NCBI RefSeq assembly: GCF_030542965.1
Contig: NZ_JAUAOA010000003.1
Span: 310,001-374,000, forward strand
Source: Azotosporobacter soli
GTDB lineage: Bacteria > Bacillota > Negativicutes > SG130
Reading direction: 5' to 3'
Length of the DNA stretch: 64,000 nucleotides
Part shown: positions 1 to 64,000 of the stretch, piece after piece
Position numbering within the stretch: position 1 is the first letter of the stretch
Layout of the letters: every line of letters starts with the position of its first letter
Made by a program: the position numbers and the translations under genes
Notes under the pieces: generated by a model
What the model was told of the DNA's origin: nothing
What the model saw: only the letters and a program-made list of their open reading frames with translations
The model's database searches: none

Positions 1-825
1 CAAACCACGCTCGGCCTTCAGCTAACGGATCCGGCTAAAATCGTCCTGCTGAGTCCGACCGCATCGACGCCCGACCTAAGCGGCAAATCGCCTTATTTTT
101 TCCGCGTTTATCCTACGTTCTTGGATAGCGCGCGCGGCTTTGCCAGTTATGTCTATCAAGATCATGCGCTGAAAAAGATCGCCATTTTAGCAGATAGCGA
201 TAACGCCGCCTACGCCTTTACTTACCGGGATGTCTTCAGCGATAAATATACCAGTCTAGGCGGCAGCGTCGTCAAATCAATCTCGTACGCTTCTTCCAAA
301 CAGCCCGATTTCGCTCCGTTACTCAAAGAACTCAGGCAAGGCGAACCGGACGGTCTGCTCTTGGTTACCTCCGATATCGATGCGGCGTTGATCGCGCAGC
401 GCGCCCGGCTGATGGGCTGGCGGGTGCTGCTCTTCGCTTCCGCATGGGCGCAGACAGAGATTCTTTTGCACAATGGCGGCATGGCGGTCGAAGGGATGGA
501 AATTGAACAGGCCTATGCGCTCGACAACGAAAATCAGGCTTTCTCGGCCTTTAAGCAGCAATACCAAGCGCGCTTCGGCCGCGCGCCTTCGTTCGGCGCT
601 TCTTTCGGCTATGAAGCGGCCTCCGTCTTGGCCAATGCTTTGAAAAAGACAGGCGGCCAACGTGAAGGATTGCGCCAGGCGTTGCTCGACACCAAAGATT
701 TCCCCGGCTTACTGGATACGATTTCCTTCAGCGCCAACGGCGACGTTGTGCGTCCGTTCTATCTCAGCACGATTCGTAATGGCAAGTTTGTCATTCTTGC
801 CACCTTGTCGCAAGCCAAGCAATAG
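1..825 (+). CDS. ABC-type branched-chain amino-acid/ligand-binding protein (5' truncated)
   Basis: The open frame runs from base 1 without a start, so the N-terminus (signal peptide and first half of lobe 1) lies outside the window; 274 codons remain. The fold is the Leu/Ile/Val-binding type I periplasmic protein (Peripla_BP_6): a beta-strand KKIAILADSDNAAYAF, then an alternating pattern with DGLLLVTSDIDAA and the hinge-region FGYEAASVLANALKKTG, followed by a C-terminal DTISFSANGDVVRPFYLSTI strand typical of the family. It is followed 36 bp later by a sensor kinase on the same strand, and no permease or ATPase gene follows. It therefore probably presents a ligand to that kinase rather than feeding a transporter (inference). 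The exact ligand cannot be read from the sequence. Confidence 0.85.
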   Translation, partial: QTTLGLQLTDPAKIVLLSPTASTPDLSGKSPYFFRVYPTFLDSARGFASYVYQDHALKKIAILADSDNAAYAFTYRDVFSDKYTSLGGSVVKSISYASSKQPDFAPLLKELRQGEPDGLLLVTSDIDAALIAQRARLMGWRVLLFASAWAQTEILLHNGGMAVEGMEIEQAYALDNENQAFSAFKQQYQARFGRAPSFGASFGYEAASVLANALKKTGGQREGLRQALLDTKDFPGLLDTISFSANGDVVRPFYLSTIRNGKFVILATLSQAKQ

Positions 826-861
826 CCTTTCCGCTAAAGTCAAAGCAAAGGGGTGGTGTGC

Positions 862-3204
862 ATGCGTTCTCCTCGCGAAAAAATTCCGCCTTTGGAACGG
901 GTGTTGCTGCGTCTGCTGCTCGGGCGATTATTTATTCCGCTATTGCTTTTAGGCCTCGCCGTACTCTGCAGCGCGACGTATTTCAACGACCGCACCTTAA
1001 AGCAGCACCAGGAACAAACCGCTCTGACGACTGCGCAAATGGTGGATCACTATCTTAAGAACGGCGATCGCATGCTTGACGCACTCGCCAAGACAGCCGC
1101 CAAATCGCCCGCGGATTTCGTCGCTTTTACGCAAAGCAGCTGGGAAGCGTACGGCATATTCGAAACGATTTATTATTTGGATGAAAAAGACACTATCGTC
1201 TTAATGGTACCGCCTGACCCACGCTATCAGGGCATGGACATGTCCAATCTTCCCTATTTTCAAAACTTGGATGAAGCGGATCAACTGCTGGTTTCCCGCC
1301 CGTTCATCTCGCTACGCACCGGCGAGCCGACCGTTTATCTGGCGAAAACACTGCCGCACGGACGCCTGATCGGCGCTTTGAACTTAAACGGCGTGCAACA
1401 GCAAATTGAAGAACTCAATGACGTGAACCGAGGCAATACCGTGTTCATCCTTGATCAGTCCGGCACCTTGCTTGCCTACCCGAGCGCACAGCAAATCCGG
1501 CAGCAGACGAACCTGAGCAATCTCTCCATTTTCCAGCAAGGTTTGCACGGCAATACGACGGCAATTTACCAAAACAATGGCGCTTTCTTTCTCGCCAGCA
1601 CCGCTAAGACGACAAAAAACGATTGGATCATCATCACCCAGACGCCGCTCCTTTCCTCATGGGGGCCCTACCTCGGCGCCTTCGCTTTTGCCTTAATGAT
1701 CGCCATTTTGCTTTGGCTGGCCGTCTGGCGCAATCTTAGCCAAAGCCTGCGCAGCGACATCGTCCAGCCGATTGCGGAATTGAGCCGCAGCACTGCGGCG
1801 CTTGCCTGCGGCGATTATCCGGAAGCCGACGTACAAACCCCGCCGACTTTCTTTGCCGAACTCAATAAGCTGGCGCTCGATTTCTCGCAAATGAGCCGGA
1901 CACTGCAAGCCCGTCAAGAAGCGCTCGCGACGAGCGAACAGCGTTACCGCAGCCTGTTTGCCGAAGTGCCGATCGGTCTCTTTCGCACCATGTTTGACGG
2001 ACAGATCATCGATGCCAACCCCGCCTTTCAGCAGATGCTGGCCTGGCCCGAACAGGAGCCGCTCTCCGCTTATCGCCTGACCGATTTTTACGCCTCGCTT
2101 CAGGATCATGAACACTGGCAAAGACTCTGCGGCAGCAACGATGCTTCGCTTGACGCCGAACTGAAAATGCGGCGCAAGGACGGCCGCTTCATCTGGGTCC
2201 GCCTCAGCATGCGCGGCATTAGCGCTTCAGACGGGCGCGCAGCTTTCTATGACGGCAGCATGGAAGACATCACCGCGCGCAAAGAGGCCGCCGATGCATT
2301 GCAAGCCGCGCATGACCGCCTAGAAATGAAAGTGGAATTGCGCACCCAGGAACTGACTTCGCTCAACCAGGAACTCATGGCGATGAACTTTGAGTTGACG
2401 GAAGCGCTGGATCGTTTGAAGAAGACCCAGGAAATTCTGATCCATTCGGAAAAAAGAGCCGCGCTCAGCAATCTGGTCGTCGGCCTGGCACATGAGGTCA
2501 ACACACCGGTCGGCGTTGCGATCACCGTCTCTTCGCACCTGCAGGAACTGTTTCTCGCCACCGCCGCCCGTTATACAGAAGGGATCATGAAACGCAGCGA
2601 CTTCACGCAGTTGCTCGCAGACAGCCAGGAATCGATCGAGCTGTTGCTTACCAGTCTGAACAAAGCCGTGCAACTGATCCGCAACTTCAAACAGGTATCG
2701 GTCGATCAAAGCGGCGAGACGCGACAGCGCTTTGTCGTTCGCGAATATTTGGAAACGCTGGTGAGCAGTCTGCGTTCCGCCAATCGTGATTTTTGCCATC
2801 AGGTCGAGATTATTTGTGCTGAACACATCGAACTAGACAGTTTCCCCGCCGCCTTTTCGCATATCGTTACAAGCTTGCTGCTGAATTGCCATCATCATGC
2901 GTTCGCACCGCAGCAATGCGGCAAGATTACCCTGTCCGTCACGTTTGACGCAAACGGGCCATTCATTTTGACCTGTCAGGACAACGGCCAAGGCATGTCG
3001 CCGGAAATGCGCGAAAAGATATTCGATCCGTTTTTCACCACCCGGCGCGGCACCGGCAGCATTGGACTCGGTCTATACATCGTATACAACATCATCACAC
3101 TGCAACTGTTCGGAAGCATCATCTGCCAAAGCGAAGTCGGCCAAGGCACTGCTTTCGTCATCACATTGCCCCAGGAAAAACAGCCTGACTATGCATCTGT
3201 CTAA
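862..3204 (+). CDS. Membrane sensor histidine kinase (dCache-HAMP-PAS-HATPase)
   Basis: 780 aa from ATG 862, chosen because AAGGGG (848-853) sits 8 bp upstream; GTG 853 is an alternative. Order: TM1 at about residues 20-40, a roughly 230-residue extracytoplasmic dCache-like sensor, TM2 near 275-292, HAMP, a PAS/PAC domain at about 360-475, a coiled coil rich in Gln/Glu, then the phospho-acceptor box with His544 in LAHEVNTPVG. The ATPase domain has an N-box, DNGQGM, and FFTTRRGTGSIGLGL. All catalytic boxes are intact, so it should autophosphorylate. No receiver domain and no response regulator gene is adjacent, so its partner is encoded elsewhere. Probably cotranscribed with the binding protein before it, giving a binding-protein/kinase sensory pair. 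Confidence 0.9.
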   Translation: MRSPREKIPPLERVLLRLLLGRLFIPLLLLGLAVLCSATYFNDRTLKQHQEQTALTTAQMVDHYLKNGDRMLDALAKTAAKSPADFVAFTQSSWEAYGIFETIYYLDEKDTIVLMVPPDPRYQGMDMSNLPYFQNLDEADQLLVSRPFISLRTGEPTVYLAKTLPHGRLIGALNLNGVQQQIEELNDVNRGNTVFILDQSGTLLAYPSAQQIRQQTNLSNLSIFQQGLHGNTTAIYQNNGAFFLASTAKTTKNDWIIITQTPLLSSWGPYLGAFAFALMIAILLWLAVWRNLSQSLRSDIVQPIAELSRSTAALACGDYPEADVQTPPTFFAELNKLALDFSQMSRTLQARQEALATSEQRYRSLFAEVPIGLFRTMFDGQIIDANPAFQQMLAWPEQEPLSAYRLTDFYASLQDHEHWQRLCGSNDASLDAELKMRRKDGRFIWVRLSMRGISASDGRAAFYDGSMEDITARKEAADALQAAHDRLEMKVELRTQELTSLNQELMAMNFELTEALDRLKKTQEILIHSEKRAALSNLVVGLAHEVNTPVGVAITVSSHLQELFLATAARYTEGIMKRSDFTQLLADSQESIELLLTSLNKAVQLIRNFKQVSVDQSGETRQRFVVREYLETLVSSLRSANRDFCHQVEIICAEHIELDSFPAAFSHIVTSLLLNCHHHAFAPQQCGKITLSVTFDANGPFILTCQDNGQGMSPEMREKIFDPFFTTRRGTGSIGLGLYIVYNIITLQLFGSIICQSEVGQGTAFVITLPQEKQPDYASV

Positions 3205-3205
3205 A

Positions 3206-3271
3206 AAAGAAAAAGCAAAGGGGATTGCCTCGCCGCGTAAGCGCCGTGATAATCCCCTTTGCTTTTTCTTT
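3206..3271. terminator. Bidirectional terminator between kinase and sufB
   Basis: A 21-bp inverted repeat (3206-3226 against 3251-3271) containing AAAAAGCAAAGGGGATT, with A-rich and T-rich outer flanks. It serves the convergent kinase (+) and sufB (-). Confidence 0.85.
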
Positions 3272-3274
3272 TTG

Positions 3275-4504
3275 CTAAGCGCCGCGTCCGCCGCTGAATT
3301 CATCGATCGCACGCTCGATTTCCTGCGTCAGCGCATCGGGCAAGCCCTCGATCTTGACGTGCAAGAAACCGCGCACAATCGTGGCGACCGCCGTCTCTTC
3401 ACTGAGCCCTCTGGCCATCAAGTACTCGATCTCTTCCGGCGCGATCTTCCCGACCGCCGCTTCGTGGCTCAGTTCCGCATTGTCGGTCCGTACTTCCAGT
3501 TCTGGAATCGCATAAATTACGCCTTCCGGATTGAGAATCAATCCATGGCATTCAAGATGCGCCCTTGTTTCCGCAGAGGAAGCCAGCAAGTGACCGCGGT
3601 TGATGCTGGTTCCGCCAAGACTCAAGGTGCGGGCGATAATTTCGGCTTTTGCCCCCGGCGCCGCTAGGACGGCGCGCCCGCCGACGTCAAGATGCGAGCC
3701 CGGCATTGCAACCAAAATCGAATTCAAACGCGCCAGCGAATCCTTGCCGAGCAGACGCACCGTCGGATACATTTGTAGATCCTGTACCGGCTTCAAGCAA
3801 ATGTAGTTGGACAAAAAGACGCCGCCCTCTTCGACCACCACTCCGGTACGCGGTCTGACCGATACCTCTTCCGCCCATTGATGAATCATCGTAAAGGTCA
3901 GTTTGCCGCCTTTTTTAATGAAAAATTCGCTGATGCCGATATGCATGCCGCGTTTGACGTCCGGATCGGTCGTACAGCCGGTGATCACATGCAGCTCCGC
4001 TCCTTCTTCGACAATGATCATATTGTGCACGTCCTGAATCAGCCCATCCTGGCTGATATACAAACAGGCCTGCACCGGATGCGGTACTTTCACGCCGGGC
4101 AGCACGCGGATGAAATAACCATGTTCTTGATGCAAAGCCGCTCTGGCGGTATATTTGTCGGCATCCGCAGACACGGTCTTCCACCAGTAATCTTCGAGCC
4201 AGGGATGGCAGCGCAGCGCCTGGTCGGTAGACATCACTTCGAGCCCTTCTTCCGCCATGCTGCACTGCAGAACCGAATGATTCATCTGCACATAGCTGCC
4301 GGATCGCGTCGCAGAATCCGCTTCCGTTTCCACGCCGACCTGTTCGAGCGCCTTGCGCCGCTTCGGCGTTAGATCCTCTCCCGTCGCTGCTTTCGCTTCA
4401 TCGTCCGTGTAACGCTTCAGATCGACATCCGCACCGTATAAGCCAAGTTTCTCCGTTGCTTTCTCCGCTTTCTCCTTCCAGCCAGCCGTTTTCTCTTCGC
4501 TCAT
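3275..4504 (-). CDS. sufB: SufB-type Fe-S cluster assembly scaffold
   Basis: 409 aa. The start ATG at 4504 overlaps the sufC stop (ATGA) and is preceded by AAGGGGGGA. SufB/SufD proteins form the beta-helix scaffold on which Fe-S clusters are built with the SufC ATPase, in the cytoplasm. The C-terminal core shows LECHGLILNPEG followed by NAELSHEAAVGKIAPEE and MARGLSEETA, which match the SufB/SufD core; the Cys in LECHG lies where the essential SufB cysteine is expected. It is shorter than proteobacterial SufB (about 495 aa) and there is no separate sufD, sufS or sufU beside it. This resembles the minimal SufBC systems known in archaea and some anaerobes. Function as a scaffold is well supported; absence of partners applies only to this window. 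Confidence 0.87.
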   Translation of the reverse strand: MSEEKTAGWKEKAEKATEKLGLYGADVDLKRYTDDEAKAATGEDLTPKRRKALEQVGVETEADSATRSGSYVQMNHSVLQCSMAEEGLEVMSTDQALRCHPWLEDYWWKTVSADADKYTARAALHQEHGYFIRVLPGVKVPHPVQACLYISQDGLIQDVHNMIIVEEGAELHVITGCTTDPDVKRGMHIGISEFFIKKGGKLTFTMIHQWAEEVSVRPRTGVVVEEGGVFLSNYICLKPVQDLQMYPTVRLLGKDSLARLNSILVAMPGSHLDVGGRAVLAAPGAKAEIIARTLSLGGTSINRGHLLASSAETRAHLECHGLILNPEGVIYAIPELEVRTDNAELSHEAAVGKIAPEEIEYLMARGLSEETAVATIVRGFLHVKIEGLPDALTQEIERAIDEFSGGRGA

Positions 4505-5286
4505 TGACAGTCCCCCCTTCCTTCTGCGCAACGGATGCAGTGTTCATAGCCGCCCTGACGGATGCAGCTTAGCATCTCCTGTGGATTTCCGCTGCAAGAA
4601 ATCGTGCCGTCGTAGAGGACATGGGCAATATCGGCCGGAACATATTGCAAAATATGTCCGGTATGCGTGATGATCAGACCGGACTTGCTGCGTTTCGCCC
4701 GACGCTGACGCAGCGATTCTCCCGGCGCAACTTTTTCCGCGACCGCCGCGCCACGCTCCATGATCCAGTCGGCTGCGGCGCCGACCAGCGCAATATTCTC
4801 AAGGTCTACGCCGGATTCCGGTTCATCAAGCAAGAGCAGATCCGGTTTCTGCGCCATCAGCTGCAACAATTCGGAACGCTTGATCTCACCGCCCGAAAAT
4901 CCTTCATTCACATTGCGGTCAAGAAATTCGCTCAGATTCAATTTGGCCGCCAAGGCGTCGGCATCCACCTCTTCTCTGCTGCAAAGCGTTACCATCTGGC
5001 GCAGCGTCAGACCGCGAATCGTCGGTGGACGCTGAATCATCACACCTAAACCCAGCTCGGCGCGGACATCGACCGGCAGTGCCGTGATGTCGGTCTCACC
5101 GAACAATATCCGCCCCTCTACGACGCAAAAGCGTGGAAAGCCCATGACCGCCCCGACCAACGTCGATTTCCCGGTGCCGTTCGGCCCGAACAAAGCATGA
5201 ACCTCTCCCGGCTTTATATGCAGGTTCACGTCACGCAAGATAAGTTTGTCCTGAACTTTCACACTGAGATGCTCAATGCGCAGCAT
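4501..5286 (-). CDS. sufC: SufC Fe-S assembly ATPase
   Basis: 261 aa. Start at 5286 because AAGGAGG lies 8 bp upstream; the longer frame would put that site inside the coding region. ABC ATPase with Walker A GPNGTGKS (34-41), signature FSGGEIKRSELLQ, Walker B LLLLDEPESGVD and the late switch histidine in LIITHTGHIL. The ESGVD sequence and the SGGE(I/K)KR signature are typical of SufC rather than transport ATPases. A basic, variable insert (APGESLRQRRAKRSKSG) precedes the H-loop. It is translationally coupled to sufB by a 4-bp overlap, and the two form the whole operon visible here. Confidence 0.93.
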   Translation of the reverse strand: MLRIEHLSVKVQDKLILRDVNLHIKPGEVHALFGPNGTGKSTLVGAVMGFPRFCVVEGRILFGETDITALPVDVRAELGLGVMIQRPPTIRGLTLRQMVTLCSREEVDADALAAKLNLSEFLDRNVNEGFSGGEIKRSELLQLMAQKPDLLLLDEPESGVDLENIALVGAAADWIMERGAAVAEKVAPGESLRQRRAKRSKSGLIITHTGHILQYVPADIAHVLYDGTISCSGNPQEMLSCIRQGGYEHCIRCAEGRGDCQ

Positions 5287-5407
5287 CGCATCCGCCTCCT
5301 TCATCCCTGGATATCTAAGGCGCAGGAAATTTTTTCCTACTTAAGCCAATTGTATCATTTCAGATCGGCAAAATCCATATTTATCCAACATGTTTCTTTA
5401 GGCAAAA

Positions 5408-5445
5408 AAGATGACAGACCCAGTCTAAGCCAGGTCTGTCATCTT
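5408..5445 (-). terminator. Terminator of the lipoprotein gene
   Basis: Perfect 13-bp stem AAGATGACAGACC / GGTCTGTCATCTT with a 12-nt loop and, on the minus strand, a run of T. It overlaps the last codons of the gene ending at 5444. Confidence 0.9.
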
Positions 5446-5941
5446 ATATCTTTACCCTTACATTCTTGTCCGTCATCAGACTGCGCAATTCGCGTTGGTA
5501 CTCTTTGTTAAGGCGGTCGATCTCCAGCTGACGCTGCTGCAGCATTTCATCGCGTTCCCAGCGTTCCTGCGGCGTGTTGACCATCTCGATGAATTTCTCA
5601 TATACCTGCACTTTGTTTTCCAACAAAGTGATTCCTTTGGCATGAATCTCTTTGATCTGCGGCGTTTTCGCTTCATACTTGCGTTGTCCGTCCAGCTTTT
5701 TCAGCAAGTGCTCTTTGCGCTGCTGCAATATTTGCATCAGTTCTTCTTTCGTTTGCGCGCTCGTGATCGAACGGTCTTCCACTTCGCTCGACAAAGCCTG
5801 CGCCTTCTTGCCCTGCTCGAATTCAAAGGTAACGTACTCTTCCAATTCGCTTTTTACCGGATCGCTAAAACAGCCGCTCAGCACCGGTACCAGGACAGCC
5901 ACGCACAGTCCGACAATCGCCAGCTCTTTTTTCCAGTTCAT
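5444..5941 (-). CDS. Predicted lipoprotein with coiled-coil body
   Basis: 165 aa. N-terminal signal peptide with a lipobox VLSGC; Cys24 should be lipidated. The rest is highly charged and helical (Glu/Lys/Gln-rich heptads such as ELMQILQQRKEHLLKKLDGQ), with no recognisable enzymatic motif. Family unknown to me; similar small coiled-coil lipoproteins occur in diderm Firmicutes and may tether to or span the envelope (inference). It stands alone, flanked by its own terminator and a 150-bp upstream spacer. Confidence 0.75.
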   Translation of the reverse strand: MNWKKELAIVGLCVAVLVPVLSGCFSDPVKSELEEYVTFEFEQGKKAQALSSEVEDRSITSAQTKEELMQILQQRKEHLLKKLDGQRKYEAKTPQIKEIHAKGITLLENKVQVYEKFIEMVNTPQERWERDEMLQQRQLEIDRLNKEYQRELRSLMTDKNVRVKI

Positions 5942-6088
5942 TGCGCCTTACCTTCATTTTCTTCATATATTTACACTCTTTCATCATAGCAAAAAACGGC
6001 GCATAAATCTCTTTTTTCAACTATTTTTAGCGGCAAATTATAAGAAGTTCATCAAAGTAGACTGCTGCACGGAAAGGCTTTTCCCTCG

Positions 6089-6625
6089 CTATTGATAGTC
6101 CTTCGCCAGCGCGGCCCGTACAAACTCAATGTGCTCCGCCATCTCAACGCCCATCATTTCGGCGCCCGCCCAGAGCGTCTCGCGATTGACCGCGCGCGCA
6201 AATGCCTTATCCTTCAATTTTTTCAGCACAGATTTCACTTCGACATTCGCCAGATCTTTGTCCGGCCTTACCAACGCGCAGGCGATGATGAAACCGGTCA
6301 ATTCATCGACCGCATAGAGTGTTTTTTGCAGCTGACTGCGTTCGCCCGGCCAATCACGGGCATGCGATTCGACATCGGCAATGAACGCTTCGCTATAGCC
6401 GTGCGGCTGCAGCAGCATGGCGGCCTGCGTCGGATGCTGCTCCGGGTATTTTTCAAAATCGACGTCATGCAACAAGCCGACCGCGCCCCAGTATGCAACA
6501 TCCGATTGATATTTTTCCGCATAGGCGCGCATGGCTACCTCCACCGCGCGGCAGTGATTGAGCAGCACCGTTTCTTTTACATGACTCGTTAAGACTGACC
6601 AGGCTTTTTCCCGACTCGTATCCAT
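6089..6625 (-). CDS. HD-superfamily hydrolase-like protein
   Basis: 178 aa. Start at ATG 6625, 8 bp after GGGAGGAA; an upstream ATG in the frame is too close to or before that site. The HD signature appears as H24 (LLNHCRAVEVAMRAYA), H53-D54 (GLLHDVDFEKYPEQHP) and a downstream VESHARDW with a later YAVDELTGFI Asp, which together give the H...HD...D metal set of predicted HDIG-type phosphohydrolases. Such proteins are common, uncharacterised cytoplasmic phosphohydrolases; the substrate is not known. Monocistronic, convergent to nothing obvious. Confidence 0.82.
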   Translation of the reverse strand: MDTSREKAWSVLTSHVKETVLLNHCRAVEVAMRAYAEKYQSDVAYWGAVGLLHDVDFEKYPEQHPTQAAMLLQPHGYSEAFIADVESHARDWPGERSQLQKTLYAVDELTGFIIACALVRPDKDLANVEVKSVLKKLKDKAFARAVNRETLWAGAEMMGVEMAEHIEFVRAALAKDYQ

Positions 6626-6684
6626 TTTCATTTCCTCCCGCTTACGTTTTTTCATTTTCCCCTGACCGCTTGGCGATAAAAGCT

Positions 6685-7509
6685 TTACTGTTTCTTCGCC
6701 CTGTCTTTGAACTTACCGGTCACAACCGCATGCAGTTCCGGCTGCTTGCGCAACAATTCGTCCAGCTTGTCTGCGCCGAAATGTCGCATGACCGCTTCGA
6801 TCATGATGTCATGCCGGACATATTCGGTTGCGACCAGTACAAGCGCCGGATCCTGCGTCTTTACCGCCCAAGATGCGCCATGATCAAGAAAGTTGGCAAT
6901 GATGACCTCTTGCCGGTCTTTGACGGCCAGCGTCAATTGCCCGCCGATTCGCGCCTTGACCACATCCGCCGGCATATAGTCATGATGAAACGTCGTTCCC
7001 AGGCGGCAAGCCGCATTGCCGAAGACAATCGAGCAGACATTGACGCCGCGCTCTTCGGCGCAGGCCACGCTCTGGCTAAGCAGCGTCGCCTGCGGTTCCC
7101 AGACGGACAGCCACAGCTCACTTTTGCTGCTTTCAACAAGGCTGTGCAATTCGTTGAACACCGGCTCACGGCCATGGATCCTGGCAATGACCGCCAGTTC
7201 GTTATTGCTGCCGAGCGCCGCCAACGATTGATCGAGAAAGGCAAACGTCGCATCGACATCGCGGCGCAATCGTTTCAATAGTTCTTTCGCCGGCACCGGC
7301 GAATATTTCACCGGTTCCGACGGCAGCGTATAAATCGCGCCGCGTTCGCTAAGCTTGTTCAGCACTTCATAAATCATTGAGCGGGGAACGCCGCAGCGCT
7401 TGCTCAACTCGTAACCGGTCACCGGCGCTTGCTGCAGTAAGGAGACATAGGCCTTCGACTCATATTGCGAGAAGCCAAGTTTTTGAATCTCCAGCATGAT
7501 TTTTTCCAT
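6685..7509 (-). CDS. TrmB-family transcriptional regulator
   Basis: 274 aa. AGGAGG lies 5 bp before ATG 7509. The N-terminal winged helix (residues 1-75) has LGFSQYESKAYVSLLQQAPVTGYELSKRCGVPRSM-type sequence, the hallmark of TrmB. Residues from about 115 onward resemble the phospholipase-D-like/sugar-binding effector half (KSELWLSVWEPQ). TrmB proteins respond to sugars or other small molecules; the effector here is unknown. There are no transporter genes beside it, so its targets are probably distant or itself. Upstream 20-bp tandem repeats may be its operator. Confidence 0.88.
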   Translation of the reverse strand: MEKIMLEIQKLGFSQYESKAYVSLLQQAPVTGYELSKRCGVPRSMIYEVLNKLSERGAIYTLPSEPVKYSPVPAKELLKRLRRDVDATFAFLDQSLAALGSNNELAVIARIHGREPVFNELHSLVESSKSELWLSVWEPQATLLSQSVACAEERGVNVCSIVFGNAACRLGTTFHHDYMPADVVKARIGGQLTLAVKDRQEVIIANFLDHGASWAVKTQDPALVLVATEYVRHDIMIEAVMRHFGADKLDELLRKQPELHAVVTGKFKDRAKKQ

Positions 7510-7520
7510 GCAATCCTCCT

Positions 7521-7560
7521 AGTCGTTCTTCTTATAACTACGTCGTTTGTTTTATAACTA
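7521..7560. promoter_or_regulatory. Tandem 20-bp direct repeats upstream of the TrmB gene
   Basis: Two adjacent 20-bp units (7521-7540 and 7541-7560) match at 16 of 20 positions, sharing GTCGTT and TTATAACTA. A 20-bp period is close to two helical turns, so both units face the same side of DNA. They start 12 bp upstream of the regulator's start codon, which suggests an autoregulatory operator (inference). Confidence 0.5.
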
Positions 7561-7615
7561 CTATAGCAATTCTTTTTTTGCCTGTCAATCGCATCCGCTT
7601 CGCCTGCAGAAAAAA

Positions 7616-7662
7616 AATATCCGGCAGCTTCGATCGTTTACGATCCATGCTGCCGGATATTT
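7616..7662 (-). terminator. Terminator after Cof phosphatase operon
   Basis: Perfect stem AAATATCCGGCAGC / GCTGCCGGATATTT followed on the minus strand by a T run. It ends the nhaA/ABC-F/Cof transcript. Confidence 0.9.
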
Positions 7663-7689
7663 GCGCTTCTTTACAATTCTCTTTTCCGA

Positions 7690-8556
7690 CTAACTCGCCA
7701 GTCCCGGCAACAATTCCTTCAGCGCATGCGCCACGCCGTTTTCTTCATTGCTGCGCGTAACGGCACGACAAACGCTTTTGACTTCCGCTGCCGCATTTCC
7801 CATGGCCACGCTGTAGCCGACCGCTTCCAACATCGATATATCGTTTTGACTGTCGCCAATCGCGGCCGCATCAAAGAGCCGGATTCCCAAATGTGCTGCC
7901 AGACAGCGCAAGCCGTTTCCTTTCGATGCGGCGGCAGAAACCGCCTCAAAACTATTCGGACCGCCCTGGTAAACCGCGACGCCCGGCATCGCATTCAATT
8001 CAAGAATCGCTCTTTGCCGGAACGCCGCATCATAACTGATCGCATATAATTTGTACAACTCTTCGTCCGGCGGTATCGCCTCTTGATACTCCTTCACCAT
8101 CACCCGCCCGTCCTGACTGCTTTGCTGCCTTTCTACCGCCGCCATGCTGAAGCCGTCCGGCAGGGAATTCGACTCCTGCAATCGCTTTACTTCCGCCTCC
8201 AGGCGCGCCAACGCATACGTAGGCACATAGATGGATTTCCCGCTGGACGTTTCATAATACACTTCTTTTTCTTCCAGCCACTTTAGTACCGCCAACGCAT
8301 CGCACCGCTTCAGCGCCGAATGCTGCAGCAAATTTCCCTTTCGGTCATGTACCGCGCCGCCGTTGGCGCTGATGACCGGCGTTGCGATGCCGGCCCGTTG
8401 GCAAATCGTTTGCACATCAAAATACATCCGGCCTGTAGAGATCACGATTTCCACGCCACGATCCTGCGCCGCCTTTATCGCGGCGACGTTAGCACGACTG
8501 ATCTCACTCTTTTTATTGAGTAATGTTCCATCCAAGTCAATTGCAACCAGTTTCAT
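7690..8556 (-). CDS. Cof-type HAD phosphatase
   Basis: 288 aa, GGAGG before ATG 8556. HAD superfamily IIB: nucleophile motif AIDLDGTLLN (Asp7, Asp9), ISTGR motif II, the large C2B cap in the middle, a lysine motif near SKGNGLRCLAA and the acid motif AIGDSQNDISMLEAVGYSVAMGNA. These cytoplasmic enzymes dephosphorylate sugar phosphates, flavin or other small phosphates; the specific substrate is not readable. Last gene of the operon, 21 bp after the ABC-F gene. Confidence 0.9.
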   Translation of the reverse strand: MKLVAIDLDGTLLNKKSEISRANVAAIKAAQDRGVEIVISTGRMYFDVQTICQRAGIATPVISANGGAVHDRKGNLLQHSALKRCDALAVLKWLEEKEVYYETSSGKSIYVPTYALARLEAEVKRLQESNSLPDGFSMAAVERQQSSQDGRVMVKEYQEAIPPDEELYKLYAISYDAAFRQRAILELNAMPGVAVYQGGPNSFEAVSAAASKGNGLRCLAAHLGIRLFDAAAIGDSQNDISMLEAVGYSVAMGNAAAEVKSVCRAVTRSNEENGVAHALKELLPGLAS

Positions 8557-8577
8557 ACTATCCTCCAGACTGCTTCC

Positions 8578-10482
8578 TCATTTGTCGTTGATCTTTTCCG
8601 CCAGTTCCGTCAGGTACGTCCAGCGTTCCAAGAGCGCATCGAGTCGCGTTTCCATTTCTTCCTGCTGCGCGGTCAATTCCTGCAGCAGCGTATAATCGGC
8701 TCCCGCATTTTCGATGCGCGAGCGCACCGTCTTGAGCGCGCCTTCTGCTTCGGCAATGACCGCGTCAATCGTCTCGTATTCTTTTTGTTCGCTATAACTA
8801 AATTTGCGCGGCCGTTCTCGTGTCCGTTCTAAAACCGGTTTTTCTTCTTCCGCCGCTTTTGTCGCCGTTTCCTGTTCTTTACGCAGCTCACAACGTTCCT
8901 GATAGTCCGAATAGCCGCCATTGTACGGCTCGATCTTCCCTTCGCCTTCAAACGCGAAAACCCTGTCCACTACCCTGTCAAGGAAATAACGGTCATGCGA
9001 TACCGTGACGACCGCACCGGGAAATTCATCGAGATACTCTTCCAGTATCGCGAGCGTTTGAATGTCGAGATCGTTTGTCGGCTCGTCGAGCAAGAGAACA
9101 TTCGGCGCACTCATTAAGATTCGCAGCAAATAAAGACGCCGCTTTTCGCCGCCCGACAGCTTGGCAATCGGATTCCACTGCAGCTCCGGCGGAAAAAGGA
9201 AGCGCTCCAGCATCTGACTGGCGCTGATCGTGCCGCCGTCAGCAGTTGGCAGATAGTTCGCCTCTTCACGGATATATTCGATGACGCGCAAGTTCTCATC
9301 CATTTCGCCGTTTTCCTGCGCAAAATAACCCAGTTTGACCGTCTGGCCGATTTCCCGTTTGCCGCACTTTGGCTGCAAGCGCCCGGCAATGATGTTAAGC
9401 AGCGTCGACTTGCCGCTGCCGTTAGGACCGATAATGCCAACCCGATCATCCTTGAGCAGAATGTAGCTGAAATTTTCAATCAAGCGTCGCTCCGCATACG
9501 CATGGCCGATGTGTTCAAGTTCGATGACCGTGCGGCCGAGCCTTGTCGCGCCGACGTTGATTTCTACCTTGTTCTCGCTCAGATCGACCGACTGCTCGCT
9601 CAGCGCTTCATAGCGCTGAATGCGTGCTTTTTGCTTTGTCGTCCGTGCCTTCGCACCGCGCCTCATCCAGGCCAGTTCCTTGCGCAGCAGATTCTGACGT
9701 TTCTGTTCGCTGGCTTCGGCCGATTCTTCCCGCGCCGCTTTCAGTTCCAAGAACTGGCTGTAGTTCCCGCTGTAAGCATAGAGCGTCCCTTTATCGAGTT
9801 CGATCATCCGAGTTGCCACCCGATCGAGGAAATAGCGGTCATGCGTGATCATCAAAAGTGCGCCTTTGCGTTTGGCCAAGTATTGTTCCAGCCAGGCGAC
9901 TGTGTCATTGTCGATATGGTTGGTCGGTTCATCAAGAATCAGCAGATCCGCCGGAGTGATCAATGCGCCGGCCATCGCGATGCGCTTTCGCTGACCACCG
10001 GAGAGACTTTCGACTGTTGCGGAAAAATCACTGATGCCCAATTGCGTCAGGATGATCTTCGCATCGCTTTCCAGCTTCCAGCCGTCGACCGTATCCATTT
10101 CCTGCCCCAGATCGATCAGTCGCCGCTGCAGCCTTTCATCCTCCGGCTGCTGCCGACTTTCTTCCAGTGCCTTTTCATACTCGCGCAGCACCCGCATTTC
10201 CGGCGACGTTCCCTTGAACACCTGTTCCAGCACCGTAGCGCCTTCATGAAACACCGGTTCCTGCGGCAGATATTCGAGGCGGCTGCCGCCGCTTTTTGTT
10301 ATCTTTCCGCCGTCGGCCGTATCAAGACCGGCCAACACCTTTAAAAACGTAGATTTCCCTGCACCGTTTACGCCGATCAAGCCGATCTTATCGCCTTCTT
10401 CGACGCCGAACGTGACATCGTTAAACAAAACTTTCATGCCGTAACTTTTACTGAGATTTTCTACTGTTATTATCGTACTCAT
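8578..10482 (-). CDS. ABC-F ATPase (Uup-like)
   Basis: 634 aa with two ABC domains and no membrane segments. Walker A motifs GVNGAGKST (N-terminal half) and GPNGSGKST (C-terminal half), signatures LSGGQRKRI and LSGGEKRRL, and two DEPTNHID/DEPTNDLD Walker B regions. A charged linker (LKAAREESAEASEQKRQ) joins the domains, and a C-terminal coiled coil (TIDAVIAEAEGALKTVRSR) is the Uup-type tail. ABC-F proteins act on ribosomes or DNA structures; the Uup subgroup is linked to precise excision and ribosome biogenesis. It sits between nhaA and a Cof phosphatase with 22- and 21-bp gaps. Confidence 0.9.
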   Translation of the reverse strand: MSTIITVENLSKSYGMKVLFNDVTFGVEEGDKIGLIGVNGAGKSTFLKVLAGLDTADGGKITKSGGSRLEYLPQEPVFHEGATVLEQVFKGTSPEMRVLREYEKALEESRQQPEDERLQRRLIDLGQEMDTVDGWKLESDAKIILTQLGISDFSATVESLSGGQRKRIAMAGALITPADLLILDEPTNHIDNDTVAWLEQYLAKRKGALLMITHDRYFLDRVATRMIELDKGTLYAYSGNYSQFLELKAAREESAEASEQKRQNLLRKELAWMRRGAKARTTKQKARIQRYEALSEQSVDLSENKVEINVGATRLGRTVIELEHIGHAYAERRLIENFSYILLKDDRVGIIGPNGSGKSTLLNIIAGRLQPKCGKREIGQTVKLGYFAQENGEMDENLRVIEYIREEANYLPTADGGTISASQMLERFLFPPELQWNPIAKLSGGEKRRLYLLRILMSAPNVLLLDEPTNDLDIQTLAILEEYLDEFPGAVVTVSHDRYFLDRVVDRVFAFEGEGKIEPYNGGYSDYQERCELRKEQETATKAAEEEKPVLERTRERPRKFSYSEQKEYETIDAVIAEAEGALKTVRSRIENAGADYTLLQELTAQQEEMETRLDALLERWTYLTELAEKINDK

Positions 10483-10504
10483 CTATTTCGAATTCCTCTT
10501 GTTC

Positions 10505-11878
10505 TTATTTATTCTCATGTATTATTCCATTTTTCCGGTTCGTCATAGCAATGATCAACGCCCCCATCACTGCGGCACAAAACGAACCCAGCAAAACTCC
10601 CAGTTTTGCCTGATCCGTCAAATGCGGTATCTCAAACGTCAGTGCGGTAATAAAGAGCGACATCGTAAAACCAATCCCTCCCAGGCAGGCCGCGCCGAGC
10701 AATTGCACCCATGTCAAATCAAGCGGCTTCGTGCACAATCTGCATTTCACCGACAGCCACGCCGCGCCGAAAATCCCCATCGATTTGCCTATAACCAGAC
10801 CGCCGATTACGGCAAACCCCAGATTGCCAAGCAAAGGTCCGTTTGAAATACCAATCACTTGAACGCCGGCATTAGCGAGCGCAAAGAGCGGTAAAATCAG
10901 AAACGACACCCAGGGATGCAAGCCCCGTTCCATCTTTTGCAATGGCGTTTCCACACCGTCGCACAAGCGCGTCAAGTCTTCCACCGCATCCTGAACGGCG
11001 GCGTCACGCAAAATATCGCCTTGTAACGAACCAGATCGAGCCAGGCTATGGAAGACTTTCTCTCCGGCCTCAATGAACGGCCGCGTATCAATAGGTGCAC
11101 GCGCCGGAACAACCATAGCCGCCAAAACGCCTGCAATGGTCGCATGAATGCCCGATTTCAACACCAGTAGCCAGAGCAGAAACGCAAATGCGGCATAAAT
11201 AACCGTATGCCGAACCCCTAACCTATTGACAATTGCCATGACCACCAGAAGCAACGCCGCCAAGCCTAATGTAATAAAATCGGGCGGCGCAGAATAAAAC
11301 AAGCCGATGATTACAATCGCACCAATGTCGTCAACAATCGCCAGTGCCGTGAGAAAGACCTTGAGACTAAGAGGCACCCTCTCACCCAAAAGCGAAAGAA
11401 TCCCTAGCGCGAATGCGATATCGGTGGCCGTCGGAATAGCCCAACCGTGCGCCAACGCCGGATCGCGCAGCAACAACAGATAAACAAGCGCCGGAGCCAA
11501 CATGCCGCCCAGTGCGGCCACGAGAGGAAATAACGCCTTGCGCAGATTGGCCAGTTCACCGGCTAGCATTTCCCGCTTGATTTCGAGTCCAACCAGGAAG
11601 AAGAAGATCGCCATGAGTCCGTCGTCAATCCAGTGCTTCAGCGTTTTTTCCATTTCAAAAGCGCCGATTTGTATCTTTGCGGTCTGCTGCCAGAGCGAAA
11701 AATAATCGGCGCTCCACGCGGAATTTGCCCAGAGCATCGCCGCTGCCACACAGATTGCCAGCAAAACTCCGCCAGCCGAACTATTGCGGGCAAACAAACG
11801 AAACGGACGTAAAATATAATCAATCGGCGCCTTGCGGTATACAGCTCCAACGCGCCGTCGTTGTCCTTTTGCAGCCAT
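10505..11878 (-). CDS. nhaA: Na+/H+ antiporter NhaA
   Basis: 457 aa. Start ATG 11878 is 8 bp after GAGG; GTG 11887 is the alternative. About 12 membrane segments. Diagnostic sequences include TDIAFALGILSLLGERVP and ALAIVDDIGAIVIIGLFY, where the two adjacent Asp residues are the ion-binding pair of NhaA. It exchanges cytoplasmic Na+ for external H+ at the inner membrane, supporting pH and sodium homeostasis. The N-terminus is longer and more basic than E. coli NhaA (388 aa). First gene of a three-gene minus-strand operon. Confidence 0.94.
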   Translation of the reverse strand: MAAKGQRRRVGAVYRKAPIDYILRPFRLFARNSSAGGVLLAICVAAAMLWANSAWSADYFSLWQQTAKIQIGAFEMEKTLKHWIDDGLMAIFFFLVGLEIKREMLAGELANLRKALFPLVAALGGMLAPALVYLLLLRDPALAHGWAIPTATDIAFALGILSLLGERVPLSLKVFLTALAIVDDIGAIVIIGLFYSAPPDFITLGLAALLLVVMAIVNRLGVRHTVIYAAFAFLLWLLVLKSGIHATIAGVLAAMVVPARAPIDTRPFIEAGEKVFHSLARSGSLQGDILRDAAVQDAVEDLTRLCDGVETPLQKMERGLHPWVSFLILPLFALANAGVQVIGISNGPLLGNLGFAVIGGLVIGKSMGIFGAAWLSVKCRLCTKPLDLTWVQLLGAACLGGIGFTMSLFITALTFEIPHLTDQAKLGVLLGSFCAAVMGALIIAMTNRKNGIIHENK

Positions 11879-12160
11879 CCGTCTCACCTCTTTTTCTTTC
11901 TTCTTATCTCATCATACCATGCACCCAGAGCAATTGCCATAAGGCTCGCCTGTCGTTTTGCCGCCGAAAACAGCTGCGCTGTTTTTCCTTCATTAAAGCA
12001 GTCCTGCTTTATGACGCTGATTTTTTCTTTACCCGGCGCTGCAATATTTTTCTCTTTTTGTCGTTTTTTCGCCGCATCAGTTTACTTTTCATTATGCGTA
12101 TTTGAAAACAATAGGCACACAGAGCTTATTTGACTAGACAGTCTGACTATGCAGTCTCCA
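11879..12160. other. Intergenic region upstream of the OMP promoter, no gene seen
   Basis: No ORF with a plausible start and ribosome site. Most of it is low-complexity pyrimidine-rich sequence. A 9-bp palindrome AGACAGTCT (12136-12144) lies 16 bp upstream of the OMP -35 box and could bind a regulator; I see nothing else. Confidence 0.4.
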
Positions 12161-12188
12161 TTTACAACTGTTTTTTTTATGTTACAAT
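12161..12188 (+). promoter_or_regulatory. Sigma-70-type promoter of the outer-membrane protein gene
   Basis: TTTACA (12161) and TACAAT (12183) with a 16-bp spacer. The roughly 80-nt leader contains a short GC-rich hairpin (GGCCGAA / TTTCGGCT, about 12240-12255) just before the GGGGAGG ribosome site. Confidence 0.6.
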
Positions 12189-12276
12189 AGTGTCCTGTAT
12201 ACGTAGTCTTGGGAGTAAGTACTAATTACGAATAAAACGGCCGAACGTTTCGGCTTTCCTGGGGAGGAATTACACA

Positions 12277-12936
12277 ATGAATATGAAAATCATCGCCCTG
12301 ACGCTCGGCGTCCTCTTAAGCAGCGCGACCGCCTTCGCTTCTCCGGTCGAATTCAGCAAAGGTTCTCTTGAACTCGAACTTGGCGCAACGCTGAATGCAA
12401 AATCCGCCGGCTCCGGCGCCGTCGCAAAAGAAGTCAAGGGAAAATCCGGCTACAAATCGGTGGCCACCTTCGGTTTAAGCGACAAGTTTGCGCTGCAGCT
12501 CAAACATGGCAACTTCACTTCGGAAGATGCACAGTACGGTCCTTTGAAGACCTTTGTCGAATCGACCCCTTCCGATTTCAACCTTCTTTACAAACTGAAT
12601 CCGACCATTACGCTGATCGGCGGCTATGAGCACACCGACATCACTTACGGCAAAGCGGTCAATGCCGCCACCAGTTCCGCGTTCCACATCGGCTTTACCG
12701 CGGCTAGGCCCTTGTCTGAACGCATGACATTGTTCACGACGCAGATGATCGGCAACAACGTCTCGCTGCAGGAATACGGCCTCAGTTACAAGACCTCGAA
12801 AGTGACGACGCTCAATGTCTCCTACGCCGACCGCAAGATAAAGAATGTCTCCTTAGAGGTACCCGCTTTGCATATTAGCGGCAAAGAAGATTACCAAATG
12901 ACCGGCATCACCTGCACCGTCGGCGTAAAATTCTAA
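12277..12936 (+). CDS. Small outer-membrane beta-barrel protein
   Basis: 219 aa. Cleavable signal peptide ending TAFA with predicted cut before SPVEF. The mature part alternates polar and aromatic residues in about eight short strands (for example FALQLKHGNF, TLIGGYEHTDITYG, TLNVSYADRKI) and ends with a C-terminal Phe (TVGVKF), the classical outer-membrane sorting residue. This fits an eight-stranded barrel in the diderm envelope. No family name is certain. It has its own promoter and terminator, so it is a single-gene unit. Confidence 0.75.
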   Translation: MNMKIIALTLGVLLSSATAFASPVEFSKGSLELELGATLNAKSAGSGAVAKEVKGKSGYKSVATFGLSDKFALQLKHGNFTSEDAQYGPLKTFVESTPSDFNLLYKLNPTITLIGGYEHTDITYGKAVNAATSSAFHIGFTAARPLSERMTLFTTQMIGNNVSLQEYGLSYKTSKVTTLNVSYADRKIKNVSLEVPALHISGKEDYQMTGITCTVGVKF

Positions 12937-12952
12937 TTGTTTTTTCGAAACA

Positions 12953-12985
12953 AGACCGCTCATTTTTTGCGCGGTCTCGTTTTTA
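12953..12985 (+). terminator. Terminator of the outer-membrane protein gene
   Basis: Stem AGACCGC / GCGGTCT (12953-12959, 12971-12977), then CGTTTTTATTT. Confidence 0.8.
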
Positions 12986-13018
12986 TTTCGCTTATTCTTT
13001 TCTTTGGCAGGGATAGCC

Positions 13019-13075
13019 TTGCGCATGACGAACTTTTTTAAGTATCGCCAGCACTTGTCTTGGCGCAAATTTTTT
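13019..13075 (+). promoter_or_regulatory. Attenuator-like leader before the SAM-hydrolase-family gene
   Basis: Two mutually exclusive pairings can be drawn: TTGCGC (13019-13024) with GCGCAA (13063-13068), or CGCCA (13046-13050) with TGGCG (13061-13065). The second is close to a run of T just before the GGGAGG ribosome site. No known riboswitch consensus is visible, so this is only a candidate. Confidence 0.3.
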
Positions 13076-13089
13076 AGGGAGGTTTCAAA

Positions 13090-14007
13090 ATGAACAGAGC
13101 AAGTAAACGCATAGCCACGCTCCTCGTCTTCGTTTTTCTCCTTTCCTTCTCGCTTTTGGCCGAAGCAAAGAGTCCGCTGGTACTGCAAACGGACTTCGGT
13201 CTTAAAGACGGCGCTGTCAGCGCGATGCAAGGCGTCGCCGTCGGCGTCGATCCTGACATTCGCGTCTTCAATCTGACGCACGAAATTCCCGCCTATAACA
13301 TTTGGGAAGCGTCTTACCGTCTGATGCAAACCGCGCCGTATTGGCCTGCCGGTACGGTCTTTGTCTCGGTTGTCGATCCGGGCGTCGGAACAGAGCGCAA
13401 ATCGATCGTTCTCAAGACGCAGACCGGCCACTATTTTGTCACGCCTGATAATGGCACCCTGACCTTAATTGCAGAAAAGATGGGCATCGCCGAAGTCCGG
13501 CAGATCGATGAAAACACGAACCGTCTTTCCGGCTCGAACGAATCCTATACTTTCTTCGGCCGTGACGTCTATGCCTACACCGGCGCTCGTCTGGCAGCCG
13601 GCGTCATCGACTTCGAGCAGGTCGGCCCGCGTCTCTTGACCGACATCATCCGCATTCCTTACCAAAAATCGGCTGTCAAAGGAAGCACGGCAATTGGCAC
13701 GATTCCGATCCTCGACATTCAATACGGCAACGTATGGACCAATATCAACAAGACTACGCTTGATTCACTTCAGCTGCGCCCCGGCGATATGCTGCAAGTC
13801 GAAATCTTCAACCAGGGCAAAGCGGTCTATAAAGGAAAGATGCCGTTCGTCAACACATTCGGCGATGTTCCCGACGGCAAGCCGCTCGCTTACTACAACA
13901 GTCTGATGGATCTGTCCTTCGCACTCAATATGGACAGCTTCTCCAGCGTGAACAAGGTCTTTTCCGGTCCGGAATGGAGCGTAAAAGTGGAGAAAATTAA
14001 CCGCTGA
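13090..14007 (+). CDS. Exported SAM hydroxide adenosyltransferase (DUF62)-family protein
   Basis: 305 aa, GGGAGG before ATG 13090. Residues 1-26 form a clear signal peptide (hydrophobic core ending AEA). The mature protein matches the SAM-hydrolase/chlorinase/fluorinase family: LVLQTDFGLKDGAVSAMQGV, VVDPGVGTER (Asp96, Arg103), TPDNGTL, and a GRDVYA box. Family members cleave S-adenosylmethionine to adenosine and methionine using an Asp-Arg-His triad. Here the expected FHGRD box reads FFGRD, so the histidine position is Phe156. Export is also unusual because SAM is cytoplasmic. The protein may bind another nucleoside or have lost hydrolysis (inference). Confidence 0.85.
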   Translation: MNRASKRIATLLVFVFLLSFSLLAEAKSPLVLQTDFGLKDGAVSAMQGVAVGVDPDIRVFNLTHEIPAYNIWEASYRLMQTAPYWPAGTVFVSVVDPGVGTERKSIVLKTQTGHYFVTPDNGTLTLIAEKMGIAEVRQIDENTNRLSGSNESYTFFGRDVYAYTGARLAAGVIDFEQVGPRLLTDIIRIPYQKSAVKGSTAIGTIPILDIQYGNVWTNINKTTLDSLQLRPGDMLQVEIFNQGKAVYKGKMPFVNTFGDVPDGKPLAYYNSLMDLSFALNMDSFSSVNKVFSGPEWSVKVEKINR

Positions 14008-14010
14008 CTT

Positions 14011-14049
14011 AAAAAGTGCCGTCTCGCGTGTGGCGAGACGGCACTTTTT
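14011..14049. terminator. Bidirectional terminator
   Basis: 17-bp perfect stem AAAAAGTGCCGTCTCGC with a 5-nt loop and A/T tails, between two convergent genes. Confidence 0.92.
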
Positions 14050-14603
14050 TATGCAATTTTAGCGTCACTTCCGCTTTTAGACGAGTGGGCGGCGTTTTCT
14101 TTCTCTGCTTTCGTCTCCGTCTCTCGCGCAGTCGTCGTATCCGTCTCTCCGCCGGAGACATAGACGCGACCGCATTCCGGGCAAACCGATGTGAAAATCC
14201 TGACGCTTTGCGCAACGACTTTGCGTCCCTCCTGCTGCGCTTTCGCCTGTTCATTTCCGACATGCTCCTGTTCGTGTGAAGCAACGGCCGCCGCCTCACT
14301 TCCGGGTTCCAAATGCGTCGGCGACTTGAAGGAAACGCCCGGATCATTGGATACGTCACTATACTTCCGTTCCTTGCACGTCTGGCACTCAATCTGATTC
14401 ATCCGCTTCAACTGACGAAGCTGCGGATCGTTCCAATCCTGTTCGCTGCTTCGACCGGACAGTTCAAGCGTATATGCAGGTCCTACCTTGGCCGCCAGAT
14501 CCGGCGCTTGCGCCGCAGCGCTCGCATTCGCCTGCAGCGGCTGATTCATCTCCTGCAGTTGGACTGCTTGGCCGCTGCCGCCTAAGACTGCTATTGCCGA
14601 CAT
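14049..14603 (-). CDS. SprA-related putative metalloprotease
   Basis: 184 aa. Start at ATG 14603, 7 bp after GGAGG; the preceding GTG is an alternative. The central block CQTCKERKYSDVSNDPGVSFK, then PTHLEPGSEAAAVASHEQEHVGNE, is the signature of the SprA-related family of predicted metalloproteases; HEQEH is a zincin-type HExxH motif. A second pair of cysteines (VCPECGRVYVSGG) follows, giving a likely structural zinc site with CQTC. The N-terminal 60 residues and the Thr/Glu/Lys-rich tail look disordered. No signal peptide is evident. It lies 22 bp downstream of a binding-protein gene, probably in the same operon. Proteolytic activity is predicted from motif only. Confidence 0.75.
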   Translation of the reverse strand: MSAIAVLGGSGQAVQLQEMNQPLQANASAAAQAPDLAAKVGPAYTLELSGRSSEQDWNDPQLRQLKRMNQIECQTCKERKYSDVSNDPGVSFKSPTHLEPGSEAAAVASHEQEHVGNEQAKAQQEGRKVVAQSVRIFTSVCPECGRVYVSGGETDTTTARETETKAEKENAAHSSKSGSDAKIA

Positions 14604-14625
14604 CACACCCCCTCCTTTCAGCGGT

Positions 14626-15807
14626 TCAATGTCCCGCCTCGCTTCGCTCTAAAAAAACGCTCTTTCCATTTGCGACGCCCATCACGATAATGCTGTTTTC
14701 CACATCATGCTTGCGATTCAGGCTGATGGTTCCGCTCACGCCGGGAATGTCTTTTGTCTGCTCCAATGCCGCACGAATTCCCTCTCCCGTGACGCTGTCG
14801 GCTCTTTTGACGGCATCGAGCAAAACCAAAGCCGCATCATAGCCCAGTACAGCCGCCGCGTTTGGCATGCGCCCCTCCGACAGCTTCATAAATCTTTGCT
14901 TAAACTCCGTTACGCGTATATTATCATCATCGACAGAAAACATATCGGCGTAAAATAGATTTTTCAGATGGCTATCGCCAATCAACTGCCGTATCGTATC
15001 GATATCCCAAGCATCGCCGCCGACAATCGGCCCTGCAAAGCCGGCCCTTCTCGCCTGCGGTATAAAACGACTCACATCGATGGAAAAGCCGGGGATAAAG
15101 ACAAGTTCGACATTATCGTCTTTCAGTTCTTCTTTTATTTTGCCGAAATCCGCTTCACCGCCCCGATACTCGCTTTTATAAACAATCACGCCGCCGCGCT
15201 TAATAAATTCCCTTTCAAAAAAAGAACCGATTCCCTGCGAGTATTCCGATGAAGCATCGACGTACAACGCCGCGCGCTTGGCATTCAGGCGCGCTGACGC
15301 AAAAGCCGCCATCGCGGTGCCTTGAAACGGATCGGTAAAACAAGCCCTAAACGCGTATGGCTTCGTCCGGCCGCTGTCGTCGAGCGTCACGCGCGGATGC
15401 GTCGCATTCGTGGCAATAAACGGCGTCTTCAGTTCCCCGGCCCGTTGACCCAAAGAAATAGCCGTGTCCGAATTTTTCGGTCCCAGTACCGCCACGACAT
15501 GTTCATTTTTGACCTGCTGTTCAAAAATCGTCAGCGCAATCGCCGGATCCGACTTATTGTCGCCTACGACCAAACGAACCGGCAGGCCTCTGATCCCGCC
15601 CTTTTCATTCACTTCCTGAATCGCCATTTTCATTCCGCTTAGCGCCAGTGCCCCGGTGCTGCCGTATTTTCCGCTCAGCTCCAAATTTACACCGAGGCAA
15701 ATTTCGCCCAGGTCGGCCTTTTTTTCCCGCGACGCATTACTGCAACCGATGATTGAGAACGATAAAATAACCAGGGCTACGCGTAAGCACAAGCCCTTCT
15801 TCGTCAT
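14626..15807 (-). CDS. ABC-type ligand-binding lipoprotein (Leu/Ile/Val family)
   Basis: 393 aa, GGAGG before ATG 15807. Lipoprotein signal peptide with IIGC (Cys22). Type I periplasmic-binding fold complete: LGVNLELSGKYGSTGALALSGMK near the N-terminus, VLGPKNSDTAISL, FIATNATHP, and GYDAALVLLDAVKRAD in the C-terminal lobe. Such proteins bind branched-chain amino acids, amides or aromatic compounds outside the inner membrane. No livHMGF genes are nearby, so it is an orphan receptor like the fragment at the left end. Flanking genes (YjbR-like, SprA-like) are each 22 bp away and on the same strand. Confidence 0.9.
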   Translation of the reverse strand: MTKKGLCLRVALVILSFSIIGCSNASREKKADLGEICLGVNLELSGKYGSTGALALSGMKMAIQEVNEKGGIRGLPVRLVVGDNKSDPAIALTIFEQQVKNEHVVAVLGPKNSDTAISLGQRAGELKTPFIATNATHPRVTLDDSGRTKPYAFRACFTDPFQGTAMAAFASARLNAKRAALYVDASSEYSQGIGSFFEREFIKRGGVIVYKSEYRGGEADFGKIKEELKDDNVELVFIPGFSIDVSRFIPQARRAGFAGPIVGGDAWDIDTIRQLIGDSHLKNLFYADMFSVDDDNIRVTEFKQRFMKLSEGRMPNAAAVLGYDAALVLLDAVKRADSVTGEGIRAALEQTKDIPGVSGTISLNRKHDVENSIIVMGVANGKSVFLERSEAGH

Positions 15808-15829
15808 TTCAACACCTCCGCATTTTCGT

Positions 15830-16177
15830 TTACAGCAGGGCCTGCGTTCTGCGCGGCAAGCCTTTTACAACTAACGCATACGATTGCTCCAGCAGTTTTT
15901 CCAATTCTGCATCCGATAAACCGCCGTCGAGATCGATCGTATTCCAATGCCGCTTATTCAGATGATAGCCTGGCTGAATGCACGCATACTGACGGCGCAG
16001 CAGTTCGGCATATTCCGGGTCGCACTTTAAAGACACGGTATCTCGTGCCTCACGCACGCCCAAAATGGCGAATATTTTGCCGCCAACCTTAAGCACCACG
16101 ACGCCCGGGCCAAACGGAGCCTCTTCAACTGCGCCGCGTTTACTGAGGCCATAAGCTAGCATTTCTTTACCATTCAT
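15830..16177 (-). CDS. MmcQ/YjbR family protein
   Basis: 115 aa from ATG 16177 (GGGAG upstream). Shows the YjbR pattern: KEMLAYGLSKRGAVEEAPFG, KVGGKIFAIL, VSLKCDPEYAELLR, PGYHLNKRHWNTIDLDGGLSDAELEKLLEQSYALVVKGL. This is a small CyaY-like fold with a proposed DNA-binding role; the biochemical function is unknown. First gene of the probable three-gene operon with a binding lipoprotein and the SprA-like gene. Confidence 0.88.
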   Translation of the reverse strand: MNGKEMLAYGLSKRGAVEEAPFGPGVVVLKVGGKIFAILGVREARDTVSLKCDPEYAELLRRQYACIQPGYHLNKRHWNTIDLDGGLSDAELEKLLEQSYALVVKGLPRRTQALL

Positions 16178-16231
16178 CGATCGTTCTCCCTTCCTCACAG
16201 ATACTGTATACTTTCTGATTCACAAGGAAAA

Positions 16232-16273
16232 CTCCTGCAAGATTCACTGGAATAATCTTGCAGGAGTTTTTTT
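16232..16273. terminator. Terminator between amidohydrolase and YjbR operons
   Basis: 13-bp perfect stem CTCCTGCAAGATT / AATCTTGCAGGAG with a 9-nt loop, T7 on the plus side and TTTT on the minus side. It terminates the amidohydrolase transcript before the YjbR gene. Confidence 0.85.
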
Positions 16274-17577
16274 CATGCTACTATATCGCAGGCCGTCAAG
16301 ACGATCAATTCGACCGCCTGCGCCAACACCGCCTCATCAAAATCAAACGCGCCGTCATGGTGTCCGGCTGTCCTATTAATACCGAGCATCGCATAACTAC
16401 CCTGTCCGCCGCGTTGCTGCACCCGTTCCAAAAAGCAGGTGAAGTCCTCGCTCGCACCAAGACTGCCGCTTTCCTGCAGCTTTTCAAACGCGCCCTGGCA
16501 CTCGGCCACTTTGCCTAAACGCAAGGCCAAAGCCGCATCGCTGCTGCCGCCCGACGCGCCTCCGGTTTCAACGCTTTCAGCCGTCACGCCGTACATGGCG
16601 GCCGCTCCGGCAATCACTCTTAGCGCTTCCTCTTTCATATATTGGTTGATCTGCGTCGTTTCGCCGCGTGTTTCGAGCTTAAGCAGCGCGCGATCCGCAA
16701 TCACATTGCGTCCGCTGCCGGCTTCCAGCACGCCGACATTAATGCGTGAAATTCCGCCGCTGTGCCTCGATATCGCATGCAAGTTCAGCGCCGCGTTCGC
16801 CGCCGCCAGTAATGCATTGCGCCCTTCCTGCGGCGCAGCGCCGGCATGTGCCGGAACACCTTTGAATGCGACATCGAGTTTCGTCGTTGCCAGAAAACCA
16901 TCGGTACCGCAAACCAGCAAGCCGCTGCGGTCGGCAAGAAAGCCAATATGCATGCCGAGCAAATAGTCGACATCATCTACGACGCCCGCTTCCACCATCG
17001 CTTTCGCACCGCGCACCCCTTCTTCCGCCGGTTGGAAAATCAGCTTTACGCTGCCGGACAGTTCTTCCGTCAGCGTAGCCAAGACCGACGCTACACCCAG
17101 ACCGATCGCCGCATGTCCATCATGTCCGCAGGCATGCATCACGCCTTTATTCTGCGAAGCAAAGCCTTCTTGCCAAGGTCGATGCGTCGCCGTCGCCGCT
17201 TCAAGCACCTCGTTCGCGTCGATATCGAAGCGCAGCGCCAGGACCGGTCCCGGACGTTTGCCACGCAAGATGCCGACCACGCCGGTCAGGCCGCCCCGCA
17301 TCGCTTCGATCAGTTCGCCATTGCCGCCTTGCCTGGCGGCGCGCGCCATATTTTCCGCCAGTTCTGCCGTCGACGGCACGCCCATCATCGCCGCTTTATC
17401 GATGACCTCTTCGCCCAGTTTCACTTCATAGCCAAGCATCGTCAGTTTTTCCGCAATCTTGGCCGCCGTACGAAATTCCGTCCAACCGGCTTCCGGATAG
17501 CGATGAAAATCGCGTCGCCAATTTACTATTTCATCCTGCAGCGCCGTTACCGCTTCATGGATTTTTTTCTTCTTCAT
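16273..17577 (-). CDS. M20-family amidohydrolase (AbgA/HipO-like)
   Basis: 434 aa. Metal ligands of peptidase family M20D are visible: ALRFDIDANEV (Asp), HACGHDGHAAIGLG (Cys/His), QPAEEGVRGAKAM (Glu-Glu) and GMHIGF, with a C-terminal HHDGAFDFDE histidine. A dimerisation domain lies between (FKGVPAHAGAAPQEGRNALLAAANAAL). Its length and the insert MMGVPSTAELAENM resemble AbgA, one half of p-aminobenzoyl-glutamate hydrolase; a HipO-type N-acyl amino acid hydrolase is the alternative. The next gene upstream is a DcuC-type carboxylate carrier, 35 bp away, so the enzyme probably processes what that carrier imports. Confidence 0.88.
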   Translation of the reverse strand: MKKKKIHEAVTALQDEIVNWRRDFHRYPEAGWTEFRTAAKIAEKLTMLGYEVKLGEEVIDKAAMMGVPSTAELAENMARAARQGGNGELIEAMRGGLTGVVGILRGKRPGPVLALRFDIDANEVLEAATATHRPWQEGFASQNKGVMHACGHDGHAAIGLGVASVLATLTEELSGSVKLIFQPAEEGVRGAKAMVEAGVVDDVDYLLGMHIGFLADRSGLLVCGTDGFLATTKLDVAFKGVPAHAGAAPQEGRNALLAAANAALNLHAISRHSGGISRINVGVLEAGSGRNVIADRALLKLETRGETTQINQYMKEEALRVIAGAAAMYGVTAESVETGGASGGSSDAALALRLGKVAECQGAFEKLQESGSLGASEDFTCFLERVQQRGGQGSYAMLGINRTAGHHDGAFDFDEAVLAQAVELIVLTACDIVA

Positions 17578-17612
17578 TTGTCACCCTTCTTTGCCTTAGC
17601 GTTTTATTTTCT

Positions 17613-18881
17613 TTATAAGAGCATGAACATCGAAACGATCGCGGCAATCAGCATGCCCGGCGCATTTCGTTTCGCAATCTCCATCGGGCTGACGCCGGAC
17701 AATTGCGCACAGATGATCGCCGCGCCCGCGAGCGGCGACATCGTCCGGCCAAGCGCGCCGGTCAGCTGCGCGAGCGAACCGAGCTGCGCGATTTCGAGAC
17801 CGAAGTGCTGCGCATGCGGCGTTATCGCGCCGTTGAACGCCAGCGTCGCCGCATCGCCGGAGCCGCAGAGAACCGCGATCAAAAACGGTCCGAACGTCGC
17901 GGCCAGTTTTACGATGCTCTGCGAATTCTTCATCGCTTCTATCAACGCATCGGTCAGGCCGATCAATTGCATGCCGGTCGTGAACGTGGCCGCGGCGATG
18001 ATGATGCCCATCACTCCTGCGTACGCGCTGCCCATCGCTTCAAAAAACGCTTTCGATATTTCCTGCGGACTTTGCCGCGTCACCAAATAGGCAAGCAACG
18101 TACCGCTGATCATCGCCTGCGGCACGCTGATTTCCGGAATCAGATGCACCTGCTTGCTGCCCAGCAGCAACATCACAAGCGGCACGAGCGGAACAATCGC
18201 TTTCAAGAAATTAATTTTGAATACCGCCTGCTCGACGACGGAATCTCCCGTATTTTTTTGCCAGCCGCGATCTTCCTTGCGCAAATAAGCCAGCGCGGCC
18301 AAAACCAATGCGCCGATAATCGCCGCACTGATTGTCGTTTTGCTATGTACGGCAATGACGCTGAGTACGTCCATATTCGCCAGTTTGGCGACAAACGGGT
18401 TATGCGTCGCGCCGGGACTCAGCACGCTGCCGATCGTACCGGCAAAAATAGCCGCTCCGGCGACCGCCGGGTGCACACCGGCACTCATCAGCGTCGGAAT
18501 CAGAATCGCGCCAACCGCCGCCGCACAGCCCGCCGCACTGGGCAGTGCGATATTGATCACAAACGTGACCATGACCGCACCGGGAATCAGCACTGGCCTG
18601 CACTGCCTCAACAGTCCCGCCAGCATCTGCACCAAATGCGCGTCGCACTGCGTCAGCTTCATGACATAGGCAAAGCCCATCACGGTCAGGATGACCGTCA
18701 CCAGCCCGGGGTTGACCATCGCTTTGGCAAACGCGTCAATCGCTTCGAGCGGTTTTCCGGCCAGCGCAGCCATCAATAGACCGGATAAAAAAAGGACCAT
18801 ACGGACTTCGTAGCGCTTCACGACAGCCACTCCGGTAAGCAAAATAATGATTGCACCCAAATAAACCACTGTATCATCCAT
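17613..18881 (-). CDS. DcuC-family C4-dicarboxylate/anion transporter
   Basis: 422 aa, about 12 membrane segments. The inner repeats NIALPSAAGCAAAVGAILIPTLMSAGVHP and GSVLSPGATHNPFVAKLA are typical of the DcuC family of anaerobic C4-dicarboxylate carriers. It is slightly shorter than E. coli DcuC (461 aa). Being paired with an amidohydrolase, the real substrate may be an N-acyl or amide-linked dicarboxylate (inference). The start codon ATG 18881 has only a weak AAAAGG ribosome site. Promoter at 18925-18953. Confidence 0.82.
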   Translation of the reverse strand: MDDTVVYLGAIIILLTGVAVVKRYEVRMVLFLSGLLMAALAGKPLEAIDAFAKAMVNPGLVTVILTVMGFAYVMKLTQCDAHLVQMLAGLLRQCRPVLIPGAVMVTFVINIALPSAAGCAAAVGAILIPTLMSAGVHPAVAGAAIFAGTIGSVLSPGATHNPFVAKLANMDVLSVIAVHSKTTISAAIIGALVLAALAYLRKEDRGWQKNTGDSVVEQAVFKINFLKAIVPLVPLVMLLLGSKQVHLIPEISVPQAMISGTLLAYLVTRQSPQEISKAFFEAMGSAYAGVMGIIIAAATFTTGMQLIGLTDALIEAMKNSQSIVKLAATFGPFLIAVLCGSGDAATLAFNGAITPHAQHFGLEIAQLGSLAQLTGALGRTMSPLAGAAIICAQLSGVSPMEIAKRNAPGMLIAAIVSMFMLL

Positions 18882-18924
18882 CCTTTTTCTTTTTTAGACG
18901 AGCCTTTGCCGTCTCTTCGCCTTC

Positions 18925-18953
18925 ATTATACCTTACGTTACGGACTATTAAAA
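18925..18953 (-). promoter_or_regulatory. Promoter of the DcuC-amidohydrolase operon
   Basis: TTTTAA, 17-bp spacer, perfect TATAAT on the minus strand, between the regulator's terminator and the DcuC start. Confidence 0.6.
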
Positions 18954-18971
18954 GACATTTCCTTAATTGAG

Positions 18972-19011
18972 AAAAAATCACGCGACGTTTCATTTCAAGC
19001 GAAACATCGCG
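18972..19011 (-). terminator. Terminator of the regulator gene
   Basis: Hairpin CGCGATGTTTC / GAAACGTCGCG (one mismatch) followed on the minus strand by TGATTTTTTC. Confidence 0.8.
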
Positions 19012-19041
19012 CAACAGTCGCACAGTGTGAAGCCTTCTTCT

Positions 19042-20379
19042 TCATTCTCCTGAGAACAATTTTGAGAGCGCCTGCATGCGCAGCTGATATAGATTGCGCG
19101 GTCGCCCTTTATGCAGCGTTTCCTGCTGCGTCAAAAGCGCAAGGCCCTTTTCGACCAAGCTGGCCAACAATCGCCGCGCACTGCGCGGCGTGATCGCCAG
19201 ATGAAGCGCCAATTCATCGGCACCGACCGCTTCGCCGCTAATTTTGCCGAGACTGGCCAAAAGACGATTTAGCGTCGTAACGCTGATATTCATCTCCTGC
19301 GCCATGCGGCGGCAGTCTTCATCGGCCGCACGCAACGAATACTGAAGATGCGCGGCCGAACTTAACGGTCCGGTCACGGTTCCTTCATCGGAAACCACCA
19401 TCCAATTCCCTTTTCCCGCATGTCTGGCAAAACCCATCGCTTTGTAGGCGTTCTCCTCCGCAGCATGCGCAGTCTGGCCGAAGCCGATACCGCCGCTGAC
19501 CGGAACCGGCAGCGCCTTGATGATTTCTTCTTTGATCGGCATGACCGTGAAGTTTTCCGTAATCGCCTCGACTGCGCCGCGCGTCGAATAAATGCTGTAC
19601 TGTCCATGGCCATGCGCATGGATTGCGCCTTTGGCCATTTCCGCATAGTTGATCAAAAGCGTGTACAGCGTCGCTTCCAAACGCCGCACCGTGTAGCCGG
19701 AATGCGCTTCGCGCACGACATCCGCATAATCGTCAATTGCGACATGCTGCACCGCAATCTGGCTGTCCTTGAACGCGGCTGCTTCCACCGTTCGAATCGC
19801 CAAATTCAATGTCGTTCGGATATTATCGCGCAGTGGCCAGATACGAAATACCGGCACCTGGCGTTTCTTCAATTCCTCATAAGCCGACTGCAGCGTCGTG
19901 ACAGCGGCTTTGGTTTTTCCGGCCTGCCATAATTCATAATGGTAGGCGGCCAGATCCTGTGTGGAGATGATATCCTTGAATTCTTTCACATAGATGTTCT
20001 TGACCTTTAGCGGAATATCGGCAAACGTCTCTTCGATCTCGGCCCGGCTGAGCAAATCGAAACTGATTCCGTCAAAGGACATTTTTTCGATGCAGGCAAT
20101 TTGCAGCAAGACCCTATAGAGGCTGGAACCGGTATGCGGAATATAAAAGAGCGGCTTGCTTGTCGCCTGGCAGGCAACGGCAAAATAATACGGCACCTGA
20201 CCGGAAAACAGCCAGACATCGGCGCTATCGCCGTAGCGTTCCATTAGTTCTGGAACTTCCGACGGCACCGCATAGATCAGCGGCGTCATTTCAATCCGTT
20301 TTTCGTACTCTTTGCCGACTTCGCCAATCAAGGAGACCGAGTCGCGCGGCCCGACCACGGCAATTTTTATTTTTCGCAT
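19042..20379 (-). CDS. Predicted one-component regulator with degenerate GGDEF-like middle domain
   Basis: 445 aa from ATG 20379 (GAGGG 5 bp upstream). Three parts are visible. Residues 1-190 form an alpha/beta Rossmann-like sensor starting KIKIAVVGPRDSVSLIGEV, similar in style to PrpR/sensory N-domains. Residues about 215-340 have the layout of a nucleotide-cyclase/GGDEF fold (AHGHGQYSIYSTRGAVEAIT, then VSGGIGFGQTAHAAEENAYKAMGFAR) but lack a GGDEF catalytic motif. Residues 370-445 form a winged helix (MNISVTTLNRLLASLGKISGEAV and ITPRSARRLLASLVEKGLAL). It lies directly upstream of the DcuC/amidohydrolase operon on the same strand and most likely controls it. No family name can be given with certainty. 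Confidence 0.7.
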   Translation of the reverse strand: MRKIKIAVVGPRDSVSLIGEVGKEYEKRIEMTPLIYAVPSEVPELMERYGDSADVWLFSGQVPYYFAVACQATSKPLFYIPHTGSSLYRVLLQIACIEKMSFDGISFDLLSRAEIEETFADIPLKVKNIYVKEFKDIISTQDLAAYHYELWQAGKTKAAVTTLQSAYEELKKRQVPVFRIWPLRDNIRTTLNLAIRTVEAAAFKDSQIAVQHVAIDDYADVVREAHSGYTVRRLEATLYTLLINYAEMAKGAIHAHGHGQYSIYSTRGAVEAITENFTVMPIKEEIIKALPVPVSGGIGFGQTAHAAEENAYKAMGFARHAGKGNWMVVSDEGTVTGPLSSAAHLQYSLRAADEDCRRMAQEMNISVTTLNRLLASLGKISGEAVGADELALHLAITPRSARRLLASLVEKGLALLTQQETLHKGRPRNLYQLRMQALSKLFSGE

Positions 20380-20491
20380 GCTATCCCTCTTTGCTGACAG
20401 ATTATCGCCTTTTTCTTCTGTCATTATAGCATGACTGGCGGCAGGAAATCTTCTGCCCATCTTGAATCACTTTAGTATGGGGGTGAGAACA

Positions 20492-20692
20492 ATGGGGAAA
20501 TTATTTCAGGTGACCTGTCCGTCTTGCGATGCCGCTATGGTTGATAAGACGCCGGATTCTGCAATGCATTTTTTTGATTGTCCCAATCATTGTCCCGGCT
20601 CGCAACGAATCGTACAGGAAGAGAACACCAGTCAAGAAGAGTTGGATGCCGAACGCGAGCGGCATTTGCAGTGGAGAAAAGAACATCCGTAA
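20492..20692 (+). CDS. Small zinc-ribbon-like hypothetical protein
   Basis: 66 aa. ATG 20492 follows GGGGGTGAG; an upstream in-frame ATG has no site. One CPSC pair (residues 9-12 region) and a CPNHC sequence about 20 residues later make a plausible four-ligand zinc site; the C-terminal third is a charged helix (EELDAERERHLQWRKEHP). Function unknown. Divergent from the regulator. Confidence 0.65.
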   Translation: MGKLFQVTCPSCDAAMVDKTPDSAMHFFDCPNHCPGSQRIVQEENTSQEELDAERERHLQWRKEHP

Positions 20693-20720
20693 AGCGAGAA
20701 CCTGACCTTTGATGCCAGGC

Positions 20721-20760
20721 AAAAAATCCCGCCGCCGTTTCTTTCGGCGCGGGATTTTTT
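20721..20760. terminator. Bidirectional terminator
   Basis: AAATCCCGC / GCGGGATTT stem with a GCC-rich inner part, A6 and T8 flanks, between two convergent genes. Confidence 0.9.
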
Positions 20761-20774
20761 TTCGCTAGGCACGG

Positions 20775-21731
20775 TTAAAACTCAGTGGTTGGCATACGCA
20801 GAAATAAATCAACAAGTTTTTCCGGCGCCGCTTTGGCGTCGAATAAGATCTCATAGACGGCCTGGCTGATCGGCATTTCGACCCGGCAGCCGATTTCACG
20901 CAGCGCAACGGCCGTTGCCGCCCCTTCCGCCAATTTGCCGAATGCTTCCTTGCGCACAAAGGATTCGCCATACTTTCGGTTATGACTATGCGCCGAAAAA
21001 AGCGTCGCTTCATAGTCGCCCAAATGGCTCAAGCCGTATGCGGTAAGCGCATTTCCGCCAAGTGCTACGGTGAGACGCGAAACTTCCCTCGCGCCGCGCG
21101 CCATCAAAGAGCCTTTAAGACTGCCATAACCTAACGCATCAAGCATGCCGGCCGCGAGTCCCATCACATTCTTCGCGGCCGCGCCAATTTCACAGCCCAG
21201 CAGGTCCTGCCCATAATAAAATCGGATCAGCGGGCTATGGAACGCCGCGACGATTTGACGCGTCAAATGTTCCTGCAGAGAATCAATCACCATGCAGTTC
21301 GGAATCCCGGCAACAAAATCCTGCACATGGCCAGGCCCTAGCCAAACGGCAAGATTATCGCTCCGGCCGCTTTCCTCGGCAAAAACCTGCGACAATCGTT
21401 TGCCGCTGTCGCTTTCCAAGCCTTTCATGCAGAGTACTACCGTCTGGCCGCGCCAATTTTTTTGCTTCACCAATTGAGCGGCAAAACTTCTTACTTCCTG
21501 CGCGCCAATGGAAAGCAAAACGATCTCAGCGTGCGCCAGCGCCTCCTCCAGATTATCGCTCAAGCGGACATTCGGCGGCAGCGTCAGGTACTCATTCCTT
21601 CGCTCCGCTTGAAAACGCGCCAGATTCAACGAACTCTCTCGCCCCCAGAGTACGACCTCATGCCCAACCCGCGCGGCGTACCACGCCAAAAAACTGCCCC
21701 AACGGCCACAACCTAAAACGGAAACGTTCAT
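20775..21731 (-). CDS. Divergent NAD(P)-dependent glycerol-3-phosphate dehydrogenase
   Basis: 318 aa. Rossmann start VSVLGCGRWGSFLAWYAARVGHEVVLWGR (GxGxxG), VVLCMKGLE, and the catalytic region GCEIGAAAKNVMGLAAGMLDALGYGSLKGSLMARGAREVSRL match GpsA, which makes sn-glycerol-3-phosphate from dihydroxyacetone phosphate for lipids. Several GpsA positions differ: the usual SGPSFA loop reads GPGHVQD and GLGD reads HLGD. It could be a second, specialised GpsA or a related 2-hydroxyacid dehydrogenase. It is downstream of a DUF1189 membrane protein (46-bp gap). Confidence 0.8.
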   Translation of the reverse strand: MNVSVLGCGRWGSFLAWYAARVGHEVVLWGRESSLNLARFQAERRNEYLTLPPNVRLSDNLEEALAHAEIVLLSIGAQEVRSFAAQLVKQKNWRGQTVVLCMKGLESDSGKRLSQVFAEESGRSDNLAVWLGPGHVQDFVAGIPNCMVIDSLQEHLTRQIVAAFHSPLIRFYYGQDLLGCEIGAAAKNVMGLAAGMLDALGYGSLKGSLMARGAREVSRLTVALGGNALTAYGLSHLGDYEATLFSAHSHNRKYGESFVRKEAFGKLAEGAATAVALREIGCRVEMPISQAVYEILFDAKAAPEKLVDLFLRMPTTEF

Positions 21732-21777
21732 CTCTTTTTCTCTCCTACGTTTCTTCTTTATTTATTTTTTCGTTTTT

Positions 21778-22527
21778 TTACTTTTCGCTGTTCTTAAGCG
21801 TTCGGATCACATAGAGCATCGGCATGCCGTAATAAAGGATACCATAGCCAGGCAAGGAAAAATCACCGATGAATTTGACCATATCCAATATGCAGGAAGC
21901 CGTCAGCGCATACAGGCTGAGACGCGCGGCCTCGCTATACGTCAGGCGGCGCTTCATGCTCCGGGCCAGCCAAAACGTCAGCAGCGTGACAATCGTCGCG
22001 CTCAAGATTTGCGCGAGAAAATAATAAACCAACCCCATGAAGAGCGCAATCAGACTGAGCCATTTCAAAGCCGGAAGCCAGTGAGCCACATCGCTTTTCG
22101 TCAGCGTCGCTTCCTGCAAATGGCTGAAATTGGTCGTGCGCATGTCGCCTTCGCCTTTCTTATTGATCATCGCATTTTCGGTGAAGAGCACGCCGCTTTT
22201 ATACCCCTGCAGCGCCGCTTCGCCCGTCTGCCCCGTCGTATCTACGATCACAATCGTATCCTCGTCTTGCCGGAAAACAACGTAGGGCATTTTCCCCTCG
22301 ACCTTAAGTTTACCCTCTGCAACGACAAACTCAGGAAACGAATCATTAAAGGTTTCGACGACTTCGTTCACGCCGCTCGTGACCCAAAAGATCACCTTAA
22401 AGCCCATCAGCGTACCCAAAACCAACGAAAGCAATAAAAAATAATGCACTGCTTTGCGTAGCGGTTCCTGCAGCGCAAGTTTGTAAAATTCGATCCGGAA
22501 TAAACTTCCGATCAATTGTTGCAGCAT
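21778..22527 (-). CDS. DUF1189 membrane protein
   Basis: 249 aa from ATG 22527 (AGGAG upstream). Four to five membrane segments: one near residues 25-50, an external loop of about 100 residues (VVEGKLKVEGKMPYVVFRQDEDTIVIVDTTG), then three in the C-terminal half with LYALTASCILDMVKFIG. The loop sequence with IVDTTG is characteristic of DUF1189 proteins in Firmicutes; function unknown. Probably cotranscribed with the GpsA-like gene. Confidence 0.8.
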   Translation of the reverse strand: MLQQLIGSLFRIEFYKLALQEPLRKAVHYFLLLSLVLGTLMGFKVIFWVTSGVNEVVETFNDSFPEFVVAEGKLKVEGKMPYVVFRQDEDTIVIVDTTGQTGEAALQGYKSGVLFTENAMINKKGEGDMRTTNFSHLQEATLTKSDVAHWLPALKWLSLIALFMGLVYYFLAQILSATIVTLLTFWLARSMKRRLTYSEAARLSLYALTASCILDMVKFIGDFSLPGYGILYYGMPMLYVIRTLKNSEK

Positions 22528-22631
22528 CTTGGCGCTCCTTTCCTCGAAAACTCTTTCTCCTTCTATAAATTCAAAACACAAACGGATTTTCCTGCCGTAA
22601 ATTTTCAGAGCGCACTGCAAGCGAAGAAACG

Positions 22632-22681
22632 GAGATAACGCCGAAGGCCGCAATTTTCTTTGCAGCCTTCGGCGTTATCTC
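22632..22681. other. Long perfect hairpin without T-tract
   Basis: 16-bp perfect inverted repeat (22632-22647 and 22666-22681, core AACGCCGAAGG), extendable inward through GCAA/TTGC. Neither side ends in a good T run. It lies downstream of the HAD gene (minus strand) and may act as a terminator or mRNA 3'-end protector. Confidence 0.6.
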
Positions 22682-22787
22682 TTGAATAAAATATCTATTC
22701 GTTACGCTGGTTACCCATTACGCCAAATAGCTGTTGCAACTCCGCCTAGTTTTCGCCACTGCAAAACAGACGGAAGAGGCTGCCGTG

Positions 22788-23438
22788 TCAGCGGGCCATT
22801 TGCGTCTCAAGCGGCTTGAGCAATGTAAGAATGTCGCTCGGTTTTTCCAAACGATAATCCGGCCCGAGCAAATCCTTCGTCATCGTTCCCCAAAGAGCCA
22901 GCGCAAAGTCGACGCCGGCTTCTTTGGCGCAGCTGAGATCATGCACCGTATCGCCGATGTATAACGCAGTCGCCGCATTCGCACCACTCAGCGCGAGAAA
23001 TTTCAGAAGCGGGTCCGGATTTGGCTTATGTTTGACGGTGTCGTCGGCGCAAATGACGTAAGGGATTTGTTTCACCAAATGCGTTACCAACGGTTCCGCC
23101 GCCAGTTGCGTTTTGGTACGCGATGTCACGATGCCAAGCGTCACTCCCCGTTCGGCCGCCATGCGAACGACCGCTTCGATTCCGGGATACAATGCAATCT
23201 TATCCCTCCAGAACTTAACATTGTCGATCCATTTTTCCATGATGCCCTCAGCATCCTCTACGCCAAGCAGCGTCAGACCGCGTGTCCCCGGTATGCCGCA
23301 TACGGCGGCCAGTTCCGCCAACGTATGCTCGCGTCCCAGTTCATCCAATAACACCTTCTGCAGCGCCAGCTGATTTACCGTCTCCGTATCGATCAGCGTA
23401 CCATCGACATCAAAGACTAGCGTCTCATACTTTTTCAT
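22788..23438 (-). CDS. HAD-family phosphatase (PpaX/phosphoglycolate-phosphatase-like)
   Basis: 216 aa from ATG 23438; TTG 23450 is an alternative start and neither has a strong ribosome site. HAD subfamily IA: FDVDGTLIDTE (Asp10, Asp12), a helical cap, IVTSRTK motif II, KHKPNPDP with the motif III lysine, and YIGDTVHDLSCAKEAGVDFALALWG. Probable cytoplasmic phosphatase for a small sugar or pyrophosphate substrate; PpaX pyrophosphatase and Gph are the nearest well-known relatives. Monocistronic. Confidence 0.88.
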   Translation of the reverse strand: MKKYETLVFDVDGTLIDTETVNQLALQKVLLDELGREHTLAELAAVCGIPGTRGLTLLGVEDAEGIMEKWIDNVKFWRDKIALYPGIEAVVRMAAERGVTLGIVTSRTKTQLAAEPLVTHLVKQIPYVICADDTVKHKPNPDPLLKFLALSGANAATALYIGDTVHDLSCAKEAGVDFALALWGTMTKDLLGPDYRLEKPSDILTLLKPLETQMAR

Positions 23439-23562
23439 CCGAATCGCCAACCCATCTTTTTAATATTGTTTAATATCGTTATCACTATAATACAACAACT
23501 TTTCTTCATTTTCAATACAAAACAATTTAAATTAATAATAAACCTTTCTCTCCTGCTTGTTG

Positions 23563-23568
23563 TATAAT
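23563..23568 (+). promoter_or_regulatory. -10 element of the DeoR-type gene
   Basis: Perfect TATAAT 22 bp upstream of the TTG start; the -35 region is poor (AAACCT at a 17-bp distance), as if activator-dependent or weak. Confidence 0.4.
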
Positions 23569-23589
23569 GATTTCGGAGGTGTTGCTCTT

Positions 23590-24351
23590 TTGTTTGCGCA
23601 AGAACGTCATGACGAAATTCTACGTCGTCTCGCTGCCGCCGGAAAAGTCACGGTCAAGGAACTGTGTCTCGCATTCGGCGTCACCGAAGATTGCATCCGC
23701 AAAGATCTGAACAAGCTGGAACGGGAAAAAAAATTAAAACGCGCCTACGGCGGCGCGATTGAACTGCGAAAGAAACTTACGATCGCCGCTTTGGATGAAC
23801 GGCGTACGGAAAACATTGCGCTGAAACGTCGCATCGCCGCCAAAGCGTTCCGCCTACTTACGCCCGGCGACCATATTTTTTTAGACACCTCGACGACCAA
23901 TCTGCTGTTGGCCGATCTGATCGCCGACAGCCAGCTGCCGTTAACGGTGATGACTAACATGATCGATATCGTCAAGGCGTTTGACCGCAGCCAGACCAGT
24001 ACCGTGCTTTGCACCGGCGGCACATACCGTCCGAGCATCAACGGCTTTGTCGGCGCGCTGGCCAACGCGACGATCGAACGCTATAAATTTGACAAAGTGT
24101 TTGTCGGCGTCGGCGGTCTCAATTTGACCGAAGGTTATCTGACGATTCTCGAAGCCGAAGAGGGTTTGACGAAAAAGACGATCATCGACGCCGGACGCGC
24201 CGTATATTTGCTGATGGAAAATCGCAAGTTCCACTTTGATGCCTACTACAAATTTGCTACAACCAACGATTTGACCGGCATCGTCAGCGAAGAGGATCCC
24301 GGCGAAGAAATTCGCGCCGCGCTGGCCGAACAGAATATCGTTCTCTTTTGA
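23590..24351 (+). CDS. DeoR-family transcriptional regulator
   Basis: 253 aa. Start taken as TTG 23590 because GGAGGTG (23575-23581) is 8 bp upstream; a TTG at 23557 would put the -10 box inside the gene. N-terminal DeoR winged helix (ERHDEILRRLAAAGKVTVKELCLAFGVTEDCIRKDLNKLE), then the DeoR effector domain with IFLDTSTTNLLLAD, VMTNMIDIVKAF, LCTGGTYRPSINGFVG, and VFVGVGGLNLTEGYLT. DeoR repressors sense phosphorylated sugars. No sugar operon is adjacent, so the target is unknown. Followed by a bidirectional terminator. Confidence 0.9.
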   Translation: MFAQERHDEILRRLAAAGKVTVKELCLAFGVTEDCIRKDLNKLEREKKLKRAYGGAIELRKKLTIAALDERRTENIALKRRIAAKAFRLLTPGDHIFLDTSTTNLLLADLIADSQLPLTVMTNMIDIVKAFDRSQTSTVLCTGGTYRPSINGFVGALANATIERYKFDKVFVGVGGLNLTEGYLTILEAEEGLTKKTIIDAGRAVYLLMENRKFHFDAYYKFATTNDLTGIVSEEDPGEEIRAALAEQNIVLF

Positions 24352-24390
24352 AACCAGCTGTTACATTTTTTTCAACGACCGCTTTAACGC

Positions 24391-24434
24391 AAAAAGGAAG
24401 GAGGCAAACGTAAACTTTGCTTCCTTCCCTTTTC
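24391..24434. terminator. Bidirectional terminator
   Basis: 13-bp stem GGAAGGAGGCAAA / TTTGCTTCCTTCC with one mismatch, flanked by AAAAA and CTTTTC. Confidence 0.85.
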
Positions 24435-24445
24435 TTTATCGCAGG

Positions 24446-25114
24446 CTAATCGCGAATCAGCCATTTGCTTTCAACAGTCGATATGCCCGCTTTGCGGTAT
24501 TGATCGACCAACTCCTGGCGGCTTTTCTTCGTCATCGTCAGCACGACATCATCGACGACCTGCACTTTGTAATCACGGTTCACCGCCCCCTGTGCCGTAC
24601 GGTACACGCAATACGCTCCGTCAAGGCCGAGCAAAAAGATCTCGTCCACCTGATTGGCAATCAGCAATTCTTCGAGCTCGCGATTGGCAAACGCATCGGC
24701 GCGGCATTTGGCAAAATAGTGCGGCGATACGACTTTAAGCCGTCCGTCAAGACGCGCTCCGTCGCTGCCTGCCACGGCACGCCCCCGGCCAAGTAAACGG
24801 TTCAATAAGGTATCCGGCCATTCATGGCCGATATATACGACCAGCATATCCTGTTTCACTGCACCTTCAATGACGCGATTCGCCAGGTTTATGAAGGAAG
24901 CCGTTTCGGGAAAGAGCGGCTTCTTGCCGTTTCGCTCCCCGGTGAAATCTTCCTGAATGTCGACGACCAACAGCGCACTGCGTGGTTTGAGATACGTGCC
25001 GATCTTTTTCCCCTTGGTCGGCATCAGAGTCCTTGCCGCTTTAACCGCCAGCGTACCGGCTGCGCCGACTGCGCCGAGCAATAAAGACCCCAGTAGATAT
25101 CTGCCTAGCTTCAT
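24446..25114 (-). CDS. Membrane-anchored isochorismatase-family cysteine hydrolase
   Basis: 222 aa from ATG 25114 (GGAGG 8 bp upstream). Residues 5-26 are a single hydrophobic, Gly/Ala/Leu-rich segment, so the domain is probably tethered to the membrane. The catalytic domain has the family triad: Asp52 in LLVVDIQEDF, Lys in FAKCRADAF and Cys in LDGAYCVYRTAQGAV. Relatives hydrolyse isochorismate, nicotinamide, or N-carbamoyl amides; the substrate is not predictable. The membrane anchor is unusual for this normally soluble family. Monocistronic. Confidence 0.82.
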   Translation of the reverse strand: MKLGRYLLGSLLLGAVGAAGTLAVKAARTLMPTKGKKIGTYLKPRSALLVVDIQEDFTGERNGKKPLFPETASFINLANRVIEGAVKQDMLVVYIGHEWPDTLLNRLLGRGRAVAGSDGARLDGRLKVVSPHYFAKCRADAFANRELEELLIANQVDEIFLLGLDGAYCVYRTAQGAVNRDYKVQVVDDVVLTMTKKSRQELVDQYRKAGISTVESKWLIRD

Positions 25115-25387
25115 CTTCTTATCCTCCGCTTCTCTTTCGTTTTTTCGCCTCAACCTTGAAAGCTTTCTCTGTAAGAAAATTCGCGCAAAATTTTCAAATT
25201 CCTGCCTTTTTGCTCGCTGACGCCTAGAAGCCGCGCACTCTGTGAAGCCAAAGAACAGATCGCCATTTGACGCCAGACGGTAAGCAAGGTATCGTATAGA
25301 TAAAACTTTTTCCTCGGAGAAGCAACTTTTGTTTTCCTGCGCAGCAGCGCCCGCGCAACGACTCAACCATGGAAAGAAGGTTTTCTT

Positions 25388-26257
25388 ATGCATCATTTTT
25401 TGCCGACTTCGCCGCGTCTGCGCGGCATCTGCCTCTTGCTGCTTGCGTCAACGCTTTGGAGCACCGGCGGCTTATTCATCAAATGGGTGGACTGGAACCC
25501 GCTGGCGATCGCCGGTTGTCGCAGCGCCATTGCCGCGCTGGTCATTGCTTTTAGTTTTCGCAGCGCTTCGGTCCGCTGGAAAAGCAAACCGCTGCTGCTC
25601 GGCGCGGTCTGTTATGCCGGAACAATGCTCACTTTCGTCGCCGCCACCAAGCTGACCACCGCCGCTAACGCGATTTTGCTGCAATACACGTCTCCCGTCT
25701 ATGTCGCAATCCTCGGCGCGCTCTTTCTGCGCGAAAAGGTTACGTTGCGCGACGTTTTGACGCTGCTTTGCGTCGCAGGCGGCATGTACCTGTTCTTTCA
25801 GGATCAGATGTCGCCCGGTCATCTTTACGGCAATCTGCTCGCGATCGCCTGCGGCATGATTTCCGCCGTAATGATCGTCGCCTTGCGCCGTCAAAAGAAC
25901 GCTTCCCCGTTCGGCTCGATCCTGCTCGGCAATGTGCTCACGTTTTTCTGTGGTCTGCCTTTTATGTTCGCGGGTCAGCCTTCACTGCGCGGCTGGCTGG
26001 CGCTGCTCATCCTCGGCGTCTTTCAGCTCGGCATCTCCTTCGTGCTTTACTCGATCGCAATCAAATCGGTTACCGCGCTCGAGGCATCGGTCATCACGAT
26101 GCTCGAACCGCTTTTGAATCCGGTCTGGGTCTTTCTCTTTCTTGGTGAACAGCCCAGCAGCAGCGCTCTCCTGGGCGGCGCCATCCTGCTCTTGGCGCTG
26201 AGCGCCCGCTTTCTGGTGCCGGAACGAAAGAAGAAAACAACGCCGCTCGCCTCCTAG
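25388..26257 (+). CDS. EamA/DMT-family metabolite exporter
   Basis: 289 aa with ten predicted membrane helices in two EamA repeats. Repeat 1 starts LLASTLWSTGGLFIKWVDWNPLAIAGCR, and repeat 2 has YGNLLAIACGMISAVMIVALRR and EASVITMLEPLLNPVWVFLFLGEQP, the conserved EamA end. Drug/metabolite transporters export amino acids or other small metabolites; the substrate is unknown. GAAAGAAGG precedes ATG 25388. The 273 bp before it hold no other gene. Confidence 0.92.
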   Translation: MHHFLPTSPRLRGICLLLLASTLWSTGGLFIKWVDWNPLAIAGCRSAIAALVIAFSFRSASVRWKSKPLLLGAVCYAGTMLTFVAATKLTTAANAILLQYTSPVYVAILGALFLREKVTLRDVLTLLCVAGGMYLFFQDQMSPGHLYGNLLAIACGMISAVMIVALRRQKNASPFGSILLGNVLTFFCGLPFMFAGQPSLRGWLALLILGVFQLGISFVLYSIAIKSVTALEASVITMLEPLLNPVWVFLFLGEQPSSSALLGGAILLLALSARFLVPERKKKTTPLAS

Positions 26258-26273
26258 CTCTTCGCGAAAAGCC

Positions 26274-26313
26274 AAAACAGCCTCCACGCTTATCAATGCA
26301 GGGAGGCTGTTTT
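26274..26313. terminator. Bidirectional terminator
   Basis: 12-bp perfect stem AAAACAGCCTCC / GGAGGCTGTTTT between convergent genes. Confidence 0.9.
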
Positions 26314-26315
26314 CT

Positions 26316-27800
26316 TTATTTTTCACGCTTCTCATTCTCTTCTTCCTCCAACTGGCGAAAATAGTTCAGCCAGGAAGAGGTTTTGTAAAGTCTCCAATTG
26401 CAGGGCGGAAAATAGCGTTCCTGCAAAACGCGTTCTTCTCGCGTCGCACGATACGCCTGATAAATGCTCACATAGATGCATTTTCTTTCGCCGGGAAAAA
26501 CCTCGCACCAACCCTCGCAGCTGCCGCCGCAGGCACCGTTGCGCTGCTGCTTGGGACAGCTCGACATCGGACAGATGAAAGCCAGTTCGTGCAGCACACA
26601 ATCGCCGCAAAAGCGGCATTGGTTGGCAATGCCTTTAACAAGAAATTCAAAATAAGTGAACGACTTTTCCAGACTGGAGTCGTCAATTTGCTTCATTATG
26701 CGACGGATAAGAGGAAAGCAGCGCGCCTCTTTGGCAAACACCGTCTCATGCAGCCATTGGAAAAGCTTCAGCCGCGCCGTTTTCCCTTTCGCCTCTTCCC
26801 CCGCGGGCCCTGACGTCGGCTGCGCGGCGCTCAGATAAAAACGCCCCGGCTTCGCATAAGCGAACTCCGGCAGCAAGCTCTGATAATCGGCGGACAGCGC
26901 TTCGCCCTGCTCGATGATCTGCTTCACGTCTTGGTAATGCAGTCCATGCCCGCCGATGTTGATGCCGTCATAATTCAAACCCTTGAGCACCGCATACAAT
27001 TTGGCGGCGCGCAGCAGCTGCCGCTCTTTTTTCTCGCCCGGCAAGACTGCCTCGGCCTCAATTTCGCGCAGCAGCGCATCACTGACCACACAGCCGGGAA
27101 TCTTATTGGCATGCATCAGGCGGGCAGCAGGCAGCGACAGGACGAACACGTTGCCAATCAGGGCAACGTTTGGATGCTTCTTGCGCATATACTTCGCCAA
27201 TTCGTCCATCTTCTTCACATCATAGCCCATCTGGCTGATGATGAATTGCGCACCGCTCGCTATCTTTTTGTCCAATTTATAATACTGCGCCATCGTTTCG
27301 GCTTCCGTTTCTTTAAAAGGCGAAACGACCGCACCGGCAAAAAAACCGGCCTCTTCCTTTTGATTCAAGGTTTCAGCCAGGCGTAACGTCTGGACCGAGT
27401 CGAGATCAAAGACCGGTTTGGCCTGCCCCATCACACTATCCATCGGATAGTCGCCGGTCATGACCAGCAGGTTTTTGAGCCCCGCTCCCGCCAGCGCATA
27501 CAGATCGCTTTCGATCGCACTGCGGTTCTTATCCTTACAGGTATAGTGGATAATCGGCTCGATTCCACTCTTCTTGATCGCCACCGCCAGCGGATAAGTC
27601 AGGATCGAAGGCTTGCCGCCCGGGCTGTCGGTCAGCGTGATACCGTGCAGCAGACGATCTTGCGCCGCCAGCTCCGCCATCTCCAACACTTTCTTTTGGT
27701 TCGGCGCATTCACGCCGCGCCCGGGAACCATTTCCCAGGTCAATGCAAGGCGATCCGGCCGGTGCAGCGCCTCTTTGAGCGATATGTACTCGTCCGCCAT
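26316..27800 (-). CDS. metF: Methylenetetrahydrofolate reductase with fused MetV-like C-terminal domain
   Basis: 494 aa from ATG 27800 (GGAGG 8 bp upstream). Residues 1-310 form the MetF TIM barrel, with ALTWEMVPGRG, LHGITLTDSPGGKP, LLVMTGDYP, FDLDSVQTL and IISQMGYDV. Residues about 345-494 are the cysteine-rich C-terminal domain found in MetV and MTHFR_C proteins: CRFCGDCVLHELAFICP, SSCPKQQRNGACGGSC, EGWCEVFPGERKC. MetV partners MetF in acetogens, where the complex reduces methylene- to methyl-tetrahydrofolate in the Wood-Ljungdahl or methionine pathways. Here both functions lie on one chain. It is the second gene of an operon with an Fe-S protein (28-bp gap). Confidence 0.9.
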   Translation of the reverse strand: MADEYISLKEALHRPDRLALTWEMVPGRGVNAPNQKKVLEMAELAAQDRLLHGITLTDSPGGKPSILTYPLAVAIKKSGIEPIIHYTCKDKNRSAIESDLYALAGAGLKNLLVMTGDYPMDSVMGQAKPVFDLDSVQTLRLAETLNQKEEAGFFAGAVVSPFKETEAETMAQYYKLDKKIASGAQFIISQMGYDVKKMDELAKYMRKKHPNVALIGNVFVLSLPAARLMHANKIPGCVVSDALLREIEAEAVLPGEKKERQLLRAAKLYAVLKGLNYDGINIGGHGLHYQDVKQIIEQGEALSADYQSLLPEFAYAKPGRFYLSAAQPTSGPAGEEAKGKTARLKLFQWLHETVFAKEARCFPLIRRIMKQIDDSSLEKSFTYFEFLVKGIANQCRFCGDCVLHELAFICPMSSCPKQQRNGACGGSCEGWCEVFPGERKCIYVSIYQAYRATREERVLQERYFPPCNWRLYKTSSWLNYFRQLEEEENEKREK

Positions 27801-27828
27801 ATTCGTATCCTCCCTATGAAACGCGCTC

Positions 27829-28641
27829 TTATCGCCCCCGGCCCACCGGACAGGCAAATTCACAGCAGCGACAATACTTGGTTATTTTCACCGGCTCCGC
27901 GCCTTCGACAGCGCAAAGCTCCGCCGTCTCTTCATCGATCTTCATCTGCTGATTGCAGGCGACACGGCTGTAATTGCCATTCCTGCCCGGCAATTCGGCG
28001 CGACCGTATTTCTCCTCGCTGTACAATTGTTCGGCAAAGGAATTTTGCGGACAAGCCTGCTTACAGTATCCGTCGCACGGGGCGCACGGATCAAAGGAGA
28101 GCGGTCCGGTCGGCTGAAGCTCGATATCGAGCGTCAGCGCACGCAGTCTGACGCGCGAACCGTACTCCGGCGTCAAGAGCAAATTGTTCTTTCCCAGACA
28201 GCCGAGGCCTGCGAGAACCGCGGCATCCTTTAAAAAGATGCCGCCTTTTTCAACATGATAGGGCAGATTGACGCCGTTGAGTCCAGCCGTTTCTTTCAGC
28301 CAGTCGCGCAGCGCATTGAGCGTCGCGATCAGTTTCTTATTGCCGGGCGGATTCAACTGTCCATGCCAGTGATCAAGTTCCGGCTGCTCTTCCGGGTGCG
28401 CATAGGCGATAACCACGACCGAGCGCGCTCCTTCAGGCCAGACGACTTCTCCCGCCCTGACCGCATGCTTTTTCTCCTCGCGTGCGCCGACACCGCTGTA
28501 TTCGGGCATTTGCGGCGCGACCGTGAAAGAAGGCGCGCGTTTAAGATCTTCCACCGAAGCGATGCCAACCAGCGTGGCCCCGAATTCTTTCGCCTTATTA
28601 AGGATTTGCGCGCCAAGCGCCAGTCTTTCCCTTTGATTCAT
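27829..28641 (-). CDS. QueG-like 4Fe-4S protein (epoxyqueuosine-reductase-related)
   Basis: 270 aa. Contains GGIFLKDAAVLAGLGCLGKNNLLLTPEYGSRVRL, the conserved block of epoxyqueuosine-reductase-like proteins. The ferredoxin-like clusters follow: CAPCDGYCKQACPQNSF and YCRCCEFACPVG. True QueG (tRNA queuosine formation, cobalamin plus two 4Fe-4S clusters) is about 380 aa; this is shorter and lacks the C-terminal HEAT-like part, so the name is not safe. Location before metF suggests a redox or corrinoid-handling role in one-carbon metabolism (inference). Promoter at 28756-28784. Confidence 0.75.
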   Translation of the reverse strand: MNQRERLALGAQILNKAKEFGATLVGIASVEDLKRAPSFTVAPQMPEYSGVGAREEKKHAVRAGEVVWPEGARSVVVIAYAHPEEQPELDHWHGQLNPPGNKKLIATLNALRDWLKETAGLNGVNLPYHVEKGGIFLKDAAVLAGLGCLGKNNLLLTPEYGSRVRLRALTLDIELQPTGPLSFDPCAPCDGYCKQACPQNSFAEQLYSEEKYGRAELPGRNGNYSRVACNQQMKIDEETAELCAVEGAEPVKITKYCRCCEFACPVGRGR

Positions 28642-28755
28642 GCAATCCCATCCTTTCCATAAAAAAAGCAGGCCAAAAAAACCCTTCTGCAGAGTTTTTT
28701 CAGCCTTCAGTTTTCTGATCGGCTATTTCTTTTAAATTACGCGTTGAATACGTAA

Positions 28756-28784
28756 AATATAGCACGCGTCAGCAGCTTTGTCAA
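28756..28784 (-). promoter_or_regulatory. Strong sigma-70 promoter of the QueG-like/metF operon
   Basis: Minus strand TTGACA (28784-28779), 17-bp spacer, TATATT (28761-28756). ACGCGT palindromes at 28739-28744 and 28764-28769 lie on each side of the -10, 25 bp apart, and could be an operator. Confidence 0.75.
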
Positions 28785-28799
28785 TTTCAGCTTGTAATG

Positions 28800-28828
28800 T
28801 TGACAACTTCTTTCTTTCCTGTCATACT
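28800..28828 (+). promoter_or_regulatory. Sigma-70 promoter of the orphan binding-protein gene
   Basis: TTGACA (28800-28805), 17-bp spacer, CATACT (28823-28828). It diverges from the QueG-like promoter only 15 bp away. Confidence 0.65.
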
Positions 28829-28875
28829 AATGTCTATCATTCGTCATCTGATAGCTAATTGGAAAACCAAAGGCT

Positions 28876-28907
28876 AAGAACGATTCTTTCGTTCTTGGTC
28901 TTTTTTA
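28876..28907 (+). terminator. Leader terminator/attenuator before the binding-protein gene
   Basis: Hairpin AAGAACGA / TCGTTCTT followed by a T-rich tract, about 45 nt after the predicted transcription start and 90 nt before the gene. Two smaller hairpins (CTATCA/TGATAG, TTGG/CCAA) precede it. It looks like an attenuator or small-RNA terminator; no known riboswitch consensus matches. Confidence 0.6.
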
Positions 28908-28998
28908 TTTTTCAAAGGAGGAATGCCGCTTCACAAAACGCTTCAGCGCATCCGTTCAAGCACACTTTCATTTTTAAAAGGTAAGGGAGGAATTTATC

Positions 28999-29772
28999 TT
29001 GTCCAAAAAACTTTTTGCACTCTTGCTGTCCTGCGTCTTTTTATTTTCTCTTTCGCTCCTTGGCTGCAGCAAGTCGAACGCGCCAGCTGCTCAAATATTG
29101 AAAGTCGGCTCCGACACCACCTATGCCCCTTTCGGTTTCCAGGATGAAAAAACAAAAGAATATGTCGGTTTCGATATCGACCTGATCAAGGCAGTCGCCA
29201 AACAAGCCGGTTACGAAGTGCAACTGCAAAGCATGAACTTCGACGGCCTGATTCCGGCGCTCGACAGCGGCTCGATCGACGTTGCGATTTCCGACATGAC
29301 AATCACGGATGAACGGGCAAAAAAAGTCAATTTTTCTAAACCTTATTACAAAGCCGGTCTCTCGATTGTCGTTGCCGCGGGCAATACCTCTATTCAAAAC
29401 TTTAAGGATCTGGAAGGGAAAAAAGTAGCCGTTTCCATCGGCTCTACCGGAGCCGATGAAGCGCATAAGATTAAGAATGCCAAGATCGTCGAGTTCAACG
29501 CGATCGCCGAAGCGTTTCTCGAGCTGAAAGCCGGCGGCGTCGACGCGGTGATCAACGATTCGCCGGTCAATGAATATTATATTTTACACGAAGGCAGCAA
29601 GACCGCCAAGATTGTCGGCGAGCCGCTAAACTCCGAAGATCTCGGCATCGCTACCGCCAAAAGCAATCCGGAACTCGGCAAGAAACTCGACAAGGCTTTG
29701 GCCGAAATCAAGGCAAACGGCAGCTACGAAACCATTTATCTGAAATGGTTCGGCAAAAAACCGCCGCAGTAA
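28999..29772 (+). CDS. Amino-acid ABC transporter substrate-binding lipoprotein
   Basis: 257 aa with a TTG start at 28999 (GGAGG 8 bp upstream). Lipobox SLLGC (Cys23). Family 3 solute-binding protein: LKVGSDTTYAPFGF, EYVGFDIDLIKAVAKQAG, FDGLIPALDSGSIDVAISDMTITDERAKKVNFSKPYY, and GGVDAVINDSPVN. These proteins bind glutamine, arginine, cystine or similar amino acids. No permease or ATPase gene accompanies it. The leader hairpin at 28876 suggests regulated read-through. Confidence 0.92.
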   Translation: MSKKLFALLLSCVFLFSLSLLGCSKSNAPAAQILKVGSDTTYAPFGFQDEKTKEYVGFDIDLIKAVAKQAGYEVQLQSMNFDGLIPALDSGSIDVAISDMTITDERAKKVNFSKPYYKAGLSIVVAAGNTSIQNFKDLEGKKVAVSIGSTGADEAHKIKNAKIVEFNAIAEAFLELKAGGVDAVINDSPVNEYYILHEGSKTAKIVGEPLNSEDLGIATAKSNPELGKKLDKALAEIKANGSYETIYLKWFGKKPPQ

Positions 29773-29789
29773 GTTTCTTGCGCAACTTG

Positions 29790-29831
29790 AAAAGGCCCTG
29801 CATGTTATAAAAACAACATGCAGGGCCTTTT
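29790..29831. terminator. Bidirectional terminator
   Basis: 17-bp perfect stem AAAAGGCCCTGCATGTT / AACATGCAGGGCCTTTT between convergent genes. Confidence 0.95.
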
Positions 29832-29841
29832 CGCAGTCAGA

Positions 29842-30093
29842 TTAGCGGTTTGCCGCCTCCAACGCGCGCGCCAGTTGATCCGTACAGGAGGTCTGATTGC
29901 GACAGATGTTTCCTTTAAATTTCGCAACAACCTCCTCCACGCGCATTCCCTCCAGCAACTTGCTTAGCGCGGCAAGATTGCCCTGACAACCGCCGGAGAA
30001 CTCCACCTTTTCTATAATTCCGTCATGCAGCGCAAAGCGAATCTCTTTTGCGCATACGCCTTCCGTCCGATAGGTTTGCATGGTTTCTTTCAT
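29842..30093 (-). CDS. Four-cysteine TSCPD-type small protein
   Basis: 83 aa from ATG 30093. Matches the TIGR03905-like family: Cys14 (EGVCAKEI), Cys36 (SGGCQGN), Cys64 (ICRN), Cys70 (TSCTDQ). The TSCPD domain is also found at the end of vitamin-B12-dependent ribonucleotide reductases and is a metal or redox cysteine module. It begins 10 bp after the flavoprotein gene in the cystine operon, which supports a role in thiol chemistry. Function unknown; the family assignment is good. Confidence 0.82.
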   Translation of the reverse strand: MKETMQTYRTEGVCAKEIRFALHDGIIEKVEFSGGCQGNLAALSKLLEGMRVEEVVAKFKGNICRNQTSCTDQLARALEAANR

Positions 30094-30103
30094 TCTTCCT
30101 CCT

Positions 30104-31438
30104 CTATTTTGCCGCATTGCCTGCGATATTCATAATGTCCCAGGGACGCGAAAACGGCGGCGCATAAAAGAAATCCATCATGCCCAGTTCCTTCGTCGTA
30201 ACGCCGCCTGCCACCGCCATCGCCAACGCATTAATCCGTAAGATCGAAGCCTCCCGTCCGGCAATCTGCGCACCAAGAATTCGTTTACTCTCGCATTCGT
30301 AAATCAATTTCAGGAAAATCTCCTCTTGGTTTGGCAGATAATTGCTGTGATCTTTGTCTTTAACAAACACCGTCCGACAGGAGATTCCCATTTTTTTCGC
30401 CTCGGCCTCCGTGATGCCGGTGCGTCCGGCGGCCAGTTCCATTACCTTCACTGCCGCCGTTCCCAAAGTGCCGGGAAATTGTTGCTTACCGCCCGCCATA
30501 TTTTCGCCGACAATACGGCCAATACGATTGGCCGTCGTCGCCAGCGGAATATAGACGTCTTTATGGCTAACCAAGTGATGCACACTGGCGCAATCGCCTG
30601 CGGCATATACATCGGGCAAGCTGGTTTCGCCCAAATCATTTATCCAGATTGCTCCATTAGGCAGCATACGCAAATCGTTTTCCGACAAGAAACGGGTTTG
30701 CGGCTTCACGCCGGTACAAACCACTACCAAATCCGCCGGATAAGCGCCCTTGTTCGTGACAACGGCGCTGACCGCCGTTTCCCCTTGCAAACGTTCGACG
30801 GTTTCCGCTACATGCAATTGAACGCCTTGGCTGCGCAGTTCCGCTTCCATCAGATCGGTAATTTCCGGATCAAACGAATCCGGCAAGACACGATCATCGA
30901 GCTGGATCATGCGCACTTCTTTTCCCTGTTTGTGCATCGCTTCCGCCAACTCGAGGCCAATATAGCCCGCGCCGATGATGACGACATTGCGGACAGACGC
31001 TTGGCGCACGAGAGCTTTCAAAGCCTGGCCATCCGCGAGCGACTTTAAGGTAAACACATTCTCCAGCGCAATATTGCCAATCGGCGGCAGCATCGCAGTC
31101 GCGCCGGTTGCAATCATGACCTTGTCATAGTGATCTTCAAAAATTTTGCCGCTGCCCAGTTCTTGCACCTGCAACGTTTTTTTACGCGAGTCCAGCTGCA
31201 AGACCTGGTGTCCGGTCCGCATCTGAATTCCGCTGTCGCTCATTTGTTGCGCCGTGCGTGACACCATATAATCCGGATCGTCAAAATAATCTCCCACATA
31301 ATAAGGCAAGCCGCAAGCGCCAAAGGAAACCACTTCCGATTTTTCATACATGACGATTTCCGCTTCCGCAACCATTCGCCGCAATTTAGCTGCAGCGCTC
31401 ATCCCCGCCGCTTCGCCTCCGATAATAATGAAACGCAT
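30104..31438 (-). CDS. CoA-disulfide reductase-type flavoprotein
   Basis: 444 aa from ATG 31438, preceded by AAAGGGG. Pyridine nucleotide-disulfide reductase fold: IIIGGEAAGMSAAAKLRR (FAD), single redox Cys42 in SFGACGLPYYVGDYF, NAD-binding VVIIGAGYIGLELAEAM, FAD-binding DVYAAGDCASVHHLV, and the dimerisation domain AAVKVMELAAGRTGITEAEAKKMG. A lone active Cys plus the YYVGD sequence point to CoA-disulfide reductase or NADH oxidase, which keep coenzyme A and low-molecular thiols reduced in the cytoplasm. Located between the cystine carrier and the TSCPD protein. Confidence 0.88.
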   Translation of the reverse strand: MRFIIIGGEAAGMSAAAKLRRMVAEAEIVMYEKSEVVSFGACGLPYYVGDYFDDPDYMVSRTAQQMSDSGIQMRTGHQVLQLDSRKKTLQVQELGSGKIFEDHYDKVMIATGATAMLPPIGNIALENVFTLKSLADGQALKALVRQASVRNVVIIGAGYIGLELAEAMHKQGKEVRMIQLDDRVLPDSFDPEITDLMEAELRSQGVQLHVAETVERLQGETAVSAVVTNKGAYPADLVVVCTGVKPQTRFLSENDLRMLPNGAIWINDLGETSLPDVYAAGDCASVHHLVSHKDVYIPLATTANRIGRIVGENMAGGKQQFPGTLGTAAVKVMELAAGRTGITEAEAKKMGISCRTVFVKDKDHSNYLPNQEEIFLKLIYECESKRILGAQIAGREASILRINALAMAVAGGVTTKELGMMDFFYAPPFSRPWDIMNIAGNAAK

Positions 31439-31463
31439 CTTTTTTCCCCTTTCTCCGTTACCG

Positions 31464-32861
31464 TTAGGCAGCGTCTTCCTCTTCCGCTTCACCTGAGCGA
31501 CTGTAGGATTCGCCGTCCAATTCGCCTGCGATGCGGCTCGTCATGACGCCAACCGTCATGGCGCCGCTTACGTTAAGCGCGGTCCGTCCCATGTCGATCA
31601 GCGGTTCAATTGCGATCAGCAAGCCCACCAAGCCGACCGGCAAGCCCATCGACGAGAGGACGACCAGCGCGGCAAACGTCGCTCCGCCGCCGACTCCGGC
31701 AATGCCAAACGAACCGATCGCGACAATAATAATCAGTTTCAATAAAAAGCCGAGTTCAAACGGATTGATGCCAACCGTCGGCGCGATCATTACCGCGAGC
31801 ATCGCCGGATAAATACCGGCGCAGCCATTTTGGCCGATGCTTGTGCCAAACGAGCCTGCTAAATTGGCATACCCTTCTGGGACGCCCAATTTTTTCACCA
31901 TCGTTTCGATGGTCAAAGGCAGCGTACCCGCGCTGGTGCGTGAAGTAAAGGCAAAGGCCATGACCGGCATGATCTTTCCTACATACGTGAACGGATTCAA
32001 GCCCATACAGAATAAAAGAAATAAATGAACGGCAAACATCAAAATCAATGCCGTATACGAAGCGAGTACAAATTGCATCAGCGTCAGGATTTCGCTAAAA
32101 TTACTCGTCGAAACAAATTTGGCCATCAGCGCCAAAATGCCGTACGGCGTAAGGCGCAGCACCAACGTTACCAGACGCATGACCACGTCATGCACGACAT
32201 TGACCATCTTGACAAAGAAATCCGCAACTTCCGGCTTTTTCTTTTTAATGCCCAGCACGGCAATGCCGATAAAGGCCGAGAAGAATACCACCGACAACGT
32301 GTCATTGCTGCCTTGTCCGGTCATTGCATAGAACGGGTTGGTCGGAATAATTTCAATCAATTGCTGTTGAATCGGTTTCGCTTGAAACGTAGTCAGCTTG
32401 CCTTCCAAGCTTTTCTTGGCGCCCAATTCCGCTTCGCCGGTTTGCATATTTTCCGCCGAGAGATGGAAAGCCAAGGAAGATCCAGCGCCAATCGTTGCCG
32501 CAATCGCAGTCGTCAAGAGCAACAGACCGATGATCATGCCGCCGGCCCGTCCCAGCGTTTTGGCGTCTTTCAGATTGGTAATCGCCGAAGTGATCGAGAC
32601 CATGATCAGCGGCATTACGATCATTTTCAACAACCGTACATAACCGGAACCGATTACGTCAAACCAACTGTTGGTTTGCTTGATCAGCGCGGCATTGTCA
32701 CCGAAGATCAATTGCATCGCCCCACCCAATGCAATACCGAGAACCAAGCCTGTCATAACCCGTTTGCCGAAACTGGCGTGCTTTTGCTGCATCCGATATA
32801 AGACGCCCATCAGCACCGCCATCACCAATAAATTTACAAATAGTCCTGTTAGATTATTCAT
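31464..32861 (-). CDS. tcyP: L-cystine symporter (TcyP-like)
   Basis: 465 aa, GGAGGGG upstream of ATG 32861. DAACS (glutamate/dicarboxylate:cation symporter) fold with ~8 helices and the two hairpins. Signatures: MIVMPLIMVSITSAITNLKDAKTLGR, FTSRTSAGTLPLTIETMVKKLGV (the TcyP form of the substrate loop), GTSIGQNGCAGIYPAMLAVMIAP and IEPLIDMGRTALNVSGAMTVGVMTSRI. TcyP imports L-cystine at the inner membrane. It heads an operon with a CoA-disulfide reductase and a Cys protein and is transcribed from the sigma-54 promoter at 32948-32965. Confidence 0.9.
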   Translation of the reverse strand: MNNLTGLFVNLLVMAVLMGVLYRMQQKHASFGKRVMTGLVLGIALGGAMQLIFGDNAALIKQTNSWFDVIGSGYVRLLKMIVMPLIMVSITSAITNLKDAKTLGRAGGMIIGLLLLTTAIAATIGAGSSLAFHLSAENMQTGEAELGAKKSLEGKLTTFQAKPIQQQLIEIIPTNPFYAMTGQGSNDTLSVVFFSAFIGIAVLGIKKKKPEVADFFVKMVNVVHDVVMRLVTLVLRLTPYGILALMAKFVSTSNFSEILTLMQFVLASYTALILMFAVHLFLLFCMGLNPFTYVGKIMPVMAFAFTSRTSAGTLPLTIETMVKKLGVPEGYANLAGSFGTSIGQNGCAGIYPAMLAVMIAPTVGINPFELGFLLKLIIIVAIGSFGIAGVGGGATFAALVVLSSMGLPVGLVGLLIAIEPLIDMGRTALNVSGAMTVGVMTSRIAGELDGESYSRSGEAEEEDAA

Positions 32862-32947
32862 AAGACCCCTCCTGCTTTCACATTTTTCTCTCTTGCTGCG
32901 TCCTCTCTTTTCCCTTTCCTTTAGTTCTTCAGTCTCGTTTTATAACT

Positions 32948-32965
32948 AAGCAATATTCATGCCAA
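32948..32965 (-). promoter_or_regulatory. Sigma-54 promoter of the cystine operon
   Basis: Minus strand TTGGCATGAATATTGCTT: the -24 GG and -12 GC are separated by exactly 10 bp and the flanks match the consensus. It lies 87 bp upstream of tcyP. Confidence 0.9.
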
Positions 32966-33015
32966 CTAACAATACCAGCAATAGCAGGGTTGTTGCGCTT
33001 TCTTTTTACGCCAGT

Positions 33016-33106
33016 TTCTCATATTGCGAAGTTTACTGCTCCCGCAACGCAGAGTTGCCTACCAAATCAGACTTCTCATTTTGCGACATAATTCTCATAT
33101 TGCAAA
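33016..33106. promoter_or_regulatory. Three activator repeats upstream of the sigma-54 promoter
   Basis: Repeat TTCTCATATTGCGAA at 33016-33030, TTCTCATTTTGCGAC at 33073-33087 and TTCTCATATTGCAAA at 33092-33106. Start-to-start distances are 57 and 19 bp (57 = 3 x 19). They lie 50-140 bp upstream of the -24 box, the usual place for an enhancer-binding protein. Confidence 0.8.
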
Positions 33107-33133
33107 ACCTCCTTGTCTTAACAAGGAGGTTTT
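33104..33133 (-). terminator. Terminator of the sigma-54 activator gene
   Basis: 13-bp perfect stem AAAACCTCCTTGT / ACAAGGAGGTTTT with a 4-nt loop; its distal edge touches the third activator repeat. Confidence 0.82.
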
Positions 33134-33139
33134 GCCGCA

Positions 33140-34906
33140 TCACTCCGCTTCGAGCGCTTCATATTCCTTTAATTTTCGGTACAACGTCGCTTTGCTGATG
33201 CCGAGCCGCTTGGCCGCTTCTTCTTTGCCCGCTAAACTGAGTCCGAAGGTGGATAACGCTTTTTTGATCATTTGCCTTTCCACTTCCGCAATCGTAGTAA
33301 ATTCCGGCACGCACACATTGCTGCTCGAAATCCGACTGGCTACATTTTGCGCCGTGATCATGCTTCCGCTTTCCACGCTGACCAAGTATTCCATCACATT
33401 TTCCAATTCGCGCACATTCCCCGGCCAGTCATAGCTGATCAAAATCCGGTATGCCTCATCTTCGATTCCGTCAAGCTCGTCTTTGCCGCTCGCATTGCGA
33501 TGTTTTTCTAAAAAATGCCGGATCAAGCCCGGTAAATCTTCACGCCGCTGACGCAACGGCGGAATAAGCAGCGGAAACACATTGATGCGGTAGTATAAAT
33601 CCTGACGGAATTCATTGCGCGCCACCATCGCTTCAATATCCTTATGGGTGGCCGAAACAATCCGCACATCCGCCGAAACGCTTTCGGTACCGCCTACCCG
33701 TTCCACCCGCTTTTCTTCCAACACGCGCAGCAGCTTGGCCTGCAGCGGCAACGACATGTCGCCAATTTCATCCAAAAAAAGCGTCCCGCCGTCGGCCAGT
33801 TCGAACTTGCCTGGTTTGCCGCCTTTGCGTGCTCCGGTAAACGCGCCTTCATCATAGCCGAACAATTCGCTTTCCAACAAGTTTTCCGGAATGGCTGCGC
33901 AATTTAGCGCGACAAACGGTTTGAGCATTCGCTCGCTCATGCAGTGCAATGTCCGCGCAAACAGCTCCTTGCCAGAACCACTCTCGCCGCGAATCAATAC
34001 GTTTGTCGTACTGCGCGCCGCCATAGCCGTTATTTTTTTCGCCCGCTGGATCGCTTCACTGATCCCCAGGATCATGTCGGTGTCGCAGCCGATCGTTCGG
34101 CTGTACTTCGAGACGATTTTTTTCACCGTCGTCATTTCCTGAATCGCGGCCACCGCGCCCTTCTTTTCCGCACCGTCAAACCATGGCGTCACCGTGGCAA
34201 CGCAATGCACCAGCCGATTGCGAATCATACTCGACACTTCGCGATTGGCAATTTCACGCCCCTGCTTCATGCCGCCTTCCGGCAGCAATTCCGGGAACAG
34301 ACTGCTAATGGCAAGACCGATTCCTTCGTCGCCCTGAAACCCAAGAATCTGTTTGGCCGCGGTATTCAAACGGACAATGACGCCGTTCGAATCCAAGGCA
34401 ATAATGCCTTCCTTCACGGCATTGACGATGGTTTCCAATTCGTTTTTCATCGCTGCCAGTTCCTTTATGCGTTCCTGTTCCGCCACCTTGCCTGCCAAGA
34501 GTTGTACCATGCCTTCGACAACTTCAAACAATTCGTCCCGGCGCGTCAACAGCACTTCCTTTTGTTGCGGTAAAAAGGCGACCAGCGCCACAAGGCCAAT
34601 GACCGCGCCATTCATGCTGATCGGCACGCAAAGCTGCGCCAATTCCATACAACGTGTGCGCTTTTCGCAAAGCAGGCACGAATCAGCCTGAAGCGGGTTT
34701 TCTACGACGACCCGCTCTCCGCTTTGAAAGACCGACGCAAAGACCGGCGTCTGTTGCAGTCGCTTGCCAATCAGCTTTCTGTACGGACCCGTTCCAGCCA
34801 CCCGGTTGAACATGCTGTCCACAATTGTCACTTCTACGGCCAGCATACCCGCCATTGATTCCGCGACCTGCTGCACCATTTCATGTATCTGTTGCAAACT
34901 TGCCAT
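33140..34906 (-). CDS. Sigma-54-dependent activator (GAF-PAS-AAA+-Fis)
   Basis: 588 aa from ATG 34906. A GAF-like sensor (1-145) carries a cysteine cluster Cys77, Cys80, Cys86, Cys93 ([10 protein letters not shown] region). A PAS domain follows (about 155-265), then the AAA+ domain with Walker [26 protein letters not shown] (the GAFTGA loop contacts sigma-54), Walker [12 protein letters not shown], and arginine finger region. The C-terminal Fis helix-turn-helix contains [19 protein letters not shown]. Such regulators activate sigma-54 RNA polymerase. It is directly upstream of the sigma-54 cystine operon on the same strand, so it very likely senses cysteine/thiol status, similar in concept to CdsR of Clostridioides difficile (inference). 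Confidence 0.93.
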
Positions 34907-35029
34907 ACTCCGACCTCTCACGCCGCCGTTTTATCCGGCATCTTTTTAAAATAACTATTCACATAGTAGCATACTTGCGCACGAAGATATATCGCTAAAT
35001 ACTTCCCTTTAAAAAGTTCTTTGCTTGCG

Positions 35030-35080
35030 AATGGCGCTCCAATCCGTTTTTAAATGCTAAACGGACTGGAGCGCCATTTT
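35030..35080. terminator. Hairpin between pckA and the sigma-54 activator
   Basis: Stem AATGGCGCTCC...CCGTTT / AAACGG...GGAGCGCCATT, about 19 bp with one mismatch, T7 only on the plus side. Most likely the pckA terminator, with the T-tract on the unexpected side. Confidence 0.65.
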
Positions 35081-35081
35081 T

Positions 35082-36662
35082 TTATTCGGCTTTTGGACCG
35101 GCTGCGGCAATTTCCGGCAGCATGTCTTCGCTGAATTGGGCAAAGTTTTTTTCAAACAGCTGCGCTAACTGGCGCGCTTGTTTCTCGTAAGCGGCGCCGT
35201 CTTGCCAGGTGTTTTTCGGCTTCAGAATCTCCGCCGGTACGCCGGGACACGAAGTCGGCACCTGAACATTAAAGATCGGATCCAATTCATAGCTGACGTC
35301 GGCCAAAGCACCTTCGATCGCCGCACTGACCATCGCTCGCGTGTACGCCAGGTTCATCCGCTTGCCTTCGCCGTATGCACCTCCGGACCAACCGGTATTG
35401 ATCAGGTATACGTTCGTGCCGTGCTTGGCCAATTTTTCGCCCAGCATTTTCGCATAGACGAGCGGCGACAAGGGCAGGAACGGCGCGCCAAAGCAGGCGG
35501 AAAAGGTCGCTTGCGGCTCCGTGACGCCGCGTTCCGTACCGGCCAGCTTACTGGTATAACCGGATAAGAAGTGATACATTGCCTGTTCGTTATCGAGTTT
35601 GGCAATCGGCGGCAGCACGCCGAACGCATCGGCCGTCAAAAAGACCACTGTCTTCGGATGACCGCCGACGCCCGGGATGACCGCGCCCGGAATATAATCA
35701 ACCGGATATGCAACGCGGGTATTTTCGGTAAATTCTATGCTGTCGTAATCGGCCTCGCGCGTCCCTTCACGCAGCGAAACATTTTCCAGCACCGAACCAA
35801 AACGGATCGCCTGCCAGATTTGCGGCTCGCCGACTTCGCTGAGCCGGATGCATTTCGCATAGCAACCGCCTTCAATATTAAAGATGCCTTCATTGCTCCA
35901 GGCATGCTCGTCATCGCCGATCAAACGCCGCTTAGGATCGGCCGAGAGCGTCGTCTTGCCGGTACCGCTCAGTCCGAAGAAGAGCGCCGTATCTCCTTGA
36001 TCGCCGAGATTGGCCGAACAGTGCATGCAGAGGATGTCGCGTTTCGGCAGCAAATAATTCATGACCGTGAAGATCGCTTTTTTCATTTCGCCCGCATAAT
36101 GCGTGCCGCCGATCAATACCATCCGTCGCTCAAAATTCAGTACGATGAAAACCTCCGAATTCGTACCGTCGATCGCCGGTACCGCCTTGAAGCCGGGAAT
36201 GCAGATGACTTTAAAATCATAGCGACTTTCCTGTTGCCCCTCTTCCGGGCGGATGAACATCTGATGTACGAATAGATTTTGCCAGGCAAATTCATTGACG
36301 AAGCGGACCTTGACGCGGCTGCTCTCGTCAGCGCCGGCATACCCGTCGAAGACAAACATCTCCCTGTTTTGCATGTACGCCTTCATTCGGTGATACAAAT
36401 GAATGAATTGATCTCCCTCAAATGCCTTATTGCTGCCCCAGGCAATATCGCTATGCACGGCCGGCGTTTCTACGATAAATTTATCGTTAGGCGAACGTCC
36501 CGTATATTTGCCGGTCGTGACGCGCAACGCGCCCGTTGACGTCAACACCCCTTCCGCGCGCGCAACCGCTTTTTCCACCAATTCCGCAGGCGTCAGGTTG
36601 GCATATACATGACTCGCACCATCCACCATAGACAGGTACTTATTTTCTCCTAAACTCTCCAT
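35082..36662 (-). CDS. pckA: ATP-type phosphoenolpyruvate carboxykinase
   Basis: 526 aa, AGGAGG before ATG 36662. Interconverts oxaloacetate + ATP and phosphoenolpyruvate + ADP + CO2 in the cytoplasm. Visible motifs: [36 protein letters not shown], the P-loop [33 protein letters not shown] and the arginine-rich [21 protein letters not shown]. Full length for the family. In an anaerobe it may run in the ATP-forming direction or support gluconeogenesis. Monocistronic. Confidence 0.97.
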
Positions 36663-36848
36663 AATTACCTCCTATTGAATACTATTTGGTTATATAGTGT
36701 ATACGATTCCTTTGTATTGTACCACATTTATGACCACTCTTCCATCCCGCATTTCCACTTTCTTATTTTCCCGCAGCCAAAGCTATACGTCGCTGCCCCA
36801 GCATGCTACAATCAAAACAGCATCTCGATATTCTGGGGAGGTCATTTC

Positions 36849-37586
36849 ATGAACGATACGATTCAATTGTTGCGGCGGCATACTTCGGTTCGCCATTTCA
36901 CATCACAAACGGTTCCCGACGAACTTGTGCGTGCCGTCGTCGAAGCAGGACAGTGGGCATCCACTTCGAATCACATTCAAGCTTATACTATAATCCATGT
37001 TCGCGACCAAGCAAAAAAAGACCGCCTGGCGCATTTGGCCGGCGATCAGACCTATGTCGCGGACTGTCCTGTCTTTCTCGTTTTTTGCGCCGACTTGAAG
37101 CGCTTGGAAACCGCCTGCGCGCTCAACAATACGACAATGGAAAGCGGTTCGAGCGAAACCTTTCTGCTCGCTACGATCGATGCGACCCTAGTCGCGCAAA
37201 ATGTGATGATTGCCGCTGAGTCGTTGGGCCTTGGCGGCGTATATATCGGCGGGCTGCGCAATCGGCCGCGCGAAGTTTGCGACCTGCTTCGGATTCCCGA
37301 ACAAGTCTACCCGGTTTTCGGCATGTGCCTCGGTTATCCGGCGCATCTCAATGCCGGCAAGCCGCGTTTGCCGCTTGCCCTCGTGCTGAAGGAAGACTCC
37401 TACGACACAAGCGGCGATGCGCCGCTCTTAGCGCAATACGATCAGGAAATCAGCGACTACTATAAAAAACGCAGCGCCGGCAAGCGCAGCAATACCTGGT
37501 CGCAGGGCGTCACGGCGATGCTTAAAGACAAGCAGCGGCCGCACATGCGTCAATTTCTCGACGAACAGGGATTTCATCTGAAATAG
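36849..37586 (+). CDS. NfsA-family FMN nitroreductase / flavin reductase
   Basis: 245 aa from ATG 36849 (GGGGAGGTCATTTC upstream). Starts IQLLRRHTSVRHFTSQTVPDELVRAVV, the flavin-phosphate contact RRHTSVR of the nitroreductase family; QWASTSNHIQAYTIIHV and AESLGLGGVYIGGLRN follow, and the C-terminal arm ends SQGVTAMLKDKQRPHMRQFLDEQGF, typical of NfsA/FRP. Reduces nitro compounds, flavins or quinones with NAD(P)H. Divergent from pckA; followed by a strong hairpin. Confidence 0.92.
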   Translation: MNDTIQLLRRHTSVRHFTSQTVPDELVRAVVEAGQWASTSNHIQAYTIIHVRDQAKKDRLAHLAGDQTYVADCPVFLVFCADLKRLETACALNNTTMESGSSETFLLATIDATLVAQNVMIAAESLGLGGVYIGGLRNRPREVCDLLRIPEQVYPVFGMCLGYPAHLNAGKPRLPLALVLKEDSYDTSGDAPLLAQYDQEISDYYKKRSAGKRSNTWSQGVTAMLKDKQRPHMRQFLDEQGFHLK

Positions 37587-37719
37587 CATCCGTTTGAACG
37601 GTGCGCAACCACTGATAAAGCTGGTTGCGCACCATTTCTTTGTCCTCTTTGCTTAAACGCAGCGCATCGTTTTGCAGCGCTCGCAGCAGTTCTGCTGTAG
37701 TCATTTCCATGTTATGCAT
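37522..37719 (-). CDS. Possible small helical protein overlapping the nitroreductase 3' end
   Basis: 65 codons, ATG 37719 preceded by GTGAGAG. Located 25 bp after the response regulator on the same strand, with a helical sequence (TAELLRALQNDALRLSKEDKEMVRNQLYQWL) and unremarkable codon use. Doubts: it contains both arms of the nitroreductase terminator hairpin, and its last 22 codons run antisense through that gene. Could be a real small gene or a chance frame. Confidence 0.4.
   Translation of the reverse strand: MHNMEMTTAELLRALQNDALRLSKEDKEMVRNQLYQWLRTVQTDAISDEIPVRREIDACAAAACL
37600..37633 (+). terminator. Hairpin after nitroreductase
   Basis: Perfect 12-bp stem GGTGCGCAACCA / TGGTTGCGCACC, 10-nt loop, then ATTTCTTTG. 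A weak T-tract, so a possible terminator. Confidence 0.65.
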
Positions 37720-37744
37720 CGTTATCTCTCACTCTTTCTTTTTA

Positions 37745-38458
37745 TTAGCGAATATTTCTTTCGCTCATCATCTCATTATGCACCAGGTTCTCCGTGCCGG
37801 GAAAAACCTCCATCTTAGGACGCCCTTGCGCGCCGCGCGCGTATCTTTTTTTCAACATGCCCTCCAGTTCCATATGATTCAGATATTTGCACACCGCCGT
37901 TTTAGAAAGCATCGTCTCTGTTGCAATTTCATCGATCGTCTGCCATTTTTTATTTTCCTCCATGCATTCCCATATTTTTTGCAACGTATACGGATTCACT
38001 CCCTTTACCGACTTGTTAAAAAAGAGATTGTCTTTGGGCAGTTCGATCAAGCCTAATATTTTCTCATCGACATCACGCTGCGATGTTATGTTTATTTTTT
38101 CCTCCATTCTTTCCTTCAAGAATTCGAGCGAACGCTGCAGCCGCAAAACTTCAATCGGTTTCACCAGACAATCGGCCGCACCGCAGCGCAGCGCCGCAGC
38201 CAGCGCTTCTCCATCCGAGCCATTCATCAAGACAACGATCTCTTTGTTATATTCTTTCTTGCGCAACTTCAAGACGCTGCCCGGTTCCCGCCCTGCATCG
38301 ACGATGATCACGTCGACTTCCGAAAAACACAGCGCTCTTTCAGCCAAAGCATAGGAAGCGTAATTGCCGCGCAGCGTAAAGCCATCCGCCTCCGCCAGGC
38401 AACTAAAAAGAATCGCACTCGTTTCTTTATCCAAATTGATCACGGCCACTGCTATCAT
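37745..38458 (-). CDS. Response regulator of the CitB/DcuR type
   Basis: 237 aa from ATG 38458 (AAAGGAG upstream). Receiver domain residues 1-115: acidic pocket reduced (INLDKE), phosphoacceptor Asp in VDVIIVDAG, motif CGAADCLVKPIEV with the conserved Lys. The C-terminal part has a winged helix (KWQTIDEIATETMLSKTAVCKYLNHMELEGML) like DcuR/CitB. The kinase is not adjacent; an HD-GYP gene is directly upstream (29 bp), suggesting cotranscription. Confidence 0.85.
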   Translation of the reverse strand: MIAVAVINLDKETSAILFSCLAEADGFTLRGNYASYALAERALCFSEVDVIIVDAGREPGSVLKLRKKEYNKEIVVLMNGSDGEALAAALRCGAADCLVKPIEVLRLQRSLEFLKERMEEKINITSQRDVDEKILGLIELPKDNLFFNKSVKGVNPYTLQKIWECMEENKKWQTIDEIATETMLSKTAVCKYLNHMELEGMLKKRYARGAQGRPKMEVFPGTENLVHNEMMSERNIR

Positions 38459-38487
38459 CGAATCTTCTCCTTTCAACCGATTCCCTG

Positions 38488-39138
38488 TCACTGCAACGAT
38501 TTCAAAAAAGCGCTTACCACTTCCGGATCGAACTGCCCGCCCGAACAGCGTTTCAGTTCCGCCAAAGCATCTTGCTCGGTTCGTTCTTCCTTATAGCAGC
38601 GTGCGGACGTCATCGCGTCATAAGCATCGGCGACGGCGCAAATCCTTGCCAATAAAGGAATCTCAGCACCTTTCAGCTGATAAAGATATCCGTTGCCGTC
38701 AAAGCGTTCGTGATGAAAAAGCGCAATCTCTCTGATCTCATTTGGGTATTCGCCGCTATTCAATAGCTCATAGCCCATTATGGTATGACGTTTCATTTCC
38801 CCGAATTCCTCTGCATCCAAACGCTCTGCCTTCGTCAGAATCTGCTGTGCGACCGAAAGCTTGCCGACATCATGCAGCAAACCGCCCCAACCAAGCTGGG
38901 TCATTGTCGTCTCATTCAAGCCCATTTCCCTGCCGATCCCGATCGCAAAGCGGCTCACCCTAAGCGAATGTTCCAGCGTCTCAACGTTTTTTTCCTTTAA
39001 TTCTTCAAGCATCGGCAATGGCGGCGCAGCAAACATCCCTTTCATGCTGCGCCCCATCGTTTCCTTCATCATGCCCCCATGGCTTTCAAAGTTTTCTCTT
39101 AGCTCGCCTAAAATCCTCGCTACACTTTCTTCCCGCAA
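38488..39138 (-). CDS. HD-GYP phosphodiesterase-type protein
   Basis: 216 aa with a TTG start at 39138 (AGAGGT upstream). Stand-alone HD-GYP domain: HSLRVSRFAIGIGREMGL, GLLHDVGKLSVAQQIL, HTIMGYELL, ALFHHERFDGNGYL, ICAVADAYDAMTS. This is the c-di-GMP-degrading HD-GYP signature (HHERxDGxGY; the final Pro is Leu). No sensor domain is attached. Next to it are a response regulator gene and, upstream, a c-di-GMP riboswitch, so this locus concerns c-di-GMP signalling. Confidence 0.9.
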   Translation of the reverse strand: MREESVARILGELRENFESHGGMMKETMGRSMKGMFAAPPLPMLEELKEKNVETLEHSLRVSRFAIGIGREMGLNETTMTQLGWGGLLHDVGKLSVAQQILTKAERLDAEEFGEMKRHTIMGYELLNSGEYPNEIREIALFHHERFDGNGYLYQLKGAEIPLLARICAVADAYDAMTSARCYKEERTEQDALAELKRCSGGQFDPEVVSAFLKSLQ

Positions 39139-39190
39139 ATCATACCTCTCCCTTATTCTTCAAGCTCTCCCCATTTTGCTCCCTTTAACT

Positions 39191-39233
39191 AAAAAAACCG
39201 ATAATCCCCCCGTTTTACGGAGTAAATTATCGG
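39191..39233 (-). terminator. Terminator of the MpsC-like gene
   Basis: Stem CCGATAAT / ATTATCGG with an inner CCGT/ACGG pair; T7 follows on the minus strand. Confidence 0.85.
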
Positions 39234-39298
39234 CTATACAACAACCAGTCGAAACCATTGTCTATTCTGCCTGAAACGTTATGAACTTTTATTCTTTT

Positions 39299-40012
39299 TC
39301 AAAATGGAATCGGTTTCAATGTCGTCACGATAACGACCGCCTTATTGTTGACGATATCCCAGACCGGTATATAGGCAGCCACTTCATAATCCGACATGAG
39401 CGACGTTATGATCTGACGTAAATTCTGCCGGGCCAAGCGTTCCACCAGACAACCGCAACTGCAGGCATTCTCTTCCGCAAAACGCTGTTGTTCACCCAAA
39501 GAAAAGAAGCCTTCGATTTCAAACAAAAGAAGCTTCTCTTCGAACGCCACCACACGGCACCATTTCGGTCCGCGCCCCAGCAATTCTTTCATTTGCCGTG
39601 CAAAGCCGCTGGCCAGCGCATCTTCGCTTTGCGCCTGCCCGTTGGAACGCGCCGTGGAAAACGCTTCTTTGAAGCGAGTCACGCAATACAGTTTATAGCC
39701 GCTTTCCTTTTTAACCATTTTTATAAAAACATCTTTTACATCATAGCCAAAGCGCTTCTCAAGCATTTGCGCAACAATGCCATGCACTTTTCTACGCACG
39801 ACCGGCGCGCCGCTCTTTGACTCGGCAATATGGATCATCCCTTCCAGATGAATCTCATCAAACTCATCCCTGACATCGGCCAACGCCGACACCAGGCGCA
39901 CATTCTTGCTGTGAAAGATTCGTTTGACCCCAAAGGAAGGAATTCGACTTTGCCGACAAAATAAATCAATGGTCTGTTGCGTTTTCTCTTTTTCACACAC
40001 CGTCACATCCAT
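39299..40012 (-). CDS. DUF2294/MpsC-like protein under c-di-GMP riboswitch control
   Basis: 237 aa from ATG 40012; an ATG at 40033 is possible but has no ribosome site. The C-terminal 120 residues (LLGRGPKWCRVVAFEEKLLLFEIEGFFSLGEQ, then AYIPVWDIVNNKAVVIVTTL) look like the DUF2294/MpsC domain; the N-terminal half resembles a repeat of it (IHIAESKSGAPVVRRKVHGIVAQMLEKRFG). MpsC is known from a Na+-linked membrane-potential system in Staphylococcus, but the domain also occurs alone. No membrane segments. Expression should depend on the c-di-GMP riboswitch 200 bp upstream. Confidence 0.7.
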   Translation of the reverse strand: MDVTVCEKEKTQQTIDLFCRQSRIPSFGVKRIFHSKNVRLVSALADVRDEFDEIHLEGMIHIAESKSGAPVVRRKVHGIVAQMLEKRFGYDVKDVFIKMVKKESGYKLYCVTRFKEAFSTARSNGQAQSEDALASGFARQMKELLGRGPKWCRVVAFEEKLLLFEIEGFFSLGEQQRFAEENACSCGCLVERLARQNLRQIITSLMSDYEVAAYIPVWDIVNNKAVVIVTTLKPIPF

Positions 40013-40161
40013 GTTCCCAACATCCCTTTCCATGGCGTTATTTACTTACACAAGACTGTCATCATGGCAAAAATGCCGTTTCTCTCCTCATTTCCAATCA
40101 TCGGCCCGTGTATGTCTAAAACCATACGGATTGTCAGCACTTTGGATCTTGATGCCCTAAT

Positions 40162-40184
40162 AAAAAAACACAGGCTGCCGCCTG
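40162..40184 (-). terminator. Expression-platform terminator of the c-di-GMP riboswitch
   Basis: CAGGC/GCCTG stem followed on the minus strand by TGTTTTTTTA. GGCGGC in the hairpin region can alternatively pair with GCCGCC at the 3' end of the aptamer, which offers an antiterminator. Confidence 0.75.
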
Positions 40185-40207
40185 CGCTACTCTTCCATGC
40201 AACATGG

Positions 40208-40296
40208 AAATCGGCGGCCTGGCGATCATAGGCACTGCCCTTAGATCCATGGCTTTGCGTCTCCGATTTTCATCGGGTTTGCCTTTTCTTTGCTAG
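40208..40296 (-). ncRNA. c-di-GMP-I riboswitch (GEMM)
   Basis: Read on the minus strand: AAAGGCAAACC, a hairpin CGATGAAAATCG, GACGCAAAGCC, ATGGATCTAAGG, CCTATGATCGCCAGG and GCCGCC. The GCAAACC / GACGCAAAGCC pair with the CTAAGG and GCCAGG elements is the GEMM consensus. It is followed by a TTCCATG/CATGGAA hairpin and a terminator, so it probably acts by transcription termination. Confidence 0.9.
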
Positions 40297-40319
40297 TAAA
40301 CTTTTTTAAATTCATTTGT

Positions 40320-40348
40320 ATAATACCACCCCTTACCAGCTCAGTCAA
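40320..40348 (-). promoter_or_regulatory. Promoter of the c-di-GMP riboswitch transcript
   Basis: Minus strand TTGACT, 17-bp spacer, TATTAT, positioned 24 bp before the aptamer. Confidence 0.75.
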
Positions 40349-40470
40349 TTACATTTATAGGACAAAAGTCTCTTTTCGGCAAACCTTTGTCCTTTTTATC
40401 GCTTTTTAAACTTAAAAAACCTTTAAGGTATTTGTTACATTTTTAACAAATACTCGCTTATGCACAAGAT

Positions 40471-40516
40471 AAAAACGGCCTACCCTCAAAGCTACGTTTG
40501 AGCGGCAGGCCGTTTT
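40471..40516 (-). terminator. Terminator of the small acidic protein gene
   Basis: AAAACGGCCT...CTCAAA / TTTGAG...AGGCCGTTTT hairpin with a few internal mismatches and T5 on the minus strand. Confidence 0.85.
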
Positions 40517-40523
40517 CGACGTC

Positions 40524-40760
40524 TTATTCGTTTACTTCTTCTTCCTCTTCTTCATCCAACGTCGATTCAAACGTATCTAACACGTTGCCGTGATGAGTAT
40601 CGATCGCATCGTTGATGAGCCGCAGGACGGCGGCGGTTTGCTGTTCGGGCAGCCCCATGGCCAATACGATGTCCGCCAGCGTATCCTCCAAGAGATCCAT
40701 ATCATCCGAGAATAATACCGGTATTTCGTCCGTCATTTCAAGTTCTTTGTCGTCGCACAT
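40524..40760 (-). CDS. Small acidic hypothetical protein
   Basis: 78 aa from ATG 40760 (AAGGAG upstream). Very acidic, ending EEEEEEVNE. The middle (ILFSDDMDLLEDTLADIVLAMGLPEQQTAAVLRLINDAIDTH-type sequence) is helical; no metal or catalytic motif, no signal peptide. Unknown family. It is a separate transcription unit between the molybdoenzyme and the riboswitch gene. Confidence 0.6.
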   Translation of the reverse strand: MCDDKELEMTDEIPVLFSDDMDLLEDTLADIVLAMGLPEQQTAAVLRLINDAIDTHHGNVLDTFESTLDEEEEEEVNE

Positions 40761-40878
40761 ACTACACACTCCTTCTATGGTCTTACTTGCCGTCACTCTT
40801 TGACGGCGGCTGACCACTCTCATGGTATCACGAAACGAGTGCTTTGTCTCGTAAAGAGTTTGTAAAAACGGGAAAAAT

Positions 40879-43113
40879 TCAAGCCTCCTCCTGAATTCGG
40901 CAGACCTGCACCAAATTGGTATGCTGCGGATTGCCTTTCGCGAGCGGCGTCGGCTGATACTTCGTCAGCGTGTTGATGCAAGCCCCCTGATCGACGCCTT
41001 TGGCATCCGGACGATGCCAGGCTCCCTGCGGCATCGCGACGACGCCTTGCATAATTCGCTCCGTGATCGTAAGCGCAATTTCGAGCGTGCCGCGTTGATT
41101 GAAGACGCGAACGCGTTCGCCGTCCTTCAGTTTTCGCCTCTTTGCATCCTCCGGATGCATCCAAAGGCAATGCGGCTGCAGTTTTTCAAGTCGCGCGGAA
41201 TTACCGAAAATCGAATGCGTACGCCCTTTCGCATGCCAGCCGATCAGCTGCAGCGGATACTCTCGCGTCAAAGGATCATCCGGTCCTTCCCAGCTTGCCA
41301 CATATTTCGGCACCGCCGGTATATCCTCCGGACGCCCTAGCGCATATAAGCGCGGGGAAAAGATTTCAATCTTGCCGGACGGCGTGGGAAACGGATATTC
41401 CTGCGGCGCTTCGATTTGCTTTTGAAAGGCGATATAAGGCGCTTCCCGCGGCTTGCAATATAAACCTTGCTCCGCGAACGATTCGTAGGAGGGAAAATCG
41501 TTTTCCCGCTTGCGCGTTTCCTCGACGATGTAACGCGCCCATTCCTCATAACTCCGTCCCTGACTGAACGCAGCCTCCACGCCGAGCGTCGCGGCTAGCT
41601 CAACCATCCAATCATAACCGGTGCGTCTTTCAAATTCGGCTTCTACCACTTTATTTTGAAAAATGGCATATTCGGCATAACCCCAGGGCTGAAAAAGATC
41701 CAAGCGTTCCAAAAAATTCGTGCTCGGCAGGACAATGTCGGCAAACTTGGCGCTTGACGTCATGAATTCTTCGCTGACCAAGATAAATTCGCACTTTGTC
41801 TCATCCGCCAGAAGGCGGCTGGTGGCCGTGATATCGGAATGCTGATTGATTAGACAGTTCCCCGCCAGGCTGGCAAGGAATTTGATGCCGACTTTCAGGC
41901 GCTCCGCGCCTTTCACACCATCGGCCGCCGTCATACGATCCCCGTCTTCAATTGCCTGTGGCCAGGTATATACGGAAATCGACGTCTTCACCGGATTCTC
42001 ATATGGAATCCCCGCCAGTTTAAGCAAAGAATAACCGCCGTAACCGGAAGCCCAGCCGCCAAGAATGCCGACATTTCCGGTCAGCGCGGCCAATACCGTT
42101 GCGCCACGCACCGCCTGCTCGCCGTTGGCATGGCGCTGCGGTCCCCAGCCCTGCAGCAGCGCGGCCGGCTTGCGCGTCGCATATTCTCTGGCTAAACGCC
42201 GAATTGTCTCTGCCGATACGCCGCTGATCGCTGCCGCCCATTCCGGCGTTTTGACAATGCCATCCGCAGCGCCAAACAAATAACCTCGCAAGGACTGCTC
42301 CGGCGCAATGCCGGGCGGCATTTGCGTTTCATCAAAGCCAAGGCAGAAACGCTCGACAAAGGCCCGATCATACAAGTCTTCGCTGATCATGACCTGCATC
42401 ATCGCGGCCATTACAGCATTATCGGTCGTCGGGCGCAGCGCAATCCACTCGTCTGCCAGTGCAGCAGCCGTATCGGAATAACGCGGGTCGATGACCACGA
42501 TGCGCGCGCCGCGCTCTTTCGCCGCCTTCAGATACTGAAATGTATTCGTGCCGAACACCGTTTCCAGTGGATTATGACCCCACAAAAGAATGAGTTTTGC
42601 ATGCAGCCAGTTGTCACGCGAGCTGCCGGTATCCGCAGTGCCGTACGTATATGGCGTCGCGGTCATCGTGCAGGCCGTGCTGTAAGAGTTGTAAAAATCA
42701 AGGTATCCGCCGCCGTATATAGAGAGTAAACGGCGGAAAAATTCACGTTCCGACAGACTGCCGGCAATGCCGGTCGCATAATTTATATAGCGCGCTTCCG
42801 GTCCATAGCGCTCTGTGATTCGCTTTAGCTGCGCGGCGATCTCAGCGATTGCTTCCGGCCAGGAAATCGGCGTGAACTTTCCTTCGCCTCGTTTACCGAT
42901 CCGTTTCAACGGCTGCTTCAGACGGTCCGGATGGTAGAGTCGGTCCAGATACATCAAGCCGCGCATGCAGCCTTTAAGCGTCTCACGTCCCTCGCCGCCC
43001 GCATCCGGCGTTATCTTTACCAATCGGCCATCCTTGACGTGCGCCTGCATGACGCAACGCCCGCCGCAATTATGCCCGCAGGTCATCAATACCACGCGTT
43101 CTTCCGCCATCAT
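40879..43113 (-). CDS. Cytoplasmic-type molybdopterin oxidoreductase
   Basis: 744 aa. ATG 43113 (GGAGGCGC); ATG 43110 also fits. An N-terminal 4Fe-4S site Cys12/Cys16/Cys20/Cys49 (CGHNCGGRC ... KGC), the Mo-bis-MGD catalytic domain (ISWPEAIAEIAAQLKRI, LILLWGHNPLETVFG, IVVIDPRYSDTAAALADEWI, LQGWGPQRHANGE), and the C-terminal molydopterin dinucleotide-binding barrel (RVRVFNQRGTLEIALTITERIMQGVVAMPQGAWH). It belongs to the DMSO-reductase superfamily, closest in pattern to DmsA/PsrA-type catalytic subunits. No TAT signal and no electron-transfer or membrane subunit genes are nearby, so substrate and partner are unknown. Confidence 0.9.
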   Translation of the reverse strand: MMAEERVVLMTCGHNCGGRCVMQAHVKDGRLVKITPDAGGEGRETLKGCMRGLMYLDRLYHPDRLKQPLKRIGKRGEGKFTPISWPEAIAEIAAQLKRITERYGPEARYINYATGIAGSLSEREFFRRLLSIYGGGYLDFYNSYSTACTMTATPYTYGTADTGSSRDNWLHAKLILLWGHNPLETVFGTNTFQYLKAAKERGARIVVIDPRYSDTAAALADEWIALRPTTDNAVMAAMMQVMISEDLYDRAFVERFCLGFDETQMPPGIAPEQSLRGYLFGAADGIVKTPEWAAAISGVSAETIRRLAREYATRKPAALLQGWGPQRHANGEQAVRGATVLAALTGNVGILGGWASGYGGYSLLKLAGIPYENPVKTSISVYTWPQAIEDGDRMTAADGVKGAERLKVGIKFLASLAGNCLINQHSDITATSRLLADETKCEFILVSEEFMTSSAKFADIVLPSTNFLERLDLFQPWGYAEYAIFQNKVVEAEFERRTGYDWMVELAATLGVEAAFSQGRSYEEWARYIVEETRKRENDFPSYESFAEQGLYCKPREAPYIAFQKQIEAPQEYPFPTPSGKIEIFSPRLYALGRPEDIPAVPKYVASWEGPDDPLTREYPLQLIGWHAKGRTHSIFGNSARLEKLQPHCLWMHPEDAKRRKLKDGERVRVFNQRGTLEIALTITERIMQGVVAMPQGAWHRPDAKGVDQGACINTLTKYQPTPLAKGNPQHTNLVQVCRIQEEA

Positions 43114-43159
43114 GCGCCTCCTGTCACGTTTATTTTGCTACCAGTATACCATAAGATGC

Positions 43160-43292
43160 GGCTTGTGGCTTGTGGCTTGTGGCTTGTGGCTTGTGGCTTG
43201 TGGCTTGTGGCTTGTGGCTTGTGGCTTGTGGCTTGTGGCTTGTGGCTTGTGGCTTGTGGCTTGTGGCTTGTGGCTTGTGGCTTGTGGCTTGT
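43160..43292. repeat. Perfect 7-bp tandem repeat, 19 copies
   Basis: GGCTTGT repeated 19 times without error over 133 bp. It ends 47 bp before the start codon of the molybdoenzyme, inside its promoter/leader region. On the minus strand a TTGACA (43295-43290) touches the upstream edge and a TATACT (43148-43143) follows the downstream edge. 7 bp is not a multiple of three or of a helical turn. Such a tract is prone to slippage. Confidence 0.97.
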
Positions 43293-43341
43293 CAATTATA
43301 TACCTTGCCTAGATGAGAACACACCTTTTTATACACGGCAT

Positions 43342-43463
43342 GAGTCTGCTCAAACAGTGCCAGATACTAGGCGCACCGAGGGCTGTGCCGCGCCGCGTAC
43401 TAAAGGTACGCAAGCCAGCAACCGCAGGTGCAACAACGTAGCTGGTACTGTTTCAGCAGACTC
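43342..43463. repeat. 122-bp imperfect palindromic element
   Basis: Outer arms of 22 bp (43342-43363 and 43442-43463; GAGTCTGCT...CCAG) match at 20 of 22 positions. The interior folds further (GCACC/GGTGC and an apex GCGTAC-TAAA-GTACGC). It could be a MITE-like element or a structured RNA. No clear target-site duplication was seen. Confidence 0.7.
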
Positions 43464-43470
43464 CGTAAAT

Positions 43471-43499
43471 AAAAAAACACCCTCGCATACGCGAGGGTG
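43471..43499 (-). terminator. Terminator of the zinc-ribbon gene
   Basis: CACCCTCGC / GCGAGGGTG stem, 4-nt loop, T7 on the minus strand. Confidence 0.93.
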
Positions 43500-43508
43500 A
43501 TACAACTC

Positions 43509-43811
43509 CTAGTAACGCGGGTTGTTTTTGCTGAAGCAATCGCGGCAATATACCGGACGATCGTTGCTCGGACGGAAAGGAACTTGGGTGTCGATTCCGC
43601 AAGCTGCGCAAACTGCGTCATGCATTTCGCGTTGTTGGAAACCACCACTGCGGCCACCACCGTTGTTTTGTTGCTTGCGTGCTGCACGGCACTCAGGGCA
43701 ACGACCCGGCTCATTGGTGAAACCTTTTTGAGCAAAGAAATCTTGCTCCGAAGCGGTGAATACGAACTCGGCGTTGCAATCGCGGCAGGTTAAAGTTTTG
43801 TCTTGATTCAT
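43509..43811 (-). CDS. Zinc-ribbon domain protein (zf-trcl / CxxC-x17-CxxC)
   Basis: 100 aa. First zinc ribbon: TCRDC (Cys9-Cys12), CPEC about 26 residues later. A Gly/Asn/Arg-rich linker (QQNNGGGRSGG) and a second CAAC ... YCRDC pair. This two-ribbon architecture with a GGGR linker is widespread in Clostridia and Negativicutes and is thought to bind nucleic acid; the function is not established. Own terminator; GAGGAGG precedes the ATG by 11 bp. Confidence 0.85.
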   Translation of the reverse strand: MNQDKTLTCRDCNAEFVFTASEQDFFAQKGFTNEPGRCPECRAARKQQNNGGGRSGGFQQREMHDAVCAACGIDTQVPFRPSNDRPVYCRDCFSKNNPRY

Positions 43812-43999
43812 GTGATAATAGCCTCCTCAAAATTGTTACCCCAGTTATAGTTATTGGAAAGTATTCATTGGGCTTTCTCTAACAATGTTTGAGAAGGACT
43901 AATGACATTTTCGCGTAGCCTATTGTTGAGGGCTTCTTTAATATACCTTACCCAGAAGCAAAAGTAAAGTATTTTTCGTAAAACAACGCTACTTTCTTC

Positions 44000-44899
44000 T
44001 TATATTTTTTCTTTCGTTTTAATTGCCATCTCATTTGCGATCCCCATGCTCAGCGCGGTCATTCCGGCCATGTTGCCGAGCTGCATCGTTTCCACCGCCG
44101 AACTCGGCACGATCACGATCGTCGCATTATCCTTGAGCCCTTCATAGAGCATGTTCATCGCCCGTAAATGAAGCGCCACCGGATCGTTGGCATACGTTCT
44201 GGCCGCTTCGGCAAATTTTTCCGCCACCTGACGTTCCGAATCGCCCAAGATGACCCGAGCCTGCCGTTCGCGTTCCGCCTGCGCCTGCATCGACATCGCG
44301 TCTTCAAGCGCCGGCGGGATTCTTACATCCTTGATCTCGACAGAAATGACATGAATGCCCCAGGGTTCGGTCCGTGCGTCGATAATCCGCTGCAGCTCAT
44401 TGCTGATTTGTTCGCGCCCTTCCAGCATGTTAGACAGCATCGTCTTGCCGATTACATCCCTAAGCGCCGTCTGCGACGCCCAACTGATCGCACTGCGATA
44501 ATCGGCTACATCCAATGCCGCTTTTTGCGGATCGACGACCTGCCAGAACAACACCGCATCGACATCGACCGGAACCGTATCCTTCGTCAGCGTCTTTTCC
44601 GCATTGAAACTGGCGGAAATCACGCGGATATCGATCCAGTACGGCATCACATCGATAAAAGGAATGATGAAAAACAAGCCCGGTCCGCGCAGAGAGTGAA
44701 AGCGGCCCAGCCGCAAAACAATGACGCGCTCCCACTGATCGGCGACCTGAATCGAACTGGCCGCCAAAGCGGCAAGTAAAAAGGCAACGCCGGCGATGGC
44801 AAAACTTTCCGCATTGGCCGTCACACCGTAGAAAAGCTGTGCCAGTCCCATGCCAACTCCTAAAATCACCAGAAAGATCAAGAGCGAAAACATTCGCAT
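44000..44899 (-). CDS. Slipin (SPFH/band 7 membrane protein)
   Basis: 299 aa from ATG 44899 (AAGGAG 9 bp upstream). Two hydrophobic segments at the N-terminus (about residues 3-20 and 33-50), then the SPFH/stomatin domain (WERVIVLRLGRFHSLRGPGLFFIIPFID, VPVDVDAVLFWQVVDPQKA, LLSNMLEGREQISNELQ, VEIKDVRIPPALEDAMSMQAQAERERQARVIL). Slipins form membrane microdomain scaffolds. There is no NfeD gene beside it. Single-gene unit. Confidence 0.92.
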   Translation of the reverse strand: MRMFSLLIFLVILGVGMGLAQLFYGVTANAESFAIAGVAFLLAALAASSIQVADQWERVIVLRLGRFHSLRGPGLFFIIPFIDVMPYWIDIRVISASFNAEKTLTKDTVPVDVDAVLFWQVVDPQKAALDVADYRSAISWASQTALRDVIGKTMLSNMLEGREQISNELQRIIDARTEPWGIHVISVEIKDVRIPPALEDAMSMQAQAERERQARVILGDSERQVAEKFAEAARTYANDPVALHLRAMNMLYEGLKDNATIVIVPSSAVETMQLGNMAGMTALSMGIANEMAIKTKEKI

Positions 44900-45015
44900 G
44901 TCCAACATCTCCTTCTGTTGCATTCAGACTGCCGGCAGCTGAAAAACCGTTCCTAGTCCAAGCCGCTGACACGACTGTTTTGCGGCAACTTCGCTAGTTT
45001 TATTCTACCACATTT

Positions 45016-45441
45016 TTACATTTCATTCAATTTCAACTCCGCCGCGCTTTCGAGCGCCAGCGCAATGATCCGGCAAGTCAATGCTTCGCAAAGATGCGGC
45101 GGATTGTCAGCTTTAAATCCGGCTGGTCGAAGTTCACGACATAGCAGACTGCCAAAAGACTCTTCGACCCGCTGCGAAAAAGCGCGGCAAACGCCAATGA
45201 TTTCCTCTTTGCCGAGTCCAAGCCGGCTGCCGTATATCCCCATAAAAACCAACGGCCCTTCCACTAAGCCGCATTGCGCGCCAAAGCGTCCCGCACCGTT
45301 GAGCGCGATTGCGCCCTGCAGCACCTGTTCGTCAAGCGCTATGTTGTATCTTTCCGCCAAAACAAGCAGACTGGTTATCGCACAGTTGCGCTCTTCCCGC
45401 CAATAATATTGTCTCACTCTGTCCGCAATCCATTCTTCCAT
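45016..45441 (-). CDS. C_GCAxxG_C_C family protein
   Basis: 141 aa, GGGAGGG upstream. Conserved cysteines at NCAITSLLVLAERY, GRFGAQCGLVEGPLVFMG, LLCRELRPAGF and PPHLCEALT follow the C_GCAxxG_C_C pattern (redox-active disulfide proteins of anaerobes, often with an N-terminal sensor or transport link). Function unknown. Confidence 0.8.
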   Translation of the reverse strand: MEEWIADRVRQYYWREERNCAITSLLVLAERYNIALDEQVLQGAIALNGAGRFGAQCGLVEGPLVFMGIYGSRLGLGKEEIIGVCRAFSQRVEESFGSLLCRELRPAGFKADNPPHLCEALTCRIIALALESAAELKLNEM

Positions 45442-45549
45442 TTTATTCCCTCCCGCTTCTTTTTTCTTTCTCTTTTAGCCTAGTCGACGCGGTCGTGCAT
45501 GAAAATAGCGGCAACCTGACAGACTAATTGCAAAGCGCCTACATTTTAA

Positions 45550-45581
45550 AATGCTGCTTCCTCTTGCGAGGAAGCAGCATT
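45550..45581 (-). terminator. Terminator of the S41 protease gene
   Basis: 14-bp perfect stem AATGCTGCTTCCTC / GAGGAAGCAGCATT with a 4-nt loop. Confidence 0.92.
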
Positions 45582-45590
45582 GGGCAACAT

Positions 45591-46838
45591 TTATTCTTCC
45601 GTATTCTTCAGCAGCTGAATCGCCGCATCGAGTTGCGTGTCCTGAACCGGTTCCTTGCTCTCCGCCGAACGCTCCGGCAGTTCGACCTTCACGTCCGGTT
45701 CAAGGCCAATTCCGTTAATGGAACGCTCATTCGGCGTCAGATATTTTGCAATCGTGATTTTGACTGCGGTCTCCTTATCGAGAGGAATCACTTTTTGCAC
45801 CGAGCCTTTGCCATATGTCTTGACGCCGACCAACGTCCCCACCTTCGCATCCTGGATCGCACCTGCGACAATCTCCGAAGCGCTCGCGCTGCCGCCATTG
45901 ACTAAGACCGCCAGCGGATGCGGCGCTTTTTTCAGATTGGAAGTATACGTCGTGCGCGTACCGTCTTTCGTCACCACCGAAACAACCGGGCCTTGCGGCA
46001 CAAAATGCTCGGCAACTTTCACTCCCTCTTCGAGTAACCCGCCCGGATTGTTGCGCAAGTCGAGAATCGTATATTTCATGCCCTGTTCTTCCAACTCTTT
46101 CAACTTGGCCGTCAATTCGGCATCGGTACGCTCGCTGAACATGCTGATGCGCAGATAGCCGATGCCGCCGTCCAGCATTTTACCGCTGACCGATTTGACC
46201 TGAATCGTCGCACGCGTGATCGGATACTCTTTGACCGCCTCCCCTTTACGATAAATGGTCAGCGTGACCAGCGTTCCTTTCGGTCCGCGGATCCGGTTCA
46301 CCGCTTCATCGAGAGACAGGTCGGCAGTATCCACGCCGTCAATTTTCAAAATCTGATCGCCGCCGAGTACGCCGGCCGCTTCGCCGGGCGTTCCCTCGAT
46401 CGGCGCGACAACCGTCAGCACCTTATCCTTAATGCCGATCACGATGCCGGTTCCGCCAAACGAGCCGGTGGTACCCATCATCAATTCCTTATATGCTTTC
46501 TCATCCAGGTACAGCGTGTGCGGATCGCCAAGCGCTCCGACTGCGCCTTTCGTCGCACCGTTCAGCATCTTCTCCATTGACGCGTCGCCGATGAAAACCG
46601 CCTTGGCCACGCGCATCGAGCGAAACATCTTCAGCGCCGCGGCCAGTTCCTCCGGCGTCATTTTTGTCAGATCCTGATTGATTTCATTGAGCGTCAGGAT
46701 CTTGACCACTTCCGCCTTATTATCCGGCACCGACAGTGCGGAGCTTTCCTGCGCCGCGGCCCCATTGCCTATCAACAGCAAGAACGTCAGCAAAAGCGCA
46801 CTACTCAGTTTTGCCGCGTGTTTTCTTATTTTATTCAT
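45591..46838 (-). CDS. S41 C-terminal processing peptidase (CtpA-like)
   Basis: 415 aa from ATG 46838 (GGAGG 5 bp upstream). Signal peptide ending GAAA. PDZ domain (GGTGIVIGIKDKVLTVVAPIEGTPGEAAGVLGGDQILKIDG-type sequence), then the S41 catalytic core: LDLRNNPGGLLEEGV, catalytic Ser in GGSASASEIVAG and Lys in GVKTYGKGSVQ. An exported protease that trims C-termini of envelope proteins. No partner lipoprotein or membrane gene is adjacent. Upstream gap to pgm has a terminator. Confidence 0.93.
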   Translation of the reverse strand: MNKIRKHAAKLSSALLLTFLLLIGNGAAAQESSALSVPDNKAEVVKILTLNEINQDLTKMTPEELAAALKMFRSMRVAKAVFIGDASMEKMLNGATKGAVGALGDPHTLYLDEKAYKELMMGTTGSFGGTGIVIGIKDKVLTVVAPIEGTPGEAAGVLGGDQILKIDGVDTADLSLDEAVNRIRGPKGTLVTLTIYRKGEAVKEYPITRATIQVKSVSGKMLDGGIGYLRISMFSERTDAELTAKLKELEEQGMKYTILDLRNNPGGLLEEGVKVAEHFVPQGPVVSVVTKDGTRTTYTSNLKKAPHPLAVLVNGGSASASEIVAGAIQDAKVGTLVGVKTYGKGSVQKVIPLDKETAVKITIAKYLTPNERSINGIGLEPDVKVELPERSAESKEPVQDTQLDAAIQLLKNTEE

Positions 46839-46972
46839 CTTCGCCTCCATCTTTATCCGGCTGCTGCATCAGCATACTTGCTCAAGTCAGTTCTTCCAGA
46901 GTCAAACCGGATTCTTTTGTTATTCGACATTCGCTTTGCCTCTTCCTCTTGAAAACATTCACGCCACTGTAC

Positions 46973-47012
46973 AAAAAGGGATGAGCCGCCGCGTCGTTCG
47001 GCCGCTCATCCC
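46973..47012 (-). terminator. Terminator of the phosphoglucomutase gene
   Basis: GGGATGAGC / GCTCATCCC stem with a GC-rich loop that can extend it, then TTTTTGT on the minus strand. Confidence 0.85.
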
Positions 47013-47020
47013 CGTCGCTT

Positions 47021-48673
47021 TTATACGCCCGCTGCTGTAAAAGCATCACTGACGATTTGTTTCGCCTCATCTTGGATCTGCCGCAAATGCGCTTCGCCTT
47101 TAAAGCTTTCCGCGTAAATTTTGTATACGTCCTCGGTGCCGGATGGACGCGCTGCAAACCAACCGTTTTTCGTACAGACTTTCAAGCCGCCAATCGACGC
47201 ATCATTGCTCGGCGCTTTGGTCATTTTCGCCGTAATCGATTCTCCTGCAAGCATATCAGCCTTTACCTGTTCGGGCGACAGCTTGGCCAGTATCGCCTTT
47301 TGCGCCATGTTCGCCGCAGCGTCGATCCGCGCATAAAGCGGCGTGCCGAACTTTTCCGTCAGATCCTTATAATGCAATCCCGGATCTTTGCCTGTCTTCG
47401 CGGTGATTTCAGCCGCCAACAAAGCAAGAATCATCCCGTCTTTGTCCGTCGTCCAGACGCTGCCGTCCTTGCGCAAGAAGGAAGCGCCCGCGCTTTCTTC
47501 ACCGCCGAAACCAAACGAACCATCCAGCAGTCCGGGCACAAACCATTTGAAGCCGACCGGAACTTCCGCCAACGGCCGGTTGATGCTGGCCGCAACCCGG
47601 TCGATCATCGAAGAACTGACCAGCGTCTTGCCGACCGCGGCATCGCTGCGCCAGCCGGTACGATCCTGAAAGAGATAATAGATCGCCACTGCCAGATAGT
47701 GATTCGGATTCATCAGCCCCACACTCGGCGCGACAATACCGTGCCGGTCAAAATCAGGATCGTTGCCGAACGCCAGATCGTATTTCTCCTTCAATTTGAT
47801 CAGTCCGGCCATCGCATACGGCGAAGAACAGTCCATCCGGATCTTACCGTCGCCGTCAACGTTCATAAAGCTGAACGTCGGATCGGGATGACCGTTGATC
47901 AATTCCAGATTGAGCCCGTAGCGCTCGGCAATCGGCTGCCAATAACCAAGACCCGCGCCCCCCAGCGCATCCGCGCCGAGTTTTAGCCCGACTTCCTTGA
48001 TCGACTCCATGTCGATAACCGATTGCAAATCCTCCACATAGGGCGTGATGAAGTCATATTCCTGTATCCATTCCGTTTTGCTCGCCCGGCCAAACGGAAT
48101 GCGGTCGACTTTCTTGTTCTTTTTTGCCAGATATTTGTTGGCCTTCAGCGCGATCCAGGCCGTCACGTCGGTGTCGGCGGGACCGCCGTTAGGCGGATTG
48201 TATTTGATGCCGCCGTTGTCCGGCGGATTATGCGACGGCGTGATCACGATGCCGTCCGCCAATCCCGCACTACGGCCTTTATTGTAACTGAGAATGGCAT
48301 GCGAGATGCCCGGCGTCGGCGTATAGTTCATCTCTTTGGCAATCTTGGTCTGCACGCCGTTTGCGGCCAACACTTCGACCGCCGAAATAAACGCCGGTTC
48401 CGACAGTGCATGCGTGTCAAAACCGAGGAACAACGGCCCATCGATGCCATGCTTGCGCCGGTAATCACAGATCGCCTGCGTTACGGCCAGGATATGCGCC
48501 TCATTAAATGTTCCGTTCAATGAGCTTCCCCTGTGGCCGGATGTGCCAAAAGTCACCTGCTGCGCCGGATTGTCGGCTTCAGGCCGGTTCGTGTAATAGG
48601 CGCTGATCAGGCGCGGAATGTTTACGAGAATGGATTTCGGCGCTTTCTTGCCTGCCAATGGATGCGTGGACAT
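47021..48673 (-). CDS. pgm: Phosphoglucomutase (alpha-D-glucose phosphate-specific)
   Basis: 550 aa from ATG 48673, preceded by GGAGG at 11 bp; an upstream in-frame extension lacks conservation. Motifs: [11 protein letters not shown] near the N-terminus, phosphoserine loop [12 protein letters not shown], Mg loop [10 protein letters not shown], and the C-terminal [15 protein letters not shown] phosphate-binding segment. Interconverts glucose 1- and 6-phosphate, for envelope polysaccharides and storage. Length matches E. coli Pgm (546 aa). Confidence 0.96.
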
Positions 48674-48767
48674 AAGTGCATACACCTCCAAGAACTCTTT
48701 CGTTATTGAATTCTTCAAACACCGCCTAACACCCTGCCGGGTGCACGCATTTATTTTCCCTCTCGCC

Positions 48768-49484
48768 TTAACGTCCCGCCCCATCCGCTTCAAACGCCTG
48801 CGCAGCCGCTTTGACGACCGTTTCCAGCGCCGCGCGATCGAGATCGCAAGCATAGGAAGATCGTCTGCGCACATCCGTACCCAAATGGACTTCGTCACTG
48901 CCGACCGCCGCTAAGAGCTGCCTCATATTTTGCCGCGTCACGCCGCCGCCGAGCAGAAGTTTTATTTCATTCCCGGCCGCCTGCCGCATCGCGCGCAGCG
49001 TCTCTACATTCTCAACGATCGCGCCTGCGCCGCCCGAGCTTAAGATCCGCTTAATCTTAGAATACTGCTGCAGCACGCCGACTGCCGCCAGCGGATCAGC
49101 CGCCGCATCGATCGCACGGTGGAACGTGACGCTGCAGTCCACCACCGCCGCAAGCAAGGTTTCGAGCGCCGAACGGTCGACCTCGCCCTGCGGCGTCAAT
49201 GCGCCAAGCACTACGCCGGACGCGCCCGACGCCTGTGCAAGGCGGATATCCTCACACATCACGGCCAGTTCATCCGCCGAATAAACAAAGGAATGCGCCT
49301 TGGGACGAATCATGACCTGCACCGGTATACGCACGTGCTGCAGCACGCTTTTTAGCAAACCGCCGCTCGGCGTAAGCCCGCCAAGTTCCGGCGCCGAAAC
49401 CAGTTCGATCCTTTGCCCGCCGCATGCTTCAATGATTTGCGCATCACGCAGATTCTGCGCGATGATTTCTACTTTGCCGCCCAT
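48768..49484 (-). CDS. cutC: CutC copper-homeostasis family protein
   Basis: 238 aa from ATG 49484 (GGGAGGG upstream). TIM-barrel with [82 protein letters not shown] and [16 protein letters not shown]. CutC proteins were linked to copper tolerance, but the biochemical role is unclear. It is 94 bp upstream of pgm. Confidence 0.93.
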
Positions 49485-49721
49485 TCTTTTCCCTCCCTTT
49501 TCAACACAACCCGTATTCTTTATTCGTCTACCCCAGGCCAAGCTCCTTCCGACAGCATTCCTCTAGATAAAACGCCGCAAGTTTTAATCAGCTCTCAGGC
49601 AATAACTTGCAGGATATCTCTATTCCATGCAGAATATTTCTGTTTATTACATCTTTCGCATCATCTCGTCCATTCCTCGCGAACCATCGTTCGTAGAACA
49701 AGCATGATTAGGAGGTCTCTT

Positions 49722-50072
49722 ATGTTCGCCTTAAATTTCCAAGCCGCCCATCACGAACCCTTGTTGCGCAGTCGGACGAAAAATTGCACCGTCCGCCTTG
49801 GCGATCTGCGCGACATTTATCCGGAAAGCTCGATCGTCTGGATCACCTTCGGTCCTAAACTGCAGGCCAAGCGCAAAATGTACCAGGCTTTTATCGACAA
49901 GGTTCGCGTCAAGGAAATCTCACAGTTAACCGCCGATGACCTGGTGCATCAAAATCCGAACATTCACAGCGTGAGCGACCTGATTGATTTTTTTGAACAG
50001 CACTATAAACGTTCGATCTCACCGAACGACATCGTCAGCGTCATCTTTTTCTCCGAAATCTTGCCGGAATAA
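49722..50072 (+). CDS. ASCH-like/RNA-binding-domain hypothetical protein
   Basis: 116 aa from ATG 49722 (AGGAGG 6 bp upstream). TVRLGDLRDIYPESSIVWITFGPKLQAKRKMYQAFIDKVRVKEISQLTADDL has the look of the ASCH fold (PUA-like RNA-binding domain), and DIVSVIFFSEI is the closing strand. Function unknown. Monocistronic with its own terminator. Confidence 0.7.
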   Translation: MFALNFQAAHHEPLLRSRTKNCTVRLGDLRDIYPESSIVWITFGPKLQAKRKMYQAFIDKVRVKEISQLTADDLVHQNPNIHSVSDLIDFFEQHYKRSISPNDIVSVIFFSEILPE

Positions 50073-50074
50073 AA

Positions 50075-50118
50075 AAAATCGCAAGCTTGCATGTAAACGC
50101 AAGTTTGCGATTTTATTT
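50075..50118. terminator. Bidirectional terminator
   Basis: AAAATCGCAAGCTTGC / GCAAGTTTGCGATTTT, 15 of 16 pairs, A and T flanks. Confidence 0.9.
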
Positions 50119-50132
50119 TTCGTTCCGTATAT

Positions 50133-50948
50133 TTATTGCACCAGGACATATTTGCGCAGCGCTTTGGCAACGCCGTTTTCCTCATTGCTGTCGGTTACTT
50201 GCCAGGCGATAGCTTTCACTTCGGCTTCGCCGTTGCCCATTGCAATCGAATAACGGACTTGCTTTAACATGCTGATGTCGTTGTAATTGTCTCCGAACGC
50301 CACCGTTTCAGCCAGATTCAGTCCGATCGTTTCTGCCAGGAAGGTTAAACCGTCGCCTTTCGAAACACCGGTCGCCATGATATCGGTCGCACCGGCCATC
50401 GATTGCACCAGCGTCAGCTGCCCTGCCGTTTTAAAGCTGCGAATTGCCGCCAGCATTTCCGGTGAAGCTTCCCAGAGAAACGCCTTCATGCATTTACCCT
50501 GCGGCAATTCAGCGGCGGAAGCGATACTTTGCAGCGGCAGCGTAAAACCGTCCGTTTGCCGTTCGTTATAGAGCCGGTATTTCTCCGCCCGGTCGCTCCA
50601 CGGCGTATGATAAATATGCTTATCGCCGTACACCAGCATGTCCAGACGCTGTTCCAGGCAATAAGCAACCAATTCGTTCAGCGCAGCTTCGGGAATCGCC
50701 CGCCGCTGCAAAATCTGATCCGTTTTCGGCTGCCAGACCAGGCCGCCGTTGCACGCGATAACCGGTTCCATCACTTCTAACCGTGCGGCAATCTTTTTTA
50801 CGAAGAGGTGACTGCGCCCCGTCGCCAGCACCAGCCGAACGCCGTTTTCACGAATCTCGCGTAATACCTGCACCGTTTCTTCCGTCAATTCCCCCTGATT
50901 ATTCAAGAGACTGCCGTCAAGATCGCAAACGCACCAAGAAATTTTCAT
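50133..50948 (-). CDS. Cof-type HAD phosphatase in the SorC regulon
   Basis: 271 aa from ATG 50948 (AAAGGAG upstream). HAD IIB motifs: VCDLDGSLLN (Asp9, Asp11), LATGRSHLFVKK, ATGVSKGDGLTFLAE with the lysine, and AFGDNYNDISMLKQVRYSIAMGNGEAEVKA. A sugar phosphatase of unknown substrate. It follows the stand-alone EIIB gene by 60 bp, apparently in one transcript under the SorC operator, which suggests it removes phosphate from a PTS product. Confidence 0.88.
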   Translation of the reverse strand: MKISWCVCDLDGSLLNNQGELTEETVQVLREIRENGVRLVLATGRSHLFVKKIAARLEVMEPVIACNGGLVWQPKTDQILQRRAIPEAALNELVAYCLEQRLDMLVYGDKHIYHTPWSDRAEKYRLYNERQTDGFTLPLQSIASAAELPQGKCMKAFLWEASPEMLAAIRSFKTAGQLTLVQSMAGATDIMATGVSKGDGLTFLAETIGLNLAETVAFGDNYNDISMLKQVRYSIAMGNGEAEVKAIAWQVTDSNEENGVAKALRKYVLVQ

Positions 50949-51008
50949 CGCAATCGCTCCTTTTTGCTTCAAGCAGCAAAAAATCGCCGCTTAGCAAGTT
51001 CTCGCCTC

Positions 51009-51302
51009 TCACCCGATGCTGAGCACGAGGCTTTCCTTTATTTTCCCTTCGATCTCCGACTCCGACAACAAATTTTGCAAACCGATCACCAGCGGTTTAT
51101 TTTTTCGCACGACAAATTGCTCGACGAAAGATACGGAGCAAAAAACCACATCATAGCCTGCTGCAGCCGAGCGCGCCTCGCCGACGCTCATATGATGAAT
51201 CTCCACCGCTATGCCCAGCTTCTTAAAGACCTTATCGATTTTCATTTTGATGATTTGACTCGATCCCATCCCATTGCCGCAGGCTGCTACTACTTTCAGC
51301 AT
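51009..51302 (-). CDS. Stand-alone PTS EIIB of the ascorbate/SgcB type
   Basis: 97 aa from ATG 51302 (AAGGAG upstream). [22 protein letters not shown] contains the phosphorylated Cys8 of lactose/ascorbate-type EIIB. Its first 22 residues are identical to those of UlaB at 55845-56135, and much of the rest is similar, so it is a paralog. No IIA or IIC lies with it. It may share the IIC of the ula operon or tune sugar phosphorylation (inference). Transcribed with the Cof phosphatase from the promoter at 51425-51453. Confidence 0.9.
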   Translation of the reverse strand: MLKVVAACGNGMGSSQIIKMKIDKVFKKLGIAVEIHHMSVGEARSAAAGYDVVFCSVSFVEQFVVRKNKPLVIGLQNLLSESEIEGKIKESLVLSIG

Positions 51303-51385
51303 TCTCTGATCTCCTTCGCTGCTTTTCGCATTCTTCAACCGTTCTTCCTCGCTTGACAATCTTTGGTGGATGTGTTTAAATTTTC

Positions 51386-51419
51386 TTGAACATCAGTTCA
51401 CTTTATCATCATTTGTTCA
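51386..51419. promoter_or_regulatory. SorC operator 1 (EIIB/Cof promoter)
   Basis: TTGAACATCAGTTCA (51386-51400) and TTGTTCA (51413-51419), starts 27 bp apart. It begins 5 bp downstream of the minus-strand -10 box, so bound regulator would block transcription. The same arrangement is present at 58125-58158. Confidence 0.85.
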
Positions 51420-51424
51420 TCACT

Positions 51425-51453
51425 ATGATAGCAATTTCTGCTTCTTTCGTCAA
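51425..51453 (-). promoter_or_regulatory. Promoter of the EIIB/Cof transcript
   Basis: Minus strand TTGACG (51453-51448), 17-bp spacer, TATCAT (51430-51425), directly upstream of operator 1. Confidence 0.8.
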
Positions 51454-51501
51454 TTAAAAGCGCGCTTTGCCGGAGAATGTTATGCGAGGAGGTTACTTTA
51501 T

Positions 51502-52449
51502 ATGGAAGACATCGAACTGTTATGCGAAGTTTCCCGCTTATATTACGAAAATAACATGACGCAAAATGATATCGCCAAACAGATTCACACTTCACGCCCC
51601 ACCGTTTCGCGACTGCTGCAGGAAGCGCGCGACAAAGGCGTCGTCGAAATCATCATTCATTATCCCTGGGACCGTTCGCCGCAGCTCGAACAAGAATTGA
51701 TCAGCCGTTTCGGTCTGATGGATATCCGCGTCCTCGACAGTAGCCGTCTCAGCGGCGACGACGTTTTGATCGGCGTCTGCCGTCTCGCAGCCCGCTATCT
51801 GCAAGGCGTCTTAAAAGAAAACACTACGCTTGGCCTTTCCTGGGGCCAGACGATGTATCATACGATCCAGCAACTGCGCCCGGAACAGCAATTTCCAATC
51901 AAAGTCATTCAGCTCTTCGGCGCCGCGAATTCCGCCAACCGCCTCACCGACGGACCGGATCTGGTCCGCCAGCTGGCCAACTTGTACGGCGGCGAATGCT
52001 ATTACATCCACGCGCCGCTCTTTGTCGAAAACAGTGAGACCCGTACCGCGCTGCTTCAGGATCCGCACATCAACGAAACGCTGTTGATGGCTCGCGAAGC
52101 CGATATTGCGCTGACTGGGATCGGCTCGCTCGACAAGACGCAGAATATGACGGCCAGCCGCTATCTCGACAAGAAGATGATTGATGCGTTAAAGGCGCAG
52201 GGTTCAATTGGTCATATCTGCGCGCAGCACTACGACATCAACGGCCAAGTCTTGGCAACGGACATCCACCAACGCCTCATCGGCATTTCGTTGGATGATC
52301 TGCATAAAATCCGTCAGGTCATCGGCGTCGCCTGCGGTAAGGTTAAAGTCCCTTCGATCCTTGGCGCGCTGCGCGGCCAGTTGATCAATACATTGATCAC
52401 CGACGACGTCACAGCCCGACAAGTACTGGAACTTCATCAACGCACGTAA
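51502..52449 (+). CDS. SorC-family sugar-responsive regulator
   Basis: 315 aa from ATG 51502 (AGGAGG upstream). N-terminal HTH (EVSRLYYENNMTQNDIAKQIHTSRPTVSRLLQEARDKGVVEI) and C-terminal SorC sugar-phosphate-binding domain (LGLSWGQTMYHTIQQLRP, IQLFGAANSANRLTDGPDLVRQLANLYGG, ADIALTGIGSLDKTQN, IGISLDDLHKIRQVIGVACGKVK). It diverges from the EIIB/Cof operon and lies at the end of the ula operon. It probably replaces the DeoR-type UlaR of enterobacteria. Terminator at 52465. Confidence 0.93.
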   Translation: MEDIELLCEVSRLYYENNMTQNDIAKQIHTSRPTVSRLLQEARDKGVVEIIIHYPWDRSPQLEQELISRFGLMDIRVLDSSRLSGDDVLIGVCRLAARYLQGVLKENTTLGLSWGQTMYHTIQQLRPEQQFPIKVIQLFGAANSANRLTDGPDLVRQLANLYGGECYYIHAPLFVENSETRTALLQDPHINETLLMAREADIALTGIGSLDKTQNMTASRYLDKKMIDALKAQGSIGHICAQHYDINGQVLATDIHQRLIGISLDDLHKIRQVIGVACGKVKVPSILGALRGQLINTLITDDVTARQVLELHQRT

Positions 52450-52464
52450 AGCCGATTTATTGAT

Positions 52465-52502
52465 AAAAAACGCAAGCACCTCTCAGGTCGCTTGCGTTTT
52501 TT
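52465..52502. terminator. Bidirectional terminator
   Basis: 13-bp perfect stem AAAAAACGCAAGC / GCTTGCGTTTTTT between the regulator and ulaG. Confidence 0.93.
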
Positions 52503-52504
52503 CT

Positions 52505-53569
52505 TTAGAGAAACGATTTGTACGGCAAATCAATTTCGCCTGTGAAGCAGTCATCAAAACCGCGCGGATAGTGGTACTCGCGTTTGTCTTTGTCGGCGGG
52601 GAAGACAAATTTTCCGCCGACCTGCCAGATAAAGGGCTTGAAGCCATATTGCAGTCGATGCTTCTTCATCTCATAGAGGACGCTGATTTCTGACGGATCC
52701 GCTTGGAAGTTCGACCAGATGTCATGATGGAACGGAATGATCACCTTGGTGTTCAACGCTTCCGCCATGCGCAGAATATCGGATGCCGTCATCTTGTCGG
52801 TGATGCCGCGCGGATTTTCACCGAACGAGCCCAGCGCGACATCGATTTGGTAATCGTTGCCGTGTTTGGCGTAATAGTTCGAGTAATGCGAATCGCCGCT
52901 GTGGTACAAGCTGCCGCCCGGCGTCTTGATTAGATAATTGACCGCGCGCTGCGCCATGTCGCCCGGCAGTTTGCCGGACAGTTGCACATCTTTTCCGGCA
53001 GTAATCAACGCGGTACGGTCAAACGAATCGAGCGCGATCAATTCGGTATCTTTGATTTTCACTACATCGCCCGGTTTCACAACGATGCAGCGTTCTTTCG
53101 GCACGCCCCAGCTTTGCCATAAGGTGACGCATGCCTGCGGACCGATGAACGGAACCGTGTCCGGACAATTTTTCAGCACTGCAGCCGCCACATTCACATC
53201 GATATGATCGTTGTGATCATGCGTCGACACCACCGCGTCAATCTTGCGAATCGCAAACGGATCGAGCACAAACGGCGCGACGCGCAGATTCGGCTGCAGT
53301 TTTTTCCCGCCGCTCATCCGCGCCATCTGATGATGGCTGTCCATCAACGGTTTCGCTTTTGTCCGCTTGCCGCTGCCGCACCAAAAGTCGATGCAAAGAT
53401 TGGCGCCGCCTTCCGACTTCAGCCAAATCCCCGTGCAGCCCAGCCACCACATCGCAAAGCTGCCCGGTGCAACCACTTCATTTTCAATTTCTTCATTCAG
53501 CCAGGTTCCCCACTCGGGAAACGTGTTCAACACCCACGATTCGCGGGTAATTTCGTCAATCTTGCTCAT
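52505..53569 (-). CDS. ulaG: L-ascorbate-6-phosphate lactonase
   Basis: 354 aa, equal in length to E. coli UlaG. Metallo-beta-lactamase fold: [21 protein letters not shown] (His ligands), [55 protein letters not shown], and the N-terminal [26 protein letters not shown]. Opens the lactone of L-ascorbate 6-phosphate to 3-keto-L-gulonate 6-phosphate in the cytoplasm. Last gene of the ula operon. Confidence 0.96.
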
Positions 53570-53593
53570 ACCTGCACCTTCCTTGTCGATCGC

Positions 53594-54289
53594 TTATTTA
53601 GCCTGTCCATAATAGGCATTGCTGCCATGCTTGCGAAAATAATGCTTGTCAAGCAGCACCTGTTCCACCGGCTGACGCCCGGGCGCTAACTGCAGCGTAT
53701 GAAGCGCCATCATCGCCACCTCTTCCAATACCACGGCATTGTGCACGGCATCAGCCGCGCTCTTGCCCCAGGCAAACGGCCCGTGTCCGTTGACCAAAAC
53801 CCCCGGCATCGCCGCCGCGTCAAGCGCTGCGCCTTGCAGCGTCTCGACAATCAGCTTGCCGGTGTTCGCCTCATACTCGCCCTCGATTTCTTCGTGCGTC
53901 AGTTGACGCGTACAGGGAATCTTGCCGTAAAAATAGTCCGCGTGCGTCGTGCCGTAAGCTTGGATTTCCCTTCCTGCCTGCGCCCAAATCGTCGCCCAGC
54001 GCGAATGCGTGTGAACGACGCCGCCGACCGTAGCAAACGAACGGTAAATCTCGAGATGCGTCTTCGTATCGCTCGACGGACGAAACTGGCCATGAATGAC
54101 CTTGCCGTCAAGTTCCATTACGACCATATGCTCTTCGTTCATTTCTTCATACGCGACGCCGCTCGGCTTGATCACGACGATGCCGCGGCTGCGGTCGATC
54201 GCGCTGACGTTGCCCCAGGTGAACGTCACCAAGCCATAACGCGGCAAGTCTAAATTGGCTTTCAGCACATCACGAATCAAACGTTCCAT
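53594..54289 (-). CDS. ulaF: L-ribulose-5-phosphate 4-epimerase
   Basis: 231 aa. Class II aldolase/epimerase: [73 protein letters not shown] and [10 protein letters not shown] (zinc histidines). Makes D-xylulose 5-phosphate for the pentose phosphate pathway, the last step of ascorbate catabolism. 24 bp upstream of ulaG, 24 bp after ulaE. Confidence 0.95.
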
Positions 54290-54313
54290 CTTCCGTCTCC
54301 TCCCTCGCGCCCG

Positions 54314-55171
54314 TCAGGCTTCAAAGCCGGCCTGACTGAGCAGCGTCTCGATGAACTCTTTGGAGCGCCGGATTTCCGGCAACGGCTCCGCGATCTTATC
54401 GCCCCACATTTCCAGTACGAACGGACCTTCATACGCCAGTTCCTTCAAGTCGCGAAAGATCGCGGCAAAATCCATATCGCCCTGGCCGAAGAGGACGTCG
54501 CGAAACTGCCCGCCATAATCGTCCGTAACATTCTTCGTCTCTTTCACATGCACCGCGACAATCCGGTTGCGTCCTTTTTGCAATTCCGCCTTGACGTCGT
54601 TACCCCAGGCGTTCAAGTTGCCGATGTCGGGATATACCGCCAGCCACGGCGAATCAATCAAACGGTCGTACTCGAGATACTTCGTGATTGAGTTAAGAAA
54701 AGGCGTATCCATGATTTCAATCGCCAGCATGACCTGTTCGCGCGCCGCCATGGCCGCGCACGCCTTTAAGCCCGCAATGAAGTTTTCCTTAGTATCCTGG
54801 CCGGACGGTTCATAATAAACATCATATCCGGCGAGCTGAATGACGCGAATACCCAGATCGGCCGCCAGACGAATCGCTTTTTCCATCAACTCCAGCGCCA
54901 GACGCCGCGTCTTCGCGTCGCGGCTGCCCAGCGGGTAACGCCGATGTCCGCTAAAGCACATCGAGCGCAGCGAAACGCCGCTTTCCCGCATCGCCTGACG
55001 GATCGCTTCGCGCTCTTCGAACGACCATTCCAGCCGCGCCAAGCGTTCATCGCTTTCATCGACCGATATCTCAATGAAGTCGAAGCCCAACTCCTTGGCC
55101 GTTTGAAATTTTTCCGGCCAGCTCATGCTTTGCGGCAATGCTTTTTCATATAGGCCCAGTAAATTCTTCAT
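54314..55171 (-). CDS. ulaE: L-xylulose-5-phosphate 3-epimerase
   Basis: 285 aa from ATG 55171. Starts LLGLYEKALPQSMSWPEKFQTAKELGFDFIEISVDESDERLARLEW and continues with SLRSMCFSGHRRYPLGSRD and IQLAGYDVYYEP, matching UlaE/SgbU (TIM-barrel, AP endonuclease family 2). Converts L-xylulose 5-phosphate to L-ribulose 5-phosphate. Its start is 5 bp after the ulaD stop; a GTG or TTG further upstream would overlap. Confidence 0.95.
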   Translation of the reverse strand: MKNLLGLYEKALPQSMSWPEKFQTAKELGFDFIEISVDESDERLARLEWSFEEREAIRQAMRESGVSLRSMCFSGHRRYPLGSRDAKTRRLALELMEKAIRLAADLGIRVIQLAGYDVYYEPSGQDTKENFIAGLKACAAMAAREQVMLAIEIMDTPFLNSITKYLEYDRLIDSPWLAVYPDIGNLNAWGNDVKAELQKGRNRIVAVHVKETKNVTDDYGGQFRDVLFGQGDMDFAAIFRDLKELAYEGPFVLEMWGDKIAEPLPEIRRSKEFIETLLSQAGFEA

Positions 55172-55176
55172 CGCAC

Positions 55177-55824
55177 TCACCAATATTTCGCAAATTCAGC
55201 CTTAAACGCTCTGGCTGCCGCCGCCGGATCGGCCGCATCACGAATCGCCCGTCCGGCGATAAAGACATAAATCGGAAAATCCTTGAACAGCTTGACATCC
55301 TCGACATTCACGCCGCCGGTAATCGTCACCTTAAAGCCCATCTCGCAAAGCCGCTTCACTTTTTCCAGATCGGCAGGCCCCCAATTAACGCCGGCTGCCT
55401 GCGCATCGCGCGAGCGATGGTAGACGACCTGACTCACGCCGATGCGCTTCCAGTCTTCCGCCATCTCAAAATTCCAGTAACCGGTCAGCTCGATCTGGAT
55501 ATCGCGTCCTCTCGCCTTGGCAATCTCGAGCGCGCCCGCCGCTGTCGGCAGTTCCGCACAGCAAATGATGGTCGTCCAGTCCGCGCCTGCGTCAAACATC
55601 ATCGGTGTGATGATCTTGCCCGCATCGGCAATTTTCGCATCGGCCAGAACGATTTTGTCCGGGTACATCGTCTTCAGATAACGCACGACCCGTTTTCCTT
55701 CGGCGCATAAGAGAATCGTTCCAACTTCAATGACATCTATTTCTTCTGCGACGCCGCCCTGCAATGCAGTGATGGCCTCAGGATAAGATAAGTTATCGAG
55801 GGCAATTTGTAATTTAGGCAACAT
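55177..55824 (-). CDS. ulaD: 3-keto-L-gulonate-6-phosphate decarboxylase
   Basis: 215 aa. OMP-decarboxylase superfamily: [108 protein letters not shown]. Decarboxylates the linear keto-gulonate 6-phosphate to L-xylulose 5-phosphate. 20 bp after ulaB. Confidence 0.96.
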
Positions 55825-55844
55825 ATTATAATCCTCCTCGTATT

Positions 55845-56135
55845 TTATTCAGGCAGCGTAAGGTGCTCGCGAATTTTCGCTTCGATTTCCGTTTCGGAAA
55901 GCAGATTCACCAAACCGATAATGATTGTTTTTTTATTGCGTCCGCTAAAATTCTCAACCAGCGTCGCGCCGCAAAAGACCACATCAAATCCATTGGCGGC
56001 CGACTTCGCCTCACCGACGCTCATATGATGAATATCCGCTTCGATATTCAGTTTTTTAAAGACCTTCGCAATCTTCATCTTGATGATTTGGCTGGAACCC
56101 ATTCCATTCCCGCAAGCGGCAACTACTTTAAGCAT
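55845..56135 (-). CDS. ulaB: PTS L-ascorbate EIIB
   Basis: 96 aa, GAGGAGGG upstream. Cys8 in [13 protein letters not shown] is the phosphorylation site. Accepts phosphate from UlaC and passes it to ascorbate at UlaA. It is the true operon copy of the EIIB paralog at 51009-51302. Confidence 0.95.
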
Positions 56136-56152
56136 CTGTAAGCCCTCCTCTC

Positions 56153-57595
56153 TTATTCAGAACCCTGATGGAAATAATGTTCTTTGTCGGCGCTGCGCCG
56201 GTATTGGATTTGCGGAATCACCAGCATCGCCGCGATGACCGCGAACATACCGACCATTGAAAAGTTTTTCATAATCACGCCGATCAACGGCCAGAGCGTA
56301 TCCCAGTCGATATTGCCGTGCCAGCCGCCGTATTGATAAAGTTGGAAATACCATGCGGCAAACGCGCCGCCCGAAACTTGAATGAGCCCGGTGCAAAACG
56401 TCAGGATGCCCGCGGCTCTGACGCCGCCGAATTTATTGGCAAACACCGCTGTAGTTGCATTGTCGAAAAATACGGGAACAAAACCGGTGATGATCAGGAT
56501 CGGCAATTTGAACAAGAACAGTCCGGCAATGGCAACAAACTGACCCAAACAGCCGAATAAGAAGCCGAAGAGTACCGTGTTTGGCGACGAGAAGCCGAAG
56601 GTAGCCGCACAGTCGACCGCCGGCAGCGCGCCCGGCAGCACTTTTTCCGAAATGCCGCGAAACGATTCGGTCAGCTCCGAGACAAACATTCTGACGCCGC
56701 TGATCAAGATAAACAGGTAGACCGAAAACAAAAGCGATTTGGACAAAATATATGTGGGAAACGCCAAGCTCGCCGGAAAACCGGCCTTATCAACGCCGCG
56801 CAGATACGGCTCGCCGAGAATTCCCATGATTACGCCGAAGAAGACGATCATCAGCACGCCGGTCGTGATGACATTATCATTGAACATCGAGAGCCAGCGC
56901 GGCAACTTGATGTTTTCCACCGTATGCTCAGGATCGCCAAGCAGCGGCGCCAGTTTGCTGGTCAGCCAGACCCAGCCCATCTGCTGATGTCCGACCGCGA
57001 ATCCGCCGCCTTCAGTCAGTTCCTGCGTCGGCTCGACCGTCAGATTGGAGAACACGGCCCAATACGTGCCGGCCAAAATCCCGATCCACATCGCGCCTTC
57101 GATATTGCGCAGTTCCGGAATCGCAAAGAACACCAGCCAGGTACAGGTCGTCGCCTGTTGAATCATAATATGTCCGGTAAGAAACAAGGTTCGGCATTTT
57201 GTCTGCCGTCTGAATAAGACCAGTAAGATGTTCCAGCCGAAACCGACCATCAGCGACACCATCGTCCACGAGAGCGACATGCCGATGCTCTTGATCGCTT
57301 CCGAGGCCGCATTCAAACCGAAATAAGGATCGATGACCGCCGCATGCAGCGCAAAACGGTCATTCAGACCGGCTAAGATCGGCCTGAATGTATTGACCAG
57401 ACCGCCGGCACCGACGTTCCAGATCATCATCCCGACCGCAGCCTTGATAAATCCGCCAAAGGCCTCGTAAATCGGTTTACCCAACAACAGATAGCCGATA
57501 AAAACCAGGATGCCGATGAAAAATTCCGGTTTCGTGAGAATATTGTCGGCAAACCCTTTCGATACTAGATTGATCGTGAGTAATATTTGCTCCAC
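56153..57595 (-). CDS. ulaA: PTS L-ascorbate EIIC permease
   Basis: 480 aa from GTG 57595, chosen because AGGAGG is 10 bp upstream; the frame also extends 7 codons more. About ten membrane segments with PEFFIGILVFIGYLLLGKPIYEAFGGFIKAAVGMMI, LFLTGHIMIQQATTCTWLVFF and FGFSSPNTVLFGFLFGCLGQF, the SgaT/UlaA signature. Carries L-ascorbate across the inner membrane while UlaB phosphorylates it. Confidence 0.95.
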   Translation of the reverse strand: MEQILLTINLVSKGFADNILTKPEFFIGILVFIGYLLLGKPIYEAFGGFIKAAVGMMIWNVGAGGLVNTFRPILAGLNDRFALHAAVIDPYFGLNAASEAIKSIGMSLSWTMVSLMVGFGWNILLVLFRRQTKCRTLFLTGHIMIQQATTCTWLVFFAIPELRNIEGAMWIGILAGTYWAVFSNLTVEPTQELTEGGGFAVGHQQMGWVWLTSKLAPLLGDPEHTVENIKLPRWLSMFNDNVITTGVLMIVFFGVIMGILGEPYLRGVDKAGFPASLAFPTYILSKSLLFSVYLFILISGVRMFVSELTESFRGISEKVLPGALPAVDCAATFGFSSPNTVLFGFLFGCLGQFVAIAGLFLFKLPILIITGFVPVFFDNATTAVFANKFGGVRAAGILTFCTGLIQVSGGAFAAWYFQLYQYGGWHGNIDWDTLWPLIGVIMKNFSMVGMFAVIAAMLVIPQIQYRRSADKEHYFHQGSE

Positions 57596-57642
57596 TGTTC
57601 CTAGTCCTCCTCTCACTTCTTCCCTGCATTTTCGTCAACAAC

Positions 57643-58086
57643 TCAATTTTTCAGCAAACGATTCAATTCGTCGATGCTTTCAACTGTTGCCAGCGCTTCA
57701 AGAAAACCCTCTTCTGAAATCGCTTCGACCAAGGCCTGCAACATCTGCAGATGATTTTCACTATCGATCGAGGCCAGGACAAACAGCAATTGGGCCGCAT
57801 GTTCCGGACTGTCGCTAAAGGCCACCGGTTCTTTGACGCGCATAAACGAGATCGCGGTCTGATGTACGCCGCTATTGCCGCCCTGCGCATGCGGCATCGC
57901 GACATTCGGCGCAATGACGATGTACGGACCGTGCGTGAGAATCGAATCAATCATCGCATCAATATACGACGCGTCAATCGCTCCATCTCTGACCAACGGC
58001 TCTGCTGCCGCCGCTACCGCCTCCTGCCAGGAGGCAAATTTCTCGGCAAAAAGCACGCGGTTTTCTGCAATCAATTGGTTAAACAT
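57643..58086 (-). CDS. ulaC: PTS L-ascorbate EIIA
   Basis: 147 aa, GGGGAG upstream. Mannitol/fructose-type EIIA with the phospho-His66 in APNVAMPHAQGG, followed by SFMRVKEPVAFSD and LLFVLASIDSENHLQMLQALVEAI. First gene of the seven-gene ula operon; the order C-A-B-D-E-F-G differs from the E. coli ulaABCDEF plus separate ulaG. Confidence 0.94.
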   Translation of the reverse strand: MFNQLIAENRVLFAEKFASWQEAVAAAAEPLVRDGAIDASYIDAMIDSILTHGPYIVIAPNVAMPHAQGGNSGVHQTAISFMRVKEPVAFSDSPEHAAQLLFVLASIDSENHLQMLQALVEAISEEGFLEALATVESIDELNRLLKN

Positions 58087-58124
58087 ACTTTCTCTCCCCT
58101 TCTCTTCTGCTTATCCAGCCGCAT

Positions 58125-58158
58125 TTGAACATCCGTTCATCATTCAGTCATTTGTTCA
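58125..58158. promoter_or_regulatory. SorC operator 2 (ula operon)
   Basis: TTGAACATCCGTTCA (58125-58139) and TTGTTCA (58152-58158), starts 27 bp apart as at operator 1. It begins 5 bp after the -10 box of the ula promoter, over the expected start point. Confidence 0.85.
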
Positions 58159-58163
58159 AGCTC

Positions 58164-58193
58164 ATTTTACCAAACAATCAGAAAATTCGTCAA
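58164..58193 (-). promoter_or_regulatory. ula operon promoter
   Basis: Minus strand TTGACG (58193-58188), 18-bp spacer, TAAAAT (58169-58164). Confidence 0.8.
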
Positions 58194-58250
58194 CGACTTT
58201 TCTGGACAATATCGTATATTGAACCGATGTGCATTTTTAGCTTTTTTCAA

Positions 58251-58282
58251 TTTATTTTTGCAATTCAAATTGCAAAAATAAA
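58251..58282. other. 15-bp perfect inverted repeat
   Basis: TTTATTTTTGCAATT / AATTGCAAAAATAAA with a 2-bp centre, overlapping the left arm of the adjacent terminator. Possible operator or an alternative hairpin. Confidence 0.6.
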
Positions 58283-58335
58283 AACAGCAGCAGGTGCACG
58301 ATTTTTTTCTCGTTGTCTGCTGCTGTTTTTATTTT
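58275..58335. terminator. Terminator of the DASS transporter gene
   Basis: 19-bp perfect stem AAAATAAAAACAGCAGCAG and its complement, with loop 58294-58316. Confidence 0.85.
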
Positions 58336-58345
58336 GTTTTCTATT

Positions 58346-59833
58346 TTACATGATGCCAATCCATTTCCAATAGGTCATGCCAAGCAGCAAAATCAAAAGA
58401 TAGGCTGCCAGCGTGAGTGGAACACCCGTTTTAATGAAATCTTTTACTTCAAACGTCTCTGTACCATATGCCACCATGTTTTGCGGCGCGTTGACCGGCA
58501 GAATGAAACCGAAGCTGATCACGTATTGCAAGATCATTGTCATGCCGACCACATTGACGCCCGGCGTCTTGACGCTTTGCAGCACCGAGATCAGGATCGG
58601 AATAATCGCCGCCGCCAATGCGGTAGCGCTGGCAAAGCCCAGATGAATGACAATCAAGAACGCGGCTAAACTGGCAAGAATGCCGATTATCGGCATCGTC
58701 TGCAAGCCGAACCAGACAACGACAAACTGCGCCAGCCAGGCAGCCGCTTTAGTCGATAACAATGCCGAACCGAGACTGATTCCGGTACCGAACAGTACCA
58801 GCGTTCCCCAGGGAATCCTGTCCTGCGCCTCTTTCCAGTTCATGATCCCGATGCCAGGCAGCAGCATCAGCGCAATCGCCGCAAGCGTCGTCGACGAGGT
58901 ATCAAACGAATGCAGGATCTTTTCCGTTGACCAGAAGAAGAGCAGCACGAGCGAGAGCGCCAGCAGTTTCTTTTCTGCCAGACTCATCGCGCCCAGCTCC
59001 TGCAGCGCTTTGGCGACAGTTTCTTTGCCGCCCGGCACTTCCTTCATTTCCGGCGGCATGACCTTTAAGAGGACGAAATAAAGCACCACCGACATGATGG
59101 CGGCAAACGGCGCCGCCGCGATAAACCACTCCATCCAGCTGATCGTCTGGCCCAGTTGCTTTTCAATAAAGCCCATTGCAATCATATTTTGCGCCGCTGC
59201 CGTTTTAATGCCGACATTCCAAATGCTGTCGGCCTGTGCAGTCGCAATCATTAAAATCCCGGCAAAACGACTCTTTTTATTTACGCCGAACGCGCTGATG
59301 ATTCCCATCACGATTGGCACCATGCAGGAAACACGCGCCGTCGTGCTGGGCACAAAAAAGCTTAGAATCAGTCCGACCAAAATTACACCAATTAAAATGC
59401 GATTGGTTTTAGCTCCAATCTTAGAAAGAACCAAAAGCGCGATCCGCTTATCAAGCCCCGTCTTCGTCATCGCCGCGGCAATAAAGAGTGCGCCGCCGAC
59501 CAAGGCCAACGCCGTATTGCTAAAACCACTCAGCGCGATTGTAAGCGCCTGCGTAGTGCCGATCAGCTTGTTCGGAGCCGCCATATCGGGCGCCAGACCG
59601 AGAATAAACGCGATCAGTGCGATGATTACCGCAGCGCTGACCGGATAGGAGATGCAGTCACTCATCCAGACAATAATGGAAAACACCAAAATTCCCAGCA
59701 TCCGATGACCGGCAACCGGCAAACCGGCCGGCGTCGGCAGCAAGATGACCGCCGTCAGCGCCGCCAGCGCAAGCAGCAGCCCGTATCGCTTTGCGGCGCC
59801 GTTTTCATTTCTCGCTTCGCTCTTCTTTTCCAT
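58346..59833 (-). CDS. DASS-family Na+:dicarboxylate/tricarboxylate symporter
   Basis: 495 aa from ATG 59833 (AAAGGCGG upstream). SLC13/DASS (CitT/DcuB-like) fold with about 12 membrane segments: HRMLGILVFSIIVWMSDCISYPVSAAVII, VPSTTARVSCMVPIVMGI (the first SNT-like motif as STT) and NAPQNMVAYGTETFEVKDF at the second. Imports C4-dicarboxylates, citrate or sulfonates with sodium. Located downstream of korC with a 177-bp gap. Confidence 0.88.
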   Translation of the reverse strand: MEKKSEARNENGAAKRYGLLLALAALTAVILLPTPAGLPVAGHRMLGILVFSIIVWMSDCISYPVSAAVIIALIAFILGLAPDMAAPNKLIGTTQALTIALSGFSNTALALVGGALFIAAAMTKTGLDKRIALLVLSKIGAKTNRILIGVILVGLILSFFVPSTTARVSCMVPIVMGIISAFGVNKKSRFAGILMIATAQADSIWNVGIKTAAAQNMIAMGFIEKQLGQTISWMEWFIAAAPFAAIMSVVLYFVLLKVMPPEMKEVPGGKETVAKALQELGAMSLAEKKLLALSLVLLFFWSTEKILHSFDTSSTTLAAIALMLLPGIGIMNWKEAQDRIPWGTLVLFGTGISLGSALLSTKAAAWLAQFVVVWFGLQTMPIIGILASLAAFLIVIHLGFASATALAAAIIPILISVLQSVKTPGVNVVGMTMILQYVISFGFILPVNAPQNMVAYGTETFEVKDFIKTGVPLTLAAYLLILLLGMTYWKWIGIM

Positions 59834-60010
59834 ACGATTCCGCCTTTCTTTTTCTCTTAGTTGGAATCTTCCGTCTTTTCGCCAAAGTAAAAACGCTGCA
59901 CAGCCGCACAAAGCAAAGCCAAAGACAGCGGAAAACGAATGTAACGTTTTGCTTTTTCGTTCTCCACGTTCTTTCACACGTCGTTGTGCAAGCGCGCAGC
60001 GCTTTCGTTT

Positions 60011-60535
60011 CTATTTTACCGATTCATAACCGAGACGCAGCGCCTCCATGTTTTTGGCAACGGTCGCCGGAGGTACACGGTGCGCAACCGCTTTTTGAAT
60101 CGTTTCAAACGATACCACGTTCGTCACCTTGACTAAGACGCCAAGCGCGATGATATTGGCAAAGAGGTCGCGCCCCAGTTTTTCCTGCGCCAGACGCGTA
60201 ATCGGCGTCTTAACGATTCGGCCGCCAAACACAGGTACTTCCGGAACCAAATCCTCATCGATAATTAAGATTCCGCTTGTCGGCAGATCGGCGATATATT
60301 TCTGCGCTGCCTGCTGCGTCATCGCGAGCACGACATTCGGCGTTACGACTTTCGGATGATAAATGAAACTGTCCGCAATGATGACCTCGGCCTTCGACGC
60401 GCCGCCGCGCGCTTCCGGTCCGTACGATTGCGACTGCACCGCTTCCTTGCCTTCCATGATCGCGGCTTCCGCCAAAATAATACCGGCGGTGATTACCCCT
60501 TGACCGCCCGAGCCTGATAATCGGATCTGGTTCAT
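60011..60535 (-). CDS. korC: 2-oxoacid:ferredoxin oxidoreductase gamma subunit
   Basis: 174 aa from ATG 60535, overlapping the korB stop by 4 bp. GSGGQGVITAGIILAEAAIMEGKEAVQSQSYGPEARGG is the gamma-domain signature of 2-oxoglutarate:ferredoxin oxidoreductases. The subunit links the catalytic alpha/beta pair to the complex. Cytoplasmic. Confidence 0.95.
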   Translation of the reverse strand: MNQIRLSGSGGQGVITAGIILAEAAIMEGKEAVQSQSYGPEARGGASKAEVIIADSFIYHPKVVTPNVVLAMTQQAAQKYIADLPTSGILIIDEDLVPEVPVFGGRIVKTPITRLAQEKLGRDLFANIIALGVLVKVTNVVSFETIQKAVAHRVPPATVAKNMEALRLGYESVK

Positions 60536-61350
60536 ACTTCTCCCTCCCCTGCCATGCAGATGACCTGCGCATATTCGCTGCAATATTCGGGGAACTGGCT
60601 CTTATGCAGTACACCGGTCGGAATTTTTCCTTCGCGCTGTTCTTCGCTCATTTTTTCGTAAGCGATCAGCGGCACGGCTTGCTGGCTCATGCCTTTCAGC
60701 ATCGCGGCCGCATCGCCGAGCTTGTTGCGACGGCCGTATGAGATCGGGCACGGCGTCATTGTTTCAACAAACGAAAACCCCTTATTGGCGATGCCCTCTG
60801 CAATCAGGTCAACCATCTGGTTCACATGATAGGCCGTACTGCGTGCAACATAGGTCGCACCGGCCGCCTTCGCCAATTCACAGGCGTCAAAAGCACGGTC
60901 GACGCTGCCATAAGGCGCAGTTGTCGCCTTCTTGCCGAGCGGCGTGAGCGGCGATGCCTGACCGCCGGTCATGCCGTAAATGTTGTTGTTAAACAAGACG
61001 ACGGTCAGATCGACGTTGCGCCGTGCGCCATGGATGAAATGGTTGCCGCCGATAGCCGTGCAGTCGCCGTCGCCGGTGATGACGATGACGTTCAGTTCCG
61101 GATTTGCCAGCTTGATGCCGGTTGCAAACGGGATCGCCCGACCGTGCGCGGTATGCAGCGTGTCAAAGTCCATATAACCGGAAGCGCGCGATGAGCAGCC
61201 GATGCCGGATACGATCACCGTTTTGTTTTGATCAAGGCCCTGTTTGTCGATGGCCTGCGCAATCGCTTTCATCACGATGCCGTTGCCGCAGCCGGGACAC
61301 CAGATATGGGGCAGACGATTCATACGGAAATATTTTTCGTGCGCTCTCAC
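60532..61350 (-). CDS. korB: 2-oxoacid:ferredoxin oxidoreductase beta subunit
   Basis: 272 aa, GTG start 61350 with GGAGG 7 bp upstream, overlapping korA by 4 bp. TPP-binding: IWCPGCGNGIVMKAIAQAI, VSGIGCSSRASGYMDFDTLHTAHGRAIPFATG and VITGDGDCTAIGGNHFIHGARRN. Oxidatively decarboxylates a 2-oxoacid (2-oxoglutarate most likely) to the acyl-CoA, reducing ferredoxin. Confidence 0.95.
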   Translation of the reverse strand: MRAHEKYFRMNRLPHIWCPGCGNGIVMKAIAQAIDKQGLDQNKTVIVSGIGCSSRASGYMDFDTLHTAHGRAIPFATGIKLANPELNVIVITGDGDCTAIGGNHFIHGARRNVDLTVVLFNNNIYGMTGGQASPLTPLGKKATTAPYGSVDRAFDACELAKAAGATYVARSTAYHVNQMVDLIAEGIANKGFSFVETMTPCPISYGRRNKLGDAAAMLKGMSQQAVPLIAYEKMSEEQREGKIPTGVLHKSQFPEYCSEYAQVICMAGEGEV

Positions 61351-62495
61351 TTTGCCACCTCCGCGTTCAGGTCTTCTATCGCCGCGACGATTTCCTGCGG
61401 CGTAAAGATCTCCGTATCATATTTAGGCAGCGATACCACCTTGGCCTGTCCGGCAGCGACCCGCTCCACTTCCAGCACCAATTGGCCGTAATTCATTTCC
61501 GGCACCAGAATCGCTTTTGCCTGCGCCGCAATCTTCTTGATGATCTTGTCGGCGAACGGCCAGATCGTCATCAAGCGTACCATGCCGACCTTGACGCCTT
61601 TCTTGCGCGCCGCTTCCACGCCCGCATACGCGGTCCGCGCCGTGCCGCCGTAAGCGACGACAACGATTTCCGCGTCCTCCATGAAGAACTCATCATAATG
61701 CGTGATTTCATCCTGCGCGCGCATAATTTTTTCATGCAAACGGTGCGTGACATCTTTGGTCAGTTTAGCATTGCCGCTCGGAAAACCGGTTTCGTCATGA
61801 AAGAGACCGGTGACATGATAACGATGTCCGGTTCCGAAATCGGCCGGACTCGGCACCAAGTCGTCCATCGGTTTGAACGGTTTGTATGGTTCGCCTTCGG
61901 TTACGACCGGCTTGCGGCGCGGATAAACGTCGATTTCTTCGGGACGCGGCAGTACGACGCGCTCGCGCATATGCCCGACGACTTCATCGAGTAAGATGAT
62001 GACTGGCGTACGAAACCGTTCTGCATAATTAACAGCCTTTACCGCAACATCAAACGATTCGCGCACGGTCCAAGGCGACAGCGCGATCATCGGATGATCG
62101 CCATGCGTACCCCAGCGCGCCTGCATGATATCTCCCTGCGAAGGAGATGTCGGCTGGCCGGTCGAAGGACCGGTCCGCTGCACATTGACGATAACAGCCG
62201 GAATTTCGGCAATGCAGCCATAACCAATCAATTCCTGTTTCAAAGAAAAGCCAGGGCCGGACGTCGCCGTCAGAACTTTTTTACCGGCCAGCGCCGCGCC
62301 AAGCACGACAGCAATACCGGCAATTTCATCTTCCATTTGGATGAACGTGCCGCCAAGCGCCGGCAGCGCTCCGGCCATGTGTTCGGCAATCTCGGTCGAC
62401 GGCGTGATCGGATAACCGCCAAAAAAGCGCACGCCTGCGGCTAAAGCGCCTTCAGCGCAGGCTTCGTTGCCCTGCATCAATCTTGCTTCGCTCAT
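61347..62495 (-). CDS. korA: 2-oxoacid:ferredoxin oxidoreductase alpha subunit
   Basis: 382 aa from ATG 62495, overlapping korD by 4 bp. GNEACAEGALAAGVRFFGGYPITPSTEIAEHM, TSGPGFSLKQELIGYG, TGPSTGQPTSPSQGDIMQARWGTHGDHPMIALSP, and a C-terminal VPEMNYGQLVLEVER, all typical of KorA. Lacks the fused gamma domain, which is separate as korC. Confidence 0.95.
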   Translation of the reverse strand: MSEARLMQGNEACAEGALAAGVRFFGGYPITPSTEIAEHMAGALPALGGTFIQMEDEIAGIAVVLGAALAGKKVLTATSGPGFSLKQELIGYGCIAEIPAVIVNVQRTGPSTGQPTSPSQGDIMQARWGTHGDHPMIALSPWTVRESFDVAVKAVNYAERFRTPVIILLDEVVGHMRERVVLPRPEEIDVYPRRKPVVTEGEPYKPFKPMDDLVPSPADFGTGHRYHVTGLFHDETGFPSGNAKLTKDVTHRLHEKIMRAQDEITHYDEFFMEDAEIVVVAYGGTARTAYAGVEAARKKGVKVGMVRLMTIWPFADKIIKKIAAQAKAILVPEMNYGQLVLEVERVAAGQAKVVSLPKYDTEIFTPQEIVAAIEDLNAEVAK

Positions 62496-62692
62496 TTGCT
62501 CACCTTCTTTTCCACATAAATGGCATAATCCGGACAGCGCAATTCGCACTGGCCGCAGCCGATACAGTCTTCACCTTTGAGGACTTGAACCTTACTCAAG
62601 GTATCGAGACCCAGCACTTGTTTCGGGCAGAGCCCGACGCAAATGTTGCAGCCTTTGCATCGCTCGCTGATAATTGTGATTTCGTGTTGCAT
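62492..62692 (-). CDS. korD: 2-oxoacid:ferredoxin oxidoreductase delta (ferredoxin-type) subunit
   Basis: 66 aa from ATG 62692 (GGGAGG upstream). Two 4Fe-4S motifs CKGCNICVGLCP and CIGCGQCELRCP. It transfers electrons from the oxidoreductase to ferredoxin. First gene of korDABC; the four genes are tightly overlapped. Confidence 0.95.
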   Translation of the reverse strand: MQHEITIISERCKGCNICVGLCPKQVLGLDTLSKVQVLKGEDCIGCGQCELRCPDYAIYVEKKVSK

Positions 62693-63042
62693 ACTGCGCC
62701 TCCCTGAATTTTTCTTCAATAATCTTCGCTCGACTGGCGGGATAAGCTGCAAACTGTTTGCGCCGCCATGCGAACCGCATCGCCTTTTACATTGACAACA
62801 AAGAACTGTTCTTCTCTGCGTTCAAAGAAAAATCCTCCAGCCAATGCAAGAAACTTTGGCTCACAAATGTGAAAAGCCTGCCGCAGCAGGCTTTCTCTTG
62901 CGAAACGAACCTCGTTGCCTCTCGTCAAAAACATCGCCTTGCTTCAGCAAATGATGCAGCCTGTTATTTCTCTATTTCCCGCAGCACTATTTCTTGCAAC
63001 AATTCGTTTGTCCGTTTCACCGGGACTAAATTGTTAAAATTA
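62693..63042 (-). other. Unusually long leader of the kor operon, no safe gene
   Basis: The sequence between the kor promoter and korD is about 340 nt. It holds a hairpin AAAGCCTGC / GCAGGCTTT (62873-62894) and several short stems. A 72-codon frame on the minus strand (62934-62716) starts at an ATG without a ribosome site, and another frame on the plus strand is similar in quality; neither is convincing. It may be a structured regulatory leader. Confidence 0.4.
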
Positions 63043-63072
63043 ATTCTATCATTCTCGACCACGCTGCGTCAA
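63043..63072 (-). promoter_or_regulatory. Promoter of korDABC
   Basis: Minus strand TTGACG (63072-63067), 18-bp spacer, TAGAAT (63048-63043). Confidence 0.65.
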
Positions 63073-63107
63073 GGCGAACAACTTACACAAAAACGCCATT
63101 TCGCCCC

Positions 63108-63137
63108 TTGACACGTCATTGAATATTATGGTACCAT
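63108..63137 (+). promoter_or_regulatory. Promoter of the SAM riboswitch transcript
   Basis: TTGACA (63108-63113), 18-bp spacer, TACCAT (63132-63137). A closer TATACT (63153) would start inside the aptamer and is therefore less likely. Confidence 0.55.
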
Positions 63138-63160
63138 TGGCATCATCAATTATATACTGA

Positions 63161-63264
63161 CTTCATCGAGAGCAGCCGAGGGACTGGCCCTATGACGCTG
63201 CGGCAACCATCGCAATCTTGCGAACGGTGCCAAATCCATCAGGATCTTTCCTGACAGATGAAGA
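63161..63264 (+). ncRNA. SAM-I (S-box) riboswitch
   Basis: P1 pairs CTTCATC (63161-63167) with GATGAAG (63257-63263). Inside are ATCGAGAGCAGCCGAGGGACTGGCCC-type consensus and CGGCAACC, the core of S-box RNA. Controls the downstream aminotransferase. The TGAAGAG of P1 can pair with CTCTTCA of the terminator as antiterminator. Confidence 0.95.
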
Positions 63265-63289
63265 GCGGATCGCCTCGTAAGCCGATCGA

Positions 63290-63324
63290 GCCTCTTCACT
63301 GTGTGAAGAGGCTTTTCCTTATTT
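63290..63324 (+). terminator. Expression-platform terminator of the SAM riboswitch
   Basis: GCCTCTTCAC / GTGAAGAGGC perfect 10-bp stem, 3-nt loop, then TTTTCCTTATTTT. Confidence 0.92.
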
Positions 63325-63351
63325 TAAACGGCTATAAAGGAGAATTACACT

Positions 63352-64000
63352 ATGTCAAACACCTTACTGCCTTACGCTTCCGAAAAAGCCAGCCAGTTCA
63401 GCGAATCGGTCATCCGTGAAATGTCGCGCATCGCCGCCGCGCATCAGGCGATCAATCTCGCACAGGGTTTCCCCGACTTTCCTGCGCCGAACGAAATCAA
63501 AGAGGCCGCGGTCACGGCAATTAACAGCGATTACAATCAATATGCGATCACCTGGGGCAGTCAGTCGCTGCGTGAAGCGATCGCCTGGAAGAGCCGGCGC
63601 GATTACGGCATCGAACTCGATCCGCAGCGCCAAATCACCGTTTGCTGCGGCTCAACGGAAGGCATGATCGCCACGCTACTCGCTACCGTCAATCCAGGCG
63701 ATGAAGTGATCATTTTCCAGCCTTTCTACGAAAATTATGGACCCGACGCCATCTTGTGCGGTGCGACGCCGCGCTATGTCGCGCTGCAGCCGCCGTCCTT
63801 CTCTTTCTCGCCGGACGAACTGAGCGCCGCTTTTAATGAACGCACCCGAGCCATTATCATCAACACGCCGAATAACCCGACCGGCAAAGTTTTTAACCGT
63901 GACGAACTGCAGCTGATCGCCGATCTTTGCATCAAACACGACGTCCTAGCGATCACCGATGAGATTTATGAGCACATCTTATTCGACGGCGCGCTTCATG
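63352..64000 (+). CDS. Methionine-type PLP aminotransferase (3' truncated)
   Basis: First 216 codons; the gene leaves the window. AAAGGAG precedes ATG 63352. Class I aminotransferase with AINLAQGFPDFPAPNEIKEAAV, SDYNQYAITWGSQSLREAIAWK, IIINTPNNPTGKVFNRDE and ITDEIYEHILFDG; the PLP-binding lysine lies beyond the window. The sequence pattern is that of YbdL-like/MtnE-type enzymes that use methionine, and the SAM-I riboswitch upstream supports a role in methionine or methylthio recycling. Other 2-oxoacid specificities remain possible. Confidence 0.92.
   Translation, partial: MSNTLLPYASEKASQFSESVIREMSRIAAAHQAINLAQGFPDFPAPNEIKEAAVTAINSDYNQYAITWGSQSLREAIAWKSRRDYGIELDPQRQITVCCGSTEGMIATLLATVNPGDEVIIFQPFYENYGPDAILCGATPRYVALQPPSFSFSPDELSAAFNERTRAIIINTPNNPTGKVFNRDELQLIADLCIKHDVLAITDEIYEHILFDGALH

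Follow-up and report, generated by a model that had tools for sequence, protein, structure and literature searches.

The window analysed here, a 64,000-nt stretch of the Azotosporobacter soli genome, carries at 43160–43292 a tandem array of a heptamer that reads GGCTTGT on the plus strand and ACAAGCC on the minus strand, which encodes both neighbouring genes. A repeat count over the window gave 19.0 copies, with 100% match and zero indels, exactly as described in the earlier note on this DNA. The array is by far the strongest tandem repeat of the window and, with 19 of 19 units perfect and arranged head to tail, belongs to the long simple sequence repeats (perfect or near-perfect copies of a 5–11-bp unit). 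The gene downstream of the tract (40879–43113, minus strand), previously annotated as a molybdoenzyme, indeed encodes a 744-aa catalytic subunit of the DMSO/selenate-reductase family, matching TIGR02166 with 935 bits (cut-off, 777.7). Its ATG is 46 nt from the end of the tract and is preceded by the Shine-Dalgarno sequence AGGAGG (43117–43122, minus strand), for which a second ATG, at 43110, shows a better spacing of 6 nt; a TAG stop in the frame of the reductase (43138–43140, minus strand) lies between the tract and the start codon. No Tat leader was found on the reductase, and homologues from the same class include some without a leader and others with one.

Upstream of the tract lies the gene for a small zinc-ribbon protein (43509–43811, minus strand; zf_Tbcl, CxxC-x17-CxxC), which is closed by a strong intrinsic terminator (43478–43499, minus strand), so that a separate promoter, located between 43478 and 43113, is required for the reductase gene. 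This interval also contains a 122-bp inverted-repeat element (43342–43463), dispersed in the genome and in the class and separated from the tract by a 49-bp spacer. We found nine matches to this element in the genome, three of them in tandem on contig C14, and it was also matched in 10 of 59 further genomes of the class; loci L163, L173, L180, L200, L205 and L206 carry it as well. In an alignment of 34 copies, the core CGCCG-CGTAC...GTACGCAAGC is conserved and the arms of a long outer stem vary, and an Rfam search of the region, element included, returned nothing above the gathering score. We considered whether the tract is part of this element, and discarded the idea on finding no such element beside the second array described below.

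Two perfect arrays with a period of 5–12 and at least three copies were found in approximately 0.48 Mb of the A. soli genome (the window, 20 sampled stretches and a stretch of contig C17), and both consist of GGCTTGT, indicating that these arrays are not due to chance. The second array, absent from the earlier note, comprises 16.3 copies (G000:C17:56212–56325) and is located between a PTS EIIBC gene and a gene for a PRD/PTS_EIIA-type regulator, both on the same strand. A pattern search of the whole genome, also with a degenerate unit (NGCTTGN three times), recovered only these two loci, and their unique flanks differ, so that the C17 array is independent of the one in the window. The order of elements at C17 is TATAAT, 5 nt, tract, 19 nt and start codon of the regulator gene. 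There, an ATG overlaps the TATAAT, 7 nt upstream of the tract (L151, 9194–9335), and the regulator frame is open back to the tract, so that some copy numbers would yield an N-terminal extension; this ATG is currently out of frame with the regulator. The DNA beside the perfect array (L151, 9330–9430) contains degenerate heptad-like sequences in the opposite orientation (TTAGCCC TTAGCCA TATGCCG ... CTAGCCA TTCGCCA TACGCCG), perhaps an older, decayed array.

Both arrays have a TATAAT directly upstream of the tract, on the strand of the gene; in the window, this hexamer matches the −10 consensus perfectly (43301–43296, minus strand), a match by consensus only, and precedes the tract by 3 nt. Neither TATAAT is accompanied by a good −35 element, none being present at 14–20 bp from the one in the window. 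The background frequency of TATAAT in the 150 nt upstream of long ORFs of the genome is 0.00063 per position, giving a chance occurrence within 26 nt of about 1.3% per array and roughly 2 × 10−4 for both, values to be read bearing in mind that the pattern was noticed after the fact. Between the tract and the gene lies a second putative element, the extended −10-like sequence TGGTATACT (43151–43143, minus strand), likewise identified by consensus only, in which TATACT (43148–43143) has TGG upstream. Extended −10 promoters do not require a −35 element, and TGGTATACT is thus a candidate promoter lying wholly downstream of the tract. The TGG before TATACT and the TATAAT upstream of both arrays suggest that the promoter probably lies entirely on one side of the tract, either upstream or downstream, and that the tract is most likely leader or promoter-proximal DNA and not a spacer between −35 and −10 elements. 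The shared orientation and position of the two arrays, 19–46 nt before the start codons and just after a TATAAT, may point to a function.

We then considered the coding potential and folding of the tract. An N-terminal coding tract, or a switch by fusion of an upstream ORF to the reductase, was discarded, as every frame stops before or at the start codon; the TAG at 43138–43140 prevents the tract from ever becoming an N-terminal extension at any copy number, and it is thus not the kind of repeat, within a reading frame and near its 5' end, that switches genes by frame shifts. We also rejected a leader fold that would mask the ribosome-binding site depending on copy number: predicted accessibility of the Shine-Dalgarno sequence was 0.47–0.53 whatever the copy number, and that of the start codon was flat above approximately 10 copies. 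As RNA, the GGCTTGT strand of the tract folds with −49.7 kcal/mol, versus −6.9 kcal/mol for ACAAGCC. As DNA, neither strand folds better than shuffled sequences (z of 0.01 and 0.63), and a hairpin-driven, orientation-dependent expansion was rejected on these grounds. The unit contains runs of only two G, whereas a quadruplex takes at least four runs of three G or longer.

The unit is absent from the relatives of A. soli that were sampled: searches for (GGCTTGT)3 in 299 other genomes of the class and for (GGCTTGT)4 in 397 other members of the phylum found nothing, and a reversed control unit occurred in one genome of the phylum set. Within Bacillota there is consequently no unit-specific excess over the control, with one genome each, and the occurrence of the unit in one of 398 genomes agrees, for this unit, with the earlier remark that repeats of this kind are rare in Firmicutes promoters. 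This absence is as expected of a recent expansion. Conversely, a scan of GTDB representatives for (GGCTTGT)4 retrieved at least 120 stretches in at least 80 genomes from many phyla, at unrelated genes. Among the arrays listed (122 compared), the 19 copies in the window are the longest and the 16.3 copies on C17 the third longest, and among the matches listed the arrays of most other genomes are intergenic. Dozens of loci with the unit occur in the 4.1-Mb metagenome-assembled genome JAPPFW (RHO1_bin_3, G685), with 97 overlapping matches. A literature search for the GGCTTGT unit found, among the papers covered, no publication on it, only unrelated short sequences.

Orthologous tracts differ in length between close relatives, with 11.3 copies in Bifidobacterium scaligerum and 8.3 in its sister species B. 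olomucense, in a flank 99.3% identical over 1.5 kb, and with 8.7 versus 6.7 copies in Fretibacterium orthologues. These differences are direct evidence of instability of GGCTTGT tracts and indirect evidence for the window locus, in favour of the earlier note's reasonable expectation of a tract that changes length. In three groups the heptamer occurs in coding sequence. The metagenome-assembled genome JAPLIO (Candidatus Melainabacteria) contains at least eight pilin-like genes (L035, L040, L048, L060, L097, L104, L125 and L141) in which (ACAAGCC)n immediately follows the start codon and precedes a FTLSELLVSLAVLGLIAGLTVPS segment; only L125, whose N_methyl domain scores just above the cut-off, is in frame and the other seven are out of frame, and two further loci, L115 and L150, are truncated at contig ends. 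Phase-variable pilins of which a single copy is ON would be expected to show such a pattern. Helicobacter vulpis, H. labacensis and H. baculiformis (L041, L078 and L124) carry the heptamer in N-terminal codons, within the signal peptide of an outer-membrane-type gene that is ON in one case and OFF in two, and a gene family of Synergistaceae (Fretibacterium L050, L071, L089 and L132) has it in N-terminal codons with mixed frames. By their frames, the tracts of these three groups look like classical contingency loci, and they show that the ACAAGCC unit can be recruited for switching.

Among the matches listed, 55 genomes showed a prevailing sense in the genes within 300 bp of their tracts, as called by a simple, crude ORF caller: it was ACAAGCC for 43 and GGCTTGT for 12 (one-sided sign test, 1.7 × 10−5). 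The bias, again among the matches listed and weighted by genome, is seen with tracts that lie upstream of genes (40 to 19) as well as with downstream ones (48 to 21), and both A. soli arrays conform to it. Given the comparison with shuffled sequences above, DNA folding does not account for it; from the difference in RNA folding energy, selection against the structured GGCTTGT strand in transcripts is a possible cause.

Heptamer arrays upstream of genes have precedents. In the promoter of Haemophilus influenzae hmw1A/hmw2A, a higher number of 7-bp repeats was shown by experiment to lower the transcript of a surface adhesin (PMC8262952). Like those arrays, the one in the window has around 20 copies of a heptamer in the upstream region of a gene, here 46 nt before the ATG and after a TATAAT, but the unit differs and the gene is for a metabolic reductase. 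The heptamers of Xanthomonas (GGGAATC) and Nostoc (GGGGA(T/C)T), which precede ORFs by no more than 50 bp and whose G-rich strand is the non-coding one, have no demonstrable regulatory role (PMC4692102). They resemble GGCTTGT in being intergenic, in having the G-rich strand non-coding, in lying close upstream of ORFs with functionally unrelated neighbours, and in varying in length between relatives, whereas they contain GGG or GGGG runs, form quadruplexes and occupy up to 186 loci per genome, as opposed to GG only and two arrays here (PMC4692102). The TAACTGA direct repeats of Beggiatoaceae, Cyanobacteria and Bacteroidetes (PMC4679880) are likewise a single heptamer with arrays in distant phyla, often just before start codons, although the unit is different, with mostly 2–6 copies and 169 loci in one genome. 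In Helicobacter, Synergistaceae and Melainabacteria, ACAAGCC appears to form coding contingency loci, in which repeats shift the frame of surface genes; unlike these, the tract in the window is outside every frame able to reach the gene.

We favour, with a probability of around 60%, the interpretation of the array as a heptanucleotide microsatellite born of slippage, for which variation in copy number is expected and whose effect on the reductase is at most graded. We infer that the array grew by replication slippage in non-coding DNA just upstream of the molybdoenzyme gene; the excess of heptamers in bacteria has been ascribed, as a hypothesis, to polymerase slippage (reference 33 as cited in PMC4692102). 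The tract would be either the very start of the leader RNA, if TATAAT (43301–43296) is used, or DNA just upstream of a self-sufficient extended −10 element (43151–43143), and the copy number at 43160–43292 would differ between clones. Any effect on the reductase would probably be nil or modest and graded, through the length of the leader or the distance from an upstream site, and not ON/OFF. A strong effect is disfavoured because the targets are not surface structures, the accessibility of the Shine-Dalgarno sequence is stable, and the repeats of Xanthomonas and Nostoc set a precedent. The tract may be a mere stutter of DNA copying.

The main rival to this interpretation, plausible by analogy but unlikely, is graded phase variation of the hmw1A type, in which the reductase transcript level would be set by how many 7-bp units the promoter or leader contains, more copies giving less expression. 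Unit length and class of position match hmw1A, whose transcript drops with more repeats (PMC8262952), A. soli has two arrays of the same unit, each in front of a gene, and both arrays lie between a TATAAT and a Shine-Dalgarno sequence; against it, neither a metabolic reductase devoid of a Tat leader nor a PTS regulator is a surface structure, and folding of the ribosome-binding site is independent of copy number. The earlier note had proposed a switch, in which contraction to one or two units would bring TTGACA (43295–43290) and TATACT (43148–43143), 141 bp apart on the minus strand, to promoter spacing. The positions and distance of these hexamers were borne out, and both are on the strand of the gene. 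TTGACA is nevertheless half derived from the repeat, its last three letters, ACA, being the start of the first ACAAGCC unit, so it is not independent of the repeat. The spacing at n units is 141−7(19−n), that is, 8, 15, 22, 29 bp, etc.; the 15 and 22 bp calculated for one and two units are arithmetically right, but the 16–18 bp of promoters is never reached. Moreover, 17–18 of the 19 units would have to be lost, leaving little slippage for reversion, TATACT is preceded by its own TGG, and a TATAAT lies upstream of both arrays. We therefore consider the switch very improbable; a promoter wholly downstream of the tract, one of the two probable placements given above, is among the outcomes that the earlier note itself named as refuting it.

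Regulation of transcription by a dedicated protein bound to the array, or by a nucleic-acid structure such as a G-quadruplex or a hairpin, would agree with the strand bias, as if GGCTTGT were disfavoured in RNA, and with the far better folding of GGCTTGT RNA; nonetheless, GG runs allow no canonical G-quadruplex, neither DNA strand folds better than its shuffles, and the unit adjoins unrelated genes in unrelated phyla, all of which makes this explanation improbable. An assembly or sequencing artefact in the length or presence of the tract appears just as remote as the spacer switch: its 133 bp are near short-read length and the copy number may be wrong, but the genome has one array on each of two contigs, with unique flanks that differ, and GGCTTGT recurs in many independent assemblies. 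More speculatively, and with little probability in our estimation, GGCTTGT/ACAAGCC could be a unit favoured by slippage and turned into a contingency repeat in many phyla independently, ACAAGCC being in the gene sense, and it would here tune the reductase and the PTS regulator through leader length, as metabolic bet-hedging and not as surface-antigen variation.

Heptamer microsatellites are over-represented in bacteria and mostly uncharacterised, and the array in the window is a further case of this already known type of repeat. It is long and clean, precedes a metabolic gene and consists of a unit otherwise absent from the sampled lineage, and, if neutral, it would be a counter-example to calling every promoter repeat phase variation. 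The recurrence of the unit across phyla and the pilin family of Melainabacteria are of more interest than the window locus: GGCTTGT occurs in many phyla, and in three of them it is coding with mixed ON and OFF frames, which provides a test of the repeated recruitment of one unit for switching.
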